This document shows, piece after piece, positions 1 through 58,396 of a DNA stretch of 58,396 nt. Location of the stretch: assembly GCA_025056895.1 (NCBI GenBank), contig JANWVJ010000004.1, positions 1 to 58,396 on the forward strand, in the 5' to 3' direction. The position numbers and the translations under genes were made by a program. Every line of letters begins with the position of its first letter. Position 1 is the stretch's first letter. The notes under the pieces were generated by a model, which was given only the letters and a program-made list of their open reading frames with translations, had not been told where the DNA came from and ran no database searches. Origin of the DNA: Thermoflexales bacterium. Lineage in GTDB: Bacteria; Chloroflexota; Anaerolineae; J036; Brachytrichaceae.

Positions 1-56
1 AGCCACTCTTCGTTGGTGAACAGTGACTTCCACTTCGCCGGTACCTGATCGTTCAT
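1..56 (-). CDS. 5' end of an unidentified gene (runs off the left edge)
   Basis: Only 18 codons are visible (MNDQVPAKWKSLFTNEEW), so no function can be assigned. A start here is convincing because a perfect AGGAGG ribosome binding site lies at 65-70, eight bases before the ATG. The gene is divergent from bchG and shares its upstream region. Some membrane transporters begin with a similar Trp-rich stretch, but that is too little to name a family. Confidence 0.6.
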   Translation of the reverse strand, partial: MNDQVPAKWKSLFTNEEW

Positions 57-449
57 CTGTATTACCTCCTAGTAAGGTTTGAACATGCTTTGGGCCTTGT
101 ATGAACCCTGTTTGCATGGTCTTGGAAGAGGGGACACACTTGCAATTGTAGTAAGCTCGGAGAAGATTGTCAACCGGTTAAGAACTCTGAACTCTGCCGA
201 GGGACCGAGGGCCGAGACCAGCCGAGGCCAAAAACAAGCCGGCAGGACGGTTCCACTCGAAATCTTATAGGGCGCCGGCCTTGCTAGACCAGCGACCTGC
301 ATCGACACACACAACACCGCCGGCAGCCGAGACACGTATTTGTTCACAAGAAGAAGGATCCGTTCGTCAAAAGCAGCGTCTCGTTGTATCATGCGCCTCA
401 CTGCGCTGCTCTGTGCCTGCCGGCGCACGCACACACACGGAGGATTGGT
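57..449. promoter_or_regulatory. Divergent intergenic region upstream of bchG
   Basis: This 393-base gap separates the left-edge gene from bchG and must carry promoters in both directions. A TATCAT hexamer at about 387-392 is a weak -10 candidate for bchG, with no good -35. I found no TGT-N12-ACA site of the PpsR/CrtJ type used to control bacteriochlorophyll genes in Proteobacteria. Short open frames on both strands here have no ribosome binding site and look non-coding. Confidence 0.35.
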
Positions 450-1394
450 ATGCTTAAAAAAGTCGGCTTTTCTGCGTCGCGCTCGGAAACGATCAAAACC
501 ATCCTGCTGAAGAGCGTGACGCTGATGAAGCCACACACCTGGTTCGCTCCGGCCTGGGCGTTCATGGTCGGCGCCATCGCCAGCCACAGCATCTATTTCA
601 ATCTTGGACCCGATGGCGACGTGTGGCAGAGCATCCTCAGCCTCGGCAAGGTTGCGATCGGGATGGCGATGGCCGGCCCGCTGCTGACGGGCTTTTCGCA
701 AGTCTTGAATGACTACTGCGACCGCGACGTGGATGCCATCAACCAGCCTGACCGATTGATCCCTTCCGGCCAGGTGAGTGAGATACAGGTATATGTGACC
801 ATCTTTGCGCTGGCCTTCGCCGCCTTGGCGGTCGGTCTATTCCTCGGACCGTCGGTCATGTTGATGTGCGCCGTGGGTCTGGGCCTGGCGATCTCGTACT
901 CCGTCCACCCCCTGCGTTTGAAGCGCAATGGCTGGATAGGCAATCTCACAGTTGCCGTTGCTTACGAAGGGTTGGCCTGGATCGCCGGCCATCTCACGTT
1001 CCAGTCGCCCATCACCGGCCCCAGCTTAGCGTTAGCCCTCCTCTACTCGCTGGGCGCCCATGGCATCATGACAATCAACGATTTCAAGAGCGTGACGGGA
1101 GATCGGCAAATGGGGATTTTGTCCATCCCCGTGCTATACGGCGAGCAAATGGCCGCTTGGCTGGCCGTGATCACAATGAACGCCGCGCAGGTCATTGTGA
1201 TTGTGTTATTGCTGATTTGGGGCAGTCCAATTGCCGCCGGCGTGGTGGCTTTGTTTACGGCCGGGCAATGGCCATCACAATACAAGTTGATCAGGCAACC
1301 GGTCAACGAAATGGCTGTCAAGTACAACATCGTCGCCATTCCGCTCTACGTGTGGGGCATGGTGGCGGCGGCGATCGGATTGGGTGTATTGTGA
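450..1394 (+). CDS. bchG: Bacteriochlorophyll/chlorophyll synthase (UbiA superfamily)
   Basis: This integral membrane prenyltransferase attaches the geranylgeranyl or phytyl tail to bacteriochlorophyllide, a final step of bacteriochlorophyll synthesis. The 314-residue protein has the two Asp-rich motifs of the UbiA fold: NDYCDRDVD at 87-95 and NDFKSVTGD at 210-218. The second motif, followed by a Q-M-G-I stretch, is the form typical of ChlG/BchG rather than UbiA or MenA. Several hydrophobic helices fill the rest. The frame is open 22 codons further upstream, but the ATG at 450 has GGAGGA at 439-444 with five-base spacing and is the better start. bchP follows 27 bases later, so the two are very likely one operon. 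The product binds Mg2+ and prenyl diphosphate in related enzymes. Confidence in the family is high; whether the pigment is bacteriochlorophyll a or c cannot be told. Confidence 0.92.
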   Translation: MLKKVGFSASRSETIKTILLKSVTLMKPHTWFAPAWAFMVGAIASHSIYFNLGPDGDVWQSILSLGKVAIGMAMAGPLLTGFSQVLNDYCDRDVDAINQPDRLIPSGQVSEIQVYVTIFALAFAALAVGLFLGPSVMLMCAVGLGLAISYSVHPLRLKRNGWIGNLTVAVAYEGLAWIAGHLTFQSPITGPSLALALLYSLGAHGIMTINDFKSVTGDRQMGILSIPVLYGEQMAAWLAVITMNAAQVIVIVLLLIWGSPIAAGVVALFTAGQWPSQYKLIRQPVNEMAVKYNIVAIPLYVWGMVAAAIGLGVL

Positions 1395-1421
1395 CGTGAA
1401 CCAAAACAGGAGTGAAGTGGG

Positions 1422-2657
1422 ATGAAACCGGTGTTGGTCGTTGGGGCGTCGGTCGGCGGCAGTATTGCTGCCTGTACGTTACGAGAACTGGGCGTTGAGG
1501 TGGTGTTGCTGGAGCGGGATTTGAACTATGTCAAGCCATGCGGCGGCGCTGTGCCGCCGTTGGTGTTTAGCGAATATCACCTTCCAGAAAGCTTGATCGA
1601 TCGCAAGGTCACTTTGGCAGTGGTGGCCTCGCCTCGCCAAGCGGCTGAGTTTCCTGTTGCCAGCAGCCATCCGTCTGACCGCGACTTCATCGCTATGGTG
1701 CGACGAGAGAAGTTCGACCGCTTCATTCGCCAGCGCGCCGTTCAGTTAGGTGCAACGCTGATCGAGGGCAAATTCACCGGCATGGACGTGACAGCCGACG
1801 GCGTGCGCGTCACATGGGAAGACAAGCAGCGGCGCATCCAGACGCTCGATGTGTGCGCCGTGATCGGGGCAGACGGCGCTTACTCGGCTGTCGCCAAGGC
1901 GCTCGGCTTGGAACGCCTGCCGATGGCTGTTGCCTATCAAGAGCGCATCCGCTTGCCCGAACAGGTGATGCATTACTGGGAGCAACGCGCTGCCCTCTAC
2001 TTGGGCGACGATGTCAGCCCGGATTTGTACGCCTGGGTGTTCCCCAAGTACGACCACGTGGCAGCCGGCATCGGCGCGGGAGCCGGTAAAACTCAGCAGG
2101 CGCGCGCGCTGTTGAACAACCTGAAACAGCGCCTGAAAGACCAGCTCGGCCAGGGCGAGTCGATTCTGTTCGAGGCGCATCACTTGCCGATGCATCCCCG
2201 CAAGCATCTGTCCTACGAACGCGTCGCGTTGATCGGCGACGCAGCCGGCCTGGTACAAGCAACATCGGGCGAGGGAATCTACTGGGCGATGAAATCCGGC
2301 GAGATGGCCGCACGCGCCATTGCGGCCAACTTGGACACCCCCTCCGCCGCCCACTTGCGGCGCGAGTACGACGCAGCGTGGTGGAAACGCTATCGGCCTA
2401 CCTATACCTTCCTACAAATCTTGCAGCGCATTTCGTACAACGGCGACATCCAGCGCGAGATTTTCGCCGCGATGTGCCAAGACCGTGATGTGCAGCGCCT
2501 GACCTTTGACAGCTACTTGGCCAAGCACATCGAGCCGGCCCCCTGGAGCATCCAGATGAAAATCACCGTCCACTGGTTGGCAACCGCCGCGCGCGAAGTG
2601 GCCGCTCATCGTTTTGGCCTGCCGCGCCGGCCCACTCCTCAACCGAGCCGGCTATGA
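1422..2657 (+). CDS. bchP: Geranylgeranyl (bacterio)chlorophyll reductase
   Basis: This FAD-dependent reductase saturates the geranylgeranyl tail of bacteriochlorophyll or its diphosphate precursor to phytyl. The 411-residue protein begins with a dinucleotide-binding motif (GASVGGSIAA, 8-17), has the CGG motif at 40-42 seen in geranylgeranyl reductases, a GADGAYS motif in the middle, and the C-terminal FAD motif GDAAG near 271-275 followed by a GEGIYWAM stretch. The start has AGGAG at 1408-1412. It lies directly behind bchG, and the two act on successive steps. Archaeal-type lipid geranylgeranyl reductases are related, but the bchG neighbour makes the pigment role far more likely. Its stop overlaps the stop of the convergent permease gene by six bases. 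Confidence 0.9.
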   Translation: MKPVLVVGASVGGSIAACTLRELGVEVVLLERDLNYVKPCGGAVPPLVFSEYHLPESLIDRKVTLAVVASPRQAAEFPVASSHPSDRDFIAMVRREKFDRFIRQRAVQLGATLIEGKFTGMDVTADGVRVTWEDKQRRIQTLDVCAVIGADGAYSAVAKALGLERLPMAVAYQERIRLPEQVMHYWEQRAALYLGDDVSPDLYAWVFPKYDHVAAGIGAGAGKTQQARALLNNLKQRLKDQLGQGESILFEAHHLPMHPRKHLSYERVALIGDAAGLVQATSGEGIYWAMKSGEMAARAIAANLDTPSAAHLRREYDAAWWKRYRPTYTFLQILQRISYNGDIQREIFAAMCQDRDVQRLTFDSYLAKHIEPAPWSIQMKITVHWLATAAREVAAHRFGLPRRPTPQPSRL

Positions 2658-3440
2658 GCTGGCGCTGCTGTAACTGCGCACCGCATAGCGCCAAAACAAG
2701 CTGCTAAACCCAAACATCCCCCCGCCCATTGCCACAGCCATCAGCACCGTCTCGGTATCCAGCCGGCCCAGCACACTTTGCGCCGGAAATGTGGTGATGA
2801 AAGCGATTGGGATGACAAACGTGAGCACCAGGCGAATCAAGCCGTCGAAAGTCGTGACCGGGAAACGGCCGGTGTCATAGACCGAGGTGAACAACTCGGC
2901 CATGTTGTTCACCTTAACCAGCCAAAAGGCCAGCGTGGCGATGACCATCCAAATGCTGTACACAATCAGGACGGCCATAAGCAGCATCAGCGCGAATTGC
3001 GCCAGCGACAGAACAGGTGGAGCATAACCCAGCCGCATACACGCCCAAATCACAATCACAGCTCCCAACAGCATATCAACCATGCTGAACACCTGGGCGT
3101 GGCGCAAGGAGGCCATAAATTGACTGTTGACCGGCTTGGTCAACACGAAATCCAACGTGCCGAGGCGGATCATGTCGATGATGCGCTGAACGTTGGGCTG
3201 AAGAAAAGTTTGGATGAAGCCGCTCATGAATGTGAACAGGCCGATGATGACAAGCGCCTCGTTAAACGTCCACCCCCCGATGGTTTCGGCATGGCTATAA
3301 AAGACGCCGGCTCCTGTGAGCGTTACGCCGGCCCAGAACAGCGACACCACTGCGCGCGCCGCAAAGTTAGCGCGATATTCCAGCTCGACCAGAAAGCTGG
3401 CCTTCAAAAACAACCCAAACAACCTAGCGTAGCGCATCAT
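2652..3440 (-). CDS. ABC-2 type exporter permease (DUF990 family), second subunit
   Basis: This 262-residue polytopic membrane protein has about six hydrophobic segments. It resembles the ABC2_membrane_6/DUF990 permeases, including a cytoplasmic loop after TM2 (RLGTLDFVLTKPVN) that these proteins share. It is the last gene of a three-gene operon with an ATPase and another permease of the same family, so the two permeases probably form a heterodimer. The substrate is unknown; members of this family export lipids, drugs or polysaccharide-related compounds. Two ATGs in a row (3440 and 3437) are possible starts and neither has a strong ribosome binding site. Its 3' end overlaps bchP tail to tail. 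Confidence 0.8.
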   Translation of the reverse strand: MMRYARLFGLFLKASFLVELEYRANFAARAVVSLFWAGVTLTGAGVFYSHAETIGGWTFNEALVIIGLFTFMSGFIQTFLQPNVQRIIDMIRLGTLDFVLTKPVNSQFMASLRHAQVFSMVDMLLGAVIVIWACMRLGYAPPVLSLAQFALMLLMAVLIVYSIWMVIATLAFWLVKVNNMAELFTSVYDTGRFPVTTFDGLIRLVLTFVIPIAFITTFPAQSVLGRLDTETVLMAVAMGGGMFGFSSLFWRYAVRSYSSASS

Positions 3441-3477
3441 CTTCGTTTACTCAACTACTCAACCAGGCCGGTATCAC

Positions 3478-4266
3478 CTAGGCTCCCACTGCGCTATAGC
3501 TACGGACACCCAATTTCCACAGCCAGCGCATCAACAGCCACAAAGCCGCTACCCAGCCCCACTGCACTGCCAGCCCAAACAGCACGCGCTCGTCGCCAAG
3601 CTGCCCGAGTGCAATTTCGCTGCTAAAGGCCAGCATGTATTTGAAAGGCAGCCAGTCCAGCGCGGCCTGCAGCGCCGGCGGGAACATCTGAATGGGCGCG
3701 AGAATGCCGCCCAACGCTATCTTCAACCCCCATAAAATGTTGGTGAAAGCAGTGGCTTGGGTCGTCCAAAAGGCCAGGATGCCCACGCAATAATCGGCCA
3801 GGAAGTACAGCGCCCACGCGCCGGCTACCGAGGCGACAAACGCGACAAATGCCGGCGGGGTGACGTTCAAGCGGACGCCGGGCGTCATGAGCAACACGGT
3901 CGCCACAACCGGCAGCAAAATCGTCAGGCGCATCGCTTTCTCCGACCAGTTGATGGCAATCTCTTGGTGAATTGGATGGATCGGGCGCAACAGGTGTGTT
4001 GAAAGCCGGCCTTCACTGATCGCAAAAGACAGTTCCCACGAGGTCCACGCCGCCGTCAGTTGGCGCACCAACAGCCCGATCATGTAGTAGGCGATAAAGT
4101 CAGCCTGCGCAAACCCGTTTACCGGGCCGGCCTTGCTGATGCTCAACCACACCAGCAGCATGATGACGTTGAGCAAATTCGTCATCATCCAAATGAAGCC
4201 CTCGGCACGGTACTCCAGCGACAGGCCCCAACTCAAACGCATCAATGCCAGATACTTGCGCACCAT
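3478..4266 (-). CDS. ABC-2 type exporter permease (DUF990 family), first subunit
   Basis: This 262-residue membrane protein with six predicted helices belongs to the same DUF990/ABC2_membrane_6 family as the following gene. It carries the matching cytoplasmic loop (SEGRLSTHLLRPIHP). It starts 12 bases after the ATPase stop and ends 37 bases before the second permease, so all three are probably one transcript. The two permeases are diverged in sequence but equal in length, which fits a heterodimeric exporter channel. The substrate cannot be inferred. Confidence 0.8.
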   Translation of the reverse strand: MVRKYLALMRLSWGLSLEYRAEGFIWMMTNLLNVIMLLVWLSISKAGPVNGFAQADFIAYYMIGLLVRQLTAAWTSWELSFAISEGRLSTHLLRPIHPIHQEIAINWSEKAMRLTILLPVVATVLLMTPGVRLNVTPPAFVAFVASVAGAWALYFLADYCVGILAFWTTQATAFTNILWGLKIALGGILAPIQMFPPALQAALDWLPFKYMLAFSSEIALGQLGDERVLFGLAVQWGWVAALWLLMRWLWKLGVRSYSAVGA

Positions 4267-4278
4267 AGCCCGCTCTTG

Positions 4279-5316
4279 CTACATTGCGTTTGGGGTACTG
4301 TGGGATGATTCAGCGACTTTTGCCTCTGCCAGCAATCCGTCCACACGACCGGCGAACACCTGGCGGATGATGTCCTCCACTGCCGGCTCCTCGAAGTTGA
4401 TGTCATCGACCTCCACTTGCGCCAGCAGACGGGCAGCGGTTTCGGCAGCCTGAGCGCGGGGCACGTGCAACACCGCCGTCGGGCCGTCCACGGCCACCAC
4501 TTCGCCAAACTGCGCCAGCAGCGCCGTCGCCGGCGGGTGGTCAAGCTGTACTTTCAACACTTTGTACGGAGCGATGCGCTCGATCAAGGCACGAAAGTTG
4601 CCGTCGTACAGCACGTGGCCCTTGTCAATCACGATGATGCGATCGCACAATGCGGTCACGTCGGCCATGTAGTGACTGGTGAGGATCACAGTCGCGCCGT
4701 GCCGGCGGTTGTACTCGGCAACGAATTCGCGAATGCGTGCCTGCATGGTCACATCCAGGCCGATGGTCGGCTCATCGAGGAACAACACTTTCGGTCGATG
4801 CAACAGCGCCGCCGCCAATTCACACTTCATGCGCTCACCGAGCGACAACTTGCGCACCTGCTTCTTCAGCAGCGGGCCGAGTTCCAGCAAATCATCCAGT
4901 TCTTTCAGGATGGCTTCGAAGTCGGCCTTAGGTACTTCATAAATGGCGCGGTTGACGAGGAAGGTCTCCAGCGGCGGCAGGTCCCACATCAACTGTTGCT
5001 TCTGGCCCATGACCAACGTGAATTGCTTAAGATACTCGTTCTGGCGCTTGTGCGGCGTGAAACCCAGCACGCTCACTCGTCCGCTGGTGGGATAGAGCAG
5101 ACCGGACAGCACTTTGAGCGTCGTGGTCTTGCCGGCCCCGTTCGGCCCGAGAAAACCCACCATTTCGCCGGCGTCGATGCTGAACGACACGTCCTCGACT
5201 GCCTTCACCGTGCGGTATTTGCGGGCGACAAACGAGCGCAGACTGCCAATCAGTCCCGGCTCCTTTTCATGCACAAGATAGTGTTTGGACAGATGATCGA
5301 CTTCGATTTGCGCCAT
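4279..5316 (-). CDS. ABC exporter ATP-binding protein
   Basis: This 345-residue nucleotide-binding subunit powers the two permeases downstream. The Walker A motif is GPNGAGKTT (57-65), the signature LSLGE (157-161), the Walker B VLFLDEP (177-183) and the switch His at 215. A C-terminal extension of about 110 residues follows the ATPase core, as in NatA/DrrA-like proteins that partner DUF990 permeases. The N-terminus (MAQIEVDHLSKHY) aligns with the normal start of the family, so the ATG at 5316 is probably correct even though no Shine-Dalgarno sequence precedes it. The tRNA terminator T-tract ends just before the start codon, and a TATTTT hexamer eight bases upstream could give a leaderless mRNA. 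Confidence 0.85.
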   Translation of the reverse strand: MAQIEVDHLSKHYLVHEKEPGLIGSLRSFVARKYRTVKAVEDVSFSIDAGEMVGFLGPNGAGKTTTLKVLSGLLYPTSGRVSVLGFTPHKRQNEYLKQFTLVMGQKQQLMWDLPPLETFLVNRAIYEVPKADFEAILKELDDLLELGPLLKKQVRKLSLGERMKCELAAALLHRPKVLFLDEPTIGLDVTMQARIREFVAEYNRRHGATVILTSHYMADVTALCDRIIVIDKGHVLYDGNFRALIERIAPYKVLKVQLDHPPATALLAQFGEVVAVDGPTAVLHVPRAQAAETAARLLAQVEVDDINFEEPAVEDIIRQVFAGRVDGLLAEAKVAESSHSTPNAM

Positions 5317-5322
5317 GGCCGG

Positions 5323-5378
5323 AAAAATATCTGAAGGCCGAGCAGAGTTCCAGCTTTACCGGAACTCCTCGGCCTTCT
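5323..5378 (-). terminator. Rho-independent terminator of tRNA-Arg
   Basis: GAAGGCCGAG at 5333-5342 pairs with CTCGGCCTTC at 5369-5378, with an inner GTTCC/GGAAC stem. On the minus strand the hairpin is followed by an A-TATTTTT tract. It lies seven bases past the tRNA 3' end and immediately before the ABC ATPase start codon. Confidence 0.8.
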
Positions 5379-5384
5379 TAAATT

Positions 5385-5460
5385 TGGTGCCCCAAGAGAG
5401 ACTCGAACTCCCGACCTTTTGGTCCGCAACCAAACGCGCTATCCACTGCGCCATTGGGGC
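5385..5460 (-). tRNA. tRNA-Arg (anticodon GCG)
   Basis: The 76-base gene folds as a full cloverleaf: acceptor GCCCCAA/TTGGGGC, D stem GCGC/GCGC, anticodon stem TTTGG/CCAAA with loop TTGCGGA, and T stem GGGAG/CTCTC around TTCGAGT. The anticodon is GCG, reading the Arg codon CGC. CCA is encoded and the discriminator base is A. Most bacteria use an ACG (inosine-modified) tRNA for this codon box, so the G at position 34 is unusual. Confidence 0.93.
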
Positions 5461-5471
5461 AAGCACCCTGC

Positions 5472-5480
5472 ATTATACCA
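5472..5480 (-). promoter_or_regulatory. Extended -10 promoter of tRNA-Arg
   Basis: On the minus strand the sequence reads TGGTATAAT, a perfect TATAAT with the TGn extension. Transcription would begin about five bases before the tRNA 5' end. No -35 element stands at the usual distance. Confidence 0.7.
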
Positions 5481-5590
5481 CAGCCGTCAAAATGGGGCGC
5501 GATGTCAAGATAACGCAGGATGACAGATGGGCCAAAAGCACCTGAGCCTGCCGCAGATCGAGACAGGACGCATAGGGGGATTTCTCGGCT

Positions 5591-5890
5591 TCAATAGTGC
5601 TCGAACCGCTCGACATCCATGACGAACACAATCCCGCGTCCGGTAGCAGGAACAGCGGCGCCGCCGGCTGAATGACTACCCGACTGCATCGCCGTCACGC
5701 CGCGCCGGCGCAAGACATCGAGCGCCTGTTCTAATTGCTCGTCTTCAATGCCGGACAGCAAAGTGGTGTTTTCACGCCGCAGCCAGCCGCCCGTTGTAGC
5801 AATCCGCGTGACGCGAAAGCCGGCCTCGATCATGGCTTCGACCGTCTTGGCAGCTTCATCCGCCGGCACCACGGCCATCAGCAACTTCAC
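5591..5890 (-). CDS. darA: Cyclic-di-AMP receptor, PII-like (YaaQ/DarA family)
   Basis: This 99-residue protein matches the PII-like signal receptor family (DUF970) that binds cyclic di-AMP as a trimer in Firmicutes and relatives. It opens with a ferredoxin-like beta strand and helix (MKLLMAVVPADEAAKTVEAM). It then shows the conserved R-x-x-T-T-G-G-W-L segment, with the family's T-loop region around the ENTTLLSGIEDEQ stretch. GGAGGTG precedes the ATG at a good distance. It stands alone between the tRNA and the divergent B12 gene. Known homologues lack an enzymatic activity and their partners are mostly unknown. Confidence 0.85.
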   Translation of the reverse strand: MKLLMAVVPADEAAKTVEAMIEAGFRVTRIATTGGWLRRENTTLLSGIEDEQLEQALDVLRRRGVTAMQSGSHSAGGAAVPATGRGIVFVMDVERFEHY

Positions 5891-6183
5891 GTTTCACCTC
5901 CGTTGACTCAGCATGTAGCTGCACATGCCGGAATGGCGCAAGGATAACAGAAGCGCACAGGGTCGCGCGCAAGCAATCTCGTCCTCATGCTCAGCCGGCT
6001 TACAAGGAAGCAACTAGAATGGACACAAGCGCCGGTCGCCTGTTTGGCAACTACAGGTTCGAGACGACGACCGGACGGCGCACTGAATCGATGGCGGACG
6101 CGGTCTGCTCCTTGAAACCGATCGTTGAATTCAATCGGCAGGATGCAGGCGGTGCGTCATGGTTACAGGAGGCGAGGTGCTCG

Positions 6184-7827
6184 ATGAAAACGGTTGTGGC
6201 AGGGGCGCTGGGCGAGTGCGTGCACGTAGCCGGCGTCTCTCACTTTCTGCGCTTGGCCGAGGCCGCTGGCTGGCGCGCGATCTTTCTAGGGCCGGCTGTG
6301 CCGATCGAACGCATTCTGTCTGTGGCGCGCGAGACGGGCGCTGAGCTAGTTGGCGTTTCCTATCGTCTGACGCCGGAGACGGGTGAGCGATTACTGGGTG
6401 AATTCGCCGAAGCGGCGGATGAACTGCGCGCAGCCGGCGTGCGCTTCGCCTTTGCCGGCACGCCCCCCGTCGCAGCTCGCGCCCAGGCGCTGGGCTTTTT
6501 CGAGCGGGTCTTTGCCGGCGGCGAATCGGATGATGAAGTGCTGGCCTACCTGAAGGGCGAAAGGGCGATTGCACAAGGGGAAGCCGATTACCCTCAATCA
6601 ACCGTCGAGCGCATCCGTTGGAAATCGCCCTATCCCTTGATTCGTCACCACTTCGGCTTGCCAACGCTGCACGCAACTCTGGACGGCATCGCCCAAATTG
6701 CCGAGGCGCGCGTGTTGGATGTGATCTCGCTGGGCATCGACCAAGACGCGCAGGAGAACTTCTTCCACCCCGAACGCCAAGACCCACGCCGGATGGGCGC
6801 CGGCGGTGTGCCGGTGCGCAGCGCCGAGGACTACCGCGCCCTCTACGCGGCCAGCCGGCGGGGCAACTACCCGCTTCTGCGCACGTATTCGGGCACCGAT
6901 GACTTCATCCGCCTGGCCGAACTCTATGTGGAAACCATCCACATTGCTTGGTGCGCCATCCCGCTGTTCTGGTTCAACCAGATGGATGGGCGCGGGCCGT
7001 GGGATTTAGCCGGATCGATCCGTGAACATCAACAGGTAATGGCCTGGTACGGCGCACACGACATTCCCGTGGAGCTGAACGAGCCGCATCACTGGGGTAT
7101 GCGCGACGCTTCTGACGTAGTGTGCGTCACGGCGGCGTACCTGTCAGCCTACAATGCGCGCGCGTTCGGCGTGCGCGACTACATTGCTCAGCTCATGTTC
7201 AACAGCCCGCCTGGCCTGAGCGACCGCATGGACTTGGCGAAGATGTTGGCCATGCTCGACATCATCGCTCCCCTGGCAAACGAGCACTTCCGCATCTGGC
7301 GTCAGACGCGCACCGGCTTGCTCAGCTACCCGCTTGACATCGACGCAGCCCGCGCGCACTTGGCAACGAGCGTGTACGTGCAAATGGCGGTCCGCCCTCA
7401 CATCGTGCACGTTGTCGGCCATACCGAGGCCGATCACGCCGCCACGGCTGCCGATGTCATCGAGTCATGCAAATTGGCGCGCCGGGCGATCGAAGCCGCC
7501 ACGCGTGGCGCTCCGGACATGACAGCCGACCCAGTGGTGCAAGAACGCCGTGAATTTCTAATCGCCGAGGCGAGGTGTACTCTGGATGCCATTCGTGAAC
7601 TGGCCAGCCCAGGGGTGAGCGACCCCCTCACCGATCCGCCCACGCTGGCGCGCGCCGTCCAGATCGGCATTCTCGACGCGCCCCAACTGAAGAACAATCG
7701 TTTTGCGCCGGGTCGCATCATCACGCAAATCAACGCCTGTGGTGGATGCGATGCGGTGGATGCGGAGGGCCGGCCGCTGCCTGAACGGACGCGCCTGGCC
7801 ACCCTCCTGAAGGAGTGGACAGCATGA
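6184..7827 (+). CDS. Cobalamin-binding mutase-like protein
   Basis: The first ~130 residues resemble a B12-binding Rossmann domain. In place of the usual D-x-H-x-x-G there is C-V-H-V-A-G (12-17), which keeps the cobalt-ligating His and Gly but lacks the Asp. The remaining ~400 residues look like a TIM-barrel catalytic domain related to glutamate mutase E-type proteins, with HHWGMRDASD and NSPPGLSDRMD motifs. An ACGGC Cys pair lies near the C-terminus. I chose the ATG at 6184 (AGGAGG at 6167-6172) because the B12 domain begins there; the frame is open back to an ATG at 6019 with its own weak AAGGAAG site, which would add 55 residues. The next gene overlaps it by four bases, so the two products are probably made together. 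The reaction is unknown; a carbon-skeleton rearrangement of an amino acid is a guess. Confidence 0.7.
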   Translation: MKTVVAGALGECVHVAGVSHFLRLAEAAGWRAIFLGPAVPIERILSVARETGAELVGVSYRLTPETGERLLGEFAEAADELRAAGVRFAFAGTPPVAARAQALGFFERVFAGGESDDEVLAYLKGERAIAQGEADYPQSTVERIRWKSPYPLIRHHFGLPTLHATLDGIAQIAEARVLDVISLGIDQDAQENFFHPERQDPRRMGAGGVPVRSAEDYRALYAASRRGNYPLLRTYSGTDDFIRLAELYVETIHIAWCAIPLFWFNQMDGRGPWDLAGSIREHQQVMAWYGAHDIPVELNEPHHWGMRDASDVVCVTAAYLSAYNARAFGVRDYIAQLMFNSPPGLSDRMDLAKMLAMLDIIAPLANEHFRIWRQTRTGLLSYPLDIDAARAHLATSVYVQMAVRPHIVHVVGHTEADHAATAADVIESCKLARRAIEAATRGAPDMTADPVVQERREFLIAEARCTLDAIRELASPGVSDPLTDPPTLARAVQIGILDAPQLKNNRFAPGRIITQINACGGCDAVDAEGRPLPERTRLATLLKEWTA

Positions 7828-8939
7828 CTGTATCTGACGGACAAACGGACTACACAGTGATCGGCGCGGGTAACGGCGGCAAAGCCATGGCGGCGCACCT
7901 GGCGCTGATGGGATGTCGCGTTACGTTGTACAACCGCACCTTTGACCGCATCAGCGCGATCCACAAACGCGGCGGGATCGACTTAGAGAGCTATGACGGC
8001 GGCCCGCGCGGCTTCGGGCGCTTGGATTGTGTCACGTCGGACATGGGCGAGGCAGTGCGCCGGTCGCGGGTGGTTATGGTGGTCACGCCCTCGTCGGCCC
8101 ACGCCGAGATTGCAGCCCACGCAGCCCCTCACTTGCGCGATGGTCAAATTGTGGTGTTGCACCCAGGCCGCACGTGCGGGGCGATTGAATTCGTCAAGGT
8201 GTTGTGCGACAAGGGGTGCCGCGCCGATGTAACGGTGGCCGAAGCAGAAACGTTTATCTACGCCAGCCGGTCAGACGGGCCGGCCCAGGCGCGCATCTTC
8301 CGAATCAAAGAGGCTGTGCCGTTGGCAGCGCTGCCGGCCATCCGCACCGCGATGGTGCTTGAGGCGCTTCGACCGGCTTACCCGCAGTTCATCGACGGCG
8401 TGAATGTATTGCACACCGGCCTGAACAACATGGGGGCCATTTTTCATCCGGCGCTGACGCTGCTCAATGCCGGGCGGATTGAATCCACCAACGGCGACTT
8501 CCAGTTTTACATCGAGGGGGTAACCCCCTCGGTGGCGCGCGTGCTGGAAGTGCTCGACCGAGAACGGGTGACCGTCGCGGCGGCGCTGGGCATCCGCGCC
8601 CGTACAGCGATGGAGTGGTTGCAACTAGCGTACAACGCCGCTGGGGCAGATCTGAATGAGGCCATCCACAATCAGCCCGGTTATTACGGCATCAAGGCGC
8701 CGGCAACCCTCAATCACCGCTATCTCTTTGAAGACGTGCCGATGAGCCTGGTGCCGATCGCAGCGCTCGGTCAGCGCTATGGCGTGTCGGTGCGCGCGAT
8801 GGACAGCATCATTCAGTTAGCTTGCATCGTGCATCGCACGGATTACTGGCGCCGTGGACGCACCCTGGACAAACTGGGCATCGAGCAATTGAGCGTGAGC
8901 GAGATCACGCAATATGTGAACGAGGGGCTGCGGGAATAA
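7824..8939 (+). CDS. Octopine/nopaline dehydrogenase family NAD(P) oxidoreductase
   Basis: This 371-residue enzyme starts with an NAD(P)-binding motif (IGAGNGGKAMAAHLA). Its C-terminal all-helical domain has the conserved N-x-x-x-H-x-x-x-x-L opine dehydrogenase signature (NNMGAIFHPALTLLNAG). Family members reductively join an amino acid and a 2-keto acid to make opines, or run the reverse. The ATG at 7824 overlaps the upstream TGA (ATGA) and has AAGGAG eight bases before it, a clear sign of translational coupling to the B12-binding mutase-like protein. That pairing suggests the dehydrogenase makes or uses the amino-acid substrate of the mutase; the actual substrate is unknown. Confidence 0.82.
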   Translation: MTVSDGQTDYTVIGAGNGGKAMAAHLALMGCRVTLYNRTFDRISAIHKRGGIDLESYDGGPRGFGRLDCVTSDMGEAVRRSRVVMVVTPSSAHAEIAAHAAPHLRDGQIVVLHPGRTCGAIEFVKVLCDKGCRADVTVAEAETFIYASRSDGPAQARIFRIKEAVPLAALPAIRTAMVLEALRPAYPQFIDGVNVLHTGLNNMGAIFHPALTLLNAGRIESTNGDFQFYIEGVTPSVARVLEVLDRERVTVAAALGIRARTAMEWLQLAYNAAGADLNEAIHNQPGYYGIKAPATLNHRYLFEDVPMSLVPIAALGQRYGVSVRAMDSIIQLACIVHRTDYWRRGRTLDKLGIEQLSVSEITQYVNEGLRE

Positions 8940-8961
8940 TGCCCACTTGCCCATTTCTCTC

Positions 8962-9000
8962 ATAACCTAGTCTTAACATACAGATAACGTGTTCTTTAAG
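8962..9000 (+). promoter_or_regulatory. Pho-box-like operator upstream of the fasciclin gene
   Basis: ATAAC (8962), TTAAC (8973), ATAAC (8984) and TTTAA (8995) recur at exactly 11-base intervals. This spacing and the TTAAC core match the direct repeats bound by PhoB/PhoP-type response regulators. A TAGGGT hexamer about ten bases downstream could be the -10. The pstS upstream region carries a similar array. Confidence 0.65.
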
Positions 9001-9063
9001 CTGGCCGGCTAGGGTGTTGCGGAACGACTGCAATCCATTTGTCAGAGGACTAGGAGAAAGAAC

Positions 9064-9909
9064 ATGAGAACACTGCTTCGCAAGAGCATTGCCGGCTTAA
9101 CGCTGGTCGGAGTTCTAAGCGTAACGGCCGCTGCAACCAGCGTACCGGCTCAGGCGCAATCCCTTGGTCGGATCATCGGTGTAGCCTTTCAAGATAGGAA
9201 CGGCAACGGCCGACGAGAGGCGAACGAGCCTGTTCTGCGCGTAGCGCGTTACAAAGTGACAGACGGTGGCCGTTTCTGGGTGTGCGGGCCGGTTTTCGGC
9301 AACTCAGCCTACAACGTTGGCGTGCCCGCTGGCACCTACTACGTGATGCCGATCGCCGGTCCGGCCGAGTACGCCACGGTTCCGGTGATCAAAGTGGATG
9401 TGAGAGCCGGCCAAAATGTGCGAGTCGATTTGCCTTTCGGCACCAACGCCCTGGCAGTTGCCGACAACTGTGGTGCATACGCTCCCAAGCGCACAGCACG
9501 CGTGCCGATGGGCATTCCGGAAACAATTATGGGCCAGGGTCTGGTGACCCTGATGACCGCCATCGAGACCGCCGGCCTGTTCAACACGCTGAGCGGCCCC
9601 GGCCCGTTCACAGTATTCGCGCCAAGCGATCTGGCGTTTGCCAAATTCACGGATAGCGAGTTGAAAGCAATCTTGGCAGACAAAGCCTTGCTCACCTCGA
9701 TACTGACTTACCATGTCGTGCCCGGCCGCCTGACCGCGAATGATGTGGTGAACTCGGACTCCCTGACCACTGTTAACGGCAAGACACTGGCAGTGACCAT
9801 TGACGCCGAGACGGGTGACGTATTCGTAGGCGGCGCGCGTGTCAAGACAGTCGACCTGAATGCCGCGAATGGTGTGGTGCACGTCATTGACACGGTGCTG
9901 GTACCCTAA
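9064..9909 (+). CDS. Secreted fasciclin-domain protein
   Basis: The 281-residue protein has an N-terminal signal peptide ending near an AQAQS site (about residue 32). An SdrD B-like/cna-type beta domain (DRNGNGRREANEP, then a GTYYV-type strand) spans roughly 35-130, and a FAS1/fasciclin domain spans about 150-280 (GPFTVFAPSDLAF, LTYHVVPGRL, NGVVHVIDTVLVP). Fasciclin domains mediate adhesion and are common in bacterial surface proteins. AGGAG lies just before the start codon. The Pho-box-like array upstream suggests expression under phosphate starvation together with pstS. A strong terminator follows, so it is monocistronic. Confidence 0.87.
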   Translation: MRTLLRKSIAGLTLVGVLSVTAAATSVPAQAQSLGRIIGVAFQDRNGNGRREANEPVLRVARYKVTDGGRFWVCGPVFGNSAYNVGVPAGTYYVMPIAGPAEYATVPVIKVDVRAGQNVRVDLPFGTNALAVADNCGAYAPKRTARVPMGIPETIMGQGLVTLMTAIETAGLFNTLSGPGPFTVFAPSDLAFAKFTDSELKAILADKALLTSILTYHVVPGRLTANDVVNSDSLTTVNGKTLAVTIDAETGDVFVGGARVKTVDLNAANGVVHVIDTVLVP

Positions 9910-9940
9910 AGCGATTGCGGCAAACAAGCGTGCAACGCTC

Positions 9941-9975
9941 AAGAGGCGCTTTCTAGAAGAAAGTGCCTCTTTTGT
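9941..9975 (+). terminator. Rho-independent terminator after the fasciclin gene
   Basis: AAGAGGC-GCTTTC pairs with GAAAGT-GCCTCTTT around a short loop and is followed by TTTTGTTT. Confidence 0.85.
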
Positions 9976-10140
9976 TTCGCAAGCGAAGGCTACCGGCATT
10001 CTTAAGATGTCGGCACCTTTAAACCTTCAAAACCAGGCGTGGTCATATCCACTGAATCGGCCTTACGGGGATTGATCGGCGTGCGTTTGCCGGCTCTAGA
10101 GAACAAATGCGGAGTGGAAGGAAGTGTCATCGGCAAGATA

Positions 10141-10179
10141 TGTTCAAACAAACGCCGGCTCTCTTTGAAAGAGCCGGCG
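10141..10179 (-). terminator. Rho-independent terminator of the pst operon
   Basis: CGCCGGCTCT (10153-10162) pairs perfectly with AGAGCCGGCG (10170-10179) around a seven-base loop. On the minus strand it is followed by TTTGTTTG. It lies 31 bases beyond the pstB stop. The rest of 9976-10210 shows no gene. Confidence 0.8.
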
Positions 10180-10210
10180 AAGTCAGAAGACGAGTCGGTC
10201 GTAAAGAGGG

Positions 10211-11047
10211 TTATCCAAATCGACCGCTCACGTAGTCTTGCGTGCGCGGGTCTTTTGGCCGCACAAAGATGTTTTGCGTCTCATCGAACTCGATCAACTC
10301 GCCAGCGCGGTCAGGGCGCATCATCATCATTGCTGTGTAATCGCTGACACGGGCTGCCTGCTGCATGTTGTGCGTCACAATGATGATAGTGTAGTCGCGC
10401 GAGAGGTCTTTCATCAAGTCTTCAATCTTCAGCGTGGCCACTGGGTCAAGCGCCGAACACGGCTCATCCATGAGCAGCACTTCCGGCTCTACTGCGATGG
10501 CGCGGGCAATACACAGGCGTTGTTGCTGGCCGCCGGAGAGTTCTGTGCCTAGTTGCTTCAACTTGTCACGCACTTCGTCCCACAGCGCCGAGCGACGCAG
10601 TGCCCATTCCACGCGGTGATCCAGCTCACTCTTTGAAATACGCGGGTTGAGGAGACGAATACCGAAGGCGACATTTTCGTAAATGCTCTTGACGAAAGGG
10701 TTGGGCTTCTGAAACACCATACCAACCCGCTGGCGCACCATCACCGGATCGACATCGTCGGCATAAATATCCTCGTCATCCAGCACGACACGCCCTTCAA
10801 CCCGCGCCCCTTTGACACGATCGTTCATCCGGTTGAAGACGCGGATCAGTGTGCTCTTGCCGCAACCCGACGGGCCGATGATTGCGGTGATCTTTTTCTC
10901 ATAGGCCGGCAGAGTCACATCGGCCAGCGCGCGGAAATCGTTGTAATAAACGGACAAGTTTTCCGCCAGCATTTTCACCGGCGGACGAGCAGTTGGATGC
11001 GCGTGCCCCTCGGCAACCGTAGTGAGTGGAACTGGAATTCTGGTCAT
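10211..11047 (-). CDS. pstB: Phosphate ABC transporter ATPase PstB
   Basis: This is the ATP-binding subunit of the high-affinity phosphate importer. The 278-residue protein has Walker [10 protein letters not shown], the N-P-F Q-loop region (FQKPNPF), signature LSGGQQQR, Walker B VLLMDEP followed by CSALDP, and the switch His in VTHNMQ, all typical of PstB. The frame continues far upstream through pstA, but the ATG at 11047 preceded by a GAGGGGG element gives the normal N-terminus. It is the last gene of the operon; no phoU follows. Confidence 0.95.
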
Positions 11048-11064
11048 ATGTAACCCCCTCAACG

Positions 11065-12507
11065 CTACAACGACTTGCGCAGACGATTGCGCAAAATGAT
11101 GGCCGTTAGGTTGAACAGAATGACGACCGACAACAGGATGATAATGGCCGCTGCCGCCACGTTGCGGAATGTTTGCTCCGGCAAGGCTGTCCAGGACCAG
11201 ATTTGAATCGGAATCGCCGTAAAGCCGGAGAATAGGCCGGACGGATCCACGGAGATGTAGGTCGCCGCGCCGACTACAACGAGCGGCGCTGTTTCGCCCA
11301 CGGCGCGGGAGATTGCCAGAATGACACCGGTCAAGATGCCGGGCACGGCCATCGGCAGCACGTGATACCAAACGGTTTGCCAGTACGTGGCGCCAACGGC
11401 CAGCGCGCCATCACGGATCGATTGCGGGACGGCGCGAATCGCTTCTTGGGTGTTGATGATGATGAGCGGCATGACCAGCAAGCCCATTGTTAGGCCGGCC
11501 GAGATGATGGTACGGCCGTTGGGCGGTGGATTGGGCACGCCGAACATCGACCCATTCGTTAGGTCACCCAGAGCGCGCACAAAGATCGCCAAGCCCATCA
11601 AACCGTAGATGATGGTGGGAACGCCGGAGAGATTGTAGATGTTGGCCTGCAGAAACTGGTTGATGCGGTTGGGAGCGGCAAACTCTTCCAGATACACGCC
11701 GGCGGCGATGCCGATCGGCATAGAGAAGAGGATGGTGATGATGACGATGAGCACCGAACCAAGAATAGCAGTGCGCAGGCCAGTAGTTTCAGCGCGCGTG
11801 GTCTGCGGGCTGGTCACAAATTGCGAGGTCAGCCACCAACGCAGTTCATATTGTTTGCCAGGGTATTCGCGGTTGATCTTCTCAACAATGGCCGCACCGT
11901 TCAACAGAGAATCGAACAGGCGCCAACTGTTCACCACACGCTCCTCCAACACTTCGGTCTCGAACAGGTCGAGCAACTCCTGACGAGTGCGTTGGTCGAG
12001 CGGCTTTTCCTCGCTCAACTGGGCAAAACGGGCCGTGGTGATGTTCTGTTCGATGATCACGACGAGTTCTTGGTTGGAAAGATCACTGAGCGGGCGTGCA
12101 GCAAGCAGGGGGTCTAAATCGGGAATCTCGGCATACACCACCTCGACAAGCTGATCTTTGTCCATCTCGTCAAGTGTCAGGCCGTAGTCATCGGGGATTG
12201 CCTCCAGACGATATTGAGGCGTGTGGTTCAGGATCAACTCGCGCAGCTCTTGCTCAGACATCTCCTCAGGGGTTCTAGCCGGCAACACGGTCTTCGGGTC
12301 AATGCGGTAACCGTACACAACATAGCCGCCCAGTTGATCGACTACGTTCAAGATGAGCGCGATCAGCACCAGCAGCGCCAGCACCAGAGAGAGAAAAAGC
12401 ACGATGCGTCCGCTGGCTGCCGTGCGCAGGCGGTTGCGAATGGCGCGGTCGGCTTGCAGGTGCGCGCTCGTCGGCGCGCCGGCCTGTGCAGGAGTGTTGG
12501 AAACCAT
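11065..12507 (-). CDS. pstA: Phosphate ABC transporter permease PstA with a large extracytoplasmic insert
   Basis: The C-terminal ~240 residues are a standard PstA permease, with the EAA-like coupling loop ([20 protein letters not shown]) and GETAPL motif. At 480 residues it is much longer than usual PstA (about 280-300). After the first membrane helix (about 35-58) there is a ~175-residue hydrophilic, acidic, mostly helical insert before the second helix. Within it, short motifs such as [10 protein letters not shown] and [10 protein letters not shown] recur. The insert would face outward and might contact PstS or the envelope. pstC ends three bases upstream and pstB starts 17 bases downstream. 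Confidence 0.92.
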
Positions 12508-12510
12508 AGG

Positions 12511-13458
12511 TCAGTACACCTCACGGAAGCGCCGCACAAACCAGCGGCTGATCAGGTTCAGTCCGAGAGTCATGAGAAACAGCATCAAGCCGATGGCAAA
12601 TAAACTGATGTAATCCATCGACTCATAGCTTAGGTCGCCGGTGCTAATGCGCGCAATATGGCCGGTCATCGTCTCGGCAGACTGAAATGGGTTGAACGTG
12701 AAGTTCGGGCCGGCGCCGGCGGCAAGCAAGACGATCATCGTTTCACCCATCGCGCGCGACACGCCGACGATCACGGCAGCCGCAATCCCAGACAAAGCAG
12801 CCGGAACGACTACCTTCAGGCTCGTCTCCAGTTTGGTGGCACCGAGCCCTAGCGACGCCTCACGCAGGGCGCGGGGCACGGCGTTCAGCGCGTCTTCACT
12901 CATCGATGCGATGATGGGTAATACGGCAAACCCCAGCACCAGACCGGCAGAAGCCATGTTGTAGAACTGTACGTTGTCCTCGCCGAAAATCTGGCGAATG
13001 ACGGGCGTGACAAAAGTGAGCGCAAAATACCCGAACACGACCGTCGGCACACCGACCAGCAATTCAAGGATGGGCTTCAAAATGCCGCGCGCTTGAGGAG
13101 TTGCATACTCGCTCAGATAAATCGCCGCTGCCAACCCCACGGGCAAGGCCACGGAGACGGCAATCACGCTGGTGATAAGCGTCGCGGTCACCAGCGGCAA
13201 GATGCCATAAGACTCGAATTCCGGCGCCCAAGTGGTGGTGAAGAAGAACTCGCTCAGAGTCACACCCGGCGCAGTGAAGAAATGCACCGCTTCGTTCAGC
13301 AAGGTGTACAGAATCGCCAGCGTAGTGAAGATCGAAATAGCTGCACACACAAATAGCACGGCGCGGATCGCCGTCTCGTTGTAGCGCGGTCTCTTCTTCA
13401 GGCCGGCCTGCTTCTTGAGAGGCGTCAAGACAGGTAGATCAGTAGTAGTCGCGGTCAT
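12511..13458 (-). CDS. pstC: Phosphate ABC transporter permease PstC
   Basis: This 315-residue permease is the partner of PstA in the phosphate channel. It has six hydrophobic segments, the LREASLGLGATKLET coupling loop and the SRAMGETMIV segment conserved in PstC. The first periplasmic loop is short, unlike that of the neighbouring PstA. It is separated from pstS by about 145 bases that hold a hairpin. Confidence 0.94.
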   Translation of the reverse strand: MTATTTDLPVLTPLKKQAGLKKRPRYNETAIRAVLFVCAAISIFTTLAILYTLLNEAVHFFTAPGVTLSEFFFTTTWAPEFESYGILPLVTATLITSVIAVSVALPVGLAAAIYLSEYATPQARGILKPILELLVGVPTVVFGYFALTFVTPVIRQIFGEDNVQFYNMASAGLVLGFAVLPIIASMSEDALNAVPRALREASLGLGATKLETSLKVVVPAALSGIAAAVIVGVSRAMGETMIVLLAAGAGPNFTFNPFQSAETMTGHIARISTGDLSYESMDYISLFAIGLMLFLMTLGLNLISRWFVRRFREVY

Positions 13459-13525
13459 AGCTGTTTGGAACGTGACAGAATCCGTCGTGAGACCCCATAT
13501 GCTTGCTTATTATGCTGCATTACGC

Positions 13526-13571
13526 GTCAAAAATACTTGAGCGGAATACCGACGACCGGATTCCGCTCAAG
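13526..13571 (-). terminator. Terminator/attenuator between pstS and pstC
   Basis: CTTGAGCGGAAT (13536-13547) and ATTCCGCTCAAG (13560-13571) form a perfect 12-bp stem with a 12-base loop, followed on the minus strand by TATTTTTG. Partial termination here would give more pstS than pstCAB message, the stoichiometry expected for a binding protein and its transporter. Confidence 0.85.
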
Positions 13572-13604
13572 CATATTGGTGAGGCTAAGGCAACCGGTTC
13601 CGAA

Positions 13605-14582
13605 CTAGCGCATGGCGTTGAGCCACTGCTGGCGCGCAGCAGCCAGACGCGCCGGCGGCTCTGGGAAGTAGCCTACCTTGCGGATCACTTTGTCCACATT
13701 GCTCAAGTAGTAGTTGATGTATGCGGCCACTTGCGGCTTGCTCTTCATAATGTTGGCGGAGGAGATAATGAACAGTGGGCGAGCAAACCCATAGCGGCCA
13801 TTCGCAACTGTGGTGGCGCTGGGCGTGACACCCTCGAAGGCAATTGCCTTCAGTTTGCGGCGGTTCTCCTCGAAGTAGGCATAGCCGAAATAACCGATGG
13901 CGCCGACATCGCCTTCCACGCCGGCGACCAGCACGTTGTCGTCTTCACTCAGATTGACGCCCTGCACTTTAGGGATGATCTCGCGGCGGTTGGGGAGCGG
14001 GCGTCCGTTGGCATCTATGAAGATATGCTCACAGAAGTAGTCATACGTACCGGAGTCGGTGCCGGGGCTGAAGATCTTGATCGGCGTATCGGGCCAGCGA
14101 TTGTCCACTTCCTTCCAGGTCTTGGCTTGGCCGGAGAAAATGAGCGCCAGTTGCTTCTTGCTCAGGCTGCGCACCCAGGTGTTGCGCGGGTTGACCACAA
14201 CCGTGAGCGCGTCGATGCCAACTTGGAACTGGATCGGATCAATGCCGTTGCCGCGACAAGTCTGGATTTCCGAGTCGTTCATAGCGCGGCTGGAGTTGGC
14301 AACGTCATACTCGCCACGGCAGAAGCGAGAAATACCCGCACCAGAGCCGATGGAGTCCACTTTGATTTCCCCTGTATAGCCGTCTTTCTTAAAGCGCTGG
14401 GCGATCTCGACACTCAGCGGATAGACGGTCGAGCTGCCGCCGGTGTTGATATTGCCGCTGACCTCTGCTGGACGAACAGGGGGGAGCGTCTGTCCTTGGG
14501 CGGGCCCCACAATAGTCGCGCTCACTGCAACTGCCAGAGCAATCGCAGGTGCAACACGCTTGACGTTTTGTTTCACGCGCAT
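13605..14582 (-). CDS. pstS: Phosphate-binding protein PstS
   Basis: This is the secreted substrate-binding protein of the Pst phosphate importer, about 325 residues with an N-terminal signal peptide ending near AQGQT. Phosphate-contact segments are visible: GGSSTVYPLS, GSGAGISRFCRGEYDVANSS and SPGTDSGTYDYF. No lipobox Cys follows the signal peptide, so it is probably free in the envelope or held otherwise. The ATG at 14582 has AAGGAG upstream; the frame is open further but starts the signal peptide here. It is the first gene of the pst operon, under a Pho-box-like array. Confidence 0.94.
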   Translation of the reverse strand: MRVKQNVKRVAPAIALAVAVSATIVGPAQGQTLPPVRPAEVSGNINTGGSSTVYPLSVEIAQRFKKDGYTGEIKVDSIGSGAGISRFCRGEYDVANSSRAMNDSEIQTCRGNGIDPIQFQVGIDALTVVVNPRNTWVRSLSKKQLALIFSGQAKTWKEVDNRWPDTPIKIFSPGTDSGTYDYFCEHIFIDANGRPLPNRREIIPKVQGVNLSEDDNVLVAGVEGDVGAIGYFGYAYFEENRRKLKAIAFEGVTPSATTVANGRYGFARPLFIISSANIMKSKPQVAAYINYYLSNVDKVIRKVGYFPEPPARLAAARQQWLNAMR

Positions 14583-14660
14583 GAGTAACTCCTTGCTGAA
14601 TAGCACTACTGATTTCTTTCTGAGGACTGTGCCTCGCGGGTACAAGCTACTTGTCGCGCG

Positions 14661-14698
14661 TTAACAAGAGTTAAAGAGTTTGTTAAAGCGCTTTTAAG
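14661..14698 (-). promoter_or_regulatory. Pho-box-like operator upstream of pstS
   Basis: Four TTAAC/TTAAA-type units (plus-strand 14661, 14671, 14683, 14694) repeat at 10-12 base intervals. Read on the minus strand they are TTAAA, TTTAAC, TTTAAC and GTTAAC, pointing toward pstS. The array sits about 80-115 bases before the pstS start codon, where a PhoB/PhoP site is expected. Confidence 0.7.
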
Positions 14699-14781
14699 AC
14701 CGACTATGTATGGGTAGCCCTACCCCTTCATCTCATCGGCCCATGATATCCATCGCCCAACTCATCCAACTCTAAGCATAA

Positions 14782-17058
<2,277 letters not shown>

Positions 17059-17085
17059 TTCACTCGCGCGGTCTAGTAGAAGCCA

Positions 17086-17136
17086 ACAAAGCCGGCCTCG
17101 GCGACGGTCAGCTCCGTCATGCCAGGGCCGGCTTTG
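17086..17136. terminator. Probable bidirectional terminator between katG and the PA14 lipoprotein gene
   Basis: CAAAGCCGGCC at 17086-17096 pairs with GGCCGGCTTTG at 17126-17136 around a 29-base interior that itself contains a small GACGG/CCGTC stem. The following T-tract is weak in both directions. Confidence 0.55.
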
Positions 17137-17229
17137 TCTTGGAATGCGACAAGCAAAGTGCCGGAAGAGCCGAGCACGATGCCGCCGCACATGGAGCAGA
17201 CGGCGCCGCTCTCTATTCGAGCGTGCTGA

Positions 17230-18969
17230 TTACTCCGAGCTGGGCACTCTCACAATCGGTACAATCAGCCGCACACGTCCGCTACGCAAAACGGCATACT
17301 GGTCTCCCTCGAGTGGTTCGCGCAATTGGATTTGCCCTGACACCACACCTCGACGATTGGTGCGCACCTCACCGACGCGAACTGCGTCTTCACCAGTGGC
17401 GCTGGCACTAATAGAGACGACCACGCGGCCGCCGGCCGGCCAGTTCTGACCCTGGACGAGCAAAACCGTGCCGGACAAGGTGACCGTTGCCGTTGCGCCG
17501 GTAGTTGGCGTAACCGTTGGGCTGGGTAAAGGCGTGGGCGTCTCGGTAGGGAGTTCAGGCGGTGTAGCCGTTGGTGTCGGCGGTTCGGGTGTGTTGGTCG
17601 GCGGCTCGGTAGGCGTTGGCGTAGCCGTGGGCGGCGCGGGCGTATTGGTCGGCGGCTCGGTCGGTGTCGGTGTGGCTGTGGGCGGCGCAGGCGTATTGGT
17701 CGGCGGCTCGGTCGGTGTCGGTGTGGCTGTGGGCGGCACAGGCGTATTAGTCGGCCGCTCGGTAGGCGTCGGCGTGGGCGGCGCAGGAGTACGAGTTGGC
17801 GTCGCTGTGAAGTCAGGAATAGGCGTAGCCGTCGGTGTCGCAGTGGGCACGCGCGTCGGCGTGTTGGTCGGCAAGGGAATCGGCGTCGGGCGAGGCGTAT
17901 TGGTCGGCGCCGGCGCTTGTGTAGGCAACGGGATGGGCGTCACCGAGGGCGTGGGGGAGGGCAAAGGGGCAGACGTGGCCGTAGCCGGCGCCGGGGTGCG
18001 CGACGGCGTCGAGGTTGGGGTGAAGGAAACGCGCACATATGTCAAGGCAATCGCCGCTCGGCCACCCCGCTCGTAATACTCGATCCGCAGATCGTGCTCA
18101 CCGGCAGCAAGGGTCAGATCTGTGGACACATCTCGCAGGGCGCCGTCGCGCCATTCATCGATTACCAGCACCCCGTTCACAAACAGACGCGCTCCATCAT
18201 CTACGCGAAGGGTAAAGCGGTACAGGCCGGGGTCAAAATAGAGCCGGCGCGTCCAGCGCGTCGAGAACCCATCTGCGTTGATCTGCGGGTCCGGCGAGCC
18301 GTTGCCCCAGTCAAAATTAATGTTGGAATCATTGCGGATCAGGGCAGGATTGCCAGCCAGATTCGGGTTGTTGAAGTAGTCGCCACGCCAATCCGTGATG
18401 ACCGGCAGCGGGACGGGCGTGGCTGTCACCATAGGCGGCACGGGGGTGTTGGGTCGAGGCGGTCGGGTGTGAGTGGGCGTTGGCACAGGCGGCGCTGCGG
18501 TGGGCGTATCCACAGCCAGGGATGTAGGTGAGGCCGTTGGTGTCACCGTGACCAGTGTGCCCGGCTGGAGTGTGGGCGCAACTACGGCGAAGGACACGCT
18601 GGCAGACCGCTCCGGCCCTGCGCCACGTGCTGTAATCGTCCATGCGCCGGGACGCATGTCACCCGGCAGCACAACCACAAATTGAAATTGCCCGTTCTCG
18701 TCGGCGAGTAAACTCCCACCCGCCAGCCCAACTCCTTGGGCTGGATCGACCGGCTGAACAAAGAGCGACACTTGCTCGCCAGCACGCCAACCCAGCCCGC
18801 TGATCGTCACCGTCTGGCCGGGCGCAGCCTGGGCCGGCGCGACGGTGATGAACGGTGCGACCGGGCCGCTCACAGTGGCAGTTGGCTCAACCGTTGCAAC
18901 CGGCTGACACGCCGCCAGAAAGATAACCAGTGTTGCACAGCGAGTCAAACGCAGGATAAGTTTTATCAT
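17230..18969 (-). CDS. PA14-domain lipoprotein with Pro/Thr-rich repeats
   Basis: The 579-residue protein starts with a lipoprotein signal peptide (lipobox LAAC, Cys about residue 21). It has an Ig-like/IPT-type beta domain at about 35-130, a first PT-rich linker, and a PA14 domain at about 195-310 ([34 protein letters not shown]). A long PT-rich spacer with 17-residue repeats follows, then a final small beta domain at about 495-575. PA14 domains usually bind carbohydrates, so a surface glycan-binding or wall-associated role is a reasonable inference. The PT stretch may be extended and possibly glycosylated. No partner gene is evident. Confidence 0.8.
17588..17790 (-). repeat. 51-bp tandem repeat coding for 17-residue Pro/Thr units
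   Basis: The motif TTGGTCGGCGGCTCGGT starts at 17594, 17645 and 17696, with a variant at 17747: an exact 51-base period over about four units. Two middle units are nearly identical, indicating recent duplication. Translated, each unit is of the [17 protein letters not shown] type. Confidence 0.85.
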
Positions 18970-19050
18970 AGCCTGGCACCCTCAACTTACTGAGACGTTG
19001 GCCGAATCAAAGGGGTTCCCCAACATCTAGTCGGATCACGATTTGACCGT

Positions 19051-19133
19051 CGCCGGCAATCTTTGTCGGCAAGCATTGCCGGCAAAATTGTTGCCCGCAA
19101 TGTTTAAGAACACGTGCAATGGTCTGCCGGCAG
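19051..19133. repeat. Cluster of TTGCCGGCAA-type palindromes
   Basis: TTGTCGGCAA (19063), TTGCCGGCAA (19076) and TTGCCCGCAA (19091), flanked by partial copies at about 19052 and 19125, lie in the 240-base gap between the lipoprotein gene and the RNase H-fold gene. They could be an operator array or an extreme case of the genome's GCCGGC repetition. No gene is seen in the gap. Confidence 0.5.
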
Positions 19134-19212
19134 CACCTCAACAGCCAGTCCCGCTGACGAGGCGGATGCTCGTCCATGTGTCAAACATTCAACGTTGACA
19201 AGGCAAACCCTC

Positions 19213-20481
19213 TTAAGAGTAGCCAGCGTCAATGCGGCTCAGCTTATTCTCTAAGCGGCTTGCGCGATACAAGAGCGCCGCACGCACAACCGGCTGCTGG
19301 CACACATGCAGGGCGCGCCGGCAGGCGGATAGCGCCGCCGACAGATCGCCGGCGCGCCACTCGTAATGCTTGGCCATCTCGATCAGCGCCTCCACATCCC
19401 CCTGCTCGGCCAGTTGTTCCCAGTATCTTAACGCTTCGGCCGCGCGATTTTGGCGTTTCAGACAGCGGGCCAACCCGCGCCAGGCTGCTTGACATTGGGC
19501 AGGGGTCGGGTCGGCGCACAACACGGTGCGGTATGCCGCTTCGGCGCGCTGCAATTGCCCAGCGCGTTCACATCCCACGGCAATCGATAAGCGCTCCGCT
19601 GCGGTCGCCGGCTCCGTCAATGCCTGGGCGAGCTGAGCAGCCAAAGTGACCATCGAGAGCACGTCGAACAGATTGTGATACATCACCCGTTCAATGTCTG
19701 CTGTCTGGCCGGTTTGCAAGTAAGCGCGATACAGCTCCGGTATGAGCGCGCCGGGGATATCTTGTTGATCTCGACGCACGCTGAGAATGTGATTCTCAAG
19801 AGAGCCAAGACTGCGCGAAGGAAGGGCATAGCGCCACAGGCGTCGGCTGGGCAACAGCAAATCGAGATGTGTTTTGTTGGACAACGCCGGAGGGATACGG
19901 GCCAACGCGAAGCGAGTCTGGAGTAAAGGCGCATCGAACCCACGTCCGTTGAAGGTAACCAGTATCTTTCTCTGTTCAATCAGCCGGTCTAACGCGCACA
20001 ACATGCCGGCCTCGGCAGCGGGATTAGGCAGAAAGAATTGATCGATCACAAACGATGTAGGGGTCGAGAGATCGGTGGGACAAACGGCTAGTGGTTCGGC
20101 TGCTGCTTCACGATCAACATCAAAGTAGCCGACGCCGACGAGAAAGGCCAGCGTGCCTGCTCCGCCGGCCAGGCCGGTTGTTTCGGTATCCAGAAACAGG
20201 GCGTCGCGCGCATCAAACTCGCCGATTTCTCTAAAGGCAGTAGGCGCTGTGCTCAGCACTTGATCCAACTTGTGCGCACCGTGCTGATAGTGCAGCGGAT
20301 ATTTCGTCCGCCGGATATACGCCGGCCCCAACGGCGTGGAAAGTTCCACATTCCACAACGGCGTAGGATCGGCTTGTGTCGCACCGACAGAATGCATCGC
20401 CGGCTTGAGGTGCGCCACACCCTTCTGGACGCCCAACTTTCCCAGGCGCTTCAACCGCTCGCGCAGTGAGTGATCCACCAC
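19213..20481 (-). CDS. Ribonuclease H-like exonuclease domain (YprB family) with TPR repeats
   Basis: The 422-residue protein carries a DEDD-type nuclease domain at about 90-270. Its first motif is FLDTETTGL, followed by FNGRGFDAPLL and a C-terminal YHNLFDVLSM motif supplying later acidic residues, as in the YprB/RNase_H_2 family. The last ~140 residues are TPR-like helices (AGQLQRAEAAYR, ARCLKRQNRAAEALRYWEQL). Such proteins are predicted 3'-5' exonucleases of unknown substrate; the TPR tail suggests a protein partner. It is divergent from the T-box/valS unit. Confidence 0.78.
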   Translation of the reverse strand: MVDHSLRERLKRLGKLGVQKGVAHLKPAMHSVGATQADPTPLWNVELSTPLGPAYIRRTKYPLHYQHGAHKLDQVLSTAPTAFREIGEFDARDALFLDTETTGLAGGAGTLAFLVGVGYFDVDREAAAEPLAVCPTDLSTPTSFVIDQFFLPNPAAEAGMLCALDRLIEQRKILVTFNGRGFDAPLLQTRFALARIPPALSNKTHLDLLLPSRRLWRYALPSRSLGSLENHILSVRRDQQDIPGALIPELYRAYLQTGQTADIERVMYHNLFDVLSMVTLAAQLAQALTEPATAAERLSIAVGCERAGQLQRAEAAYRTVLCADPTPAQCQAAWRGLARCLKRQNRAAEALRYWEQLAEQGDVEALIEMAKHYEWRAGDLSAALSACRRALHVCQQPVVRAALLYRASRLENKLSRIDAGYS

Positions 20482-20576
20482 AAAGATGATTATCTTACAC
20501 GTTGCGCGCCGGCGCTTAAGCTGCGCACAGCACTATTTGCCACGAGCGCCTCTTGCGGCTGTAAGCACCGACTGCT

Positions 20577-20620
20577 GAGCAGGTGTAGGCGCTGCCTTGG
20601 CCTACACCTGCTCTTTAATC
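20577..20620 (+). terminator. Strong terminator with no plus-strand gene before it
   Basis: GAGCAGGTGTAGGC (20577-20590) pairs perfectly with GCCTACACCTGCTC (20600-20613), followed by TTTAATCTT. The nearest upstream gene runs the other way, so this may end an unannotated small or antisense transcript, or shield the valS promoter just downstream. Confidence 0.65.
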
Positions 20621-20630
20621 TTCGATAGGC

Positions 20631-20636
20631 TATAAT
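20631..20636 (+). promoter_or_regulatory. valS: -10 element of the T-box/valS transcript
   Basis: A perfect TATAAT would give a start near 20643, some 25 bases before the T-box stem I. No good -35 is visible at 17 bases; the preceding terminator hairpin occupies that place. Confidence 0.6.
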
Positions 20637-20664
20637 TTGGCCCACAACTGAATCATAGAACAAC

Positions 20665-20999
20665 GATGAACAAGAGGAGTAGGCGGCCGGCGAAGTTCGG
20701 GCAATGAGCTTCGCGCCGCGCCGACAGGGAGCGCAGATCAGCAGACTGAGAGTCCGCGCCGGAGTGCAGCCGCCGAAGGTCGCTTGGGAGTTGGTTCGGT
20801 AAACGACGGTGCAACCGTCTAAGCCGAACCCGGGCACGCCCGTTATCGCGCAGAGTGTGCGCTTACGCACTGAGCGATTGCTCGGCAGGCAGAAGTGAAG
20901 CGCAAAGTTCGGTGGCACCGCGCAAAGCGCGCTTGGATGGGTGTGAAATCTCAAGGCGCCTTTTCGTCCGAAAGCAGGATGAAAAGGCGCCTTTTAGTT
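20665..20999 (+). ncRNA. T-box riboswitch (valine) upstream of valS
   Basis: The core T-box sequence GGTGGCACCGCG is at 20911-20922. Stem I shows the loop E signature: AGTA (20678-20681), then GGCGGC pairing with GCCGCC (20769-20774), then GAA (20775-20777). The likely specifier codon follows as GTC (20779-20781), valine, matching the downstream gene. Below it CAAG (20671-20674) pairs with CTTG (20783-20786). The leader ends in a terminator: AAGGCGCCTTTTC (20953-20965) pairs perfectly with GAAAAGGCGCCTT (20981-20993), then TTAGTTT. Uncharged tRNA-Val would favour the antiterminator and switch valS on. Confidence 0.93.
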
Positions 21000-21095
21000 T
21001 GCGGTGCAGGGCTTCGACCGTGGCATGTCACACCGAGCCATTCAGCAACCAACCCAAGCGTCGGTTCTGAAGAGTTAACACCGAGAGTGAGCACG

Positions 21096-23915
<2,820 letters not shown>

Positions 23916-23942
23916 GACGCACTCCCAGCGTGCGCGGCGATG

Positions 23943-24710
23943 CTAGCCGGCGCTCGCTTGTTCGCGCGGGTTGTCGTCAGATGGCGGCTGCGTTTCTTGT
24001 GCCGCAGCCGCCAGGTCTTGCAACGCGTTATAGGCAGCGTTTTGTTCGGCCATTTGCTTGCTCGTGCCTGTGCCGGTTGCCACAACCTCGCTGCCGATCC
24101 ACACTTGAACCGTGAACACCTTGGCGTGATCCGGCCCCTCGGCAGATACCAGCCGATAGCGAGGGATCACACCGTGGGCAGCTTGGGTCCACTCCTGTAA
24201 CCGGCTCTTGGGGTCGCGATCGAGATTTTCTTGCAAAATGGCCGGCATGGCGCGCTCGATGATGGGAGCGAAGAAGTCGTAAGCGGCTTGATAGCCTTGG
24301 TCGAGGTACAAGGCGCCCAGCAGCGCCTCGAAGGCGTCGCCGAGGATATTGGCGCGGTGACGGCCACCGCTGTCGATTTCGCCCTTGCCCAGCCGCAAGC
24401 GATCGGGCAAACCGATTTGCTCGGCAAACTTCGCCAGTGTGCCGGCGCGCACCAAGGCAGCGCGCAGCGCCGTCAAGCGGCCTTCGTCAAGGTCGGGGAA
24501 ACGCTGGTACAACCACGCCGCGGCGATAAAGTCCAGAATAGCGTCTCCCAGAAACTCCAGCCGCTCGTTGTCCTGCACCGGTTTGCCGCCTTCGGTGGCG
24601 TGCTCGTTTGCATACGAGGCATGGGTCAGCGCGCGCAGCAGTTTGTCCGGGTCGCGGAATTCGGGCAACATATTTTTAGTAGCATGCAGTTGACGCGCAG
24701 AAATGGTCAA
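23943..24710 (-). CDS. rnc: Ribonuclease III
   Basis: This dsRNA endonuclease processes rRNA precursors and structured mRNAs. The 255-residue protein has the signature NERLEFLGDAIL (48-59), the second metal site with D125 and E128 (GDAFEALLGALYLDQG), and a C-terminal dsRNA-binding domain (about 165-235, ending in the K-x-A-E-x-x-A-A motif). The tail after it is polar and low-complexity. It is the last gene of a minus-strand operon, nine bases after fabF, and converges with valS. The acpP gene that often sits between fabF and rnc is missing here. Confidence 0.95.
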   Translation of the reverse strand: MTISARQLHATKNMLPEFRDPDKLLRALTHASYANEHATEGGKPVQDNERLEFLGDAILDFIAAAWLYQRFPDLDEGRLTALRAALVRAGTLAKFAEQIGLPDRLRLGKGEIDSGGRHRANILGDAFEALLGALYLDQGYQAAYDFFAPIIERAMPAILQENLDRDPKSRLQEWTQAAHGVIPRYRLVSAEGPDHAKVFTVQVWIGSEVVATGTGTSKQMAEQNAAYNALQDLAAAAQETQPPSDDNPREQASAG

Positions 24711-24718
24711 CCCTGAGG

Positions 24719-25963
24719 TTACTCGAATCGCTTGAGGATCAGTACACTGTTATGGCCGCCAAAGCCGAACGAGTTGTTCATGGCATACCGAATGGACATG
24801 CGGCGCGTCTCGTTCGGCATGAAATCGAGACCGTCGCACTGTGGATCGACTTCGCTCAGGTTGCGCGTGCCGGGCACAAGACCGGTTTGAATTGCGCGGA
24901 CACAGACAGCCGCCTCCATCGCGCCGGCTGCGCCCATCATGTGGCCGGTCATGCTCTTCGTACTGCTGATGGCCACGCGGTGGGCATGCTCGCCGAACAC
25001 AGATTTGATGGCTTGCGCTTCGGCGACATCGTTCAAGGGCGTCGCTGTACCATGCGCGTTGATGTAATCGATCTCTTGCGGGCCGATGCCGGCGCTATCG
25101 AGGGCGCGTCGAATGGCGCGCGCTGCGCCAACGCCCCCTTCAGAGGGCGCAATGACGTGGAAGGCATCGGTTGTTTGTCCATAGCCCACGATCTCGGCCA
25201 GGATATGGGCGCCACGCGCCTGGGCAAACTCCAACGACTCGAGCACCATGACCACTGCTCCTTCGCCGATGATGACGCCGTCACGGTGTTTGTCAAACGG
25301 TTTTGGGGAGCGCGAGGGCACTTCGTTGTCATGGCTTAACGCGCCCAAGCGGTCGAAGCTGGCGACGCCGATGTAGGTCACCGTGGCGTCGGCCCCGCCG
25401 GCAATCGCAACGCCGGCATCGCCGCGTTTGACCATCAGATATGCTTGGCCGAGTGCATCGTTGCTGGTCGCGCATGCGCTGACGGGAGAATTCGACGGCC
25501 CTTTCGCGCCGAGTTCTATGGCCAACATGCCGGAAGCGCCGTTGTTGATCACCATCGGAATGCAGAAGGGACTGATACGGCGCGGGCCTTGCTGCTTCAA
25601 AATCTCGTACTGGTCGAGCAAGGTTTGTAGGCCGCCGATGGCCGTGCCGATCACAATTGCCGTGTCTTCGCTGATTTCCGGCGTGATCGACAGGCCGGCA
25701 TCTCGCACAGCTTGTTTAGCCGCCACGATCGCATACTGTTCATACAAGTCCATGCGACGCAGCTCTTTCGGGTCGATGGCCACGGTGGGATCGAAATGTT
25801 TGACCTCACAGCCCACGCGCACAGGGAGATTGCCGGCGTCGAAGCGCGTGATCGGCGCAACACCGGACTTTCCCTCTAACAACGCTTGCCAAGTGGTGTC
25901 TATGTCGTTGCCCAGCGGCGTCACAGCCCCGATGCCGGTGATCACTACCCGTTGTTCCTTCAT
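24719..25963 (-). CDS. fabF: Beta-ketoacyl-ACP synthase II
   Basis: This condensing enzyme elongates acyl-ACP with malonyl-ACP in fatty-acid synthesis. The 414-residue protein has the Cys-His-His triad: C164 in VSACATSNDA, the His in YINAHGTATPLND, and the His in KSMTGHMMGAAGA. The GFGGHN motif closes the protein. AGAGGAG upstream of the ATG supports the start. It follows the glycosyltransferase by 25 bases and precedes rnc by eight. Confidence 0.96.
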   Translation of the reverse strand: MKEQRVVITGIGAVTPLGNDIDTTWQALLEGKSGVAPITRFDAGNLPVRVGCEVKHFDPTVAIDPKELRRMDLYEQYAIVAAKQAVRDAGLSITPEISEDTAIVIGTAIGGLQTLLDQYEILKQQGPRRISPFCIPMVINNGASGMLAIELGAKGPSNSPVSACATSNDALGQAYLMVKRGDAGVAIAGGADATVTYIGVASFDRLGALSHDNEVPSRSPKPFDKHRDGVIIGEGAVVMVLESLEFAQARGAHILAEIVGYGQTTDAFHVIAPSEGGVGAARAIRRALDSAGIGPQEIDYINAHGTATPLNDVAEAQAIKSVFGEHAHRVAISSTKSMTGHMMGAAGAMEAAVCVRAIQTGLVPGTRNLSEVDPQCDGLDFMPNETRRMSIRYAMNNSFGFGGHNSVLILKRFE

Positions 25964-25988
25964 GAGTACAAGCTCCTCTCCGATTTGG

Positions 25989-26759
25989 CTAGTTGTCCAG
26001 TTTGGTCGTCCGCACGCGCCATAGCCCTTTCAAATCCTCGATGGCGGTCGGGATGATCTTGACGCGACTATCGAGGTCTTCGATCCACTCCACAGGCACT
26101 TCCCAGACGCGATAGCCACGTTGTTCGGCGCGGATCAACAACTCAGAGTCAAAGAACCAGTTGTTGTCCACGATGTGGGGGATCAGATCGCGCACCGCCT
26201 GGCGCGTGAGGGCTTTGAAGCCGCACTGCGCGTCGGAGAAGCGGCGGCGGGGAAACATCAATTTAACAATCAGGTTGTAGCAGCGTGAGATGATCTCGCG
26301 TTTGAGCTGACGGGTCACGCGCGCGCCGGCCATCAGACGCGAGCCGGTCGCCACGTGATATGCGCCGCGCGCCAGCGGCTCGATCAGGGGCATGAAGTGG
26401 CGAAGATTGGTGGACAAATCAACATCCATGTACGAAACGATGTCGGCGTCCGAAGTCGTCCAGGCAGCCTTGAGCGCGCGCCCGCGCCCTTTGGCATCCA
26501 AGTGGATGTAGGTCACCTCGGCGGGGAAACGTTCGGCAAGTGAACGAGCGATTTCCAGCGTGCGATCTTTCGAAGCATTGTCGGCAATCATGATGCGCCA
26601 ACGGTAAGGGCAATTGTCCCGCAGAAATGCCCGCAGCTTGGTGACGCTCGGCTCCAAGTCGCGCTCCTCGTTGTACACCGGGATAACCACATCCACGGTG
26701 ACGGCGGAGGCCACCGATGTAGGAACAGTCGATACAGGGACCGAGGATGCTGTGCTCAA
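25989..26759 (-). CDS. Family 2 glycosyltransferase, dolichyl-phosphate hexose synthase type
   Basis: This 256-residue GT-A fold enzyme opens with VDVVIPVYNEE, has the IADNASKDRT nucleotide-binding segment, a D-x-D motif in YMDVDLST, and the CGFKALTRQ and NNWFFDSELL acceptor-side motifs of the polyprenyl-phosphate glucose/mannose synthase group. No C-terminal membrane helices are present. The start is a TTG with GGAG eight bases before it; no ATG is available upstream of the conserved domain. It probably transfers a hexose from NDP-sugar to a lipid carrier. The MFS gene ends 19 bases upstream, making this the second gene of the MFS-GT-fabF-rnc run. Confidence 0.85.
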   Translation of the reverse strand: MSTASSVPVSTVPTSVASAVTVDVVIPVYNEERDLEPSVTKLRAFLRDNCPYRWRIMIADNASKDRTLEIARSLAERFPAEVTYIHLDAKGRGRALKAAWTTSDADIVSYMDVDLSTNLRHFMPLIEPLARGAYHVATGSRLMAGARVTRQLKREIISRCYNLIVKLMFPRRRFSDAQCGFKALTRQAVRDLIPHIVDNNWFFDSELLIRAEQRGYRVWEVPVEWIEDLDSRVKIIPTAIEDLKGLWRVRTTKLDN

Positions 26760-26778
26760 TGGTTATGCTCCGCGCCGA

Positions 26779-28176
26779 TTATATTGCAGCCTTCTCAGCG
26801 TTCGTAGGTGCCGGCAAAGCGTCAAGCGAAGCGTGATGCGATGCGCCGGGCGGCAGACGAAAGGCAATCAGCAAGCCGGCCCCCACCACCCCAACGACAA
26901 TCGCGAAGACCACCGCATACGGCAAGGCGCCTTCCAACGTACCGCTCAGATTGTTCATCAGCGCCCCACCCAGCACCGGCGTGAGCGAGGCCAAACCGCT
27001 GATCGTGTTAAACACGCCGACATAGGTGGCACGATACCGCTCAGCCGAGTTGTCCATCACGTAACCCAAATAACCCAATACCAACGAGTGCGATACCGCG
27101 CCGTTCAAGCCGACGGCAAGTAGGGTCATGCCATAGGCGACGCCGCGCAATTCCGCCGACACAACGGGCACAATGGCCAACACGAGGCACAGGGCCGGTG
27201 CGATGAACTGCATGCTGGACGAAGCCTGCAAGACACGGCGCGTACCGAAACGGTCATGCTGCCAGCCAAACAAGACAATACCGGCGATGCTGCCGATGAT
27301 GAACGCCAAACTGTAAGCGCCAATAGACGAATCGGGCAAATTCAACTGCTCGCGGCCAAACACCACGTAGAAGGGCGCGGCCATCACTTCTACAGCGGTC
27401 AGAAAGCGCGCCAGCAAGACGCGCCGGAACAGCGCATCAGTCGCCACAATCGCGCGCAAATCGGTGAAGAAGCTCGATCGCTGAGAGTGCCGGACAGCCT
27501 CTTCGGTCACCGGGTTCTCTTGCAAAAAGAGGATGATCACTAGCGAAACTGTGAATGCAAGCCAGGCGCAGGTAAAAATGACGGCATAGTTCAGCGGGAA
27601 CGGCAAACCGTCTGGCGCGAGAATGCGCTCGACCACCAGACCCACGCCCACGCCGCCGATTGCGCCGATGAACTGGCCGATTGCCATGCTGCGCCCACGC
27701 ATGCGAGGGCTGAGCGCCCGACTCAGCATATCGAACCAGGCCACGCCGGCCAGGGCATCGCAGATGTTGAAAATCAGAATTGCCAGAATCAACAGCCAAA
27801 TGGTGAGGATCGGCTGTTGTGCCTCGGTGAAGAAAAGCCAGGCCGCAAACAGAATGAACATCTGCCGGCCGATCAAGCTGGGGATAATGAGATAAGGCTT
27901 TTCGCGTCGTTTGCCGCGCACCAAGCGCGCCGCGAACAATTGGGGCAGAAACCAACTCACGCTCCACATCATGCCCACTGCGCCGATGAGCGCTTTGTCG
28001 TCGGTCAATTTGCTGGCCAATCCGACCAGCACGGTGACGGTTGGGATAAAGTAGATGCCGATGCTGAACGTGATAATGTCGCCGGTGAACACCCAGAAAT
28101 TGCGCCGGCTGTCTAAAATCGGCGCGACAGGAGGTGCAGCCTGAATCGTATGCTGATCTGTGATTTGAGCCGCCAT
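26779..28176 (-). CDS. Major facilitator superfamily transporter
   Basis: The protein of about 465 residues shows twelve likely transmembrane segments and an MFS-like loop (DALAGVAWFDMLSRALSPRMRGRSMA) in the first half. A second, weaker loop (FGWQHDRFGTRR) lies in the second half. The substrate cannot be read. Starts at 28191 and 28176 are both possible and neither has a Shine-Dalgarno site; a TATGAT hexamer ten bases before the ATG at 28176 would yield an almost leaderless message. It is divergent from the SGNH gene with nearly overlapping start regions and heads the MFS-GT-fabF-rnc run. Confidence 0.8.
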   Translation of the reverse strand: MAAQITDQHTIQAAPPVAPILDSRRNFWVFTGDIITFSIGIYFIPTVTVLVGLASKLTDDKALIGAVGMMWSVSWFLPQLFAARLVRGKRREKPYLIIPSLIGRQMFILFAAWLFFTEAQQPILTIWLLILAILIFNICDALAGVAWFDMLSRALSPRMRGRSMAIGQFIGAIGGVGVGLVVERILAPDGLPFPLNYAVIFTCAWLAFTVSLVIILFLQENPVTEEAVRHSQRSSFFTDLRAIVATDALFRRVLLARFLTAVEVMAAPFYVVFGREQLNLPDSSIGAYSLAFIIGSIAGIVLFGWQHDRFGTRRVLQASSSMQFIAPALCLVLAIVPVVSAELRGVAYGMTLLAVGLNGAVSHSLVLGYLGYVMDNSAERYRATYVGVFNTISGLASLTPVLGGALMNNLSGTLEGALPYAVVFAIVVGVVGAGLLIAFRLPPGASHHASLDALPAPTNAEKAAI

Positions 28177-28197
28177 AAGGATGGATATCATACGCGA
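28177..28197. promoter_or_regulatory. Overlapping divergent promoter between the MFS and SGNH genes
   Basis: Only about 21 bases separate the two preferred start codons. TATCAT at 28186-28191 lies six bases before the plus-strand GTG. The opposite strand of the same segment contains TATGAT (28187-28192). Both genes lack ribosome binding sites, so each could be transcribed leaderless from this shared element. Confidence 0.4.
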
Positions 28198-29268
28198 GTG
28201 AGGCGTCTGGTAGGCGCGCTGATCGCCGTTGTGTTATGCGCTCTGTGCATGACGCGCGCAGAGGCGAGTGGAACCCATTCAGAAGGAACCGTCGCCATGA
28301 CGGTAACAGAGCAAGGGGTGTATGCGCGTCAGTCGCCGAGTGTGGCTGCGCCGCCCGCATTTTTGGCGGCTCAGGGCGGCGTATATGCCGTCACAGCGCG
28401 CACCCCTGCCGGGGACTGGCTACAAGTTGAGGGGGGGTGGCTGCCGGCTTTGCTGGGTGAGATACAAGGTGAGGTGAATGGCTTGCCGGCCATACAACCG
28501 CCGGCTGCGCCTGTGCTCAACGGCAACCGCACCGCTCTGCCAGCTTGGATTCCCAGAATCACAGCACGCATGCGGCAGCGTTATCAGAGCGCCCTGCGTG
28601 CCGGTCGGAATCCGCGCATGTTCACCGTGGCCGGAGACAGCAACTCGGAATGGCTGCGCTACCAGGGGCGGGTCGCAGCCGGCAGGTTTGAACTCGGCGC
28701 TTGGCGCACGGTGGCTGCCCGCTTCGATCCGTCCTTCACACGCCGCAGCATCGCCGTGCGGGGCGGCGCAGGTGCATTTTCGATGTTCGACCCTGCGCTG
28801 GCCCCTATCCCACCTTGCCGCCCGGACGAGGGTCTGTTTGCTTGTGAGCTGCGCATCTCGAATGCCGGCATCGTCTTCATTCAACTCGGCACCGGCGACC
28901 GCTTTGCATGGCGCGAGTTCGAGGCAAACTATCGCCGCCTGATCGACTATGCGCTTAGCCAGAACGTGCTGGCGGTGCTGGTGACCAAAGCCGATGACAT
29001 GGAATCATGGCAAGGCGGCGCACCGATCGGTTACATCAATGACACCATTCGTCGTCTGGCCCAAGAGTACGAGCTGCCTTTGCTGGACTTCTTCGCTGCA
29101 ACACGCACGCTGCCGGTTGTGCCCAACCCAGAACTGCCCCATCGGCCACTCATGCAGTACGGGTTGCACGACGAATGGGGCTACTACTTCCATCTAACGG
29201 AAGATGGGTATGCCCTGCGCATTCTGACGACCCTGCAAACGCTGGATGCGGTGACGCGCGGGCGGTGA
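28198..29268 (+). CDS. Secreted SGNH/GDSL-type hydrolase
   Basis: This protein of about 356 residues has an N-terminal signal peptide (RRLVGALIAVVLCALCMTRA). An SH3-like domain at about 35-95 (VYARQSPSVAAPP, GDWLQVEGGWLPA) is followed by an SGNH hydrolase domain. The catalytic Ser is in FTVAGDSNSEW, a block III-like segment is IQLGTGD, and the catalytic His is in YYFHLTEDGYAL. Such enzymes remove acyl groups from polysaccharides or lipids at the cell surface. The GTG at 28198 begins the signal peptide; an ATG 48 bases upstream would overlap the divergent MFS gene. Confidence 0.75.
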   Translation: MRRLVGALIAVVLCALCMTRAEASGTHSEGTVAMTVTEQGVYARQSPSVAAPPAFLAAQGGVYAVTARTPAGDWLQVEGGWLPALLGEIQGEVNGLPAIQPPAAPVLNGNRTALPAWIPRITARMRQRYQSALRAGRNPRMFTVAGDSNSEWLRYQGRVAAGRFELGAWRTVAARFDPSFTRRSIAVRGGAGAFSMFDPALAPIPPCRPDEGLFACELRISNAGIVFIQLGTGDRFAWREFEANYRRLIDYALSQNVLAVLVTKADDMESWQGGAPIGYINDTIRRLAQEYELPLLDFFAATRTLPVVPNPELPHRPLMQYGLHDEWGYYFHLTEDGYALRILTTLQTLDAVTRGR

Positions 29269-29413
29269 TCGAGCATCAAGTAACAAGCAGACCGACAGGA
29301 CACCCCCTGCCTACTCCGTGCTTTATGATTGGTAGTCGGTGCGAAACACGCCAGCCAATTAACGAGGCGCCGGCGCTCATCGCGCCCCAATCTTCAAACG
29401 CAGAGAGCACATC

Positions 29414-30733
29414 ATGGGTAAAACGTTCGCCGAAAAGGCGCTGGCCCGCGCATCCGGCCAACCCGACGTGACAGCCGGCCAGATCGTGGATGCCAGACCG
29501 GACCGTATTCTGAGCCACGACAACACGGCTGCCATCTACCGTTTGTTCAAACAACTGGGCGTTGAAAAGGTCAAGCATCCTGAACGACTGGCCGTGACGC
29601 TGGACCACGCCGTGCCGGCGCCGACTACTCAGCACGCCCAGAACCATGCCGAGGCGCGCCGCTTTGTGGCAGAACAAGGCGTGACGCATTTTTTTGAGGT
29701 CGGACGCGGCATCTGCCATCAGGTGCTCAGTGAAGAAGCGCTGGTGTTGCCCGGCCAACTCATCCTCGGCGCGGACAGCCACACGACGCATTACGGCTGG
29801 CTGGGCGCATTCGGGGCCGGCGTTGGGCGCAGTGAAGTAGCTGCCCTATGGGCCACAGGCGAGCTATGGCTGCGCGTGCCGGAGAGCATCAAAATCGTCC
29901 TGAACGGCGAACTGCCGTTTGGCGTCACGGCAAAAGATTTCTGCCTGAAACTGATCGGCGACCTCGGCGCGGATGGCGGCTTGTACGCCAGCATCGAGTT
30001 TCACGGCGACGGAATTCGACATCTTAGCCTGGAGAGCCGCATGGTCATTCCTAACATGATGGCCGAATTTGGCGCAAAGAATGCTTACTTGTCGCCGGAC
30101 GAGGCGGTGTTCGCTTATCTGGCCGAGCGACTTGAGAGACGCAAGCAGCGAGAAGCGCACGAGAGCGGAAAAGCGGAAGAGAGAGAGGACTGGTCGGCAG
30201 TGGTGCGGCGCGATGCGCTCTACCCCGATGCAGATGCAGTGTACATCGCCACCCATGTGTACGATGCGAGCACACTGGAGCCGATGATCGCCAAGCCGCA
30301 CCGTGTCGATAACGTTGTGCCCCTGAGCGAGGTGCGAGGGGTGCGCGTCCAACAAGCATTTCTCGGCACATGCACGAACGGTCGGTTGGAAGACCTGGCA
30401 GCGGCATGTGCCGTGCTTCAGGGCAAGCGCATCGCGCGCGGCACACGCATGGTGGTCATTCCTGCTTCTTCAGAAGTCCTGCAAGAAGCGACGCGCTTGG
30501 GCTACATCTCAACCTTCTTGGAAGCCGGCGCTGTGATCGGTGTGCCGGGCTGCGGCCCGTGCATGGGCAATCACATGGGCATCCCTGCGCCCAACGAAGT
30601 GACGATCAGCAGCGCGAATCGCAACTTTCGGGGGCGCATGGGCACCCGTGAGAGTGAAATTTACTTGGCTTCGCCGGCAGTGGTGGCAGCCAGCGCAGTC
30701 GCCGGCTACATCGCCGACCCGCGCGACGTATGA
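29414..30733 (+). CDS. leuC: 3-isopropylmalate dehydratase/homoaconitase large subunit (LeuC-like)
   Basis: This aconitase-superfamily enzyme carries a 4Fe-4S cluster held by Cys 320 (LGTCTNGR), 380 and 383 (GCGPCMGNH). The substrate segments [16 protein letters not shown] and [16 protein letters not shown] are intact. At 439 residues it fits the shorter two-subunit type found in archaea, Thermus and Chloroflexota. A charged insert ([18 protein letters not shown]) lies near residues 238-255. The small swivel-domain subunit (leuD) is not adjacent; the next gene is a convergent SDR. The substrate could be isopropylmalate, homocitrate or a relative such as dimethylmalate. Confidence 0.85.
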
Positions 30734-30757
30734 GTGCGCATTCTCAGACAGCCGAGC

Positions 30758-31516
30758 TTAGAATTCGCGCTTCCACATTCGCCCACCCTCGAGCATGATG
30801 CAATCGCCGTTGATGAACTGTGGGCCGGTCAGCAAAAACAGCACGATCTCGGCTACTTGCTCGGCGCTGCCTAGCGCATGGAGTGGATTGGTCTTGCGCA
30901 AGCTTTCCCACTTCTCGTCGCTATAGGTAGGCGGCTTGAGAATCGGCCCCGGGCAGATTGCGTTCACACGCACCTTCGGGCCAAGGATCAATGTCTGCGA
31001 GTGCGTCAACGCGAACAACGCCGCTTTCGAGATGGCGTGCGCTGTGTATGTTTTGCTGGGGAAGAAAGCTCCCTCGTCCACAATGTTGATGATGTTGAAG
31101 TACGTGTCGGGCGGCAACTCCTGCGCCATCATCCACGCGCCGATCACTTGGCTGAGCACGAACGGCCCTTTGCAATTCACATCCATCGCCTCATCGAACT
31201 GCGCCTCGGTAGTAGTCAGGTAATCCGCTTCAACAAAGCTGGATGCGCTGTTGATCAAAATATCCACGCGGCCAAAGTGCTGCAACGCAGCGCGTCCCAA
31301 TTCAGCAGCCGATTGCCAGTTGCCCATGTCGGCCTGGGCCAGAAAAGTGCGCCGGCCCAGTGCCTCGATCTCACGCGCTGTCTCTTGCGCAGCCGCAGCG
31401 CTGTGTCCGTAATGTACGACGATATCCGCGCCCTCGCGCGCCAATGCCAACGCAATCACTCTGCCAACTCGATGTGCAGCACCGGTGACCAACGCCACTT
31501 TACCGGCCAATTTCAT
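30758..31516 (-). CDS. Short-chain dehydrogenase/reductase, pteridine-reductase-like
   Basis: The 252-residue Rossmann protein has the nucleotide motif TGAAHRVGR; its Arg after the TGxx part is typical of PTR1/pteridine reductases and NADPH use. The INSAS motif and the C-terminal GGRMWKREF follow. The catalytic Y-x-x-x-K is changed: the sequence reads TYTAHAISKAAL, with His where Tyr is expected and the Lys kept. A Tyr three residues earlier might substitute. The ATG at 31516 has AAGGAGAAG before it. It lies 65 bases after the Tat-type protein gene on the same strand and converges with leuC. Confidence 0.8.
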   Translation of the reverse strand: MKLAGKVALVTGAAHRVGRVIALALAREGADIVVHYGHSAAAAQETAREIEALGRRTFLAQADMGNWQSAAELGRAALQHFGRVDILINSASSFVEADYLTTTEAQFDEAMDVNCKGPFVLSQVIGAWMMAQELPPDTYFNIINIVDEGAFFPSKTYTAHAISKAALFALTHSQTLILGPKVRVNAICPGPILKPPTYSDEKWESLRKTNPLHALGSAEQVAEIVLFLLTGPQFINGDCIMLEGGRMWKREF

Positions 31517-31581
31517 CGCTTCTCCTTGTTGTTCCACGTTTATTTAGTGCCCAGTCTATCGCACACGTCCAATCGTGTTCA

Positions 31582-32346
31582 TCACAGACGCGCCAAGCGG
31601 GTCAGGACGGACAGCGCGCACAACATGCGTTCAGCACATATCACATTCGGCTCGCCGAAGGTGGTGTAGGTCGCGCGCACCGGCTCCAGCTCAAACCAGC
31701 CCAGCACGGCCGGCCCCCAATCGGCTATATAGCGCAGTGGATCATCACAGGCAAAGCTGTTGGCAAACGCAGCCAGTCGCTCGTTCAGATCGATTGTGAC
31801 ATGATCAGACAGGAGCAGCACGCCGGCTGCCGGATCGGGGCCGGTCATATGCCAGCGCGCCTCAATCGCGATTTCTGTGCGCAGCGCCGGCCAGCGACTG
31901 CCGAAACGCGGCATCACTCGAGCCAGGTCGCGCGGTTCGATCACCAGCTCAGGCGCGCCAGCCGTTGAAGACACCCGTTCCAGCGCCAGAACACAAAACG
32001 AGGCGCGCATGTAAGGGCGTGAGTCAGATTCCCTCTCGTACCAGAACCGTTGCCAGACCGTTGCCGGCAGGCCGCTGAGTTGACCGCGCGCTAGAAGACG
32101 CTGCCACCGCCGCGCCAGCGCACGCGCCGGCTCGGCGCTCTGCTCAACGATCTCATCCCCAACGCTCGACAAACCCATCCGCTCGACCATCTGCTGGCGC
32201 CCATCGCCGTCTAGTTGCCACAGCCAAAGCAGTGTGCCGCCGACCCCAAGCGCGCCGAGGCCGAGCGCGGCCATCTTCAGCCAGGTGCGGCGGGGATGGC
32301 GGCGCGGATTGCGGCGCGAATTGCGGCTCTCATCGCCACTGTGCAT
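31582..32346 (-). CDS. Tat-signal hypothetical protein of the DUF1501/DUF1800 cluster
   Basis: I do not recognise this 254-residue protein. It begins with a basic, Arg-rich stretch followed by RRTWLKMAALGLGALGVGG, which fits a twin-arginine signal or a single membrane anchor. The rest is soluble, rich in Arg and Trp, and without clear motifs apart from a C-terminal FACDDPLRYIADWGP segment. Its start overlaps the end of the DUF1800 gene by 17 bases, so it is very probably translated with it and belongs to the same exported complex or pathway. Confidence 0.65.
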   Translation of the reverse strand: MHSGDESRNSRRNPRRHPRRTWLKMAALGLGALGVGGTLLWLWQLDGDGRQQMVERMGLSSVGDEIVEQSAEPARALARRWQRLLARGQLSGLPATVWQRFWYERESDSRPYMRASFCVLALERVSSTAGAPELVIEPRDLARVMPRFGSRWPALRTEIAIEARWHMTGPDPAAGVLLLSDHVTIDLNERLAAFANSFACDDPLRYIADWGPAVLGWFELEPVRATYTTFGEPNVICAERMLCALSVLTRLARL

Positions 32347-33886
32347 ACGGAGACGCTGCGATCACACCGATCAGCGGCCGCAGACTAGGCGAATCGCTTT
32401 GGATGCTGACGTTGGGATTGCCGTTACCCAGATAGTTGACAAGCGCCGTGCGATCATTGGGGTGCATGGCGCGCCCGATCAAACGTTCGGTCAGCACATC
32501 CACCACCTCACTCGCCGTCTTGGGTAGGCCCAAGGTGGTTTGCAACAGAGCATTGCTGGGCGCGCTGGTTTCACTGGTTTGTTCACCGAAGAAACGCGCC
32601 ACCAACATGTTGACCAGCGTCCAGCGCCCGAAGACCTGATTGCTGTTCCACCAGGCCAGGCCGATGTCGGGATAGCCGGTTGGCGCGGTCAACTCAAACA
32701 GCACTTGCCCTAGCATACTGATCCGATTCTCAAAATCGCGCGGGCCGTTGCGATTCCAGTTGTCGGGCAACAGGTTGATGATCTGGCTTATGCCCAGAGC
32801 GCGCATGGTCGAGGCGATGAATTCAAAGGGGCGCTTGATCTTTTGGCCCCAGCTTTGGGCAAACTTGGGGTGCAGCAAGATGGCACGCACCGTCTGGCGA
32901 ATATCGCCGTGAGAGTTGAGGAATGCGTGCGCGCCGGCCTGCACCGCATCTGGGCAAAACACATCGGGGAAGTCGCTGATGAACCGCCGGCACAGTTTGA
33001 ACGAGATAAAGTAGGCCGTGCTGGGATGTTCGGCCAGTATGTCCAGCAATTGTTCCCCCTGTTCGATGCCGCCATAGGGTATGTAATGCAGGTTATCGTT
33101 GCCGATCCACAACTGCTTTTCTGTCCAGTCGTGGCGTGGCCAGTTTCGGCTTGCGTTAAAGTAAAAGGCGCGGCCGGGGGCGTTGATATTCGTCCAACCG
33201 CTGAGGATTCTGGCGGCTTTGTGCACATCTTCCTCTGTGTAGTTCGGCTGGGTTCGATAGCCCGGTCCCTGCACATAGCTGTAGCTGCCGACCGTGTGTA
33301 ACTCCAACAACTCGCGGGCGTAGTTCTCATTCGGGTTGCCGCCATCATTGTAGCGATTGCTGAGGAAACTCAGCATAGACGGACTTTTGGCGCTGGCTCC
33401 TAGCAGGTCACGGAAATTGCCCAGCGCATGGTGGCGGATCACGTAATAGTCTTCCCAATATTTGGCATAGTCGGTAGGGAAGTCAGTGTGGAAGTGATTG
33501 CTCCAGAAGTCCACCATCACCTCAAAGAGCTGACGCTTGCTCAGTAGCGCCCGCGCATAGGTCGCCATCCACAGGTAGCGTTTCAGGGCCTGTTCGCGTT
33601 GGAAGCTGCTGTCCGCGTACGCGTCCAATGCATCCAGCGATGCATCGAGAGGCGGGACGGTGCTGCCATCCGGGGCTGTATTCGGCATGACAGCCAGGTA
33701 AGCATCGCAGGCTGTGTCATCGATCGACTCATAATCGAGCTGCTGATCGACGAATGTAGTCAGGTTAAAGCTGCTGAACCCGGCGACGTCCTCCGGGCGC
33801 GGGCCGAAGGCCATCCGGTTCCAAGCCAGACGCGCTAAAGACGGCGCGCCGCCAGGGGGTGTGGAGAAATGGACGAAAGTACTCAT
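32330..33886 (-). CDS. DUF1800 family protein
   Basis: The 518-residue protein matches DUF1800, a large family of unknown function usually encoded beside DUF1501. Typical segments are RLAWNRMAFGPRPEDV near the N-terminus, DFWSNHFHTD, NENYARELLELHTVG and the C-terminal GYPDIGLAWWNSNQ. No clear signal peptide is visible, so it may leave the cell with its Tat-exported partner or stay inside. It follows the beta-propeller gene by four bases. Confidence 0.88.
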   Translation of the reverse strand: MSTFVHFSTPPGGAPSLARLAWNRMAFGPRPEDVAGFSSFNLTTFVDQQLDYESIDDTACDAYLAVMPNTAPDGSTVPPLDASLDALDAYADSSFQREQALKRYLWMATYARALLSKRQLFEVMVDFWSNHFHTDFPTDYAKYWEDYYVIRHHALGNFRDLLGASAKSPSMLSFLSNRYNDGGNPNENYARELLELHTVGSYSYVQGPGYRTQPNYTEEDVHKAARILSGWTNINAPGRAFYFNASRNWPRHDWTEKQLWIGNDNLHYIPYGGIEQGEQLLDILAEHPSTAYFISFKLCRRFISDFPDVFCPDAVQAGAHAFLNSHGDIRQTVRAILLHPKFAQSWGQKIKRPFEFIASTMRALGISQIINLLPDNWNRNGPRDFENRISMLGQVLFELTAPTGYPDIGLAWWNSNQVFGRWTLVNMLVARFFGEQTSETSAPSNALLQTTLGLPKTASEVVDVLTERLIGRAMHPNDRTALVNYLGNGNPNVSIQSDSPSLRPLIGVIAASPYAQWR

Positions 33887-33890
33887 GCCG

Positions 33891-36374
33891 TCACCGCCTT
33901 GTCATTGGGATAAACACACGCGGGGCAAACGCCGTGTCACCATAGGTCGTGACCAGAATGCGCGGAGCGCGACCGCTGCTGCGGTCGATGATGGCCACGA
34001 TAAAGCGTTGCGTGACCGGATCGAACGAGACGCTGCCGGCGCTATCGCCTTCATACCAAACACCTTCGTAGCTTGCTGTATGCGTCCAACCTGCACCAGC
34101 AGTGATGGTATGGGTGAAGACCAACGCAGCGTTCTGAACCATCGCCGCCACAAAACCGCCGTTGCCGACCAACAGGGAAGGAAAGACGGCCAGCACACGC
34201 CCACTCGCTCCGACTGCCAGCGCCGGCTTAGTTCGGCCGTCGGCGTTGCTGACACTTGTTTGCGCCAACCTAAGCGGCGCGCTCCATGTCGCGCCTTGAT
34301 CGGTAGAGTAAGCGTATAGGACGAATCCATCGAGCGGCCAGGTATTGGCCGGATTGCGCCGCAGACAGCCGGTCCATACTGCGTGTAGCAAGCCGGCTTG
34401 ATCAACCTTTAGGGCCGGCGCGTAGTTCGGGCACCAGGAGACATTCTGATCTTGATCGATGCGGTGATACGTCCAACCGCCAGCGCCGCTCAAACTACGC
34501 CGCGCCAACATCAGCGCATCGCCTTGGCCGCTGCGCGGTTGTTGCCAGGCCACGTACACATTCGCAGCATCGACGGCCAGCGCAAACGGAATGCGCCAAG
34601 CATCGCGCGGCGTGGTGAGCACGGCGGTCTCGGTGATCCAGCCGCTGCCTGTGTTCCACGTGGCGTACAGATTGGCGCGCGAGGTGTCCGAGTCGTAGCG
34701 TGTCCAGCCGGCAGCGACCGTATTGCCAAACGCTGCCGCCATGGCAAGCATCTCGTTTCCTGTTACGACTCGGCTCAACAGGATCGGCGGCGACCAGGTC
34801 GTGCCGCTCAGCACGGCGTACACGGCGCGCATGCCGCGCGTCCAGTAATAATCGCTCCATACAGCATGTAAGCGGCCATCTCCTGTGAAGGCCGGCCCAC
34901 CGCTGCCGACATCAAGCGAGCCACCGACCGAAGCCTGAGTAGGCAGCACAACCGACGCCCCCCACTGGGTAAAGGACACCATGCGCGCAGCGTACAGTTC
35001 GGCCATCCCCTCGCGCCGATCGGTGAACAACAGCCAGTTGTGGCCGCCAAAACTGGCCAGAGCAGGAGACATCTGATAGGGGAGGCGTGAGGGGTTTGTG
35101 TTGAGCTGCACCGGCGCGCCCCAGGCGCTGCCATTCCACGCCGCCGAATACACATCCGCTTGGCCGGCGCGTTCATCCTGCCAGGCCAAGCGGACTTCAG
35201 TCGTCGAAGCCCGCAGAGCCGGCAGGGTCTGCGCGCCGGCAGCAACCACGGCGGGTGTTTCGGTCCAGGCGCTGCCATTCCATCGCGCAGTGTAAATGTC
35301 AGGATTGGGGCTGCCGTTGCGGTAATCTTGCCAGGCGACAAACACACCGGTTGAATGGGCGGCAATGGCGGGATTGATGCTGCGCACGCGGCTGGGCGCC
35401 GCATCCACCCGCCAAGGCGTGCTCCAACTTGAGCCATCCCAGCGCGCCACGTAAATGTCCGCCGGCGCGGTCGGTGCGCCGCTGCGATGTTCCCAAACGG
35501 TGTAGATCGAGCCATCCGGCGCGTGCGTCACCGCCGGCCTGCTCGCCGCATCGCGCAAACCAGGGGCGCTGCCGTCAAGCCGCTTGTTGACGCGCATGTT
35601 TGCGCCCCACGTCGCCCCACCATCGTTGGAGATGCTGGCGTAGATGCGCGGATAGTTGAGGCCGGCTTCGCGACTGTCTTCCCACACCACGATCACTTGA
35701 TTGCCATTGCGGCTGATATCCGGGTTGAGCTGGGCGTTGTCGGTATCGGCATCGTCGTTCAGTTTTACGTTAGCCGTGCAAGTGATCGGCGTGGCATTTC
35801 CATTGCAACGGGCAGCATAGATATCTCCGAAGGGTCTGCCGCTGCCCTCAGGGCGCCAATCCGTCCAGACCAGGTTAAGCTGACCATTGCCGTCACCGGC
35901 AAGGCGCGGCCGATAGGCCGTGGCGCTCCAATGGCTAAAAGTAGTTACTTGGGTTCGACTGGTCCAAGTTGTGCCACTGATGTTCAGGCGTGACACAAAG
36001 ATATGTTGCACGTCGCTCCAGGCGAAGAAGGTACGGCCGGTCTCAAGGACTACCGCAGGATGTTTGGCTGCTTGGCCGGAAAAGTGGGGCGTGCGATTGG
36101 TGACACGCAGCTCTGATTGCACCGTCCCACTCAGCACGTAGGCTGCGTAGAGATCAGGCATGGCGTTGCGCGAGTCCGTCCACGCGATCACGCCGGCGCT
36201 GCCGGCCAGCGCGAGAGCCGGCTCGCTTTGCAATGTGGCGCGCAGGTCAGGCCATACTGGGCTGAGCGGCGTCCATTCAAAGGCTAACGGCGTATACGGG
36301 CCGGCTTGTGATGAAGATGGTGTGAGCACAGCCACCACCAACGCAACAATCAGGAATCGAGTCAGCGCTTTCAT
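33891..36374 (-). CDS. Secreted beta-propeller (BNR/sialidase-like) protein
   Basis: The 827-residue protein has a signal peptide (ending near SSQAG, about residue 24) and then repeated units of about 45-55 residues built around W-x-D-x-R-x-G...D-I-Y-x-A-x-W-N-G-S-x-W, as in WQDYRNGSPNPDIYTARWNG and WQDERAGQADVYSAAWNG. This pattern indicates one or two beta-propellers of the sialidase/exo-alpha-glycosidase superfamily. The catalytic Arg triad of true sialidases is not evident, so binding rather than hydrolysis is likely. It is encoded between the DUF1501 and DUF1800 genes with three- and four-base gaps. Confidence 0.78.
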   Translation of the reverse strand: MKALTRFLIVALVVAVLTPSSSQAGPYTPLAFEWTPLSPVWPDLRATLQSEPALALAGSAGVIAWTDSRNAMPDLYAAYVLSGTVQSELRVTNRTPHFSGQAAKHPAVVLETGRTFFAWSDVQHIFVSRLNISGTTWTSRTQVTTFSHWSATAYRPRLAGDGNGQLNLVWTDWRPEGSGRPFGDIYAARCNGNATPITCTANVKLNDDADTDNAQLNPDISRNGNQVIVVWEDSREAGLNYPRIYASISNDGGATWGANMRVNKRLDGSAPGLRDAASRPAVTHAPDGSIYTVWEHRSGAPTAPADIYVARWDGSSWSTPWRVDAAPSRVRSINPAIAAHSTGVFVAWQDYRNGSPNPDIYTARWNGSAWTETPAVVAAGAQTLPALRASTTEVRLAWQDERAGQADVYSAAWNGSAWGAPVQLNTNPSRLPYQMSPALASFGGHNWLLFTDRREGMAELYAARMVSFTQWGASVVLPTQASVGGSLDVGSGGPAFTGDGRLHAVWSDYYWTRGMRAVYAVLSGTTWSPPILLSRVVTGNEMLAMAAAFGNTVAAGWTRYDSDTSRANLYATWNTGSGWITETAVLTTPRDAWRIPFALAVDAANVYVAWQQPRSGQGDALMLARRSLSGAGGWTYHRIDQDQNVSWCPNYAPALKVDQAGLLHAVWTGCLRRNPANTWPLDGFVLYAYSTDQGATWSAPLRLAQTSVSNADGRTKPALAVGASGRVLAVFPSLLVGNGGFVAAMVQNAALVFTHTITAGAGWTHTASYEGVWYEGDSAGSVSFDPVTQRFIVAIIDRSSGRAPRILVTTYGDTAFAPRVFIPMTRR

Positions 36375-36377
36375 GGC

Positions 36378-37847
36378 TCATTTTGGGACGGCGATACCTA
36401 ATCCGGTTGAGAAGCTGAAGCCGGGGAAAACGGCGCTCTGTATCAGAGCCGGTGAGACAGCCATGCGGGCCGTCAAGACATCGGCGATCACACGGCGGTA
36501 GTCGGTGGTGATCTGAAGACCATCGTTAAAGCCGAAGTGGGAGAGGCCGGGCCAGTCGCCGTAAATGCCGGCGTTGATGTTTGGCGTTCCGTATTGGCCG
36601 CCGCTGCCGATTACCAACATCACGTTACCGCTTCCGTGATCGGTGCCGGCGCTGTCGTTCTGATATAGCACACGCCCAAACTCGCTCAGCACCACGATCA
36701 CATAGCGCCCGCGCCACTGCGGGTCGGCGTTCATGTCGTCACAAAAAGCCTTCAGGTTGTTGGACAAGTTGGTGATCAAGCGTGGAAAACGATTGTTGCC
36801 ACTCCAGTCGAGCGTGCCTTGATTGTCGTGCGTGTCGTAGCCGCCGCCCACGTCAATCGCCGCGACACGCAGTGGGTTGCTCAGCGATGCTTTAGCGATT
36901 TGGGCCACCACTTGCAAAGAACGTGCAAAATGACCATAGTCAGGCACATGGGAACCGGATTCGACATACGGAGCTGACGGCGTGTATGCCGTCGCAAACA
37001 CGTTCGCCAGCTCATCGTATGCCTGGAACGCGGATTGCCCAACAGCTTCGATAAAGGCGCTGCTGCGTTGATACATCGGCTGAAGCAGGTTACGCTGGGC
37101 CTGAACCAGCGCAGCGCGCGTCGCATCGGGCATCCAGGCTTGGGTGCGCCACTGCGGGCCGAATTCTTTTCCGTCCGGCACAACCATCGAGCTGCGGCCG
37201 GTGGGTGAGAACAGAGCAGGGGCCGGATTCCACTGCGGCGCCACGGCGAGCGCATCGTTTGGCTCCCCGATTGCGTCCAGGTAGCGCGAGAGCCAACCGC
37301 CGCTGGCCAAATTGTTCTTTCCGCCCATGTCCACGTACAACTCGGTATCGAAGTGCGAGCCGGTGACATCGGGCGAACCGGCGGCATCCACGATTGCTAG
37401 GTCGCCGCGCGTGTAGAGGGCGTACAAGCCGCCTGTATCGCTAGCATGGCCGTTTGGGACATTGACGCCCGAGGCGCCCCGTGCAGCATCTGGGTGCAAG
37501 CCAAATCGGCCGTTCAGGTCAACTGCTTTGCGGGTCGCAGCAGCGTTGGGAGCAGGAATGTTGAGCGTCGGGCGCAACACGGTGTAGTACTGTTGACAAT
37601 CCTTTGCACTGGTGTTGAAAGGCACCAGCAGGTTCAGGCCGTCCAGGCCGCCGCGCACGAACACCAACACCAACAAGTCACGGTTGTTCGGAGGCGGCTG
37701 GTGTGGCGCATACGGCTCAGCCGCGCGCGCCGGCTTGGTCAACTGCGAGTCGAACACCAGATTGGTCAGCCCGAACCCGCGCACAGCCGCCACAGCCGCG
37801 AAGCTGGCGCATCCTTTCAGAAAGTCGCGTCGATCGATCACCGCCAT
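36378..37847 (-). CDS. DUF1501 family Tat-exported protein
   Basis: This 489-residue protein starts with a twin-arginine signal (MAVIDRRDFLKGCASFAAVA). It has the DUF1501 hallmarks LLVLVFVRGGLDGLNLLVP near residue 60, an IDVGGGYDTHDNQG segment and VVLSEFGRV, which resemble the alkaline phosphatase/sulfatase fold. The family is abundant in Planctomycetes and Chloroflexota and has no settled function. GGAGGAG directly before the ATG at 37847 decides the start over an in-frame one 25 codons upstream. It heads a tight operon with the beta-propeller, DUF1800 and Tat-type genes. Confidence 0.88.
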   Translation of the reverse strand: MAVIDRRDFLKGCASFAAVAAVRGFGLTNLVFDSQLTKPARAAEPYAPHQPPPNNRDLLVLVFVRGGLDGLNLLVPFNTSAKDCQQYYTVLRPTLNIPAPNAAATRKAVDLNGRFGLHPDAARGASGVNVPNGHASDTGGLYALYTRGDLAIVDAAGSPDVTGSHFDTELYVDMGGKNNLASGGWLSRYLDAIGEPNDALAVAPQWNPAPALFSPTGRSSMVVPDGKEFGPQWRTQAWMPDATRAALVQAQRNLLQPMYQRSSAFIEAVGQSAFQAYDELANVFATAYTPSAPYVESGSHVPDYGHFARSLQVVAQIAKASLSNPLRVAAIDVGGGYDTHDNQGTLDWSGNNRFPRLITNLSNNLKAFCDDMNADPQWRGRYVIVVLSEFGRVLYQNDSAGTDHGSGNVMLVIGSGGQYGTPNINAGIYGDWPGLSHFGFNDGLQITTDYRRVIADVLTARMAVSPALIQSAVFPGFSFSTGLGIAVPK

Positions 37848-37863
37848 GCAAGCTCCTCCACAA

Positions 37864-37909
37864 TAATCAAACAAAGCAGCCTCTTGCGGCACACTAAGAG
37901 GCTGCTTTG
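37864..37909 (-). terminator. Terminator between the four-helix membrane gene and the DUF1501 operon
   Basis: CAAAGCAGCCTCTT (37872-37885) and AAGAGGCTGCTTTG (37896-37909) form a perfect 14-bp stem with a ten-base loop, followed on the minus strand by TTTGATTATT. It ends only about 25 bases before the DUF1501 start codon, so it may also act as an attenuator for that operon. Confidence 0.85.
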
Positions 37910-37950
37910 GTATCGTGCGCACCTATTTGTTTTTGTTGTTGCACATTCTA

Positions 37951-38466
37951 CTACGCCGTTATAGCGCGGGCCCGTTCAGCCGATAGCGCAGCAAAGTATG
38001 CTTGCACAGCCGGCTCGCCGTAGAACGCCAACGCCAGCACGCCGGTCAGCGTAGCGATGATATTCCCACCCAGTACAGCGACGATCTCCAGTACGGCAAT
38101 GTGCCGCGCCGGTCTTGTCACGGCCGGCGGGTTGGCCAGCAGGCGCACGCTGTAACGCAGCTCGAGAAACGCCAGCACCAGAAAGTAAATTGCCAGCGCC
38201 AGCAGAATGACCAGAGTAACGATACCGATCCCCATCATCATCGCGCCGACAAATCTGGCCTGGCGAAATTCATAGGCATTCGCCATCTGCGGCACCAAGC
38301 CGAAGATGACCGCGACAAACAAGCCGCCGACCAATGTAGAGACGCCGATCAACACATTGAAAACGCCGCTCACAAGGGTCAGGATGGCAATCGTTGTTAC
38401 CAGAGCGGGTCTAACAGTGGCTCCGGCCGGCGCCGGCGCAGTCGCGAGCATAGACTGGGTGGTCAT
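37951..38466 (-). CDS. Small four-helix membrane protein, unknown function
   Basis: The 171-residue protein has four hydrophobic segments (about 22-45, 48-60, 75-105 and 128-152) and no recognisable catalytic motif. GGAGGA lies upstream of the ATG. A strong terminator follows, so it is a single-gene unit or the end of one. I do not recognise a specific family; it resembles generic DUF4064/DUF4870-like small membrane proteins only in layout. Confidence 0.6.
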   Translation of the reverse strand: MTTQSMLATAPAPAGATVRPALVTTIAILTLVSGVFNVLIGVSTLVGGLFVAVIFGLVPQMANAYEFRQARFVGAMMMGIGIVTLVILLALAIYFLVLAFLELRYSVRLLANPPAVTRPARHIAVLEIVAVLGGNIIATLTGVLALAFYGEPAVQAYFAALSAERARAITA

Positions 38467-38624
38467 GGCTTCCTCCTACATCAGACGGCAATGTTGAGAT
38501 GCCGTCCCAATACGATCATGATACGCCTTTCTCACAACGCATGGACGTGCTGCCGACCCTGGGTTGGTGGCGTTGAAAGGTTGGCATCAGTCGCCGATGT
38601 TGAATCCACCTAATCATCTACCCG

Positions 38625-38672
38625 CCCTCACCGCCGACCCTCTCCCGCTGGAAGAGGATTAGGGTAAGAGGA
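38625..38672. repeat. Degenerate REP-like palindrome
   Basis: CCCTCTCCCGCTGGAAGAGG followed by ATTAGGGTAAGAGGAG resembles the widespread CCCTCTCCC-n-GGGAGAGGG-TTAGGGT repetitive extragenic palindrome. The second arm has decayed. It sits in the gap between the four-helix protein gene and the enolase-family gene, which otherwise holds nothing clear. Confidence 0.5.
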
Positions 38673-38691
38673 GATAGTTACGAACCCACAC

Positions 38692-40050
38692 TCATGACCA
38701 CACGCGATCCCATGAAAATTCAGCATCCCACGCATCGGTGGGCGCCCACAATTCAGGATGGGCAGGATCGACGTGCGCTTTCAGCACCTCGTCGTTCAGG
38801 TCATCGATGCCCAGACCGGGCTTGTCCGGCACGGTGATAAAGCCATCCTTCACGATGGGTTTAGGCAAGCCAATCGCAATATCATCCCACCACGGCACAT
38901 CGACCGAGTGAAACTCCTGCACCAGGAAATTTTCCGTGGCGGCTGCCACATGCGCCGCTGCCATCGCCCCAACCGGCGACTCGGCCATGTGAATAGCCAT
39001 CGCTGCGCCGTAATCCTGGGCCATATCGCCGATCTTCTTTGTTTCCAAGATGCCGCCGGTGCTCAGCACATCGGGATGAATGACCGAGACGCCGCCGGCC
39101 TCTAAGAGCGGTCTGAAGTTCTCTTTGAGATAAATGTCTTCGCCGGTGCAAATGGGAATGGTGGTAGCACGGCTTAACTGCGCGTAGTGGTCGGTGAATT
39201 GCCAGGGGATCAAATCTTCCAACCAGGCCGGGGTGTATTTCTCAATGCGGCGCGCCAGCTTGATGCAGTCCTGTAGGGCGATGTGCCCCAGATGATCGAT
39301 TGCCAACGGCACCTCATATCCAATCTCATCGCGCACCTCGGCGATGTATTGCTCCAAGAAGTCTAGACCTTTCTCTGTCAAATGGACTCCTGTGAACGGG
39401 TGCATGACATTGTGAAAGTCGTAGTCGCGGTTGCGCACGGCCCGCTCTTCAGGCGTGCGCACGATGCGCCGGCCGGCGCTGTGATAGGTGCGCCACTTTT
39501 CCAGTTCACCGGTGGGCATGTTGAGCGTGCCGGGTTCGTGGATGGCTTGCCACATACCGAGGTCCATTTTGAGGAAGGTGAAGCCTTTGTCCATGCGCTG
39601 CCTCAGCGCGCGGCCCATATCGCGCCCGGTGGGACGATCGCCGGCATCCGTGTCGCAGTAGATGCGCACGCGGTCGCGAAACTTGCCGCCCAACAACTGA
39701 TACACCGGCACGTCATACGCCTTGCCGGCTAAATCCCATAACGCCACTTCGATGCCGCTCACTCCTCCGCCTTGCCTGGCGTGCCAACCGAACTGCTTGA
39801 TACGCCGGAACAGCTTGTCCACATTACAGGGGTTTTCGCCCAAGATGCGACTCTTCAGCATCAGGGCATAGGTGCGGCTGGCGCCATCGCGCACCTCGCC
39901 CAGACCGACAATGCCCTGGTTGGTGTAAATCTTCACCAAACAGCAGTGCATCGGCGCGCCGACAATGTCCGTCACGCGCAAGTCGGTGATCTTCAGGTCG
40001 GATGGGCGAGAGTAGGTGCGCACGCGATCTTGGATGGTTGGCTCTTGCAT
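38692..40050 (-). CDS. Enolase-superfamily enzyme (mandelate racemase/muconate lactonizing type)
   Basis: The 452-residue protein has the N-terminal capping domain (LVKIYTNQGIVGLGEV) and a TIM barrel with expected residues: the KMD motif after FTFL, metal ligands in LAIDHLGH, AWLEDLIPW and ICTGED, and the general-base His in AIHMAESPVG. It is probably a sugar-acid dehydratase of the mandelate racemase subgroup, though the sugar cannot be told. An insert around residues 185-215 (including a TPEERAVRNRD stretch) makes it longer than most members. It is divergent from a xylose-isomerase-like gene, suggesting a shared carbohydrate pathway. Confidence 0.85.
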   Translation of the reverse strand: MQEPTIQDRVRTYSRPSDLKITDLRVTDIVGAPMHCCLVKIYTNQGIVGLGEVRDGASRTYALMLKSRILGENPCNVDKLFRRIKQFGWHARQGGGVSGIEVALWDLAGKAYDVPVYQLLGGKFRDRVRIYCDTDAGDRPTGRDMGRALRQRMDKGFTFLKMDLGMWQAIHEPGTLNMPTGELEKWRTYHSAGRRIVRTPEERAVRNRDYDFHNVMHPFTGVHLTEKGLDFLEQYIAEVRDEIGYEVPLAIDHLGHIALQDCIKLARRIEKYTPAWLEDLIPWQFTDHYAQLSRATTIPICTGEDIYLKENFRPLLEAGGVSVIHPDVLSTGGILETKKIGDMAQDYGAAMAIHMAESPVGAMAAAHVAAATENFLVQEFHSVDVPWWDDIAIGLPKPIVKDGFITVPDKPGLGIDDLNDEVLKAHVDPAHPELWAPTDAWDAEFSWDRVWS

Positions 40051-40181
40051 CGGTAGTTCCTGTGATTCTGATGAGGTTTCGGCTTATTGTAGGCCCAAAC
40101 GATGCGCCGAATCGCCTACACGGGTTTGCGTCGCGCCTCGATCTAGCGGACAATGCGTTGGACACATCTGGAGGGACATGC

Positions 40182-41042
40182 ATGAAACTCGGCTACTTGT
40201 GCAATTGGTCAGGTGATGAGGTGGAACGCGCGCAACGGATCGGCTTTCAGTGCCTGGAAGTACACGCTGCATCGCTGATCGACGATCTGGATGCGCCGAG
40301 CGACTTGAAAGGGATAGCCACGCGCACGCAAGAGCTATTGCACCGTCACTGCATCGTCTTGTCGGCAATCGCTTACTATGGCAATCCGCTGCCGAATGAT
40401 CCGCAGGTCACGCTCAAGCGTTACCGCGTCCTCTTCGAGCTGGCAAGCCTGCTAGGCGTGAATGTCGTCACGTCGATGGCCGGCAATCTGCCCGATCGGC
40501 CTTACAAAGAAGGCATGGAGCGATTCGAGCACGTGTTTAAACCCATCGCGCAAGCTGCCGAGGACATGGGGGTGCGTGTGGCGTTCGAGAACTGGCCGGG
40601 CATATGGGGTGACATCCCCTGGCACAGCGTCAACCTGGCGTGGTCGCCGCGCAACTGGGCCGAGATGTTCACCCGCGTGCCGTCGAAGGCGCTCGGCCTG
40701 GAGTTCGATCCCTCGCACCTGGTCTGGCAGGGGATTGATCCTATTCAGGCTGCGCGCGATTTCAAGGATCGCATCTATCACTCGCACGCCAAAGACACCG
40801 AGATACTGCATCATAGGCTACAACGCGAGGGCATTCTGGGCATTCACCACAATTGCTGGCGCTATCGCATCCCCGGCTACGGTGCAATCAATTGGGCCGA
40901 ATACATTTCGACGCTGATCGAGATCGGCTACGACGGCGGGATCGCCATCGAACATGAAGACCCGGTGTTCTCCGGCGACCGATTTGAAGAGGGCTTGGTG
41001 CGCGGATTCAACACGCTGAACCCGCTTATTCATCCGCGCTAA
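40182..41042 (+). CDS. Sugar phosphate isomerase/epimerase (xylose isomerase-like TIM barrel)
   Basis: This 286-residue AP-endonuclease-2-family TIM barrel begins [18 protein letters not shown]. Likely metal ligands are the Glu in AFENWPG, the Asp and His in [10 protein letters not shown], the His in YHSHAKD and the Glu in AIEHED. GGAGGG lies seven bases before the ATG, which decides against longer in-frame starts. The divergent enolase-superfamily dehydratase shares the promoter region, so together they probably process a sugar acid or uncommon sugar. No transporter is adjacent. Confidence 0.83.
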
Positions 41043-41093
41043 CACACGCAGCCGGCGCGTGGTAAAGTGCTTAGGCCCAAGGCGCAATCCACT

Positions 41094-41597
41094 ATGACCG
41101 TTCTGGAACCGCTTTCATTCGAATGTGTGAGCCACAGCGCCGAGCAAACAATGCGTTTAGGCGCGCGTCTGGCCAGGGCGCTGCCGGCTCACGTGATCAT
41201 CGCTTTGTATGGGCCGCTCGGCGCCGGCAAGACCCAGTTTGCGCGCGGCATCGGGCTGGGTTGGGGCGCCTTGCAGTCTTTGCGCAGCCCAACCTTCACC
41301 TTGGTCCAGGAGCACCGGCGTGCGGCCGATGACCACACGCTCTATCACGTGGACCTGTATCGCATCGAACATCAACGCGAGCTGGCCACGCTGGGCTTGG
41401 AAGAGATTCTAGAAGATGAGAAAGGGGTTGTGGTGATTGAATGGGCCGAGCGCGCTGAAGCGCTGATGCCGAGTGATGCCATCCGCATTAAGTTTGAGAT
41501 GATCCAGGAAAGCAAGCGCCGGCTTACGTTCTCCACACAGGATACTGCCACTTGGCAAATAGTGCTCGCGTTTCGCAAAAACGCATTTGGCGTCTGA
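41094..41597 (+). CDS. tsaE: tRNA t6A biosynthesis ATPase TsaE
   Basis: TsaE is the ATPase that cycles the TsaB-TsaD complex installing N6-threonylcarbamoyladenosine at tRNA position 37. The protein of about 167 residues has Walker A GPLGAGKTQF, the SPTF-L-Q-E segment, the HVDLYRI motif and the V-I-E-W-A-E segment, all conserved in the family. It is immediately followed by tsaB and rimI. A GTG at 41067 would add nine residues without a better ribosome site. Confidence 0.94.
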   Translation: MTVLEPLSFECVSHSAEQTMRLGARLARALPAHVIIALYGPLGAGKTQFARGIGLGWGALQSLRSPTFTLVQEHRRAADDHTLYHVDLYRIEHQRELATLGLEEILEDEKGVVVIEWAERAEALMPSDAIRIKFEMIQESKRRLTFSTQDTATWQIVLAFRKNAFGV

Positions 41598-41606
41598 AGA
41601 GGTCGA

Positions 41607-42323
41607 GTGTATCTTTCGGCGCGGCAACTCATGGCGAACAACCCTTCACAGTCCGATAACCGACATCCTCAAGCACAGGTTTTGCTGGCGATCGACACCT
41701 GCACGCGGCGCAGCAGCATCGCCTTGCGCGACCCAAGCATGATCCGCGCCGAGTGTACCTGGGAGACGGAGCGCCATCACACCGCCGGCGTGAGCGCCCA
41801 GATTCAACGCCTGATGCACACATCGAACATTCGACCGGCCGACATCGGCGCAGTGGCCGTGGCCATCGGGCCGGGGTCATTCACCGGCGTGCGCTGCGGG
41901 CTGGCGATTGCCAAAGGCTTGGCCACGGCGCGCAATCTGCCGCTGATCGGCGTGACGGCTTTCGATACGATCGCAGCAGCACAGCCCAATCACCACGTGC
42001 CGGTGTATGCGCTGGTTGAAGCCGGGCGGGGGCGCGTGGCCGCCTTGCGTTATGAATGGCAAGAGAACATGTTGCGCGCGGCCGACGACTGGCGCATCCA
42101 GAGTTGGCGCGAGTTCGCCGAATCTGTCGAGCCGCCGGCGTGGGTATGCGGCGATGTCACGCCAACCCTGGCATCATTGCTCGAAATGCGCGCGGCTGTC
42201 GCTCCGGCCCCACTCAATGTGCGCCGCGCTGGTTATCTGGCCGAGATTGCCTACGCGCGCTGGATCAGCGGTGACGTCGATGATGCGATGACGGTGCTGC
42301 CGATCTATCCGCCGGAAACTTAG
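41607..42323 (+). CDS. tsaB: tRNA t6A biosynthesis protein TsaB
   Basis: This ASKHA-fold scaffold binds TsaD in t6A formation. VLLAIDTCTRRSSIAL begins the conserved fold, followed by HTAGVSAQIQRLM and the signature IGPGSFTGVRCGLAIAKGLA. I kept the GTG at 41607 because AAGAGG precedes it; an ATG at 41631 without a ribosome site is the alternative and would remove eight residues. It lies nine bases after tsaE and 17 before rimI. tsaD is not in the cluster. Confidence 0.93.
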   Translation: MYLSARQLMANNPSQSDNRHPQAQVLLAIDTCTRRSSIALRDPSMIRAECTWETERHHTAGVSAQIQRLMHTSNIRPADIGAVAVAIGPGSFTGVRCGLAIAKGLATARNLPLIGVTAFDTIAAAQPNHHVPVYALVEAGRGRVAALRYEWQENMLRAADDWRIQSWREFAESVEPPAWVCGDVTPTLASLLEMRAAVAPAPLNVRRAGYLAEIAYARWISGDVDDAMTVLPIYPPET

Positions 42324-42340
42324 CCTCGTGTTTCAATCCG

Positions 42341-43057
42341 ATGCAAAACACACACGCTGACGAGACAGGTCGCGCCGGGCAACCGCTCAAGCCAGACGCC
42401 ATCACACTGCGAATCGCACCGATGGCGTTGGTGGATATCCCGTCCGTGATGGAGATCGAGCGCGCCTCTTTCCCGTTGCCGTGGCCAGAGCAAGCCTACC
42501 GCTATGAACTGTTGCAAAACCCAAACGCCTATTTCATCGTGGCGCAGGCCCTGCCGACTACCAGACAGATGCCTTTGCCGGTTCAGCCGGCTCGTTCTCG
42601 ACGACGCACCCTTCTCCGTCAGTTGTTTCAACGCAGCCACGTAACCTCACCCGGAGCAAGTGATGCAGCGACGCCAGGCGCGTATGTTGTAGTCGGCTAC
42701 GCCGGCATGTGGATGCTCGTGGACGAGGCGCACATCAGCACCATTGCCTCGCATCCGGCCTGGCGAGGTCGGGGAATTGGCGAATTGCTGCTGCTCAGCT
42801 TGATCCGCGAAGCAGAACGCCGCAATGCCATTTTTGTCACCCTGGAAGTGCGCGTCAGCAACACGGTCGCGCAGCGTCTTTATCGCAAGTATCAGTTCGA
42901 AGAAACAGGTCTGCGCAAGCGTTATTACCGCGACAACGGAGAAGACGCGATCATCATGACTGTGCAGCATTTTCAGCGCCCTGAATACAAGCGCCATCTG
43001 GACGCACTGGAACAAGCGTTACGGCGCCGGCTGGCCGCACTGTCAACTCACGATTGA
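42341..43057 (+). CDS. rimI: Ribosomal protein S18 alanine N-acetyltransferase RimI, with insert
   Basis: This GNAT acetyltransferase is the classic partner of tsaE-tsaB. PSVMEIERASFPLPW and the acetyl-CoA loop HPAWRGRGIGELLL are characteristic, as is the RVSNTVAQRLYRKYQFEETG C-terminal motif. At 238 residues it is longer than the usual ~150: a Pro/Arg-rich insert of about 45 residues (roughly 70-115) interrupts the fold between NAYFIVA and the GYAGMW strand, and a helical tail is added. The insert does not shift the frame. Confidence 0.88.
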   Translation: MQNTHADETGRAGQPLKPDAITLRIAPMALVDIPSVMEIERASFPLPWPEQAYRYELLQNPNAYFIVAQALPTTRQMPLPVQPARSRRRTLLRQLFQRSHVTSPGASDAATPGAYVVVGYAGMWMLVDEAHISTIASHPAWRGRGIGELLLLSLIREAERRNAIFVTLEVRVSNTVAQRLYRKYQFEETGLRKRYYRDNGEDAIIMTVQHFQRPEYKRHLDALEQALRRRLAALSTHD

Positions 43058-43064
43058 GCCGATG

Positions 43065-43094
43065 CTCACGTGAAGAGCCGTGAGTGTATTTTGG
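43065..43094 (+). terminator. Weak terminator after tsaE-tsaB-rimI
   Basis: CTCACG (43065-43070) pairs with CGTGAG (43079-43084), followed by TGTATTTTGG. The stem is short. An alternative CTCACG copy lies a few bases upstream. Confidence 0.45.
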
Positions 43095-43226
43095 AAGTTG
43101 GAAGAAAGAGGCATGGGCGAGGGCAGTGCCTTCGCCCGTCCCTTTTGATGAATGACTAGCCTTCGGCAGCTTGATTTTGCCCCCAGAGAAATGCGCTCAA
43201 GCGCCGTTCCGAGAGCTACTCGCCCG

Positions 43227-43232
43227 TATAAT
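43227..43232 (+). promoter_or_regulatory. -10 element of the uracil-DNA glycosylase gene (probably leaderless)
   Basis: A perfect TATAAT ends eight bases before the ATG, so transcription should start at or within two bases of the start codon. No Shine-Dalgarno sequence exists. The -35 region is poor. Confidence 0.6.
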
Positions 43233-43240
43233 CCTCGGCG

Positions 43241-43858
43241 ATGGAAAACCTGCACACTCTGGCAAGCGCGGTGCGCACCTGCACATCATGCCCTCTACAC
43301 CACACGCGGACGAACGCAGTCCCCGGCGAGGGCCCGGCCAACGCCGAAGTGATGTTCATCGGCGAAGGACCCGGCTTCAACGAAGATAAGCAAGGCCGGC
43401 CGTTTGTCGGCGCAGCTGGACAATTCCTCAACGAGTTGTTGCAACTGGCCGGCTTCAAGCGCGAAGAGGTGTACATCACCAACGTGGTCAAGTGCCGGCC
43501 ACCCGGCAACCGCGATCCGCTGCCTGAAGAGATCGAGGCGTGCGCGCGCTATCTCGACCGGCAAATCGAACTGATTAATCCAAAAGTCATCGTCACGTTG
43601 GGTCGCTTTTCAATGGCGCGTTGGTTTCCCAACGAAAAGATTTCTGTTGTACACGGCCGAGCAAAGCGCGCAGACGGTCGCATTGTGGTTGCCATGTTTC
43701 ACCCGGCTGCCGCGCTGCACCAGCAGTCTTTACGCGCCACAGTCGAAGAGGACTTTCGGCGCTTGAAACAGATCGTGGCTGAGGCGCAGCGCAAAGCTGA
43801 AGAAAAGCCAGCTCAGCCGTCAGCCGCCGATCAGGCCGAGCAGCTCAGTCTGTTCTGA
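43241..43858 (+). CDS. Family 4 uracil-DNA glycosylase with C-terminal clamp-binding motif
   Basis: This 205-residue Fe-S glycosylase removes uracil from DNA. The cluster ligands C14, C17, C85 and C101 are all present. The active-site motif is GEGPGFNEDKQGRPFVG, and the second motif FHPAAAL contains the catalytic-region His. After the catalytic core a polar linker ends in QLSLF, the consensus beta-clamp-binding peptide, at the very C-terminus. This suggests recruitment to the replication clamp. The gene stands alone after the rimI operon. Confidence 0.93.
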   Translation: MENLHTLASAVRTCTSCPLHHTRTNAVPGEGPANAEVMFIGEGPGFNEDKQGRPFVGAAGQFLNELLQLAGFKREEVYITNVVKCRPPGNRDPLPEEIEACARYLDRQIELINPKVIVTLGRFSMARWFPNEKISVVHGRAKRADGRIVVAMFHPAAALHQQSLRATVEEDFRRLKQIVAEAQRKAEEKPAQPSAADQAEQLSLF

Positions 43859-43926
43859 GAAGGGTCAGCCATCCATAGCCGGCCTTCAGAAGATCTGGCC
43901 GCTGACAACTGAGCGCTGATTGCGAT

Positions 43927-45408
43927 ATGCCGTCTTACCGCAACTTGTGCGAGTTCGTGCGCGATCTGGAGCAGCGCGGGGAACTTATCCGCGTCCGCGC
44001 GCCGGTTGACCCCGAACTGGAAGTCACCGAAATCGTAGATCGCGTGAGCAAAGGGCCTGTCGAGCGAAACAAAGCCCTGCTGTTCGAGCGCGTCAAGGGG
44101 GCATCTGTGCCGTTGCTCATCAATGCATTCGGCAGTGCGCAGCGCATGGCCCTGGCGCTCAACGTTTCAACGCTGGACGATCTGACGCGCAATCTGAGCG
44201 CGGTCATTGACCTGAAACTGCCACAGGGGCTGAGTGCGACGGTGCAGCGCGCCGGCGACCTACTGGGTGTGCTCAGCGCAATCGGTCTCAAGCCGAAGAG
44301 GGTCAAGCACGCGCCGTGCCAGGAAATTGTCTTCAGCGACGGCGCCGAACTCGAACGGGCCTTGGATGAGTTGCCGATCCTCAAGTGCTGGCCTCTTGAC
44401 GGCGGGCGCTACATCACTTTGCCGCAGGTCATCACGCGGGATCCGCTGACCGGCGTGCGCAACGTGGGGATGTATCGGTTACAGGTGCGCAGCCCGCGCA
44501 CTCTGATGATGCACTGGCAGCGTCACAAGGGCGGCGCCGAACATCAGCGCGTGGCCCAAGAAGCACGCAAACCGACGATCCCGTGCGCAATTGCGCTGGG
44601 CGGCGACCCGTCTTCCATGTGGTGCGCTTCGGCCCCCTTGCCGCCGAATATCGACGAATACCTGTTGGCCGGCTACCTGCGCGGCCAGCCGGTCGCGTTC
44701 ACTCCCTGCATTACTCAGCCCATCGAGGCGCCCGCCGAGGCCGACATTGTCATCGAAGGATACGTTGACCCAAACGAGCAAGACATCGAAGGACCGTTTG
44801 GCGATCACACCGGCTTCTACACCCCACCCGACACGTTCCCCGTCTTCCACATCACCGCCGTGACTCGCCGCAGGGACGCCATCTATCCGGCCACTGTAGT
44901 CGGCAAACCGCCGATGGAAGATTACTGGATGGGAAAAGCCACCGAACGGCTATTCTTGCCGTTGCTACGCCTGTTCCTAGGCGAAGTGGTGGACTACAAC
45001 ATGCCGGCAGAAGGCGTCTTCCACAACTTGGTGATCGTATCGATCCGCAAACGGTTCCCCGGTCACCCACAAAAAGTGATGTTCGGCATCTGGGGCCTGG
45101 GCCTGATGATGCTGAGCAAGGCAATTGTCGTTGTCGATCACGATGTCAACGTGCATGATTTGCGCGAAGTAGCGTGGCGTGTCCTGGGCAATGTGGACTG
45201 GAAACGCGACGTGACCGTTGTCGAAGGGCCGGTTGATCAACTTGATCATTCCTCTGTGCGCGATTCATTCGGCGGCAAGATCGGCATCGACGCCACGGCC
45301 AAGGGGCCGGCCGACGGCCACCCGCGCGGGTGGCCGACCGAAATCAGCATGTCCCCTGAGATCATCGAACGGGTGAACCGGCGTTGGAGCGAATACGGCT
45401 TGCCGTAG
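43927..45408 (+). CDS. ubiD: UbiD-family decarboxylase (menaquinone/ubiquinone type)
   Basis: The 493-residue protein is a prenylated-FMN-dependent decarboxylase. Typical segments are MYRLQVRSPRTLMMHWQRHKG, the catalytic E-x-x-x-D-x-x-E-G-P-F-G-D-H-T region (PNEQDIEGPFGDHTG) and the KPPMEDYWMG segment. Phototrophic Chloroflexota use menaquinone, and in the futalosine route a UbiD homologue (MqnL) decarboxylates dihydroxynaphthoate. The UbiA-type prenyltransferase two genes downstream supports this role. Its specific substrate cannot be proven from sequence. An SCO gene follows after 72 bases. Confidence 0.88.
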   Translation: MPSYRNLCEFVRDLEQRGELIRVRAPVDPELEVTEIVDRVSKGPVERNKALLFERVKGASVPLLINAFGSAQRMALALNVSTLDDLTRNLSAVIDLKLPQGLSATVQRAGDLLGVLSAIGLKPKRVKHAPCQEIVFSDGAELERALDELPILKCWPLDGGRYITLPQVITRDPLTGVRNVGMYRLQVRSPRTLMMHWQRHKGGAEHQRVAQEARKPTIPCAIALGGDPSSMWCASAPLPPNIDEYLLAGYLRGQPVAFTPCITQPIEAPAEADIVIEGYVDPNEQDIEGPFGDHTGFYTPPDTFPVFHITAVTRRRDAIYPATVVGKPPMEDYWMGKATERLFLPLLRLFLGEVVDYNMPAEGVFHNLVIVSIRKRFPGHPQKVMFGIWGLGLMMLSKAIVVVDHDVNVHDLREVAWRVLGNVDWKRDVTVVEGPVDQLDHSSVRDSFGGKIGIDATAKGPADGHPRGWPTEISMSPEIIERVNRRWSEYGLP

Positions 45409-45480
45409 TGTGCTGCGCCCCCACACAAATCGAGTGATCGGATTGAACGGCTTAGGGAAGGATGTTTTAGAAAGGCATAT

Positions 45481-46155
45481 ATGAAGTGGTTGAAACGCGA
45501 CTCTGTGCAGTTGATCGCCGCCGTGGTCGGCGCGTTGGCGCTGACGGTGATATTTGGCCTACTCGGCGCTTTTGCGCCGAACATTCTTGAGGCCGCGCGA
45601 GGAACAGAGCCTGTATCTTCGCCTACTCCCGGTGGCTTGCGCGTGAATCACAACACGCCGGCGCGGGACTTTACACTCACCGATTACAACAACCGCCCCC
45701 TGTCTCTGAGTGATTTGCGCGGCAAGTTTGTGCTGCTCTTTTTTGGCTACACACACTGTCCCGACATTTGCCCGCTGGCGTTGGGCGAGTTCAAGGCCGT
45801 TAAGCGCATACTCGGCGACCAAGCTGAGCAAGTTGCTTTCGTCATGATCAGCGTTGACGGATCACGCGATACGCCCGATGTCATGCGGCGATATGTCCAA
45901 GCCTTTGACCCAACCTTCATCGGCTTGACCGGAGACGAGCTGAAGGTACAACGCATCGGTATGGACTACGGCGTGCGCTTTGCGCGACGCAAGCCGGAAG
46001 GCACAGCCGCCACCTACCTGGTGGATCACACCGGCCACACCTACTTGATCGACCCGCGAGGATACTGGCGCATGACCTATCCGTTCCAAACACCGCCGGC
46101 AATCATTGCGGCCGACATCACGCGCATGATGGGCGAAGTAAAATCTGCTCCCTAA
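45481..46155 (+). CDS. SCO1/SenC copper chaperone
   Basis: This 224-residue membrane-anchored thioredoxin-fold protein delivers copper to the CuA centre of cytochrome oxidase. One N-terminal helix (about 10-30) anchors it. The copper ligands are C93 and C97 in HCPDICP and H183 in YLVDHTGHTYLID. Lying between ubiD and ubiA, it links quinone synthesis genes to aerobic respiration. The ATG directly begins the anchor segment. Confidence 0.92.
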   Translation: MKWLKRDSVQLIAAVVGALALTVIFGLLGAFAPNILEAARGTEPVSSPTPGGLRVNHNTPARDFTLTDYNNRPLSLSDLRGKFVLLFFGYTHCPDICPLALGEFKAVKRILGDQAEQVAFVMISVDGSRDTPDVMRRYVQAFDPTFIGLTGDELKVQRIGMDYGVRFARRKPEGTAATYLVDHTGHTYLIDPRGYWRMTYPFQTPPAIIAADITRMMGEVKSAP

Positions 46156-46215
46156 GCGGATCGCATCTGTGTCGTGCGCGATTGTGCGCGCCCTGCGCCG
46201 GCCATTGCTGATGCC

Positions 46216-47079
46216 ATGAGGCAACTCACAGCTTTCCTCGATCTGATCAAGTTCGAGCACACGATTTTCGCGCTGCCGTTTGCGTACCTGGGCATGGCGT
46301 TGGCGGCAAACGGCCTGCCGAGTTTTGAACAGTTCTTCTGGATCACCATCGCCATGGCGGCAGCGCGCACGTTTGGCATGAGCGTGAACCGGCTGGCCGA
46401 CCGACATATCGACGCGCGCAACCCACGCACAGCCGGCCGTCCTCTTCAAACCGGCCGCATTCGGGTGAGCACGGTGATGGCCGGTCTGATTGCGTCGCTG
46501 ATTGCTCTAACAGTTGCGGCGTGGCAACTTCACCCGTTGACGCTGGCTTTGTTACCCGGCGCGCTGGTTTTTCTCACGGGCTACGCCTATACCAAGCGTT
46601 TTACCTGGTTGTCCCATTTTGTGTTGGGGTTCACCGATGGCTTAGCCCCCATGGGAGCATGGGCAGCCATTCGCGGCTCTTTGTTCAGCGCGCATGACGC
46701 GCCGGCCTGGTTGCTGCTAGGGACGGTCACATTCTGGATCGCCGGCTTCGACCTAATCTATGCCTGCCAAGACGCCGAATTTGACCGCGCCGAAGGACTG
46801 CACAGCATCCCGGCCCGCTTTGGGATTCCCGTTGCGCTGCGGCTCGCTCAAGCATGTCATGCGGTGACGGTGGGGCTGTTGGCGCTGGTCGGCCTGACAG
46901 CCGGCCTCGGTGCGCCGTACTGGATCGCGCTGCTGGTGGCAGCCGCCTTGTTGGCCTATGAACACACACTGGTCAAGCCAAACGATTTATCCCGCGTGAA
47001 CGTAGCTTTCTTCAACGTCAACGGTTACGTCAGCGTGACGTTGTGCGCCGGCGTGTTAGCCGGCTTGTATATCCGATGA
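46216..47079 (+). CDS. ubiA: UbiA-type aromatic prenyltransferase (MqnP/UbiA)
   Basis: This 287-residue membrane enzyme attaches a prenyl chain to an aromatic quinone precursor. The two Asp-rich motifs are NRLADRHID (58-66) and DLIYACQDAEFD (179-190); the latter, followed by RAEGLHSIP, matches UbiA/MqnP rather than BchG. The start at 46216 begins the conserved N-terminus (MRQLTAFLDLIKFEHTIF); a GTG 14 codons upstream is the alternative and neither has a ribosome site. Together with ubiD it probably serves menaquinone synthesis by the futalosine route. Confidence 0.87.
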   Translation: MRQLTAFLDLIKFEHTIFALPFAYLGMALAANGLPSFEQFFWITIAMAAARTFGMSVNRLADRHIDARNPRTAGRPLQTGRIRVSTVMAGLIASLIALTVAAWQLHPLTLALLPGALVFLTGYAYTKRFTWLSHFVLGFTDGLAPMGAWAAIRGSLFSAHDAPAWLLLGTVTFWIAGFDLIYACQDAEFDRAEGLHSIPARFGIPVALRLAQACHAVTVGLLALVGLTAGLGAPYWIALLVAAALLAYEHTLVKPNDLSRVNVAFFNVNGYVSVTLCAGVLAGLYIR

Positions 47080-47107
47080 AAAAAGACATCGCTCAAGGAG
47101 GAACACA

Positions 47108-48049
47108 ATGCACAAAGTTCTAAGCGGATTGATGATTGCAGGCGCACTCGCACTTGCTTGCCGGCCGGTCGCGCCGGCGGAAGACACCACCTTGAAAGTC
47201 GGCGCGTTGCCGGTCTTGGAAGCGCTGCCCCTGCACGTCGCCGAGGCGCAAGGCTACTTTCAAGAAGCCGGCATCCGCCTGGAGATAGTGCCCGTCGCTT
47301 CGGCTGCGGAGCGGGATCAGTTGATGCAAGCCGGCCAGATCGACGGGATGATCAACGATCTTCTGTCTACGGTGCTGTTCAACCGGAACGAGCAAAAGAT
47401 CGCCGTGGTGCGTTCGGCGCGCCAGGCAACCACTGATGTGGCGCTCTTCGCGATCGTCGCCGGCAAAGACAGTGGCATCGAAACCGCCCAAGATTTGAAA
47501 GGCATTGAAATCGGCATCTCCGAAAGCACGGTGATCGCCTACGTCACAGATCGTCTGTTGCAACGGCAAGGGCTGTCGCCGGCAGACATACGCACGGTCA
47601 ACGTGCCGCGTATCCCCGACCGCATGCAACTGCTCAGCCAAGGTCAGATCAAGGCCGCCACCTTGCCCGATCCTTTCTTCTCTTTAGCCATTCAGCAAGG
47701 GGCCAAGGTGGTAGCAGATGACCGCGCCGATCCAAGCTTGAGCGTCAGCGCATGGGCGTTCAGCATGACGGCTATGAAGACCAAGCCACGAACGGTGCGC
47801 AACTTCGTAGCGGCGCTGGACAAAGCGATCGCCGACGTGAACAGCGATCCGGCCAAATGGAACAGCCTACTAGCCGAGAAAAAATTGATTCCCGCTTCGC
47901 TGGTTGGTCAATACACTCTGCCGCTCTTCCCCTCGCGCAGTCTGCCCACCCCAGAGCAATTTCAAGATGTGCAAGAGTGGATGATCGGCAAAGGGCTGAT
48001 TCAATCCGCCCTGCCATACGAACAGCTCGTCGCGGTCGAGTTCAAGTGA
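47108..48049 (+). CDS. ABC-type substrate-binding lipoprotein (NMT1/SsuA-like)
   Basis: The 313-residue protein has a lipoprotein signal (lipobox LALAC, Cys 18) and the periplasmic-binding fold of the NMT1/taurine/thiamine-precursor group. It starts the mature part with LKVGALPVLEALPLHVAEAQGYF and contains DGMINDLL and IGISESTVIAYVTDRLL. A good AAGGAGGA site lies before the ATG. No ABC permease or ATPase gene is adjacent, so its partner must be elsewhere. The ligand may be a sulfonate, pyrimidine or nitrate-like compound; the sequence does not decide. Confidence 0.8.
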   Translation: MHKVLSGLMIAGALALACRPVAPAEDTTLKVGALPVLEALPLHVAEAQGYFQEAGIRLEIVPVASAAERDQLMQAGQIDGMINDLLSTVLFNRNEQKIAVVRSARQATTDVALFAIVAGKDSGIETAQDLKGIEIGISESTVIAYVTDRLLQRQGLSPADIRTVNVPRIPDRMQLLSQGQIKAATLPDPFFSLAIQQGAKVVADDRADPSLSVSAWAFSMTAMKTKPRTVRNFVAALDKAIADVNSDPAKWNSLLAEKKLIPASLVGQYTLPLFPSRSLPTPEQFQDVQEWMIGKGLIQSALPYEQLVAVEFK

Positions 48050-48131
48050 ACAGGGCGCTCACACGAATGAACGGCTGCGAGAGAACGGCCAGGAGCGCCA
48101 AAGCGCGCAATGGGCAACAAGTAATAGCGAC

Positions 48132-49412
48132 GTGGAGCACACAACACGCGCCAGGGTGATGGCTGCTTTTCTCACCCGTTTCCCTGCTCTCGCCTTCCGG
48201 GATTACCGCATCTTTTGGGTCGGGCAGTTTGTGTCCTTGGTGGGCACATGGATGCAGAATACCGTCCAGCCTTACCTGGCGTATCGCATCACCGGCCAGC
48301 CGGTCTATCTGGGGCTGATCGGCTTTGCCGGTTCATTGCCGGCGCTGTTGCTGATGTTGCCGGGGGGTGTGCTGGTTGAACACTTGGACAAACGCAAGAC
48401 GGTCATCGTCATGCAGAGTGTGCTGATGGCACAAGCGTTTGTGCTCGCACTGCTGGCGCTGTCAGGCATGATCACGGTGTGGCACATCATTGCACTGTCA
48501 TTCGTAGCCGGCGTGGCCAACTCGGTGGAGATCACCGCTCGTCAAGCCATGATGATCGAACTGGTCGGCCGCTCGGCATTGCCAAACGCCATCGCGCTGA
48601 ACTCCACGGTGTTCAACCTGGCCCGTGTGATCGGACCGTCGATGACAGCGCCATTCCTGGTGTTTTTGGGTGAGCGCGGAGAAGGCTGGGCTTTTTTTGC
48701 CAACGGCGTCAGCTTTCTATTTGTCATCGTTGGGCTGCTCTGTGTGCGAACCAGGCCGCAGAAGCAAAGTGCCCATCCTCATGGCGGAGCTATTCAAGAG
48801 TTTCGCGAAGGACAACGCTATATTCGCAGCTCAGTTGTGGTGGCGTTGTTGATCTTGATGGCAGCCGTGCCCGGTTTCTTTGGATTCACTGCCATTCAGC
48901 AAATCCCGGTGTTTGCGCGCGACATTTTCCACCAAGCCGGCGACACGGAGCCGATTGTGGCGGGTCGCACCGGCGCGCTGATGACCGCACAAGGAGCCGG
49001 CGCACTGACAGCTGCCACGCTCCTGGCCACATTCAGCGCCATGAAACGCAAAGGGGTGTTGATGACAATCGGCCAGTTTGCCTTTGGAGGAGCGCTGACC
49101 GCACTGGCGTTCTCCCGTTCGTTGACGGCGGCTCTGCCGCTGATGGTGCTGATCGGTTGGGGATCGGTGACCCAACTGGCAATGACAAATACCTTGGTGC
49201 AGTTGCTCGTGCCCAACGAGCTACGTGGGCGCGTGATCAGCACCTATCTGTGGGCGTTGCAAGGCGTGGCGCCGTTCGGCAGTCTATTCATCGGGGTATT
49301 GGCACAACACTTCGGCGCGCCGGCAGCGGTACTATTTGGCGGCGCAGTGTGCTTGCTGACTGTGACAGCAGTGAACCTGAAAACACCTCACATTCGCCGG
49401 ATTGTGGCATAG
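48132..49412 (+). CDS. MFS exporter, transmembrane secretion effector type
   Basis: This protein of about 426 residues with twelve transmembrane segments resembles the MFS_3/EntS group: FRDYRIFWVGQFVSLVGTWMQ at the first helix, LDKRKTVIVMQ in the first loop, and NELRGRVISTYLWALQG in the second half are typical. Members export siderophores, drugs or other metabolites. Two starts are possible, a GTG at 48132 and an ATG at 48159, with no convincing ribosome binding site for either. It ends 83 bases before the duplicated cold-shock-like gene. Confidence 0.84.
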   Translation: MEHTTRARVMAAFLTRFPALAFRDYRIFWVGQFVSLVGTWMQNTVQPYLAYRITGQPVYLGLIGFAGSLPALLLMLPGGVLVEHLDKRKTVIVMQSVLMAQAFVLALLALSGMITVWHIIALSFVAGVANSVEITARQAMMIELVGRSALPNAIALNSTVFNLARVIGPSMTAPFLVFLGERGEGWAFFANGVSFLFVIVGLLCVRTRPQKQSAHPHGGAIQEFREGQRYIRSSVVVALLILMAAVPGFFGFTAIQQIPVFARDIFHQAGDTEPIVAGRTGALMTAQGAGALTAATLLATFSAMKRKGVLMTIGQFAFGGALTALAFSRSLTAALPLMVLIGWGSVTQLAMTNTLVQLLVPNELRGRVISTYLWALQGVAPFGSLFIGVLAQHFGAPAAVLFGGAVCLLTVTAVNLKTPHIRRIVA

Positions 49413-49495
49413 GCGCTTATGCACAGTTGACGCGACTATTGTTAAAATTCGATTTAACTCGCGCTTCAGATACACACCGCAGGTTAGGAGGAATC

Positions 49496-50641
49496 ATGGC
49501 AAGGCACGTAGGCCGGCTGGATTGGTTCGGCGCGTATGGGTTCATCTACCACCTAGATGGCAGACTGGCCGCACGCGTGGATCGTTCAGGGTTTGACGGG
49601 AAGGTCAGCGCCGGCGTACTGCACAAGTCGATCGTGGCCTTTTCCGCAAGCCGCGCGCCCGGTCACACCCATCCCCTCGCACATGACGTTAAGCTGCTCA
49701 GCGACGAAACCGACCCCGCGCTGTTACGAGCGTGCTTCGAAAGCCATAATACCGACATCTGGCCGTTGGTGGCTACACGCTATTTATCTTCGCTGCCGGA
49801 AAGAGAGGCGCTCGAAGTCATCCGAGGCAAGCTGGCTCAGATCGACGATCCGCTGGTGCTGCTCTATCGCATTCCGCCGCGTGTCTTGCTGTTGCCCGAA
49901 GCGCGTGATGTACGTGAACGGTTTCCGCTCGAAGATCGGGTGGCGTTGTACGAGTCTTTTCTCGACCTGGCGCCCTTTCGAGAAGAGGTCATCGCTTGCC
50001 TATCCCAGAAACCATCAAACAGCCATAATCGATTGTGGCGTCGCTTGCTGGCCGATGAACATGACTTAGAACGCTTGCGACAACACTTTCTGAGCCCAAT
50101 AGCCGGCGAATGGCAGGCTGTCGCTTCGCGCTACCTGGCTAAACTGTCGCCGCAAGAGGCGCTGGCCGTCATCCGCACCAAGCTGGAAGTGGTGCACAAA
50201 GCGTCTATCTTGTTGCCTTACGTGCCGGCAGCCGTGTTGAAGCTGCCCGAGGCCCGCGACGTGCGAATTGGCTTGCCGGCCGGCAAGCGCCTCAAGCTGC
50301 TTGCCGGTTTCGAGAACCTCGACGCCTATACCGATGAAATCATCCAAACACTGGCCAGAGCTTCTGCCGAATCGGCAGCCGCTTTCTGGAAAGAAGCGGC
50401 TCCGCGCCTAACCCCCGGCAGCGCACTCTATGCTCTAGCGCCTGCTGCTCCGCTCGGCACGGCTGCTTCTGAGGCCATACAACCCGTCGTACATCCTATT
50501 GATTTTGAAACACAACACGCAGAGGATGAGTCAATCGGCACAGCAACGGCCGAGGACAACGGGCACGGCGCCGCTAAGGCGTTGACGGCGGCAGCCGATC
50601 CGTTAAATCCACCCACTCTGCCGGCGCAGCCGCTGGGCTAG
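49496..50641 (+). CDS. Unrecognised protein: cold-shock-like N-terminus plus two 117-residue repeats
   Basis: I do not recognise this 381-residue protein. Residues 5-50 resemble a cold-shock/OB fold: GRLDWFGAYGFI, then after a loop GVLHKSIVAF, in the order of the RNP1 and F-V-H regions of cold-shock proteins. Residues 70-186 and 187-303 align without gaps as a direct repeat, with 43 identities in the first 100 positions by hand count. Both contain RYL-x2-L-x3-EAL-x-VI-R-x-KL and an identical LPEARDVR octamer. The last ~75 residues are acidic and low-complexity. The ATG at 49496 has AGGAGGAA before it, whereas the frame extends far upstream inside the MFS gene without a start signal. It overlaps the convergent glycosyltransferase gene by 68 bases. 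An RNA- or DNA-binding role is a guess from the N-terminus. Confidence 0.75.
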   Translation: MARHVGRLDWFGAYGFIYHLDGRLAARVDRSGFDGKVSAGVLHKSIVAFSASRAPGHTHPLAHDVKLLSDETDPALLRACFESHNTDIWPLVATRYLSSLPEREALEVIRGKLAQIDDPLVLLYRIPPRVLLLPEARDVRERFPLEDRVALYESFLDLAPFREEVIACLSQKPSNSHNRLWRRLLADEHDLERLRQHFLSPIAGEWQAVASRYLAKLSPQEALAVIRTKLEVVHKASILLPYVPAAVLKLPEARDVRIGLPAGKRLKLLAGFENLDAYTDEIIQTLARASAESAAAFWKEAAPRLTPGSALYALAPAAPLGTAASEAIQPVVHPIDFETQHAEDESIGTATAEDNGHGAAKALTAAADPLNPPTLPAQPLG

Positions 50642-52682
50642 AGGCAGACTGCACCTGTAAACGCCGGCCGTCTGTACGCCGATACATGCCGACCCGCAGG
50701 ACGTCCCCGGCTTGCCGGCCACCTGGCACGGTGACCGGATGTGGATCAACAATCACATCACCGCTGCGCCAAACAGGCAGCGGCAGGTAGCCTTCTGCCG
50801 GGCTGCTGTCATGCTGGGCGATCAGTTGCCCATCGCGCAGCCAATGCACAAATACCGCCAAGTCTTCGGGCACAGGCTGCATCGCACGCCAACGCAGCGT
50901 GATGGTGTAGGTTGCGGCGCCGTTGGCCGGCGGCGCCACATGCGCGTCTTGAAGCACGATTCCTTGCTCAAACTGAGCGAGGGGAGGTTCTTCTCCACCT
51001 GACCGGGGCGCCGCATGCACAGCGATAAACGCGCGGCGCGGCGTCGAGTCGAGATCGCCTTGCGCGAATGGGCCGATCTGAATAGAAAGCTCGCTGTTGG
51101 GCGGCAAGGCCTGCCTCAACATCGACCAGTCGTGATTGGGATCAACCAGCAACACAATCGGCCGGTTGCGGGGGGCGTCAGGGGGCAGGTCAGATGTCAC
51201 AATCTTTATCAGGCCGGCTTCTACCGCCGGCGACAGAAACAGCAATGTCGGATTGTTGGTTGCCAGTCGCGCATCGAGCCACACCTGTCCGGCGCCGTAG
51301 CGTTCAACCGAAGCATTGACCGCGCGCCCTAACTGCACATTACTGTCTTCGAGCCAGTATGCCGTCATCGGATGGCGGACGTAAACGCCAAAGTAGTCGC
51401 CGGCTGCCTGCAACCCGCTCAAGATAAGGGCGAGGCTGGCCAGCACAGCCGGCGGACTGATAAGGCGTTGCAAACGAGCCGGATAAAGATTGAGCAAGCC
51501 GCGCCGCGAAAGCCAACGCAAAGTCGTCTCCAGACCGCTCGCCGCCAGAATGCATACGGCCGGCAACGCTCCAATAGCGCGCAAAAAGTGTGGCGCATCT
51601 TCGGCCAACACGGTCGGCATCAGAAAGATCACCAGCCAAAGCAACACCCACACAGAAGCCGCTGCCTCCCACGCCGAAGCCGGTGACATACCATGCGCCA
51701 AGCCTTGGGCAGCACGCACCCCACGCAGCGCGCGCCAGACGCAGATAACCAAGCCAACAAGGAAAGCCGCTGCGGGCCAATCGGGATAGACCGGGCGCAG
51801 AGAGAGATTGTGTCGCCAGATGCGATCGCCTTGCCAGGCGATCATCCCAACAGTCTTCAGGATGTTGCCGAGCAAGGCGCCGAGCAAATCGCCCTGGTTG
51901 ATCTGTGAACTGAGAACAGAAACTTGTCCGGCGCGGGTGAAGTACACATCTGGATGGCGCGCCAACCAAATGAGCAACGGCAGCAGAGTGACCACTGCGC
52001 CGGCGAAGAAGGCAAGCCACGCGCGGCGTGAAGCAGGCAGAGCGACTTTCAAGGCCGGCACGAGAGCAGCAAGACCGACAAACCCGATGAACAACAGGGC
52101 AATCAACTGGCCCGACGTATACGTGTAAAAAGTCAATCCGAACGCGGCTCCGGCACACACAGCCAACCCGTGGCGGCTTGCCCCACTGCGCAGCCAGGCC
52201 GCAAACAACGCTGCCGCAACGCATAACCAAAACGGCAGCAGGATCGCCCGGAAAGCAACACGGCTGATCGCCAAATGCCAGAAAGTCACAGACAAGATCG
52301 CCGCAGCGAGCACACCCGTGCGATGTGAGAACAAAGCACGGCCGGCCGCATAGATGGCGATCAGCGTCACGACGCCGGTTAACGCAGACACGATGCGCAA
52401 GGCCTCCGGTGTGCGGCCAAGTACGGCGATGGATGCGGACAGCAAGTACATGAACATGCCTTCGCGCCCGTTGTTCGCCGTGAAATACAGAGCCAATCGG
52501 CCACGCAAGACATTCAGCGCATCGAGACCGTAAAACCCCTCATCGCGGTATAGGCCGGGCGGCAGATCGCCGATGTCAACGAGACGCAACGCTGCGCCGG
52601 CAAGAACGACAAGCAATAAGGGCAACCAATCTCGCCAACGCGACAACCAAAACGGGGGGTGACGCGAGTAGGCCGTACCCAT
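50574..52682 (-). CDS. GT39-like membrane glycosyltransferase (ArnT/PMT type)
   Basis: The 702-residue protein has about 10-12 membrane helices in its first two thirds. The first extracytoplasmic loop has the Asp-containing motif GDLPPGLYRDEGFYGLDALN that suits dolichyl-phosphate-sugar dependent GT-C enzymes. The C-terminal ~200 residues are a soluble, extracytoplasmic domain with beta-rich sequence. Substrates are unknown; surface glycan or protein glycosylation is likely. No ribosome binding site precedes the ATG, but TGATACAAT ends eight bases before it, suggesting a leaderless message. Its 3' end overlaps the duplicated cold-shock-like gene. Confidence 0.8.
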   Translation of the reverse strand: MGTAYSRHPPFWLSRWRDWLPLLLVVLAGAALRLVDIGDLPPGLYRDEGFYGLDALNVLRGRLALYFTANNGREGMFMYLLSASIAVLGRTPEALRIVSALTGVVTLIAIYAAGRALFSHRTGVLAAAILSVTFWHLAISRVAFRAILLPFWLCVAAALFAAWLRSGASRHGLAVCAGAAFGLTFYTYTSGQLIALLFIGFVGLAALVPALKVALPASRRAWLAFFAGAVVTLLPLLIWLARHPDVYFTRAGQVSVLSSQINQGDLLGALLGNILKTVGMIAWQGDRIWRHNLSLRPVYPDWPAAAFLVGLVICVWRALRGVRAAQGLAHGMSPASAWEAAASVWVLLWLVIFLMPTVLAEDAPHFLRAIGALPAVCILAASGLETTLRWLSRRGLLNLYPARLQRLISPPAVLASLALILSGLQAAGDYFGVYVRHPMTAYWLEDSNVQLGRAVNASVERYGAGQVWLDARLATNNPTLLFLSPAVEAGLIKIVTSDLPPDAPRNRPIVLLVDPNHDWSMLRQALPPNSELSIQIGPFAQGDLDSTPRRAFIAVHAAPRSGGEEPPLAQFEQGIVLQDAHVAPPANGAATYTITLRWRAMQPVPEDLAVFVHWLRDGQLIAQHDSSPAEGYLPLPVWRSGDVIVDPHPVTVPGGRQAGDVLRVGMYRRTDGRRLQVQSASSPAAAPAEWVDLTDRLPPSTP

Positions 52683-52690
52683 GCGGGAGG

Positions 52691-52699
52691 ATTGTATCA
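52691..52699 (-). promoter_or_regulatory. Extended -10 promoter of the GT39-like gene (leaderless)
   Basis: On the minus strand the sequence reads TGATACAAT, a TGn extension with a one-mismatch -10. It ends eight bases before the ATG, placing the transcription start at or near the start codon; CCTCCCGC in between is not a ribosome binding site. Confidence 0.55.
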
Positions 52700-52717
52700 G
52701 CGGCGCGAAAATTCAGG

Positions 52718-52723
52718 TATAAT
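52718..52723 (+). promoter_or_regulatory. -10 element of the leader RNA upstream of the EamA gene
   Basis: A perfect TATAAT, about 200 bases before the EamA start codon. A TTGTAT at 52692-52697 is a poor -35 at 20-base spacing. Transcription from about 52730 would run through two hairpins before the gene. Confidence 0.5.
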
Positions 52724-52729
52724 TTGGCC

Positions 52730-52810
52730 AACAAGTCAAGAGCAGTTTCTCCAGGTTGAGAGCCAAACGAGTTGAATCTCGTTTGGCGTTCTTTGTTTTT
52801 CAGCCTGGAT
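52730..52810 (+). ncRNA. Possible small RNA or structured leader before the EamA gene
   Basis: TCCAGGTTG (52750-52758) can pair with CAGCCTGGA (52801-52809), enclosing an inner perfect stem GCCAAACGAG/CTCGTTTGGC (52762-52771, 52778-52787). The inner stem is followed by GTTCTTTGTTTTT, a rho-independent terminator. The RNA could be a ~70-nt transcript or a regulatory leader with alternative folds. I do not recognise a known riboswitch class. Confidence 0.45.
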
Positions 52811-52827
52811 GCATGAGTCCTCCTCGC

Positions 52828-52864
52828 AGAGGCCGGTTGCGTTGCTGCGCAACCGGCCTCTTTT
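52828..52864 (+). terminator. Second terminator hairpin before the EamA gene
   Basis: AGAGGCCGGTTGCG (52828-52841) and CGCAACCGGCCTCT (52848-52861) form a perfect 14-bp stem with a six-base loop followed by TTTTCGTT. It lies 55 bases before the EamA start codon, where it must be bypassed or read through for expression. Confidence 0.85.
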
Positions 52865-52918
52865 CGTTGGTGGACATGCCAAGCCGAGATCGAAAGCAAG
52901 AGGTTGAAGCGCAGCGCC

Positions 52919-53863
52919 ATGAATCACAAATCATTCATTGCCGACGTATCGATGCTGGGAATTGCCATCATCTGGGGCTTCACTTTCCCGATGGTGAAAG
53001 ACGCTGTAACAGGCTTTCCGGTGTATTCATTCCTCGCGTTGCGCTTTGCTCTGGCGTCCATAGCCCTACTGGCGCTGACGTGGCGCCTGTTGCGCACGGT
53101 GCCGTTGAAGTGGGCCGTGTTTGCACTGGGCGCCGGGCTGGTGAACTTTGCCGGCTTTGCGTTGCAAACCTTTGGCCTGCAGACCATCTCGCCGGGCCGC
53201 GCCGCCTTCATCACCGGTCTATACGGCGCAATCGTGCCCTTCATGCTGGCCTTTATGGGCCGAGGGCGCATCACCCGGCCGGTGTGGGTTGCGATCATGC
53301 TTTCCGTGTTGGGATTGACCTGCCTGTTCTGGCAAGACTTGACCCTAAGCATCGCCAGCGGCGACGCGCTGGTGATGCTGTGCGCAGTAGCGTTTGCGCT
53401 GCAAATCGTCATGGTCGGCCAATTCCCCAAGTCGATCGACCCGCGGCCGTTGGCCACATTGCAGTCGATCGCCTGCTTCGGCGGAGCGGCTGTATTCGCC
53501 ATGATCAACGATGGTGTACTGGTCTCCCCGCCGGCATTGCCGATGAACACGTTAGGGGCAGCAGCGTTTACCGCCATCTTTGCAACGGCACTGGCCCTGT
53601 TGGTGCAAACATGGGCGCAGCGGCACACCCCCACTTCTCACGCCGCGTTGATTTTTTGCACCGAGCCGGTGTGGGGCGCCCTCGCCGGCCTGACGCTGTT
53701 CGGTGAGGTGTTCACTCCGCTAGCCGTGCTAGGCTGCACATTTATGCTGCTCGGCATGATGATGCCCGACTTGAGCGGCATTGTGCGCGAGGCTTTGCAA
53801 CGGCGCGCGCTGCGCCCGCAGAGCCAACCGGCCGCCCCGCCGTTCGGCTTGCCGGCGCGATAG
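52919..53863 (+). CDS. EamA/DMT-family transporter
   Basis: The 314-residue protein has ten hydrophobic helices in two related halves, the layout of the drug/metabolite transporter superfamily. AIIWGFTFPMVKDA opens the first EamA domain and the second half ends with FCTEPVWGALAGLTLFGE, a well conserved DMT motif. Substrates are often amino acids, nucleosides or drugs; the sequence does not decide. The ATG at 52919 has only an AAGAGG 14 bases upstream; a TTG at 52904 directly follows that element. Tandem terminator hairpins upstream suggest regulated expression. Confidence 0.87.
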   Translation: MNHKSFIADVSMLGIAIIWGFTFPMVKDAVTGFPVYSFLALRFALASIALLALTWRLLRTVPLKWAVFALGAGLVNFAGFALQTFGLQTISPGRAAFITGLYGAIVPFMLAFMGRGRITRPVWVAIMLSVLGLTCLFWQDLTLSIASGDALVMLCAVAFALQIVMVGQFPKSIDPRPLATLQSIACFGGAAVFAMINDGVLVSPPALPMNTLGAAAFTAIFATALALLVQTWAQRHTPTSHAALIFCTEPVWGALAGLTLFGEVFTPLAVLGCTFMLLGMMMPDLSGIVREALQRRALRPQSQPAAPPFGLPAR

Positions 53864-53902
53864 TTTAACGCCCTTCGTTCACCCCTTACTAGCCCTATTG
53901 TC

Positions 53903-53940
53903 CTGCGCCCTGCCAGAGCCGGGCAGGGCGCAGCTCTTGC
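53903..53940 (+). terminator. Hairpin terminator after the EamA gene
   Basis: CTGCGCCCTGCC (53903-53914) pairs with GGCAGGGCGCAG (53922-53933) around a seven-base loop, followed by a weak CTCTTGC tail. Confidence 0.55.
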
Positions 53941-54083
53941 AGCAGCCTACGGCAGTGCGATTGCCCGATCATTGTGCATCATGCTGATCGGGTTGCTTGG
54001 CCGAGCAGTAGATTGACCCCATCGCCATCAGAAGCAGGGCAGAAAACGCTTAAACCTGCCCGTCATAATCATCCGAAAGCGTG

Positions 54084-54089
54084 TAGAAT
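54084..54089 (+). promoter_or_regulatory. -10 element of the FHA regulator gene (probably leaderless)
   Basis: TAGAAT ends six bases before the ATG, so transcription would start at the start codon itself. No ribosome binding site is present. Confidence 0.5.
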
Positions 54090-54095
54090 CAGAGC

Positions 54096-54839
54096 ATGGA
54101 TACGCCACGCGAATCGGTCACTCCTACGCTGGCAGCAATTTTGCAAGCCACGCATCAAACCGACCAGCGCATTATGCTGCGCGCGCCAACCGTACGGATT
54201 GGGCGTGGCGTCACCGGACCTTATGACATCATAATCCAGCCGGATGATCTGTCCGTTTCACGCGAACATGCGTATCTGGTGCTGGAAACAAACTATTGGG
54301 TGTTTCAGGATACCAGCCGCAACGGCAGCTATGTCAACGGCCATTTGTTTAGGGGGCAACGCGTCGTTTTAAAGCCGGGAGATCGCATTCAGATCGGTAA
54401 AACGTTTGACTACACGTTTAAGGTGATCAGCCCGACGCACGAAATGGATTTTGGGCCGGCTGAGCCGCCTCAGCCGGTGTCTGGCAGTACGGAGTCGCCG
54501 CCGAGCAAAGTTGGCCTTTGGGTCAGCCCAAGTGCAGCAATTTGGCGAGATGGAGTGATGTTGCCGACCATGCTGTCGCGCACCGAGTATCGGTTGATCA
54601 AGTACCTGAATCGTCGCCCTGGAGACGTGTGCGACTACGATTCCGTGATTCGCGCGGTGTGGGGCAGCTTACGTGATAAAGACAGCTTGCACGAGCTGAT
54701 CTACCGCGTGCGGCGCAAGATTGAACCGGACCCGTCGTCTCCACGCTACCTAATCATACGTCCTGGCATTGGAGTGGTGTTCTTTCCACAGGGAGTTGAG
54801 TCGGTCTCCCTAGACGCTGTTTCGACAGACGGTACATGA
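54096..54839 (+). CDS. FHA domain/winged-helix DNA-binding regulator
   Basis: This 247-residue protein joins a forkhead-associated domain (about 32-110) to an OmpR/PhoB-type winged helix (about 150-235). The FHA core is intact: GR at 36-37, SVSREH at 53-58 and TSRNGSYVNG at 73-82, the residues that bind phosphothreonine. The winged helix shows LSRTEYRLIKYL and HELIYRVRRKIEPDP, typical of Trans_reg_C. There is no receiver domain, so input is likely from a Ser/Thr kinase rather than a histidine kinase. It converges with mgtC; no kinase gene is adjacent. Confidence 0.9.
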   Translation: MDTPRESVTPTLAAILQATHQTDQRIMLRAPTVRIGRGVTGPYDIIIQPDDLSVSREHAYLVLETNYWVFQDTSRNGSYVNGHLFRGQRVVLKPGDRIQIGKTFDYTFKVISPTHEMDFGPAEPPQPVSGSTESPPSKVGLWVSPSAAIWRDGVMLPTMLSRTEYRLIKYLNRRPGDVCDYDSVIRAVWGSLRDKDSLHELIYRVRRKIEPDPSSPRYLIIRPGIGVVFFPQGVESVSLDAVSTDGT

Positions 54840-54864
54840 AAGCAACTAATGACGAACGGCGCGC

Positions 54865-55551
54865 CTACTCCCATTTGACGCGCACGACGTGAGGCCGGCG
54901 GGCGAGATGGCTCACCAAGCGCTGCGAAATTTCGCCGGCGCGTCGCTGTTTGAACTCCAGATCGAACTTCAGGCTGCGTTGTTGTAACTGCAAGTCATAT
55001 TCCAGTTCGATGTGCAGGACGCGCACGCCAAACGCTTCGATTTCGCGACGAATGGCCTCACTTGACGTGTCGTCGCTCAACGTCGTTGTAATCGATAAGG
55101 CGGCGTAGCGCTCGATGCCAATTAGTCGGTCAAACCAGGGCAACGACAGTACGACCACCAACGCCACCCCCAGGCCGATTAGGCCGAGAACGAGGTAGCC
55201 GCTGCCATAGGCGAGGCCTAAAATGGTGACATACCACAACACAGCGGCAGTGGTCAGGCCGCGCACTACATTGCCCTGACGGAGAATCGTGCCGGCCCCC
55301 AGAAAGCCCATACCGGTCAGCACACCGGCCGCCAAACGAGCCGGATCGGGGCGCCAGGCAACGGGCAGTGTGGCTGCACTGACATACCAAAACTCAGAAA
55401 GCACGGCAGCTATAGCTGCTGCCACACATACCAGCGTCGTTGTGCGCAGGCCGGCCGGCCGACCTCGGCTTTCGCGCTCCAATCCTAGAATCAGGCCGGT
55501 GGCCAAGGCGGCCCCAATCCGCACCAGGACTGTGTCAACAGAGAGCGGCAT
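54865..55551 (-). CDS. mgtC: MgtC/SapB family membrane protein
   Basis: The protein of about 228 residues has five helices with the family signature GLILGLERESRGRPAGLRT near residue 20, MGFLGAGTILRQGNVVRGLTTAA, and a C-terminal ACT-like soluble domain (about 150-228). MgtC proteins act in magnesium limitation and in control of membrane potential or ATP synthase in other bacteria. The ATG at 55551 begins the conserved N-terminus; a TTG 21 bases upstream is also open. It ends 25 bases from the FHA regulator and follows RNase J on the same strand by 37 bases. Confidence 0.88.
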   Translation of the reverse strand: MPLSVDTVLVRIGAALATGLILGLERESRGRPAGLRTTTLVCVAAAIAAVLSEFWYVSAATLPVAWRPDPARLAAGVLTGMGFLGAGTILRQGNVVRGLTTAAVLWYVTILGLAYGSGYLVLGLIGLGVALVVVLSLPWFDRLIGIERYAALSITTTLSDDTSSEAIRREIEAFGVRVLHIELEYDLQLQQRSLKFDLEFKQRRAGEISQRLVSHLARRPHVVRVKWE

Positions 55552-55588
55552 GGCACACACCCGACTCGTCAAAGCGGAAGGGAGTGAC

Positions 55589-57238
55589 TTACGCCACCAC
55601 CGGGATCACCATCGGCCGGCGGCGCGTTTCTGCATACACGAACTTGCTCAGCGCATCTACTGCTTTCTCTTTGAACGCTTCATCAGCGGCTGTGCCGTTT
55701 AGACCTTTCACACTTTCACGTACAGACTGGGCCATGTTGCGGATGAACTCATCCGAATCTTTCATGTAGATGAAACCGCGTGTAATGATCTCCGGATCGT
55801 CAGCCAGCCCACCGTGCGGATCACGGCGCAACACAATCAGGATAAAGCCATCGCGGGCCAACACTTCGCGGTCACGGATGACCACCGGCCCGATATCACC
55901 AACGCCGCTGCCATCGATAAACACGTAGCCGCCTGGAATCCGATCGAGTTTGCGCGCCTTCCCATCACTGAACTCGACTGGCGTGCCATTTTCGACAACG
56001 AACACATGCTCAGGCGGGATGCCGAGTTGTTGCGCCAGCCGGCCATGCGCCATCAACATGCGCAGTTCGCCGTGAACCGGAATGAAGTATTTCGGACGCA
56101 ACAAACTGATAAGCAGCTTCTGCTCCTCCTGCCGCGCATGGCCCGACACGTGCACTTGTGCCAACGGCGAATAGATCACATTCGCACCCCGTTGGAACAG
56201 GCGGTTGATAATTCGATGGACGTATTCCTCATTGCCGGGGATGGGGTGCGCGGACAGCACAATGCTATCGCCGGGCATTGCGTTCAGTAAGGTGTGCCGG
56301 CCCGTTGCCATGCGCCCCAGCACGGCGCTCGGTTCACCTTGCGTGCCGGTAGCCATGATCGTTACTTCATGCACCGGCATCTTCACTGCATCCTCCAGTC
56401 GAACCAGCATCCCATCTGGGATCTCGAGATAGCCCATCTTCTGGGCGATCTTCACGTTGTCCATCATGCTGGCGCCGGCAATCGCCAACTTGCGACCGTA
56501 TATCTCGCTGATGTTCACCACTTGCTGCACACGCGAGATCAGCGAGGCAAAAGTGGCGACAATCACGCGCCCTTCAGCGTCGCGAAAAACATTTTCCAGC
56601 GCCGGCTCGATGTCGCGTTCGCTGGGCGTGATGCCGGGATGCTCGGCATTCGTGCTGTCGGACAGCAACGCGAGTACGCCACGCCCGGCGAATTCGGCCA
56701 GCTTGGCAAAGTCGGGCTTGAGTCCGTCCACCGGGGTATGGTCAAATTTGAAGTCCCCGCTATGCACAATCAATCCAGCCGGCGTGGTAATGCCCAGCCC
56801 CACATTGTCCGGGATGCTGTGGCACATGCGGAAGAACTCCACGCGGAACGGGCCGATGTTCACAACGCCATCGGTCGGCACGGCGTTGATGGTCGTCTTG
56901 TCGAGGACCTTGGCATCTTTGAGCTTGATCTCCAACAGTCCTTTTGTGAGCGGGGTGCAGTAAATCGGCACATTCGGAAAGTCTTTAACCACGTAGGGCA
57001 TTGCGCCGGTGTGGTCTTCGTGGCCGTGGGTGACGATAATCCCGCGCACCCACTCACGCTTCTCTTTCAAGAAAGAATAATCGGGAATCACGGCGTCAAT
57101 GCCGTGCATGTCCGATTCTGGAAACATCAGGCCGCCGTCTACGAGCAAGATGTTCTTGCCGTACTCGTAGGCCATCATATTTTTGCCGACTTCACCCAGC
57201 CCCCCGATCGGAATCCATTTCAGTGATTGGGATGCCAT
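55589..57238 (-). CDS. rnj: Ribonuclease J
   Basis: This 549-residue metallo-beta-lactamase/beta-CASP nuclease combines 5'-3' exonuclease and endonuclease action in mRNA decay and rRNA maturation. The zinc motif is H71-x-H73-x-D75-H76 (VTHGHEDHTG); further ligands lie in HSIPDNVGLG and HSGDFKFDHTP. The beta-CASP motifs (ATGTQGEPSAVLGRM, LSAHPIPGNE) and the HVSGHARQEEQK, IPVHGELRML segments are complete, and the C-terminal domain is present. The ATG at 57238 begins the normal N-terminus although only a distant GAGGAG exists; the frame is open 25 codons further. The leader is long and carries a possible attenuator. Confidence 0.94.
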   Translation of the reverse strand: MASQSLKWIPIGGLGEVGKNMMAYEYGKNILLVDGGLMFPESDMHGIDAVIPDYSFLKEKREWVRGIIVTHGHEDHTGAMPYVVKDFPNVPIYCTPLTKGLLEIKLKDAKVLDKTTINAVPTDGVVNIGPFRVEFFRMCHSIPDNVGLGITTPAGLIVHSGDFKFDHTPVDGLKPDFAKLAEFAGRGVLALLSDSTNAEHPGITPSERDIEPALENVFRDAEGRVIVATFASLISRVQQVVNISEIYGRKLAIAGASMMDNVKIAQKMGYLEIPDGMLVRLEDAVKMPVHEVTIMATGTQGEPSAVLGRMATGRHTLLNAMPGDSIVLSAHPIPGNEEYVHRIINRLFQRGANVIYSPLAQVHVSGHARQEEQKLLISLLRPKYFIPVHGELRMLMAHGRLAQQLGIPPEHVFVVENGTPVEFSDGKARKLDRIPGGYVFIDGSGVGDIGPVVIRDREVLARDGFILIVLRRDPHGGLADDPEIITRGFIYMKDSDEFIRNMAQSVRESVKGLNGTAADEAFKEKAVDALSKFVYAETRRRPMVIPVVA

Positions 57239-57837
57239 GAAAAGAAACGCTATGTGCTCCTCAAACAGGGCGAGCCTGGACTGCCGGTTTACGTGACTCG
57301 GCAGGCGCTCCACCCCTTAGAATGACAGCCGCAAATACAGTGTCTCGGCTGCTTTCATAGGTAGAAATTAAAGCTAAAAATACGCGCAGGGCAGCCGCGC
57401 GCATCAAATTTCATTTGGTGTGTAAAACTGCACACTCCAACCCGATCAGCCAGTATGATTCAGTCTGCGTTAGACGTCGCAGGGAATATACACAAAATCC
57501 TTCACTTGGAACGTGACTATCGCATTATACCCTCTTAGAGAGTGCGGAAGGGCACATTTTTTGTTAGGGCAGCTCGAGCCGCTGCGCAGCGGAGGAACCC
57601 GCGCGCAACACTTGCAAAGCCGGCGTTAGGTAGATATCATCCACGCCGGCTTCGCCGTAGATAGACCGCGACTTCCAGTCGCCTGCTGATCGAGCCGCCG
57701 CTGCTCTTCATTACAACACAACCTGGCTTTCAGAAGCATGTTTAACATCAAGCCAGCACTGCCAGACATGCTGGAGAGCGGTATGATCCTCCACTGTATA
57801 GCACACCTGAACAAGGCGCATCATCTTGGGAAATAGC
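57239..57837. promoter_or_regulatory. Long intergenic region: RNase J leader and citrate synthase upstream region
   Basis: On the minus strand TATAAT at 57524-57529 is the best promoter for RNase J, implying a ~280-nt leader. In it, CGCGC/GCGCG (57383-57387, 57397-57401) form a short stem followed on the minus strand by TATTTTTAG, a weak attenuator-like element at 57374-57401. A separate hairpin, AAGCCGGCGT/ACGCCGGCTT (57617-57626, 57643-57652), lies in the middle without a T-tract. No credible gene is seen here. Confidence 0.45.
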
Positions 57838-58396
57838 ATGAACGACGATTTCAGCCGGCTGGCCGGTCAAACCGAGCTTAGCGCTGTAGATGGGCAGATC
57901 GGCCGGCTGACCATTCGCGGCTACCCTATCGAAGAGCTGGCCGCCCATGCTTCATACGAAGAAGCGGCCTATCTGCTGTGGTATGGAGAGTTGCCTGATG
58001 CAGCGGCCTTGGCCGACTATGCAGAAGAGCTGGCGCGCTACCGCCCCCTGCATCCGCTGACGGTGCAGGTGCTAGAAGTGTGCGCGGCGCAACGGCTCGC
58101 GGCAATCGACGCGCTTCAAGTGGCTGCGCCTACGCTTGGGCTGGACGCGCCGCCTGAAGCCGCTCCGCCGGCCATCACGGCCCGCCTGCCCAGCCTGGTG
58201 GCAACTTACTGGCGGATGCTGAACGGCCAATCGCCGGTTGAGGCCCGTCTCGATCTCGGTCATACGGCCAACTATCTGTACATCTTGAACGGCGCGCTGC
58301 CCCATCCGGCCTGTGTGAAGGCGCTGGAGACTTACTTGGTTACCATGATTGACCATGGCATCAACGCCTCGACCTTTGCGGCGCGCGTGATCACCT
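57838..58396 (+). CDS. gltA: Citrate synthase, 5' part (runs off the right edge)
   Basis: The first 186 codons of a citrate synthase are present. It starts with the family's ELSAVDGQIGRLTIRGYPIE segment and EEAAYLLWYGELP, and includes the region of the first active-site His in HTANYLYILNG and the MIDHGINASTFAARV motif. The enzyme condenses oxaloacetate and acetyl-CoA; 2-methylcitrate synthases share this fold and cannot be excluded. The ATG is preceded by a GGGAA element. It has no stop in the window because the sequence ends. Confidence 0.9.
   Translation, partial: MNDDFSRLAGQTELSAVDGQIGRLTIRGYPIEELAAHASYEEAAYLLWYGELPDAAALADYAEELARYRPLHPLTVQVLEVCAAQRLAAIDALQVAAPTLGLDAPPEAAPPAITARLPSLVATYWRMLNGQSPVEARLDLGHTANYLYILNGALPHPACVKALETYLVTMIDHGINASTFAARVIT

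Follow-up and report, generated by a model that had tools for sequence, protein, structure and literature searches.

A conserved gene pair for a B12 mutase-type enzyme and an opine dehydrogenase in Chloroflexota, with a possible role in one short pathway

Introduction

To our knowledge, few B12-dependent carbon-skeleton mutases act on substrates other than CoA thioesters. The presence, in a Thermoflexales bacterium, of a gene for a B12-binding protein (gene A) running directly into a gene for an opine dehydrogenase (gene B) raises the question of whether these enzymes work together and, if so, on what kind of compound. The pair is located in the window, that is, the whole stretch of 58,396 nucleotides that was analysed (contig JANWVJ010000004.1). 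The sequence-only reading had proposed that an amino-acid rearranging enzyme was coupled here with a reductive condensing enzyme in a new pathway type. A literature search confined to open-licence papers retrieved none on a B12 mutase/opine dehydrogenase pair, which makes a new pathway type plausible.

Gene models, domains and conserved residues

Gene A is preceded by an AGGAGG-type ribosome site and extends from an ATG at 6184 to a stop codon at 7825-7827. The longest ORF of gene B begins at a GTG at 7815, and its likely start is the ATG at 7824, giving a gene of 7824-8939, since this codon forms an ATGA overlap with the stop of A and has an AAGGAG 8 nt upstream. The ATGA overlap described for the pair from the letters alone was thus confirmed. 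The features of the two genes are as follows.

6184..7827, + strand: gene A, N-terminal B12-binding domain and GlmE-like TIM barrel, 547 aa (ORF, Pfam, predicted fold)
6190..6528, + strand: B12-binding Rossmann domain of A, residues 3-115 (Pfam PF02310, E 7.2e-9)
6211..6234, + strand: GECVHVAG motif of A, residues 10-17 (C and H invariant in 81/81; aligned to the GlmS motif)
7824..8939, + strand: gene B, opine dehydrogenase-type enzyme, with the ATGA overlap with A (ORF, Pfam, 1bg6 alignment)
8403..8831, + strand: Octopine_DH helical domain of B (PF02317, E 3.1e-49)
8445..8447, + strand: His of B aligned to CENDH His202 (1bg6 alignment)
8718-8720, + strand: Arg of B aligned to CENDH Arg292 (1bg6 alignment)
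8733-8735, + strand: Asp of B aligned to CENDH Asp297 (1bg6 alignment)

The B12 motif of A reads CVHxxG instead of the usual DxHxxG, with Cys12 occupying the Asp position of GlmS and His14 being the presumed cobalt ligand. Both residues were found in all 81 aligned main-type copies, which bears out the earlier claim of a Cys-for-Asp motif with the His kept, and G-x-C-V-H-x-x-G was also read in 6/6 divergent proteins in which this part is complete (a seventh, in L188, is truncated by a contig end and lacks it). An Asp two residues ahead of the cobalt-ligand His was not found in the family (0/81 main-type, 0/6 divergent). This swap could alter or abolish the normal His-on chemistry. The Cys pair remarked upon at the C terminus of A stood only in part: Cys522 is retained in 67/81 copies, but Cys519 is substituted in most of them, so that the pair is not a family feature.

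With regard to B, the N-terminal part matched NAD-binding families in Pfam, so that the Rossmann plus Octopine_DH architecture was found, and the protein gave a full-length match (E 9.9e-82) to N-(1-D-carboxylethyl)-L-norvaline dehydrogenase (CENDH, 1bg6). The His202, Arg292 and Asp297 positions retained in B are what we take to be the catalytic set of opine dehydrogenases, a His/Asp dyad plus an Arg. It is close to certain that B is an opine-dehydrogenase-type enzyme at the family level. We know of no mutase partner described for CENDH.

Concerning the surroundings of A, no cobalamin riboswitch was found upstream, a tRNA being the only element in the window that reached the Rfam gathering score, and no inverted repeats were present from 5860 to 6200. 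No plasmid-borne relatives were found, either for A or for the form represented by L091.

Predicted fold of A and its substrate pocket

The C-terminal part of A matched no recognised family in Pfam or NCBIfam; Met_asp_mut_E (PF06368) gave no match to gene A at E 1, and the PF06368 match in the same genome belongs to another ORF. A structural model was built with AlphaFold2 on 48 aligned relatives (mean pLDDT 86, pTM 0.83), and the nearest known fold for its barrel is that of glutamate mutase E, with a Foldseek E of 2.1e-16.

6577..7788, + strand: GlmE-like TIM barrel of A plus C-terminal extension, residues 132-535 (VIA Z 31.8 to 6h9e_B, 366 residues aligned, model range 133-535)
7426..7428, + strand: Glu415 of A, aligned with Glu330 of glutamate mutase (hhalign; invariant in 81/81)

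The next-best folds for the barrel by VIA were lysine 5,6-aminomutase (Z 29.2), ornithine 4,5-aminomutase (25.9) and methylmalonyl-CoA mutase (about 20), while the N-terminal 126 residues matched the solved B12-binding protein 4jgi with Z 16.0 over 119 residues. The description of A as glutamate-mutase-E-like was thus right by predicted fold, though Pfam is blind to it, and the modelling check proposed for the cobalamin pocket returned a B12-type Rossmann domain placed on a GlmE-like barrel. At the family level, A is close to certain to be a B12 mutase-type enzyme.

Profile alignment of A with GlmE (hhalign) was colinear across the barrel, with E 1.2e-6 and about 19% identity, a level at which the residue mapping, drawn from sequence profiles and not from 3D coordinates, is a good guess. 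In this mapping, Glu415 corresponds to Glu330 of glutamate mutase, a residue that contacts adenosine according to PMC4413051. The arginine claw of glutamate mutase, formed by Arg66, Arg100 and Arg149 (pocket roles as given in PMC10947579 and PMC4413051), is unmatched in A: Arg66 is replaced by the invariant His156 and Arg100 by the invariant Gln190, while Arg149 aligns with Tyr235, or with Arg233 after shifting one gap. Because this claw is not conserved, the substrate of A is probably a compound other than glutamate.

These observations weigh on the reading of A as a fused, single-chain glutamate mutase forming 3-methylaspartate, with B using that product or being incidental. The nearest fold, a GlmL equivalog adjoining one relative of A (L192, see below) and the suitability of an aspartate-like product for an AsnB-type partner speak for it; the altered claw, the missing PF06368 match and an A-B linkage far too tight for an incidental B make it very improbable. 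Compared with the GlmE/GlmS and MutE/MutS systems, A shares the barrel fold, the B12 domain with its His, the adenosine-contacting Glu and the occurrence of GlmL near some relatives, but its B12 domain is fused N-terminally, with a Cys for the motif Asp. The partners differ as well: methylaspartase serves the classical glutamate mutase pathway, whereas A is accompanied by an opine dehydrogenase.

The second-best folds would agree with an ornithine- or lysine-type aminomutase that depends on PLP and B12 and acts with an ornithine-racemase-like enzyme, and Orr-like racemases do occur near two relatives of A, in L189 and L080, each scoring below the Orr cut-off. The general plan of a mutase with a dehydrogenase partner is likewise shared with D-ornithine 4,5- and lysine 5,6-aminomutases, although the dehydrogenases of those systems (DAPDH and the like) belong to families other than that of B. 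Ornithine 4,5-aminomutase (OAM) binds PLP through Lys629 of its B12 Rossmann domain, as stated in PMC4256349. An invariant Lys in this role was not found in the Rossmann domain of A (residues 1-125, 48 aligned sequences), and none was nearly invariant either, which leaves the aminomutase reading with only a slim probability.

A might perform no radical rearrangement at all, being a corrinoid methyltransferase or a B12-sensing regulator of B. The unusual CVHxxG motif and the absence of GlmL from main-type loci would be consistent with such a role, which is nevertheless hardly probable in view of the high conservation of both the mutase barrel and the adenosine-contacting Glu, and of the presence of GlmL alongside divergent relatives. 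Because of this same fold, Glu415 and the GlmL in relatives, A is taken to use AdoCbl radical chemistry, and its own genome encodes a corrinoid adenosyltransferase.

Linkage and distribution of the pair

The conservation of the pair was assessed on 80 of the 212 relatives of A, listed from one scan of genome contigs; these 80 were all from Chloroflexota. In 78 of these 80 loci B adjoins A or shares an ORF with it, so that the two genes were found to be kept together as neighbours, as the check set out for the pair had asked. B is located downstream in 74 loci, upstream in two (L012, L024) and in the same ORF as A in two, while one of the remaining loci ends at a contig edge and one (L021) is without B. 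The pair in L029 is a true in-frame fusion; the A-B fusion in L059 was rejected as a deletion chimera. The 4-base overlap was observed in 15/73 measured cases, with the B start taken as the one nearest the A stop. Among cultured strains, the pair is present in Anaerolinea thermolimosa (L017), Levilinea saccharolytica (L081), Ornatilinea apprima (L031) and Bellilinea caldifistulae (L040).

Moreover, A was present in 16 of 301 Chloroflexota genomes, and B, at an identity of at least 66%, in 15 of 301, which are exactly the 15 with a main-type A; the sixteenth A-bearing genome (G184) has a divergent A with its own opine dehydrogenase. A further 37 of the 301 genomes hold distant B homologues only, with A absent. 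In eight genomes such distant homologues had been flagged as having stops inside, and the stop was the natural terminal one in the 5/5 checked. The functional coupling of A and B is therefore very well supported, and this genomic linkage is the reason for considering that both act on one metabolite.

Divergent relatives and their partners

The divergent relatives of A were found in more varied gene orders. In L191 (A 57% identical) A and B lie side by side, and in L190 (A 61% identical) an opine dehydrogenase was not seen within the 3,077-base contig. The genes of L192 (A 55% identical) run from a c-di-AMP-receptor-family gene through GlmL (an equivalog match of 593 bits), an opine dehydrogenase and A to a peptide-type ABC transporter. 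In L091 and L187 a mutase 33-38% identical to A is fused to MutL and has ahead of it an opine dehydrogenase merely 25-27% identical to B. The ORF of L189, which belongs to the same mutase branch, runs on in L188, where MutL is found; its opine dehydrogenase is 44% identical to B, and upstream are an Orr-like racemase, a gamma-glutamyltransferase, a C45 hydrolase, an RpiR regulator and an importer.

The different partners of L189 and of L091/L187 indicate that this mutase branch retains an opine dehydrogenase though the enzyme lineage changes, and this retention is the strongest evidence that both activities belong together. Among the contextual evidence, the GlmL near these relatives speaks most strongly for AdoCbl radical chemistry. 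It was found at 0/80 training and 0/17 independent main-type loci, and the genome under study has only a 24.5-bit MutL match.

Other mutase-like loci were observed in Chloroflexota. Genome G089 carries two loci of the GlmE-GlmL type (L123:4777-7600 and L122:6298-9663); the GlmE of L123 gave a match to glutamate mutase E with E 1.5e-150 and has Leu at the Arg149 and Glu171 positions, so that it may be a mutase for a different substrate. In G060 (L117/L124), a MutL-type protein adjoins a protein whose C-terminal stretch resembles a B12-binding domain, possibly another mutase family. Many Chloroflexota encode large MutL-like proteins (about 580-735 aa), and in the two loci inspected (L118, L119) the gene follows two ORFs whose products resemble membrane proteins; a B12 mutase was not seen in the vicinity.

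The main-type neighbourhood and the direction of the pathway

Nothing beyond the A-B pair itself was universal at main-type loci. The recurrent neighbours comprised AsnB-like proteins, a D-Ala-D-Ala-ligase-like ATP-grasp protein, a DUF5698/DUF2179 membrane protein, a small PII-like protein and several cation/proton or cation exchangers. In the window, the last but one of these is represented as follows, for context.

5591..5890, - strand: PII-like gene of the cyclic-di-AMP-receptor family, divergent upstream of A (PF06153, E 2.3e-19)

The PF06153 family also occurs in L003 and near A at several other loci, and in 0/40 control stretches. Downstream of B, at 9064-9909, the window holds a gene for a fasciclin-domain protein.

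Enrichment was evaluated at 17 independent loci against 40 random stretches of pair-bearing genomes, drawn from eight genomes. With query families picked after inspection of the 80 training loci, and with three independent loci (L191, L194, L195) having entered the set after inspection and two (L131, L133) being of the same genus, AsnB was found at 7/17 loci against 0/40 controls (Fisher p 7.4e-5); in an earlier run without these three loci and without NhaA, it was found at 7/14 against 0/40. Cation antiporters were found at 6/17 loci against 1/40 controls (p 0.0019), with NhaA having joined the query set after its sighting in L138, one of the 17, where it is placed directly ahead of A. DUF5698 occurred at 3/17 against 0/40, and glucosylglycerate genes by themselves were not enriched (2/17 against 1/40, p 0.21). 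Genes for GpgS and for a mannosylglucosylglycerate-synthase-like protein are present in L131. AsnB was present in 13/80 training loci and is thus missing from most pair loci, and no AsnB partner was found at E 1e-10 in the genome under study, which is 87% complete.

Some of these arrays are compact or elaborate. For example, in L195:5312-11601 genes for CitMHS, Usp, a Na/H exchanger, the PII-like protein, A and B are co-directional with gaps below 50 bases, and it is possible that the six form one operon. In L025:10863-13803, two tandem AsnB-like genes downstream of the pair begin with MCGIAGV, which has the N-terminal Cys nucleophile, and with MSGIAGV, which is without it, suggesting an amidotransferase and a ligase without glutamine hydrolysis. 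In L080:10940-13040, a main-type pair is followed, about 2-3 kb further downstream, by genes for an ATP-grasp ligase and the Orr-like racemase.

An asparagine-synthetase-like amidotransferase in an osmoadaptation context is known from the operon for N-acetylglutaminylglutamine amide (NAGGN), and the AsnB-like enzymes at pair loci resemble it in both respects. However, the pair-locus AsnB scores as AsnB, with 273.6 bits against a cut-off of 570.1 for the NAGGN amidotransferase, and the A-B loci bring a B12 mutase and an opine dehydrogenase instead.

The neighbourhoods bear on whether the module makes or degrades its compound. It might be purely catabolic, main branch included: B would split imported peptides or opines and A would rearrange the freed amino acid for fermentation, with AsnB and the antiporters being incidental. 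The importer (SBP_bac_5, permeases), the gamma-glutamyltransferase, the C45 hydrolase, the Orr-like racemase, the RpiR/GntR regulators and the GlmL around the divergent L192, L189, L187 and L091 would suit this reading, as would the fermentative life style of Anaerolineae. At main-type loci, by contrast, the SBP5 importer was found in only 1/80 training and 0/17 independent cases, whereas those loci show an enrichment of AsnB and cation antiporters; a purely catabolic role is accordingly regarded as unlikely, though it keeps a real share of the probability.

Proposed pathway and implications

The reading preferred here, by a modest balance of probability, is that A and B are the AdoCbl radical mutase and the opine dehydrogenase of one short pathway, which may lead to an osmolyte in the main branch and serve degradation in the divergent ones. 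From the fold and the invariant residues, the Rossmann domain of A would hold B12 with His14 on the cobalt, the TIM barrel would close over it and Glu415 would help the cleavage of the Co-C bond. A would then rearrange the skeleton of an amino-acid-like compound, probably not glutamate. That A rearranges an amino acid, as the earlier designation had it, is likely, and its pocket does not conserve the glutamate-specific residues. Given its family and catalytic residues, B would reductively join this amino acid and a keto acid or, in reverse, split the opine. The synthetic direction appears more likely in the main Anaerolineae branch, where the AsnB-like enzyme may amidate or ligate the product, possibly an osmolyte, and the degrading direction appears more likely in the divergent branches linked to importers and GlmL. 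The osmolyte side of this reading is favoured by the enrichment of AsnB and cation antiporters and by the GpgS, NhaA and c-di-AMP-receptor genes close to the pair; the lack of AsnB at most pair loci and the unenriched glucosylglycerate genes weigh against it.

A more specific and rather speculative version, to which only a minor probability is given, is a new class of compatible solute in Anaerolineae, in which the mutase would produce a rearranged or branched amino acid, the opine dehydrogenase would form from this an N-carboxyalkyl amino acid, and amidation by an AsnB-like enzyme would follow, under ion and cyclic-di-AMP-type control, with other Chloroflexota importing and degrading the same compound by means of the same pair plus GlmL. 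If the osmolyte reading is true, B12 would be required for salt adaptation in these bacteria. This deeply conserved family, with its altered cobalt-ligand motif, altered substrate pocket and fixed opine-dehydrogenase partner, points to a new metabolite in very common anaerobes.

Follow-up and report, generated by a model that had tools for sequence, protein, structure and literature searches.

What kind of protein is encoded by the open reading frame at 49496-50641 on the forward strand of this window (the whole stretch of 58,396 nucleotides that was analysed, from a draft genome of 3.3 Mb), and what might it do? The frame is intact from ATG to TAG and encodes 381 amino acids. The original prediction described an unrecognised protein with a cold-shock-like N-terminus and a perfect-length tandem duplication, in a layout with no described family. 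The product is apparently a soluble, stand-alone protein, in which a basic N-terminal domain (pI 10.2) precedes two repeats and an acidic tail. The features discussed below are as follows.

49420..49448, forward: candidate own promoter, TGCACA-17-TAAAAT with an extended TG (9/12 in a consensus scan; a consensus match only)
49486..49492, forward: Shine-Dalgarno sequence AGGAGGA, just 5' of the ATG at 49496 (sequence; invariant in three species)
49496..50641, forward: whole gene, 381 amino acids plus stop (orthologs at 69-70% identity; dN/dS about 0.09-0.17 outside the tail)
49496..49702, forward: N-terminal domain, residues 1-69, putatively degenerate cold-shock-like (profile scores against shuffles, invariant residues, low-confidence strands within 6-29)
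49703..50053, forward: repeat 1, residues 70-186, predicted helical (self-alignment, orthologs, AlphaFold2)
50054..50404, forward: repeat 2, residues 187-303, predicted helical (self-alignment, orthologs, AlphaFold2)
50405..50638, forward: C-terminal tail, residues 304-381, acidic (pI 4.4) and mostly predicted disordered (pLDDT <50 from residue 318)
50574..52682, reverse: convergent neighbour, a PMT/ArnT-like membrane glycosyltransferase (PMT_2), whose 3' end runs 68 bp into the tail of the gene

The gene in Roseilinea and beyond

Full-length orthologs are present in both of the other Roseilinea genomes compared, such that all three genomes of the genus carry the gene; the two are recorded publicly as Candidatus Roseilinea mizusawaensis AA3_104 and as an uncultured Anaerolineae bin. 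The genus comprises photoheterotrophs of hot springs, and knowledge of them comes from preliminary enrichments and metagenome-assembled genomes (PMC8446752). When the window gene is compared with its orthologs, third-position changes predominate, and dS is 1.0-1.6 as against a dN of 0.14-0.19 (a ratio of about 6-11) across the N-terminal domain and the two repeats. In the tail dN is about 0.68 and dN/dS about 0.4-1.0, and neither its sequence nor its length is conserved among the orthologs. This substitution pattern shows the gene to be real, with a protein under purifying selection and an unconstrained tail. A spurious or decaying reading frame might be suspected from the restriction of the gene to one genus, from neighbours that give no function and from the little-constrained tail, but it is highly improbable given three intact orthologs, a dS several times dN, and a conserved ribosome-binding site and -10 hexamer; a spurious frame is refuted outright by the substitution pattern. 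The TAAAAT hexamer of the candidate promoter is invariant in the three species despite their different upstream genes, as is the ribosome-binding site, and the gene is therefore probably its own transcription unit.

Protein or profile searches, covering 28 family and order genomes and samples of about 400 genomes from Anaerolineae and 400 from Chloroflexota, gave no credible relatives outside Roseilinea. Candidates in seven genomes were low-scoring, and the four that were inspected either had stop codons within them or were situated on the antisense strand of, or next to, unrelated genes. Two N-terminal profile matches in other genera, containing a repeated match to residues 25-65, proved to be class II aldolase-like, with only a G-H-T/S-H-P motif shared. 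We also considered a hidden ortholog at the same site in sister genera; at the sites inspected, an unrelated gene in the same direction comes after the glycosyltransferase. Viral contigs, phages and plasmids contained no match to the 381-residue protein, and a phage, plasmid or viral origin was dropped for this reason.

The neighbours are an MFS_3 exporter, an NMT1-like binding protein and the PMT-like glycosyltransferase, and none of them points to RNA. The glycosyltransferase is the only conserved neighbour, and lies in convergent orientation in each of the three Roseilinea genomes; the other genera inspected have a different neighbour. Its 3' overlap with the gene, 68 bp in the window, is about 70 bp at one orthologous locus (L006) and is replaced by a short gap at the other (L007). 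We note that a trio of genes encoding a GNAT acetyltransferase, an SPFH/slipin protein and NfeD adjoins both of these orthologous loci, and recurs in another family of the class. An anti-phage defence function was rejected, as the protein matches no PADLOC profile and no defence gene lies beside it.

Internal duplication and predicted fold of the repeats

Alignment of residues 70-186 with residues 187-303 is gapless and contains 45 identities in 117 columns, of which 43 are within columns 1-100, and LPEARDVR is present in both repeats of the window protein. The duplication originally described is thus reproduced exactly, including its perfect length (117+117 residues). The local alignment of the two repeats scores 178, compared to 28 +/- 5 in shuffled copies (maximum 53 of 1000), and in a self-comparison of the protein the diagonal at offset 117 scores 189 with the runner-up offset at 31. 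Both orthologs hold the 117-residue register without an insertion or deletion, and their second copy of the motif reads LPDARDVR. Repeats 1 and 2 share 38-39% identity with each other, whereas the same repeat in the orthologs and in the window copy shares 74-77% (values given for repeat 1); the divergence between the repeats far exceeds that between the species, and by this comparison of sequences the duplication predates the separation of the Roseilinea species. A gapless repeat of this kind is normal for an internal duplication maintained under selection. No smaller repeat is evident inside the 117-residue unit, the best internal diagonal scoring 12.7 where shuffled sequences average 13.5.

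Searches of Pfam, NCBIfam, PHROGs, PADLOC and PDB sequences with the whole protein returned nothing above chance, and Pfam and PDB sequences returned nothing for the N-terminus or the repeat unit alone. TPR rows were obtained for the protein at sub-threshold values only (E 0.05-0.15), and none with single repeat units. The view that the protein belongs to no known family therefore holds across these libraries, none of which assigned one.

An AlphaFold2 model, computed with an alignment of three sequences, places helices throughout residues 74-314, with block pLDDT values of 69-93 (over 71-320) and low confidence for residues 1-67 and the tail. The repeat units are thus predicted to be helical and a structural repeat is seen; the model supports the two copies forming one continuous stack of short helices, in the manner of an alpha-solenoid scaffold. 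Foldseek found no match with E <0.001 in the PDB or among viral models. The best row for the whole protein is 8qxd_N (E 9e-3, TM 0.23), and 8c6j_T reaches a TM of 0.36; these matches are generic helical ones or meaningless, and no family was named from them. The resemblance to alpha-solenoid proteins of the HAT, TPR and HEAT types lies in the all-helical stacked repeats, with spliceosomal and other helical-repeat chains as the top Foldseek rows, but TM-scores are 0.1-0.36 and there is no sequence similarity. The Roseilinea unit differs further from these in its length of 117 residues, which comprise some nine short helices and in which no smaller repeat could be detected.

The N-terminal domain and its possible relation to cold-shock domains

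The Pfam cold-shock profile PF00313 gives no row for any of the three orthologs even at an E of 10, and a search of the genus genomes at that threshold missed the gene. With a custom cold-shock domain (CSD) profile, built from a small set of Anaerolineae CSDs, CspA and three divergent fused CSDs, the orthologs score 9.6, 8.9 and 7.3 bits, compared to a best score of 5.9 in 3000 shuffles. Profile-profile comparison with hhalign gives a probability of 66 over residues 2-54, with values of no more than 9.8 in 300 column shuffles and 0.1 for the reversed sequence; with a smaller CSD set the probability is 46. These shuffle tests are somewhat optimistic, as the likeness was first picked by eye and the profile comes from a small set. 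The aligned stretch begins at the N-terminus of the protein and extends through residue 54 with one three-residue gap relative to CspA, and residues 55-69 fall outside the profile-profile match.

The residues that are kept and those that are lost fall into different halves of the domain. W10, F11, Y14, G15, F16 and I17 are invariant in the three species, and W10, F11, Y14 and F16 align with the aromatics of the RNP1 half of a CSD. Within the RNP1 motif K-G-x-G-F-I and the W-F preceding it, the W-F and the Y-G-F-I residues are present and the K-G pair is missing. The RNP2 motif V-F-V-H-F is not kept, the aligned residues being A26 R27 V28 D29 R30; CspA residues F31, H33 and F34 correspond to R27, D29 and R30, and this R/D/R combination is invariant in the three species. 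Judging from this alignment, loss of the F31, H33 and F34 equivalents would weaken single-strand binding. AlphaFold2 modelling of the N-terminus alone from three sequences builds a three-strand meander (strands 6-10, 15-20 and 23-29; mean pLDDT 56) and no OB fold, and a Foldseek search with this three-sequence model found no OB-fold match.

Similarity to the CspA family thus consists in the N-terminal position, the size (about 67 amino acids), the G-x-L-x-W-F and Y-G-F-I residues of the RNP1 half, and the profile match to residues 2-54. The differences are that PF00313 does not detect the protein, that three residues are absent before RNP1, that RNP2 is replaced, and that the CSD-like part is fused to a long helical region and is not modelled as an OB fold. 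More likely than not, and with partial support from these comparisons, residues 1-69 are a degenerate CSD descendant that would have kept the W-F/Y-G-F-I half and lost the RNP2 half. The cold-shock part of the original prediction thus finds backing in profile comparisons that beat every shuffle, whereas its OB fold appears neither in the model nor through Pfam or the PDB. It is rather unlikely, though far from negligible, that the N-terminus is instead a small lineage-specific beta domain, in which the WF...YGFI likeness has arisen by chance or convergence. Such a domain would fit with the lack of a Pfam or PDB sequence match, of an OB fold in either model and of RNP2, but not readily with profile scores in excess of every shuffle or with an alignment running from the N-terminus through residue 54 with a single gap.

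Cold-shock proteins in the genus and possible functions

A PF00313 search detects no canonical CSD in any of the Roseilinea genomes, all three of them drafts of 87-99% completeness. Canonical cold-shock proteins are few in the family, and number one to four in other sampled families of the class. Their absence from Roseilinea is likely, albeit not certain because the three genomes are drafts.

No family could be assigned to the layout, but the layout itself, originally thought to be without a described counterpart, does have a precedent in the same family, Roseilineaceae. There, a protein from another genus (L033:157-1692, genome G197) has TPR/DUF7017 repeats and, C-terminal to them, a sub-threshold CSD. 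This protein also combines helical repeats with a weak CSD-like domain, although its CSD is C-terminal, its TPRs are recognisable, and the Roseilinea repeat profile found nothing in that genome. CSD-like OB folds are likewise combined with coiled-coil or HEAT-like helical domains in the CoCoNuT restriction proteins (PMC11090510); the Roseilinea gene differs in that neither McrB/McrC nor a nuclease or defence gene lies beside it, and in that PADLOC gives no match. Other CSD fusions were observed in passing. One (L032:1492-3183, G275) places a CSD at the N-terminus of a large protein of the RAMP superfamily (type III CRISPR-like), with PF03787 just under its cut-off; a second (L048:97-1686, G007) has a C-terminal CSD on a large protein that is RAMP-like by eye; and a third, from a sister genus (L034:1483-3189, G218), has a divergent, sub-threshold CSD-like domain N-terminal on a DEAD-box/Helicase_C protein.

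We tentatively propose, as a reading that could well be wrong, that the protein pairs a duplicated helical scaffold with a degenerate CSD-like domain and an acidic tail free of constraint, and that it serves as an RNA- or RNP-associated adaptor or regulator. Contacts with RNA or with an RNP would then be made through the basic N-terminus, and a protein partner would be bound by the helical stack. The protein could also cover part of the cold-shock-protein role in Roseilinea, given that the genomes of the genus yielded no ordinary cold-shock protein. About equally likely is that nucleic-acid binding has been lost from the N-terminal domain, and that the protein is purely a protein-protein scaffold, consisting of the helical stack and a small beta cap. 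This is consistent with the replacement of RNP2 residues by R/D/R in all three species, with the helical repeats being the best-resolved part of the AlphaFold2 model, and with the weak Foldseek resemblance to helical-repeat scaffolds described above; however, the N-terminus is basic and is conserved as strongly as the repeats, and its six invariant residues (W10, F11 and Y14 to I17, albeit among only three sequences) exceed what a passive cap needs. Improbable in our estimation is a genus-specific RNA-binding regulator with a repeat family of its own, formed in a thermophilic, phototrophic genus that lacks ordinary cold-shock proteins, from a new 117-residue helical repeat and a remodelled CSD with an RNP2 face turned over to arginines and an aspartate.

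The gene is lineage-specific and uncharacterised, an orphan conserved within one genus, and does not amount to a strange new system. It illustrates clearly what a young protein family looks like, being confined to a single genus and carrying an in-register internal duplication under selection. Should its N-terminus not be a remodelled CSD, the gene is one more conserved orphan and mainly an annotation target; if it is one, it would show the reuse of the fold by a lineage apparently without standard cold-shock proteins.
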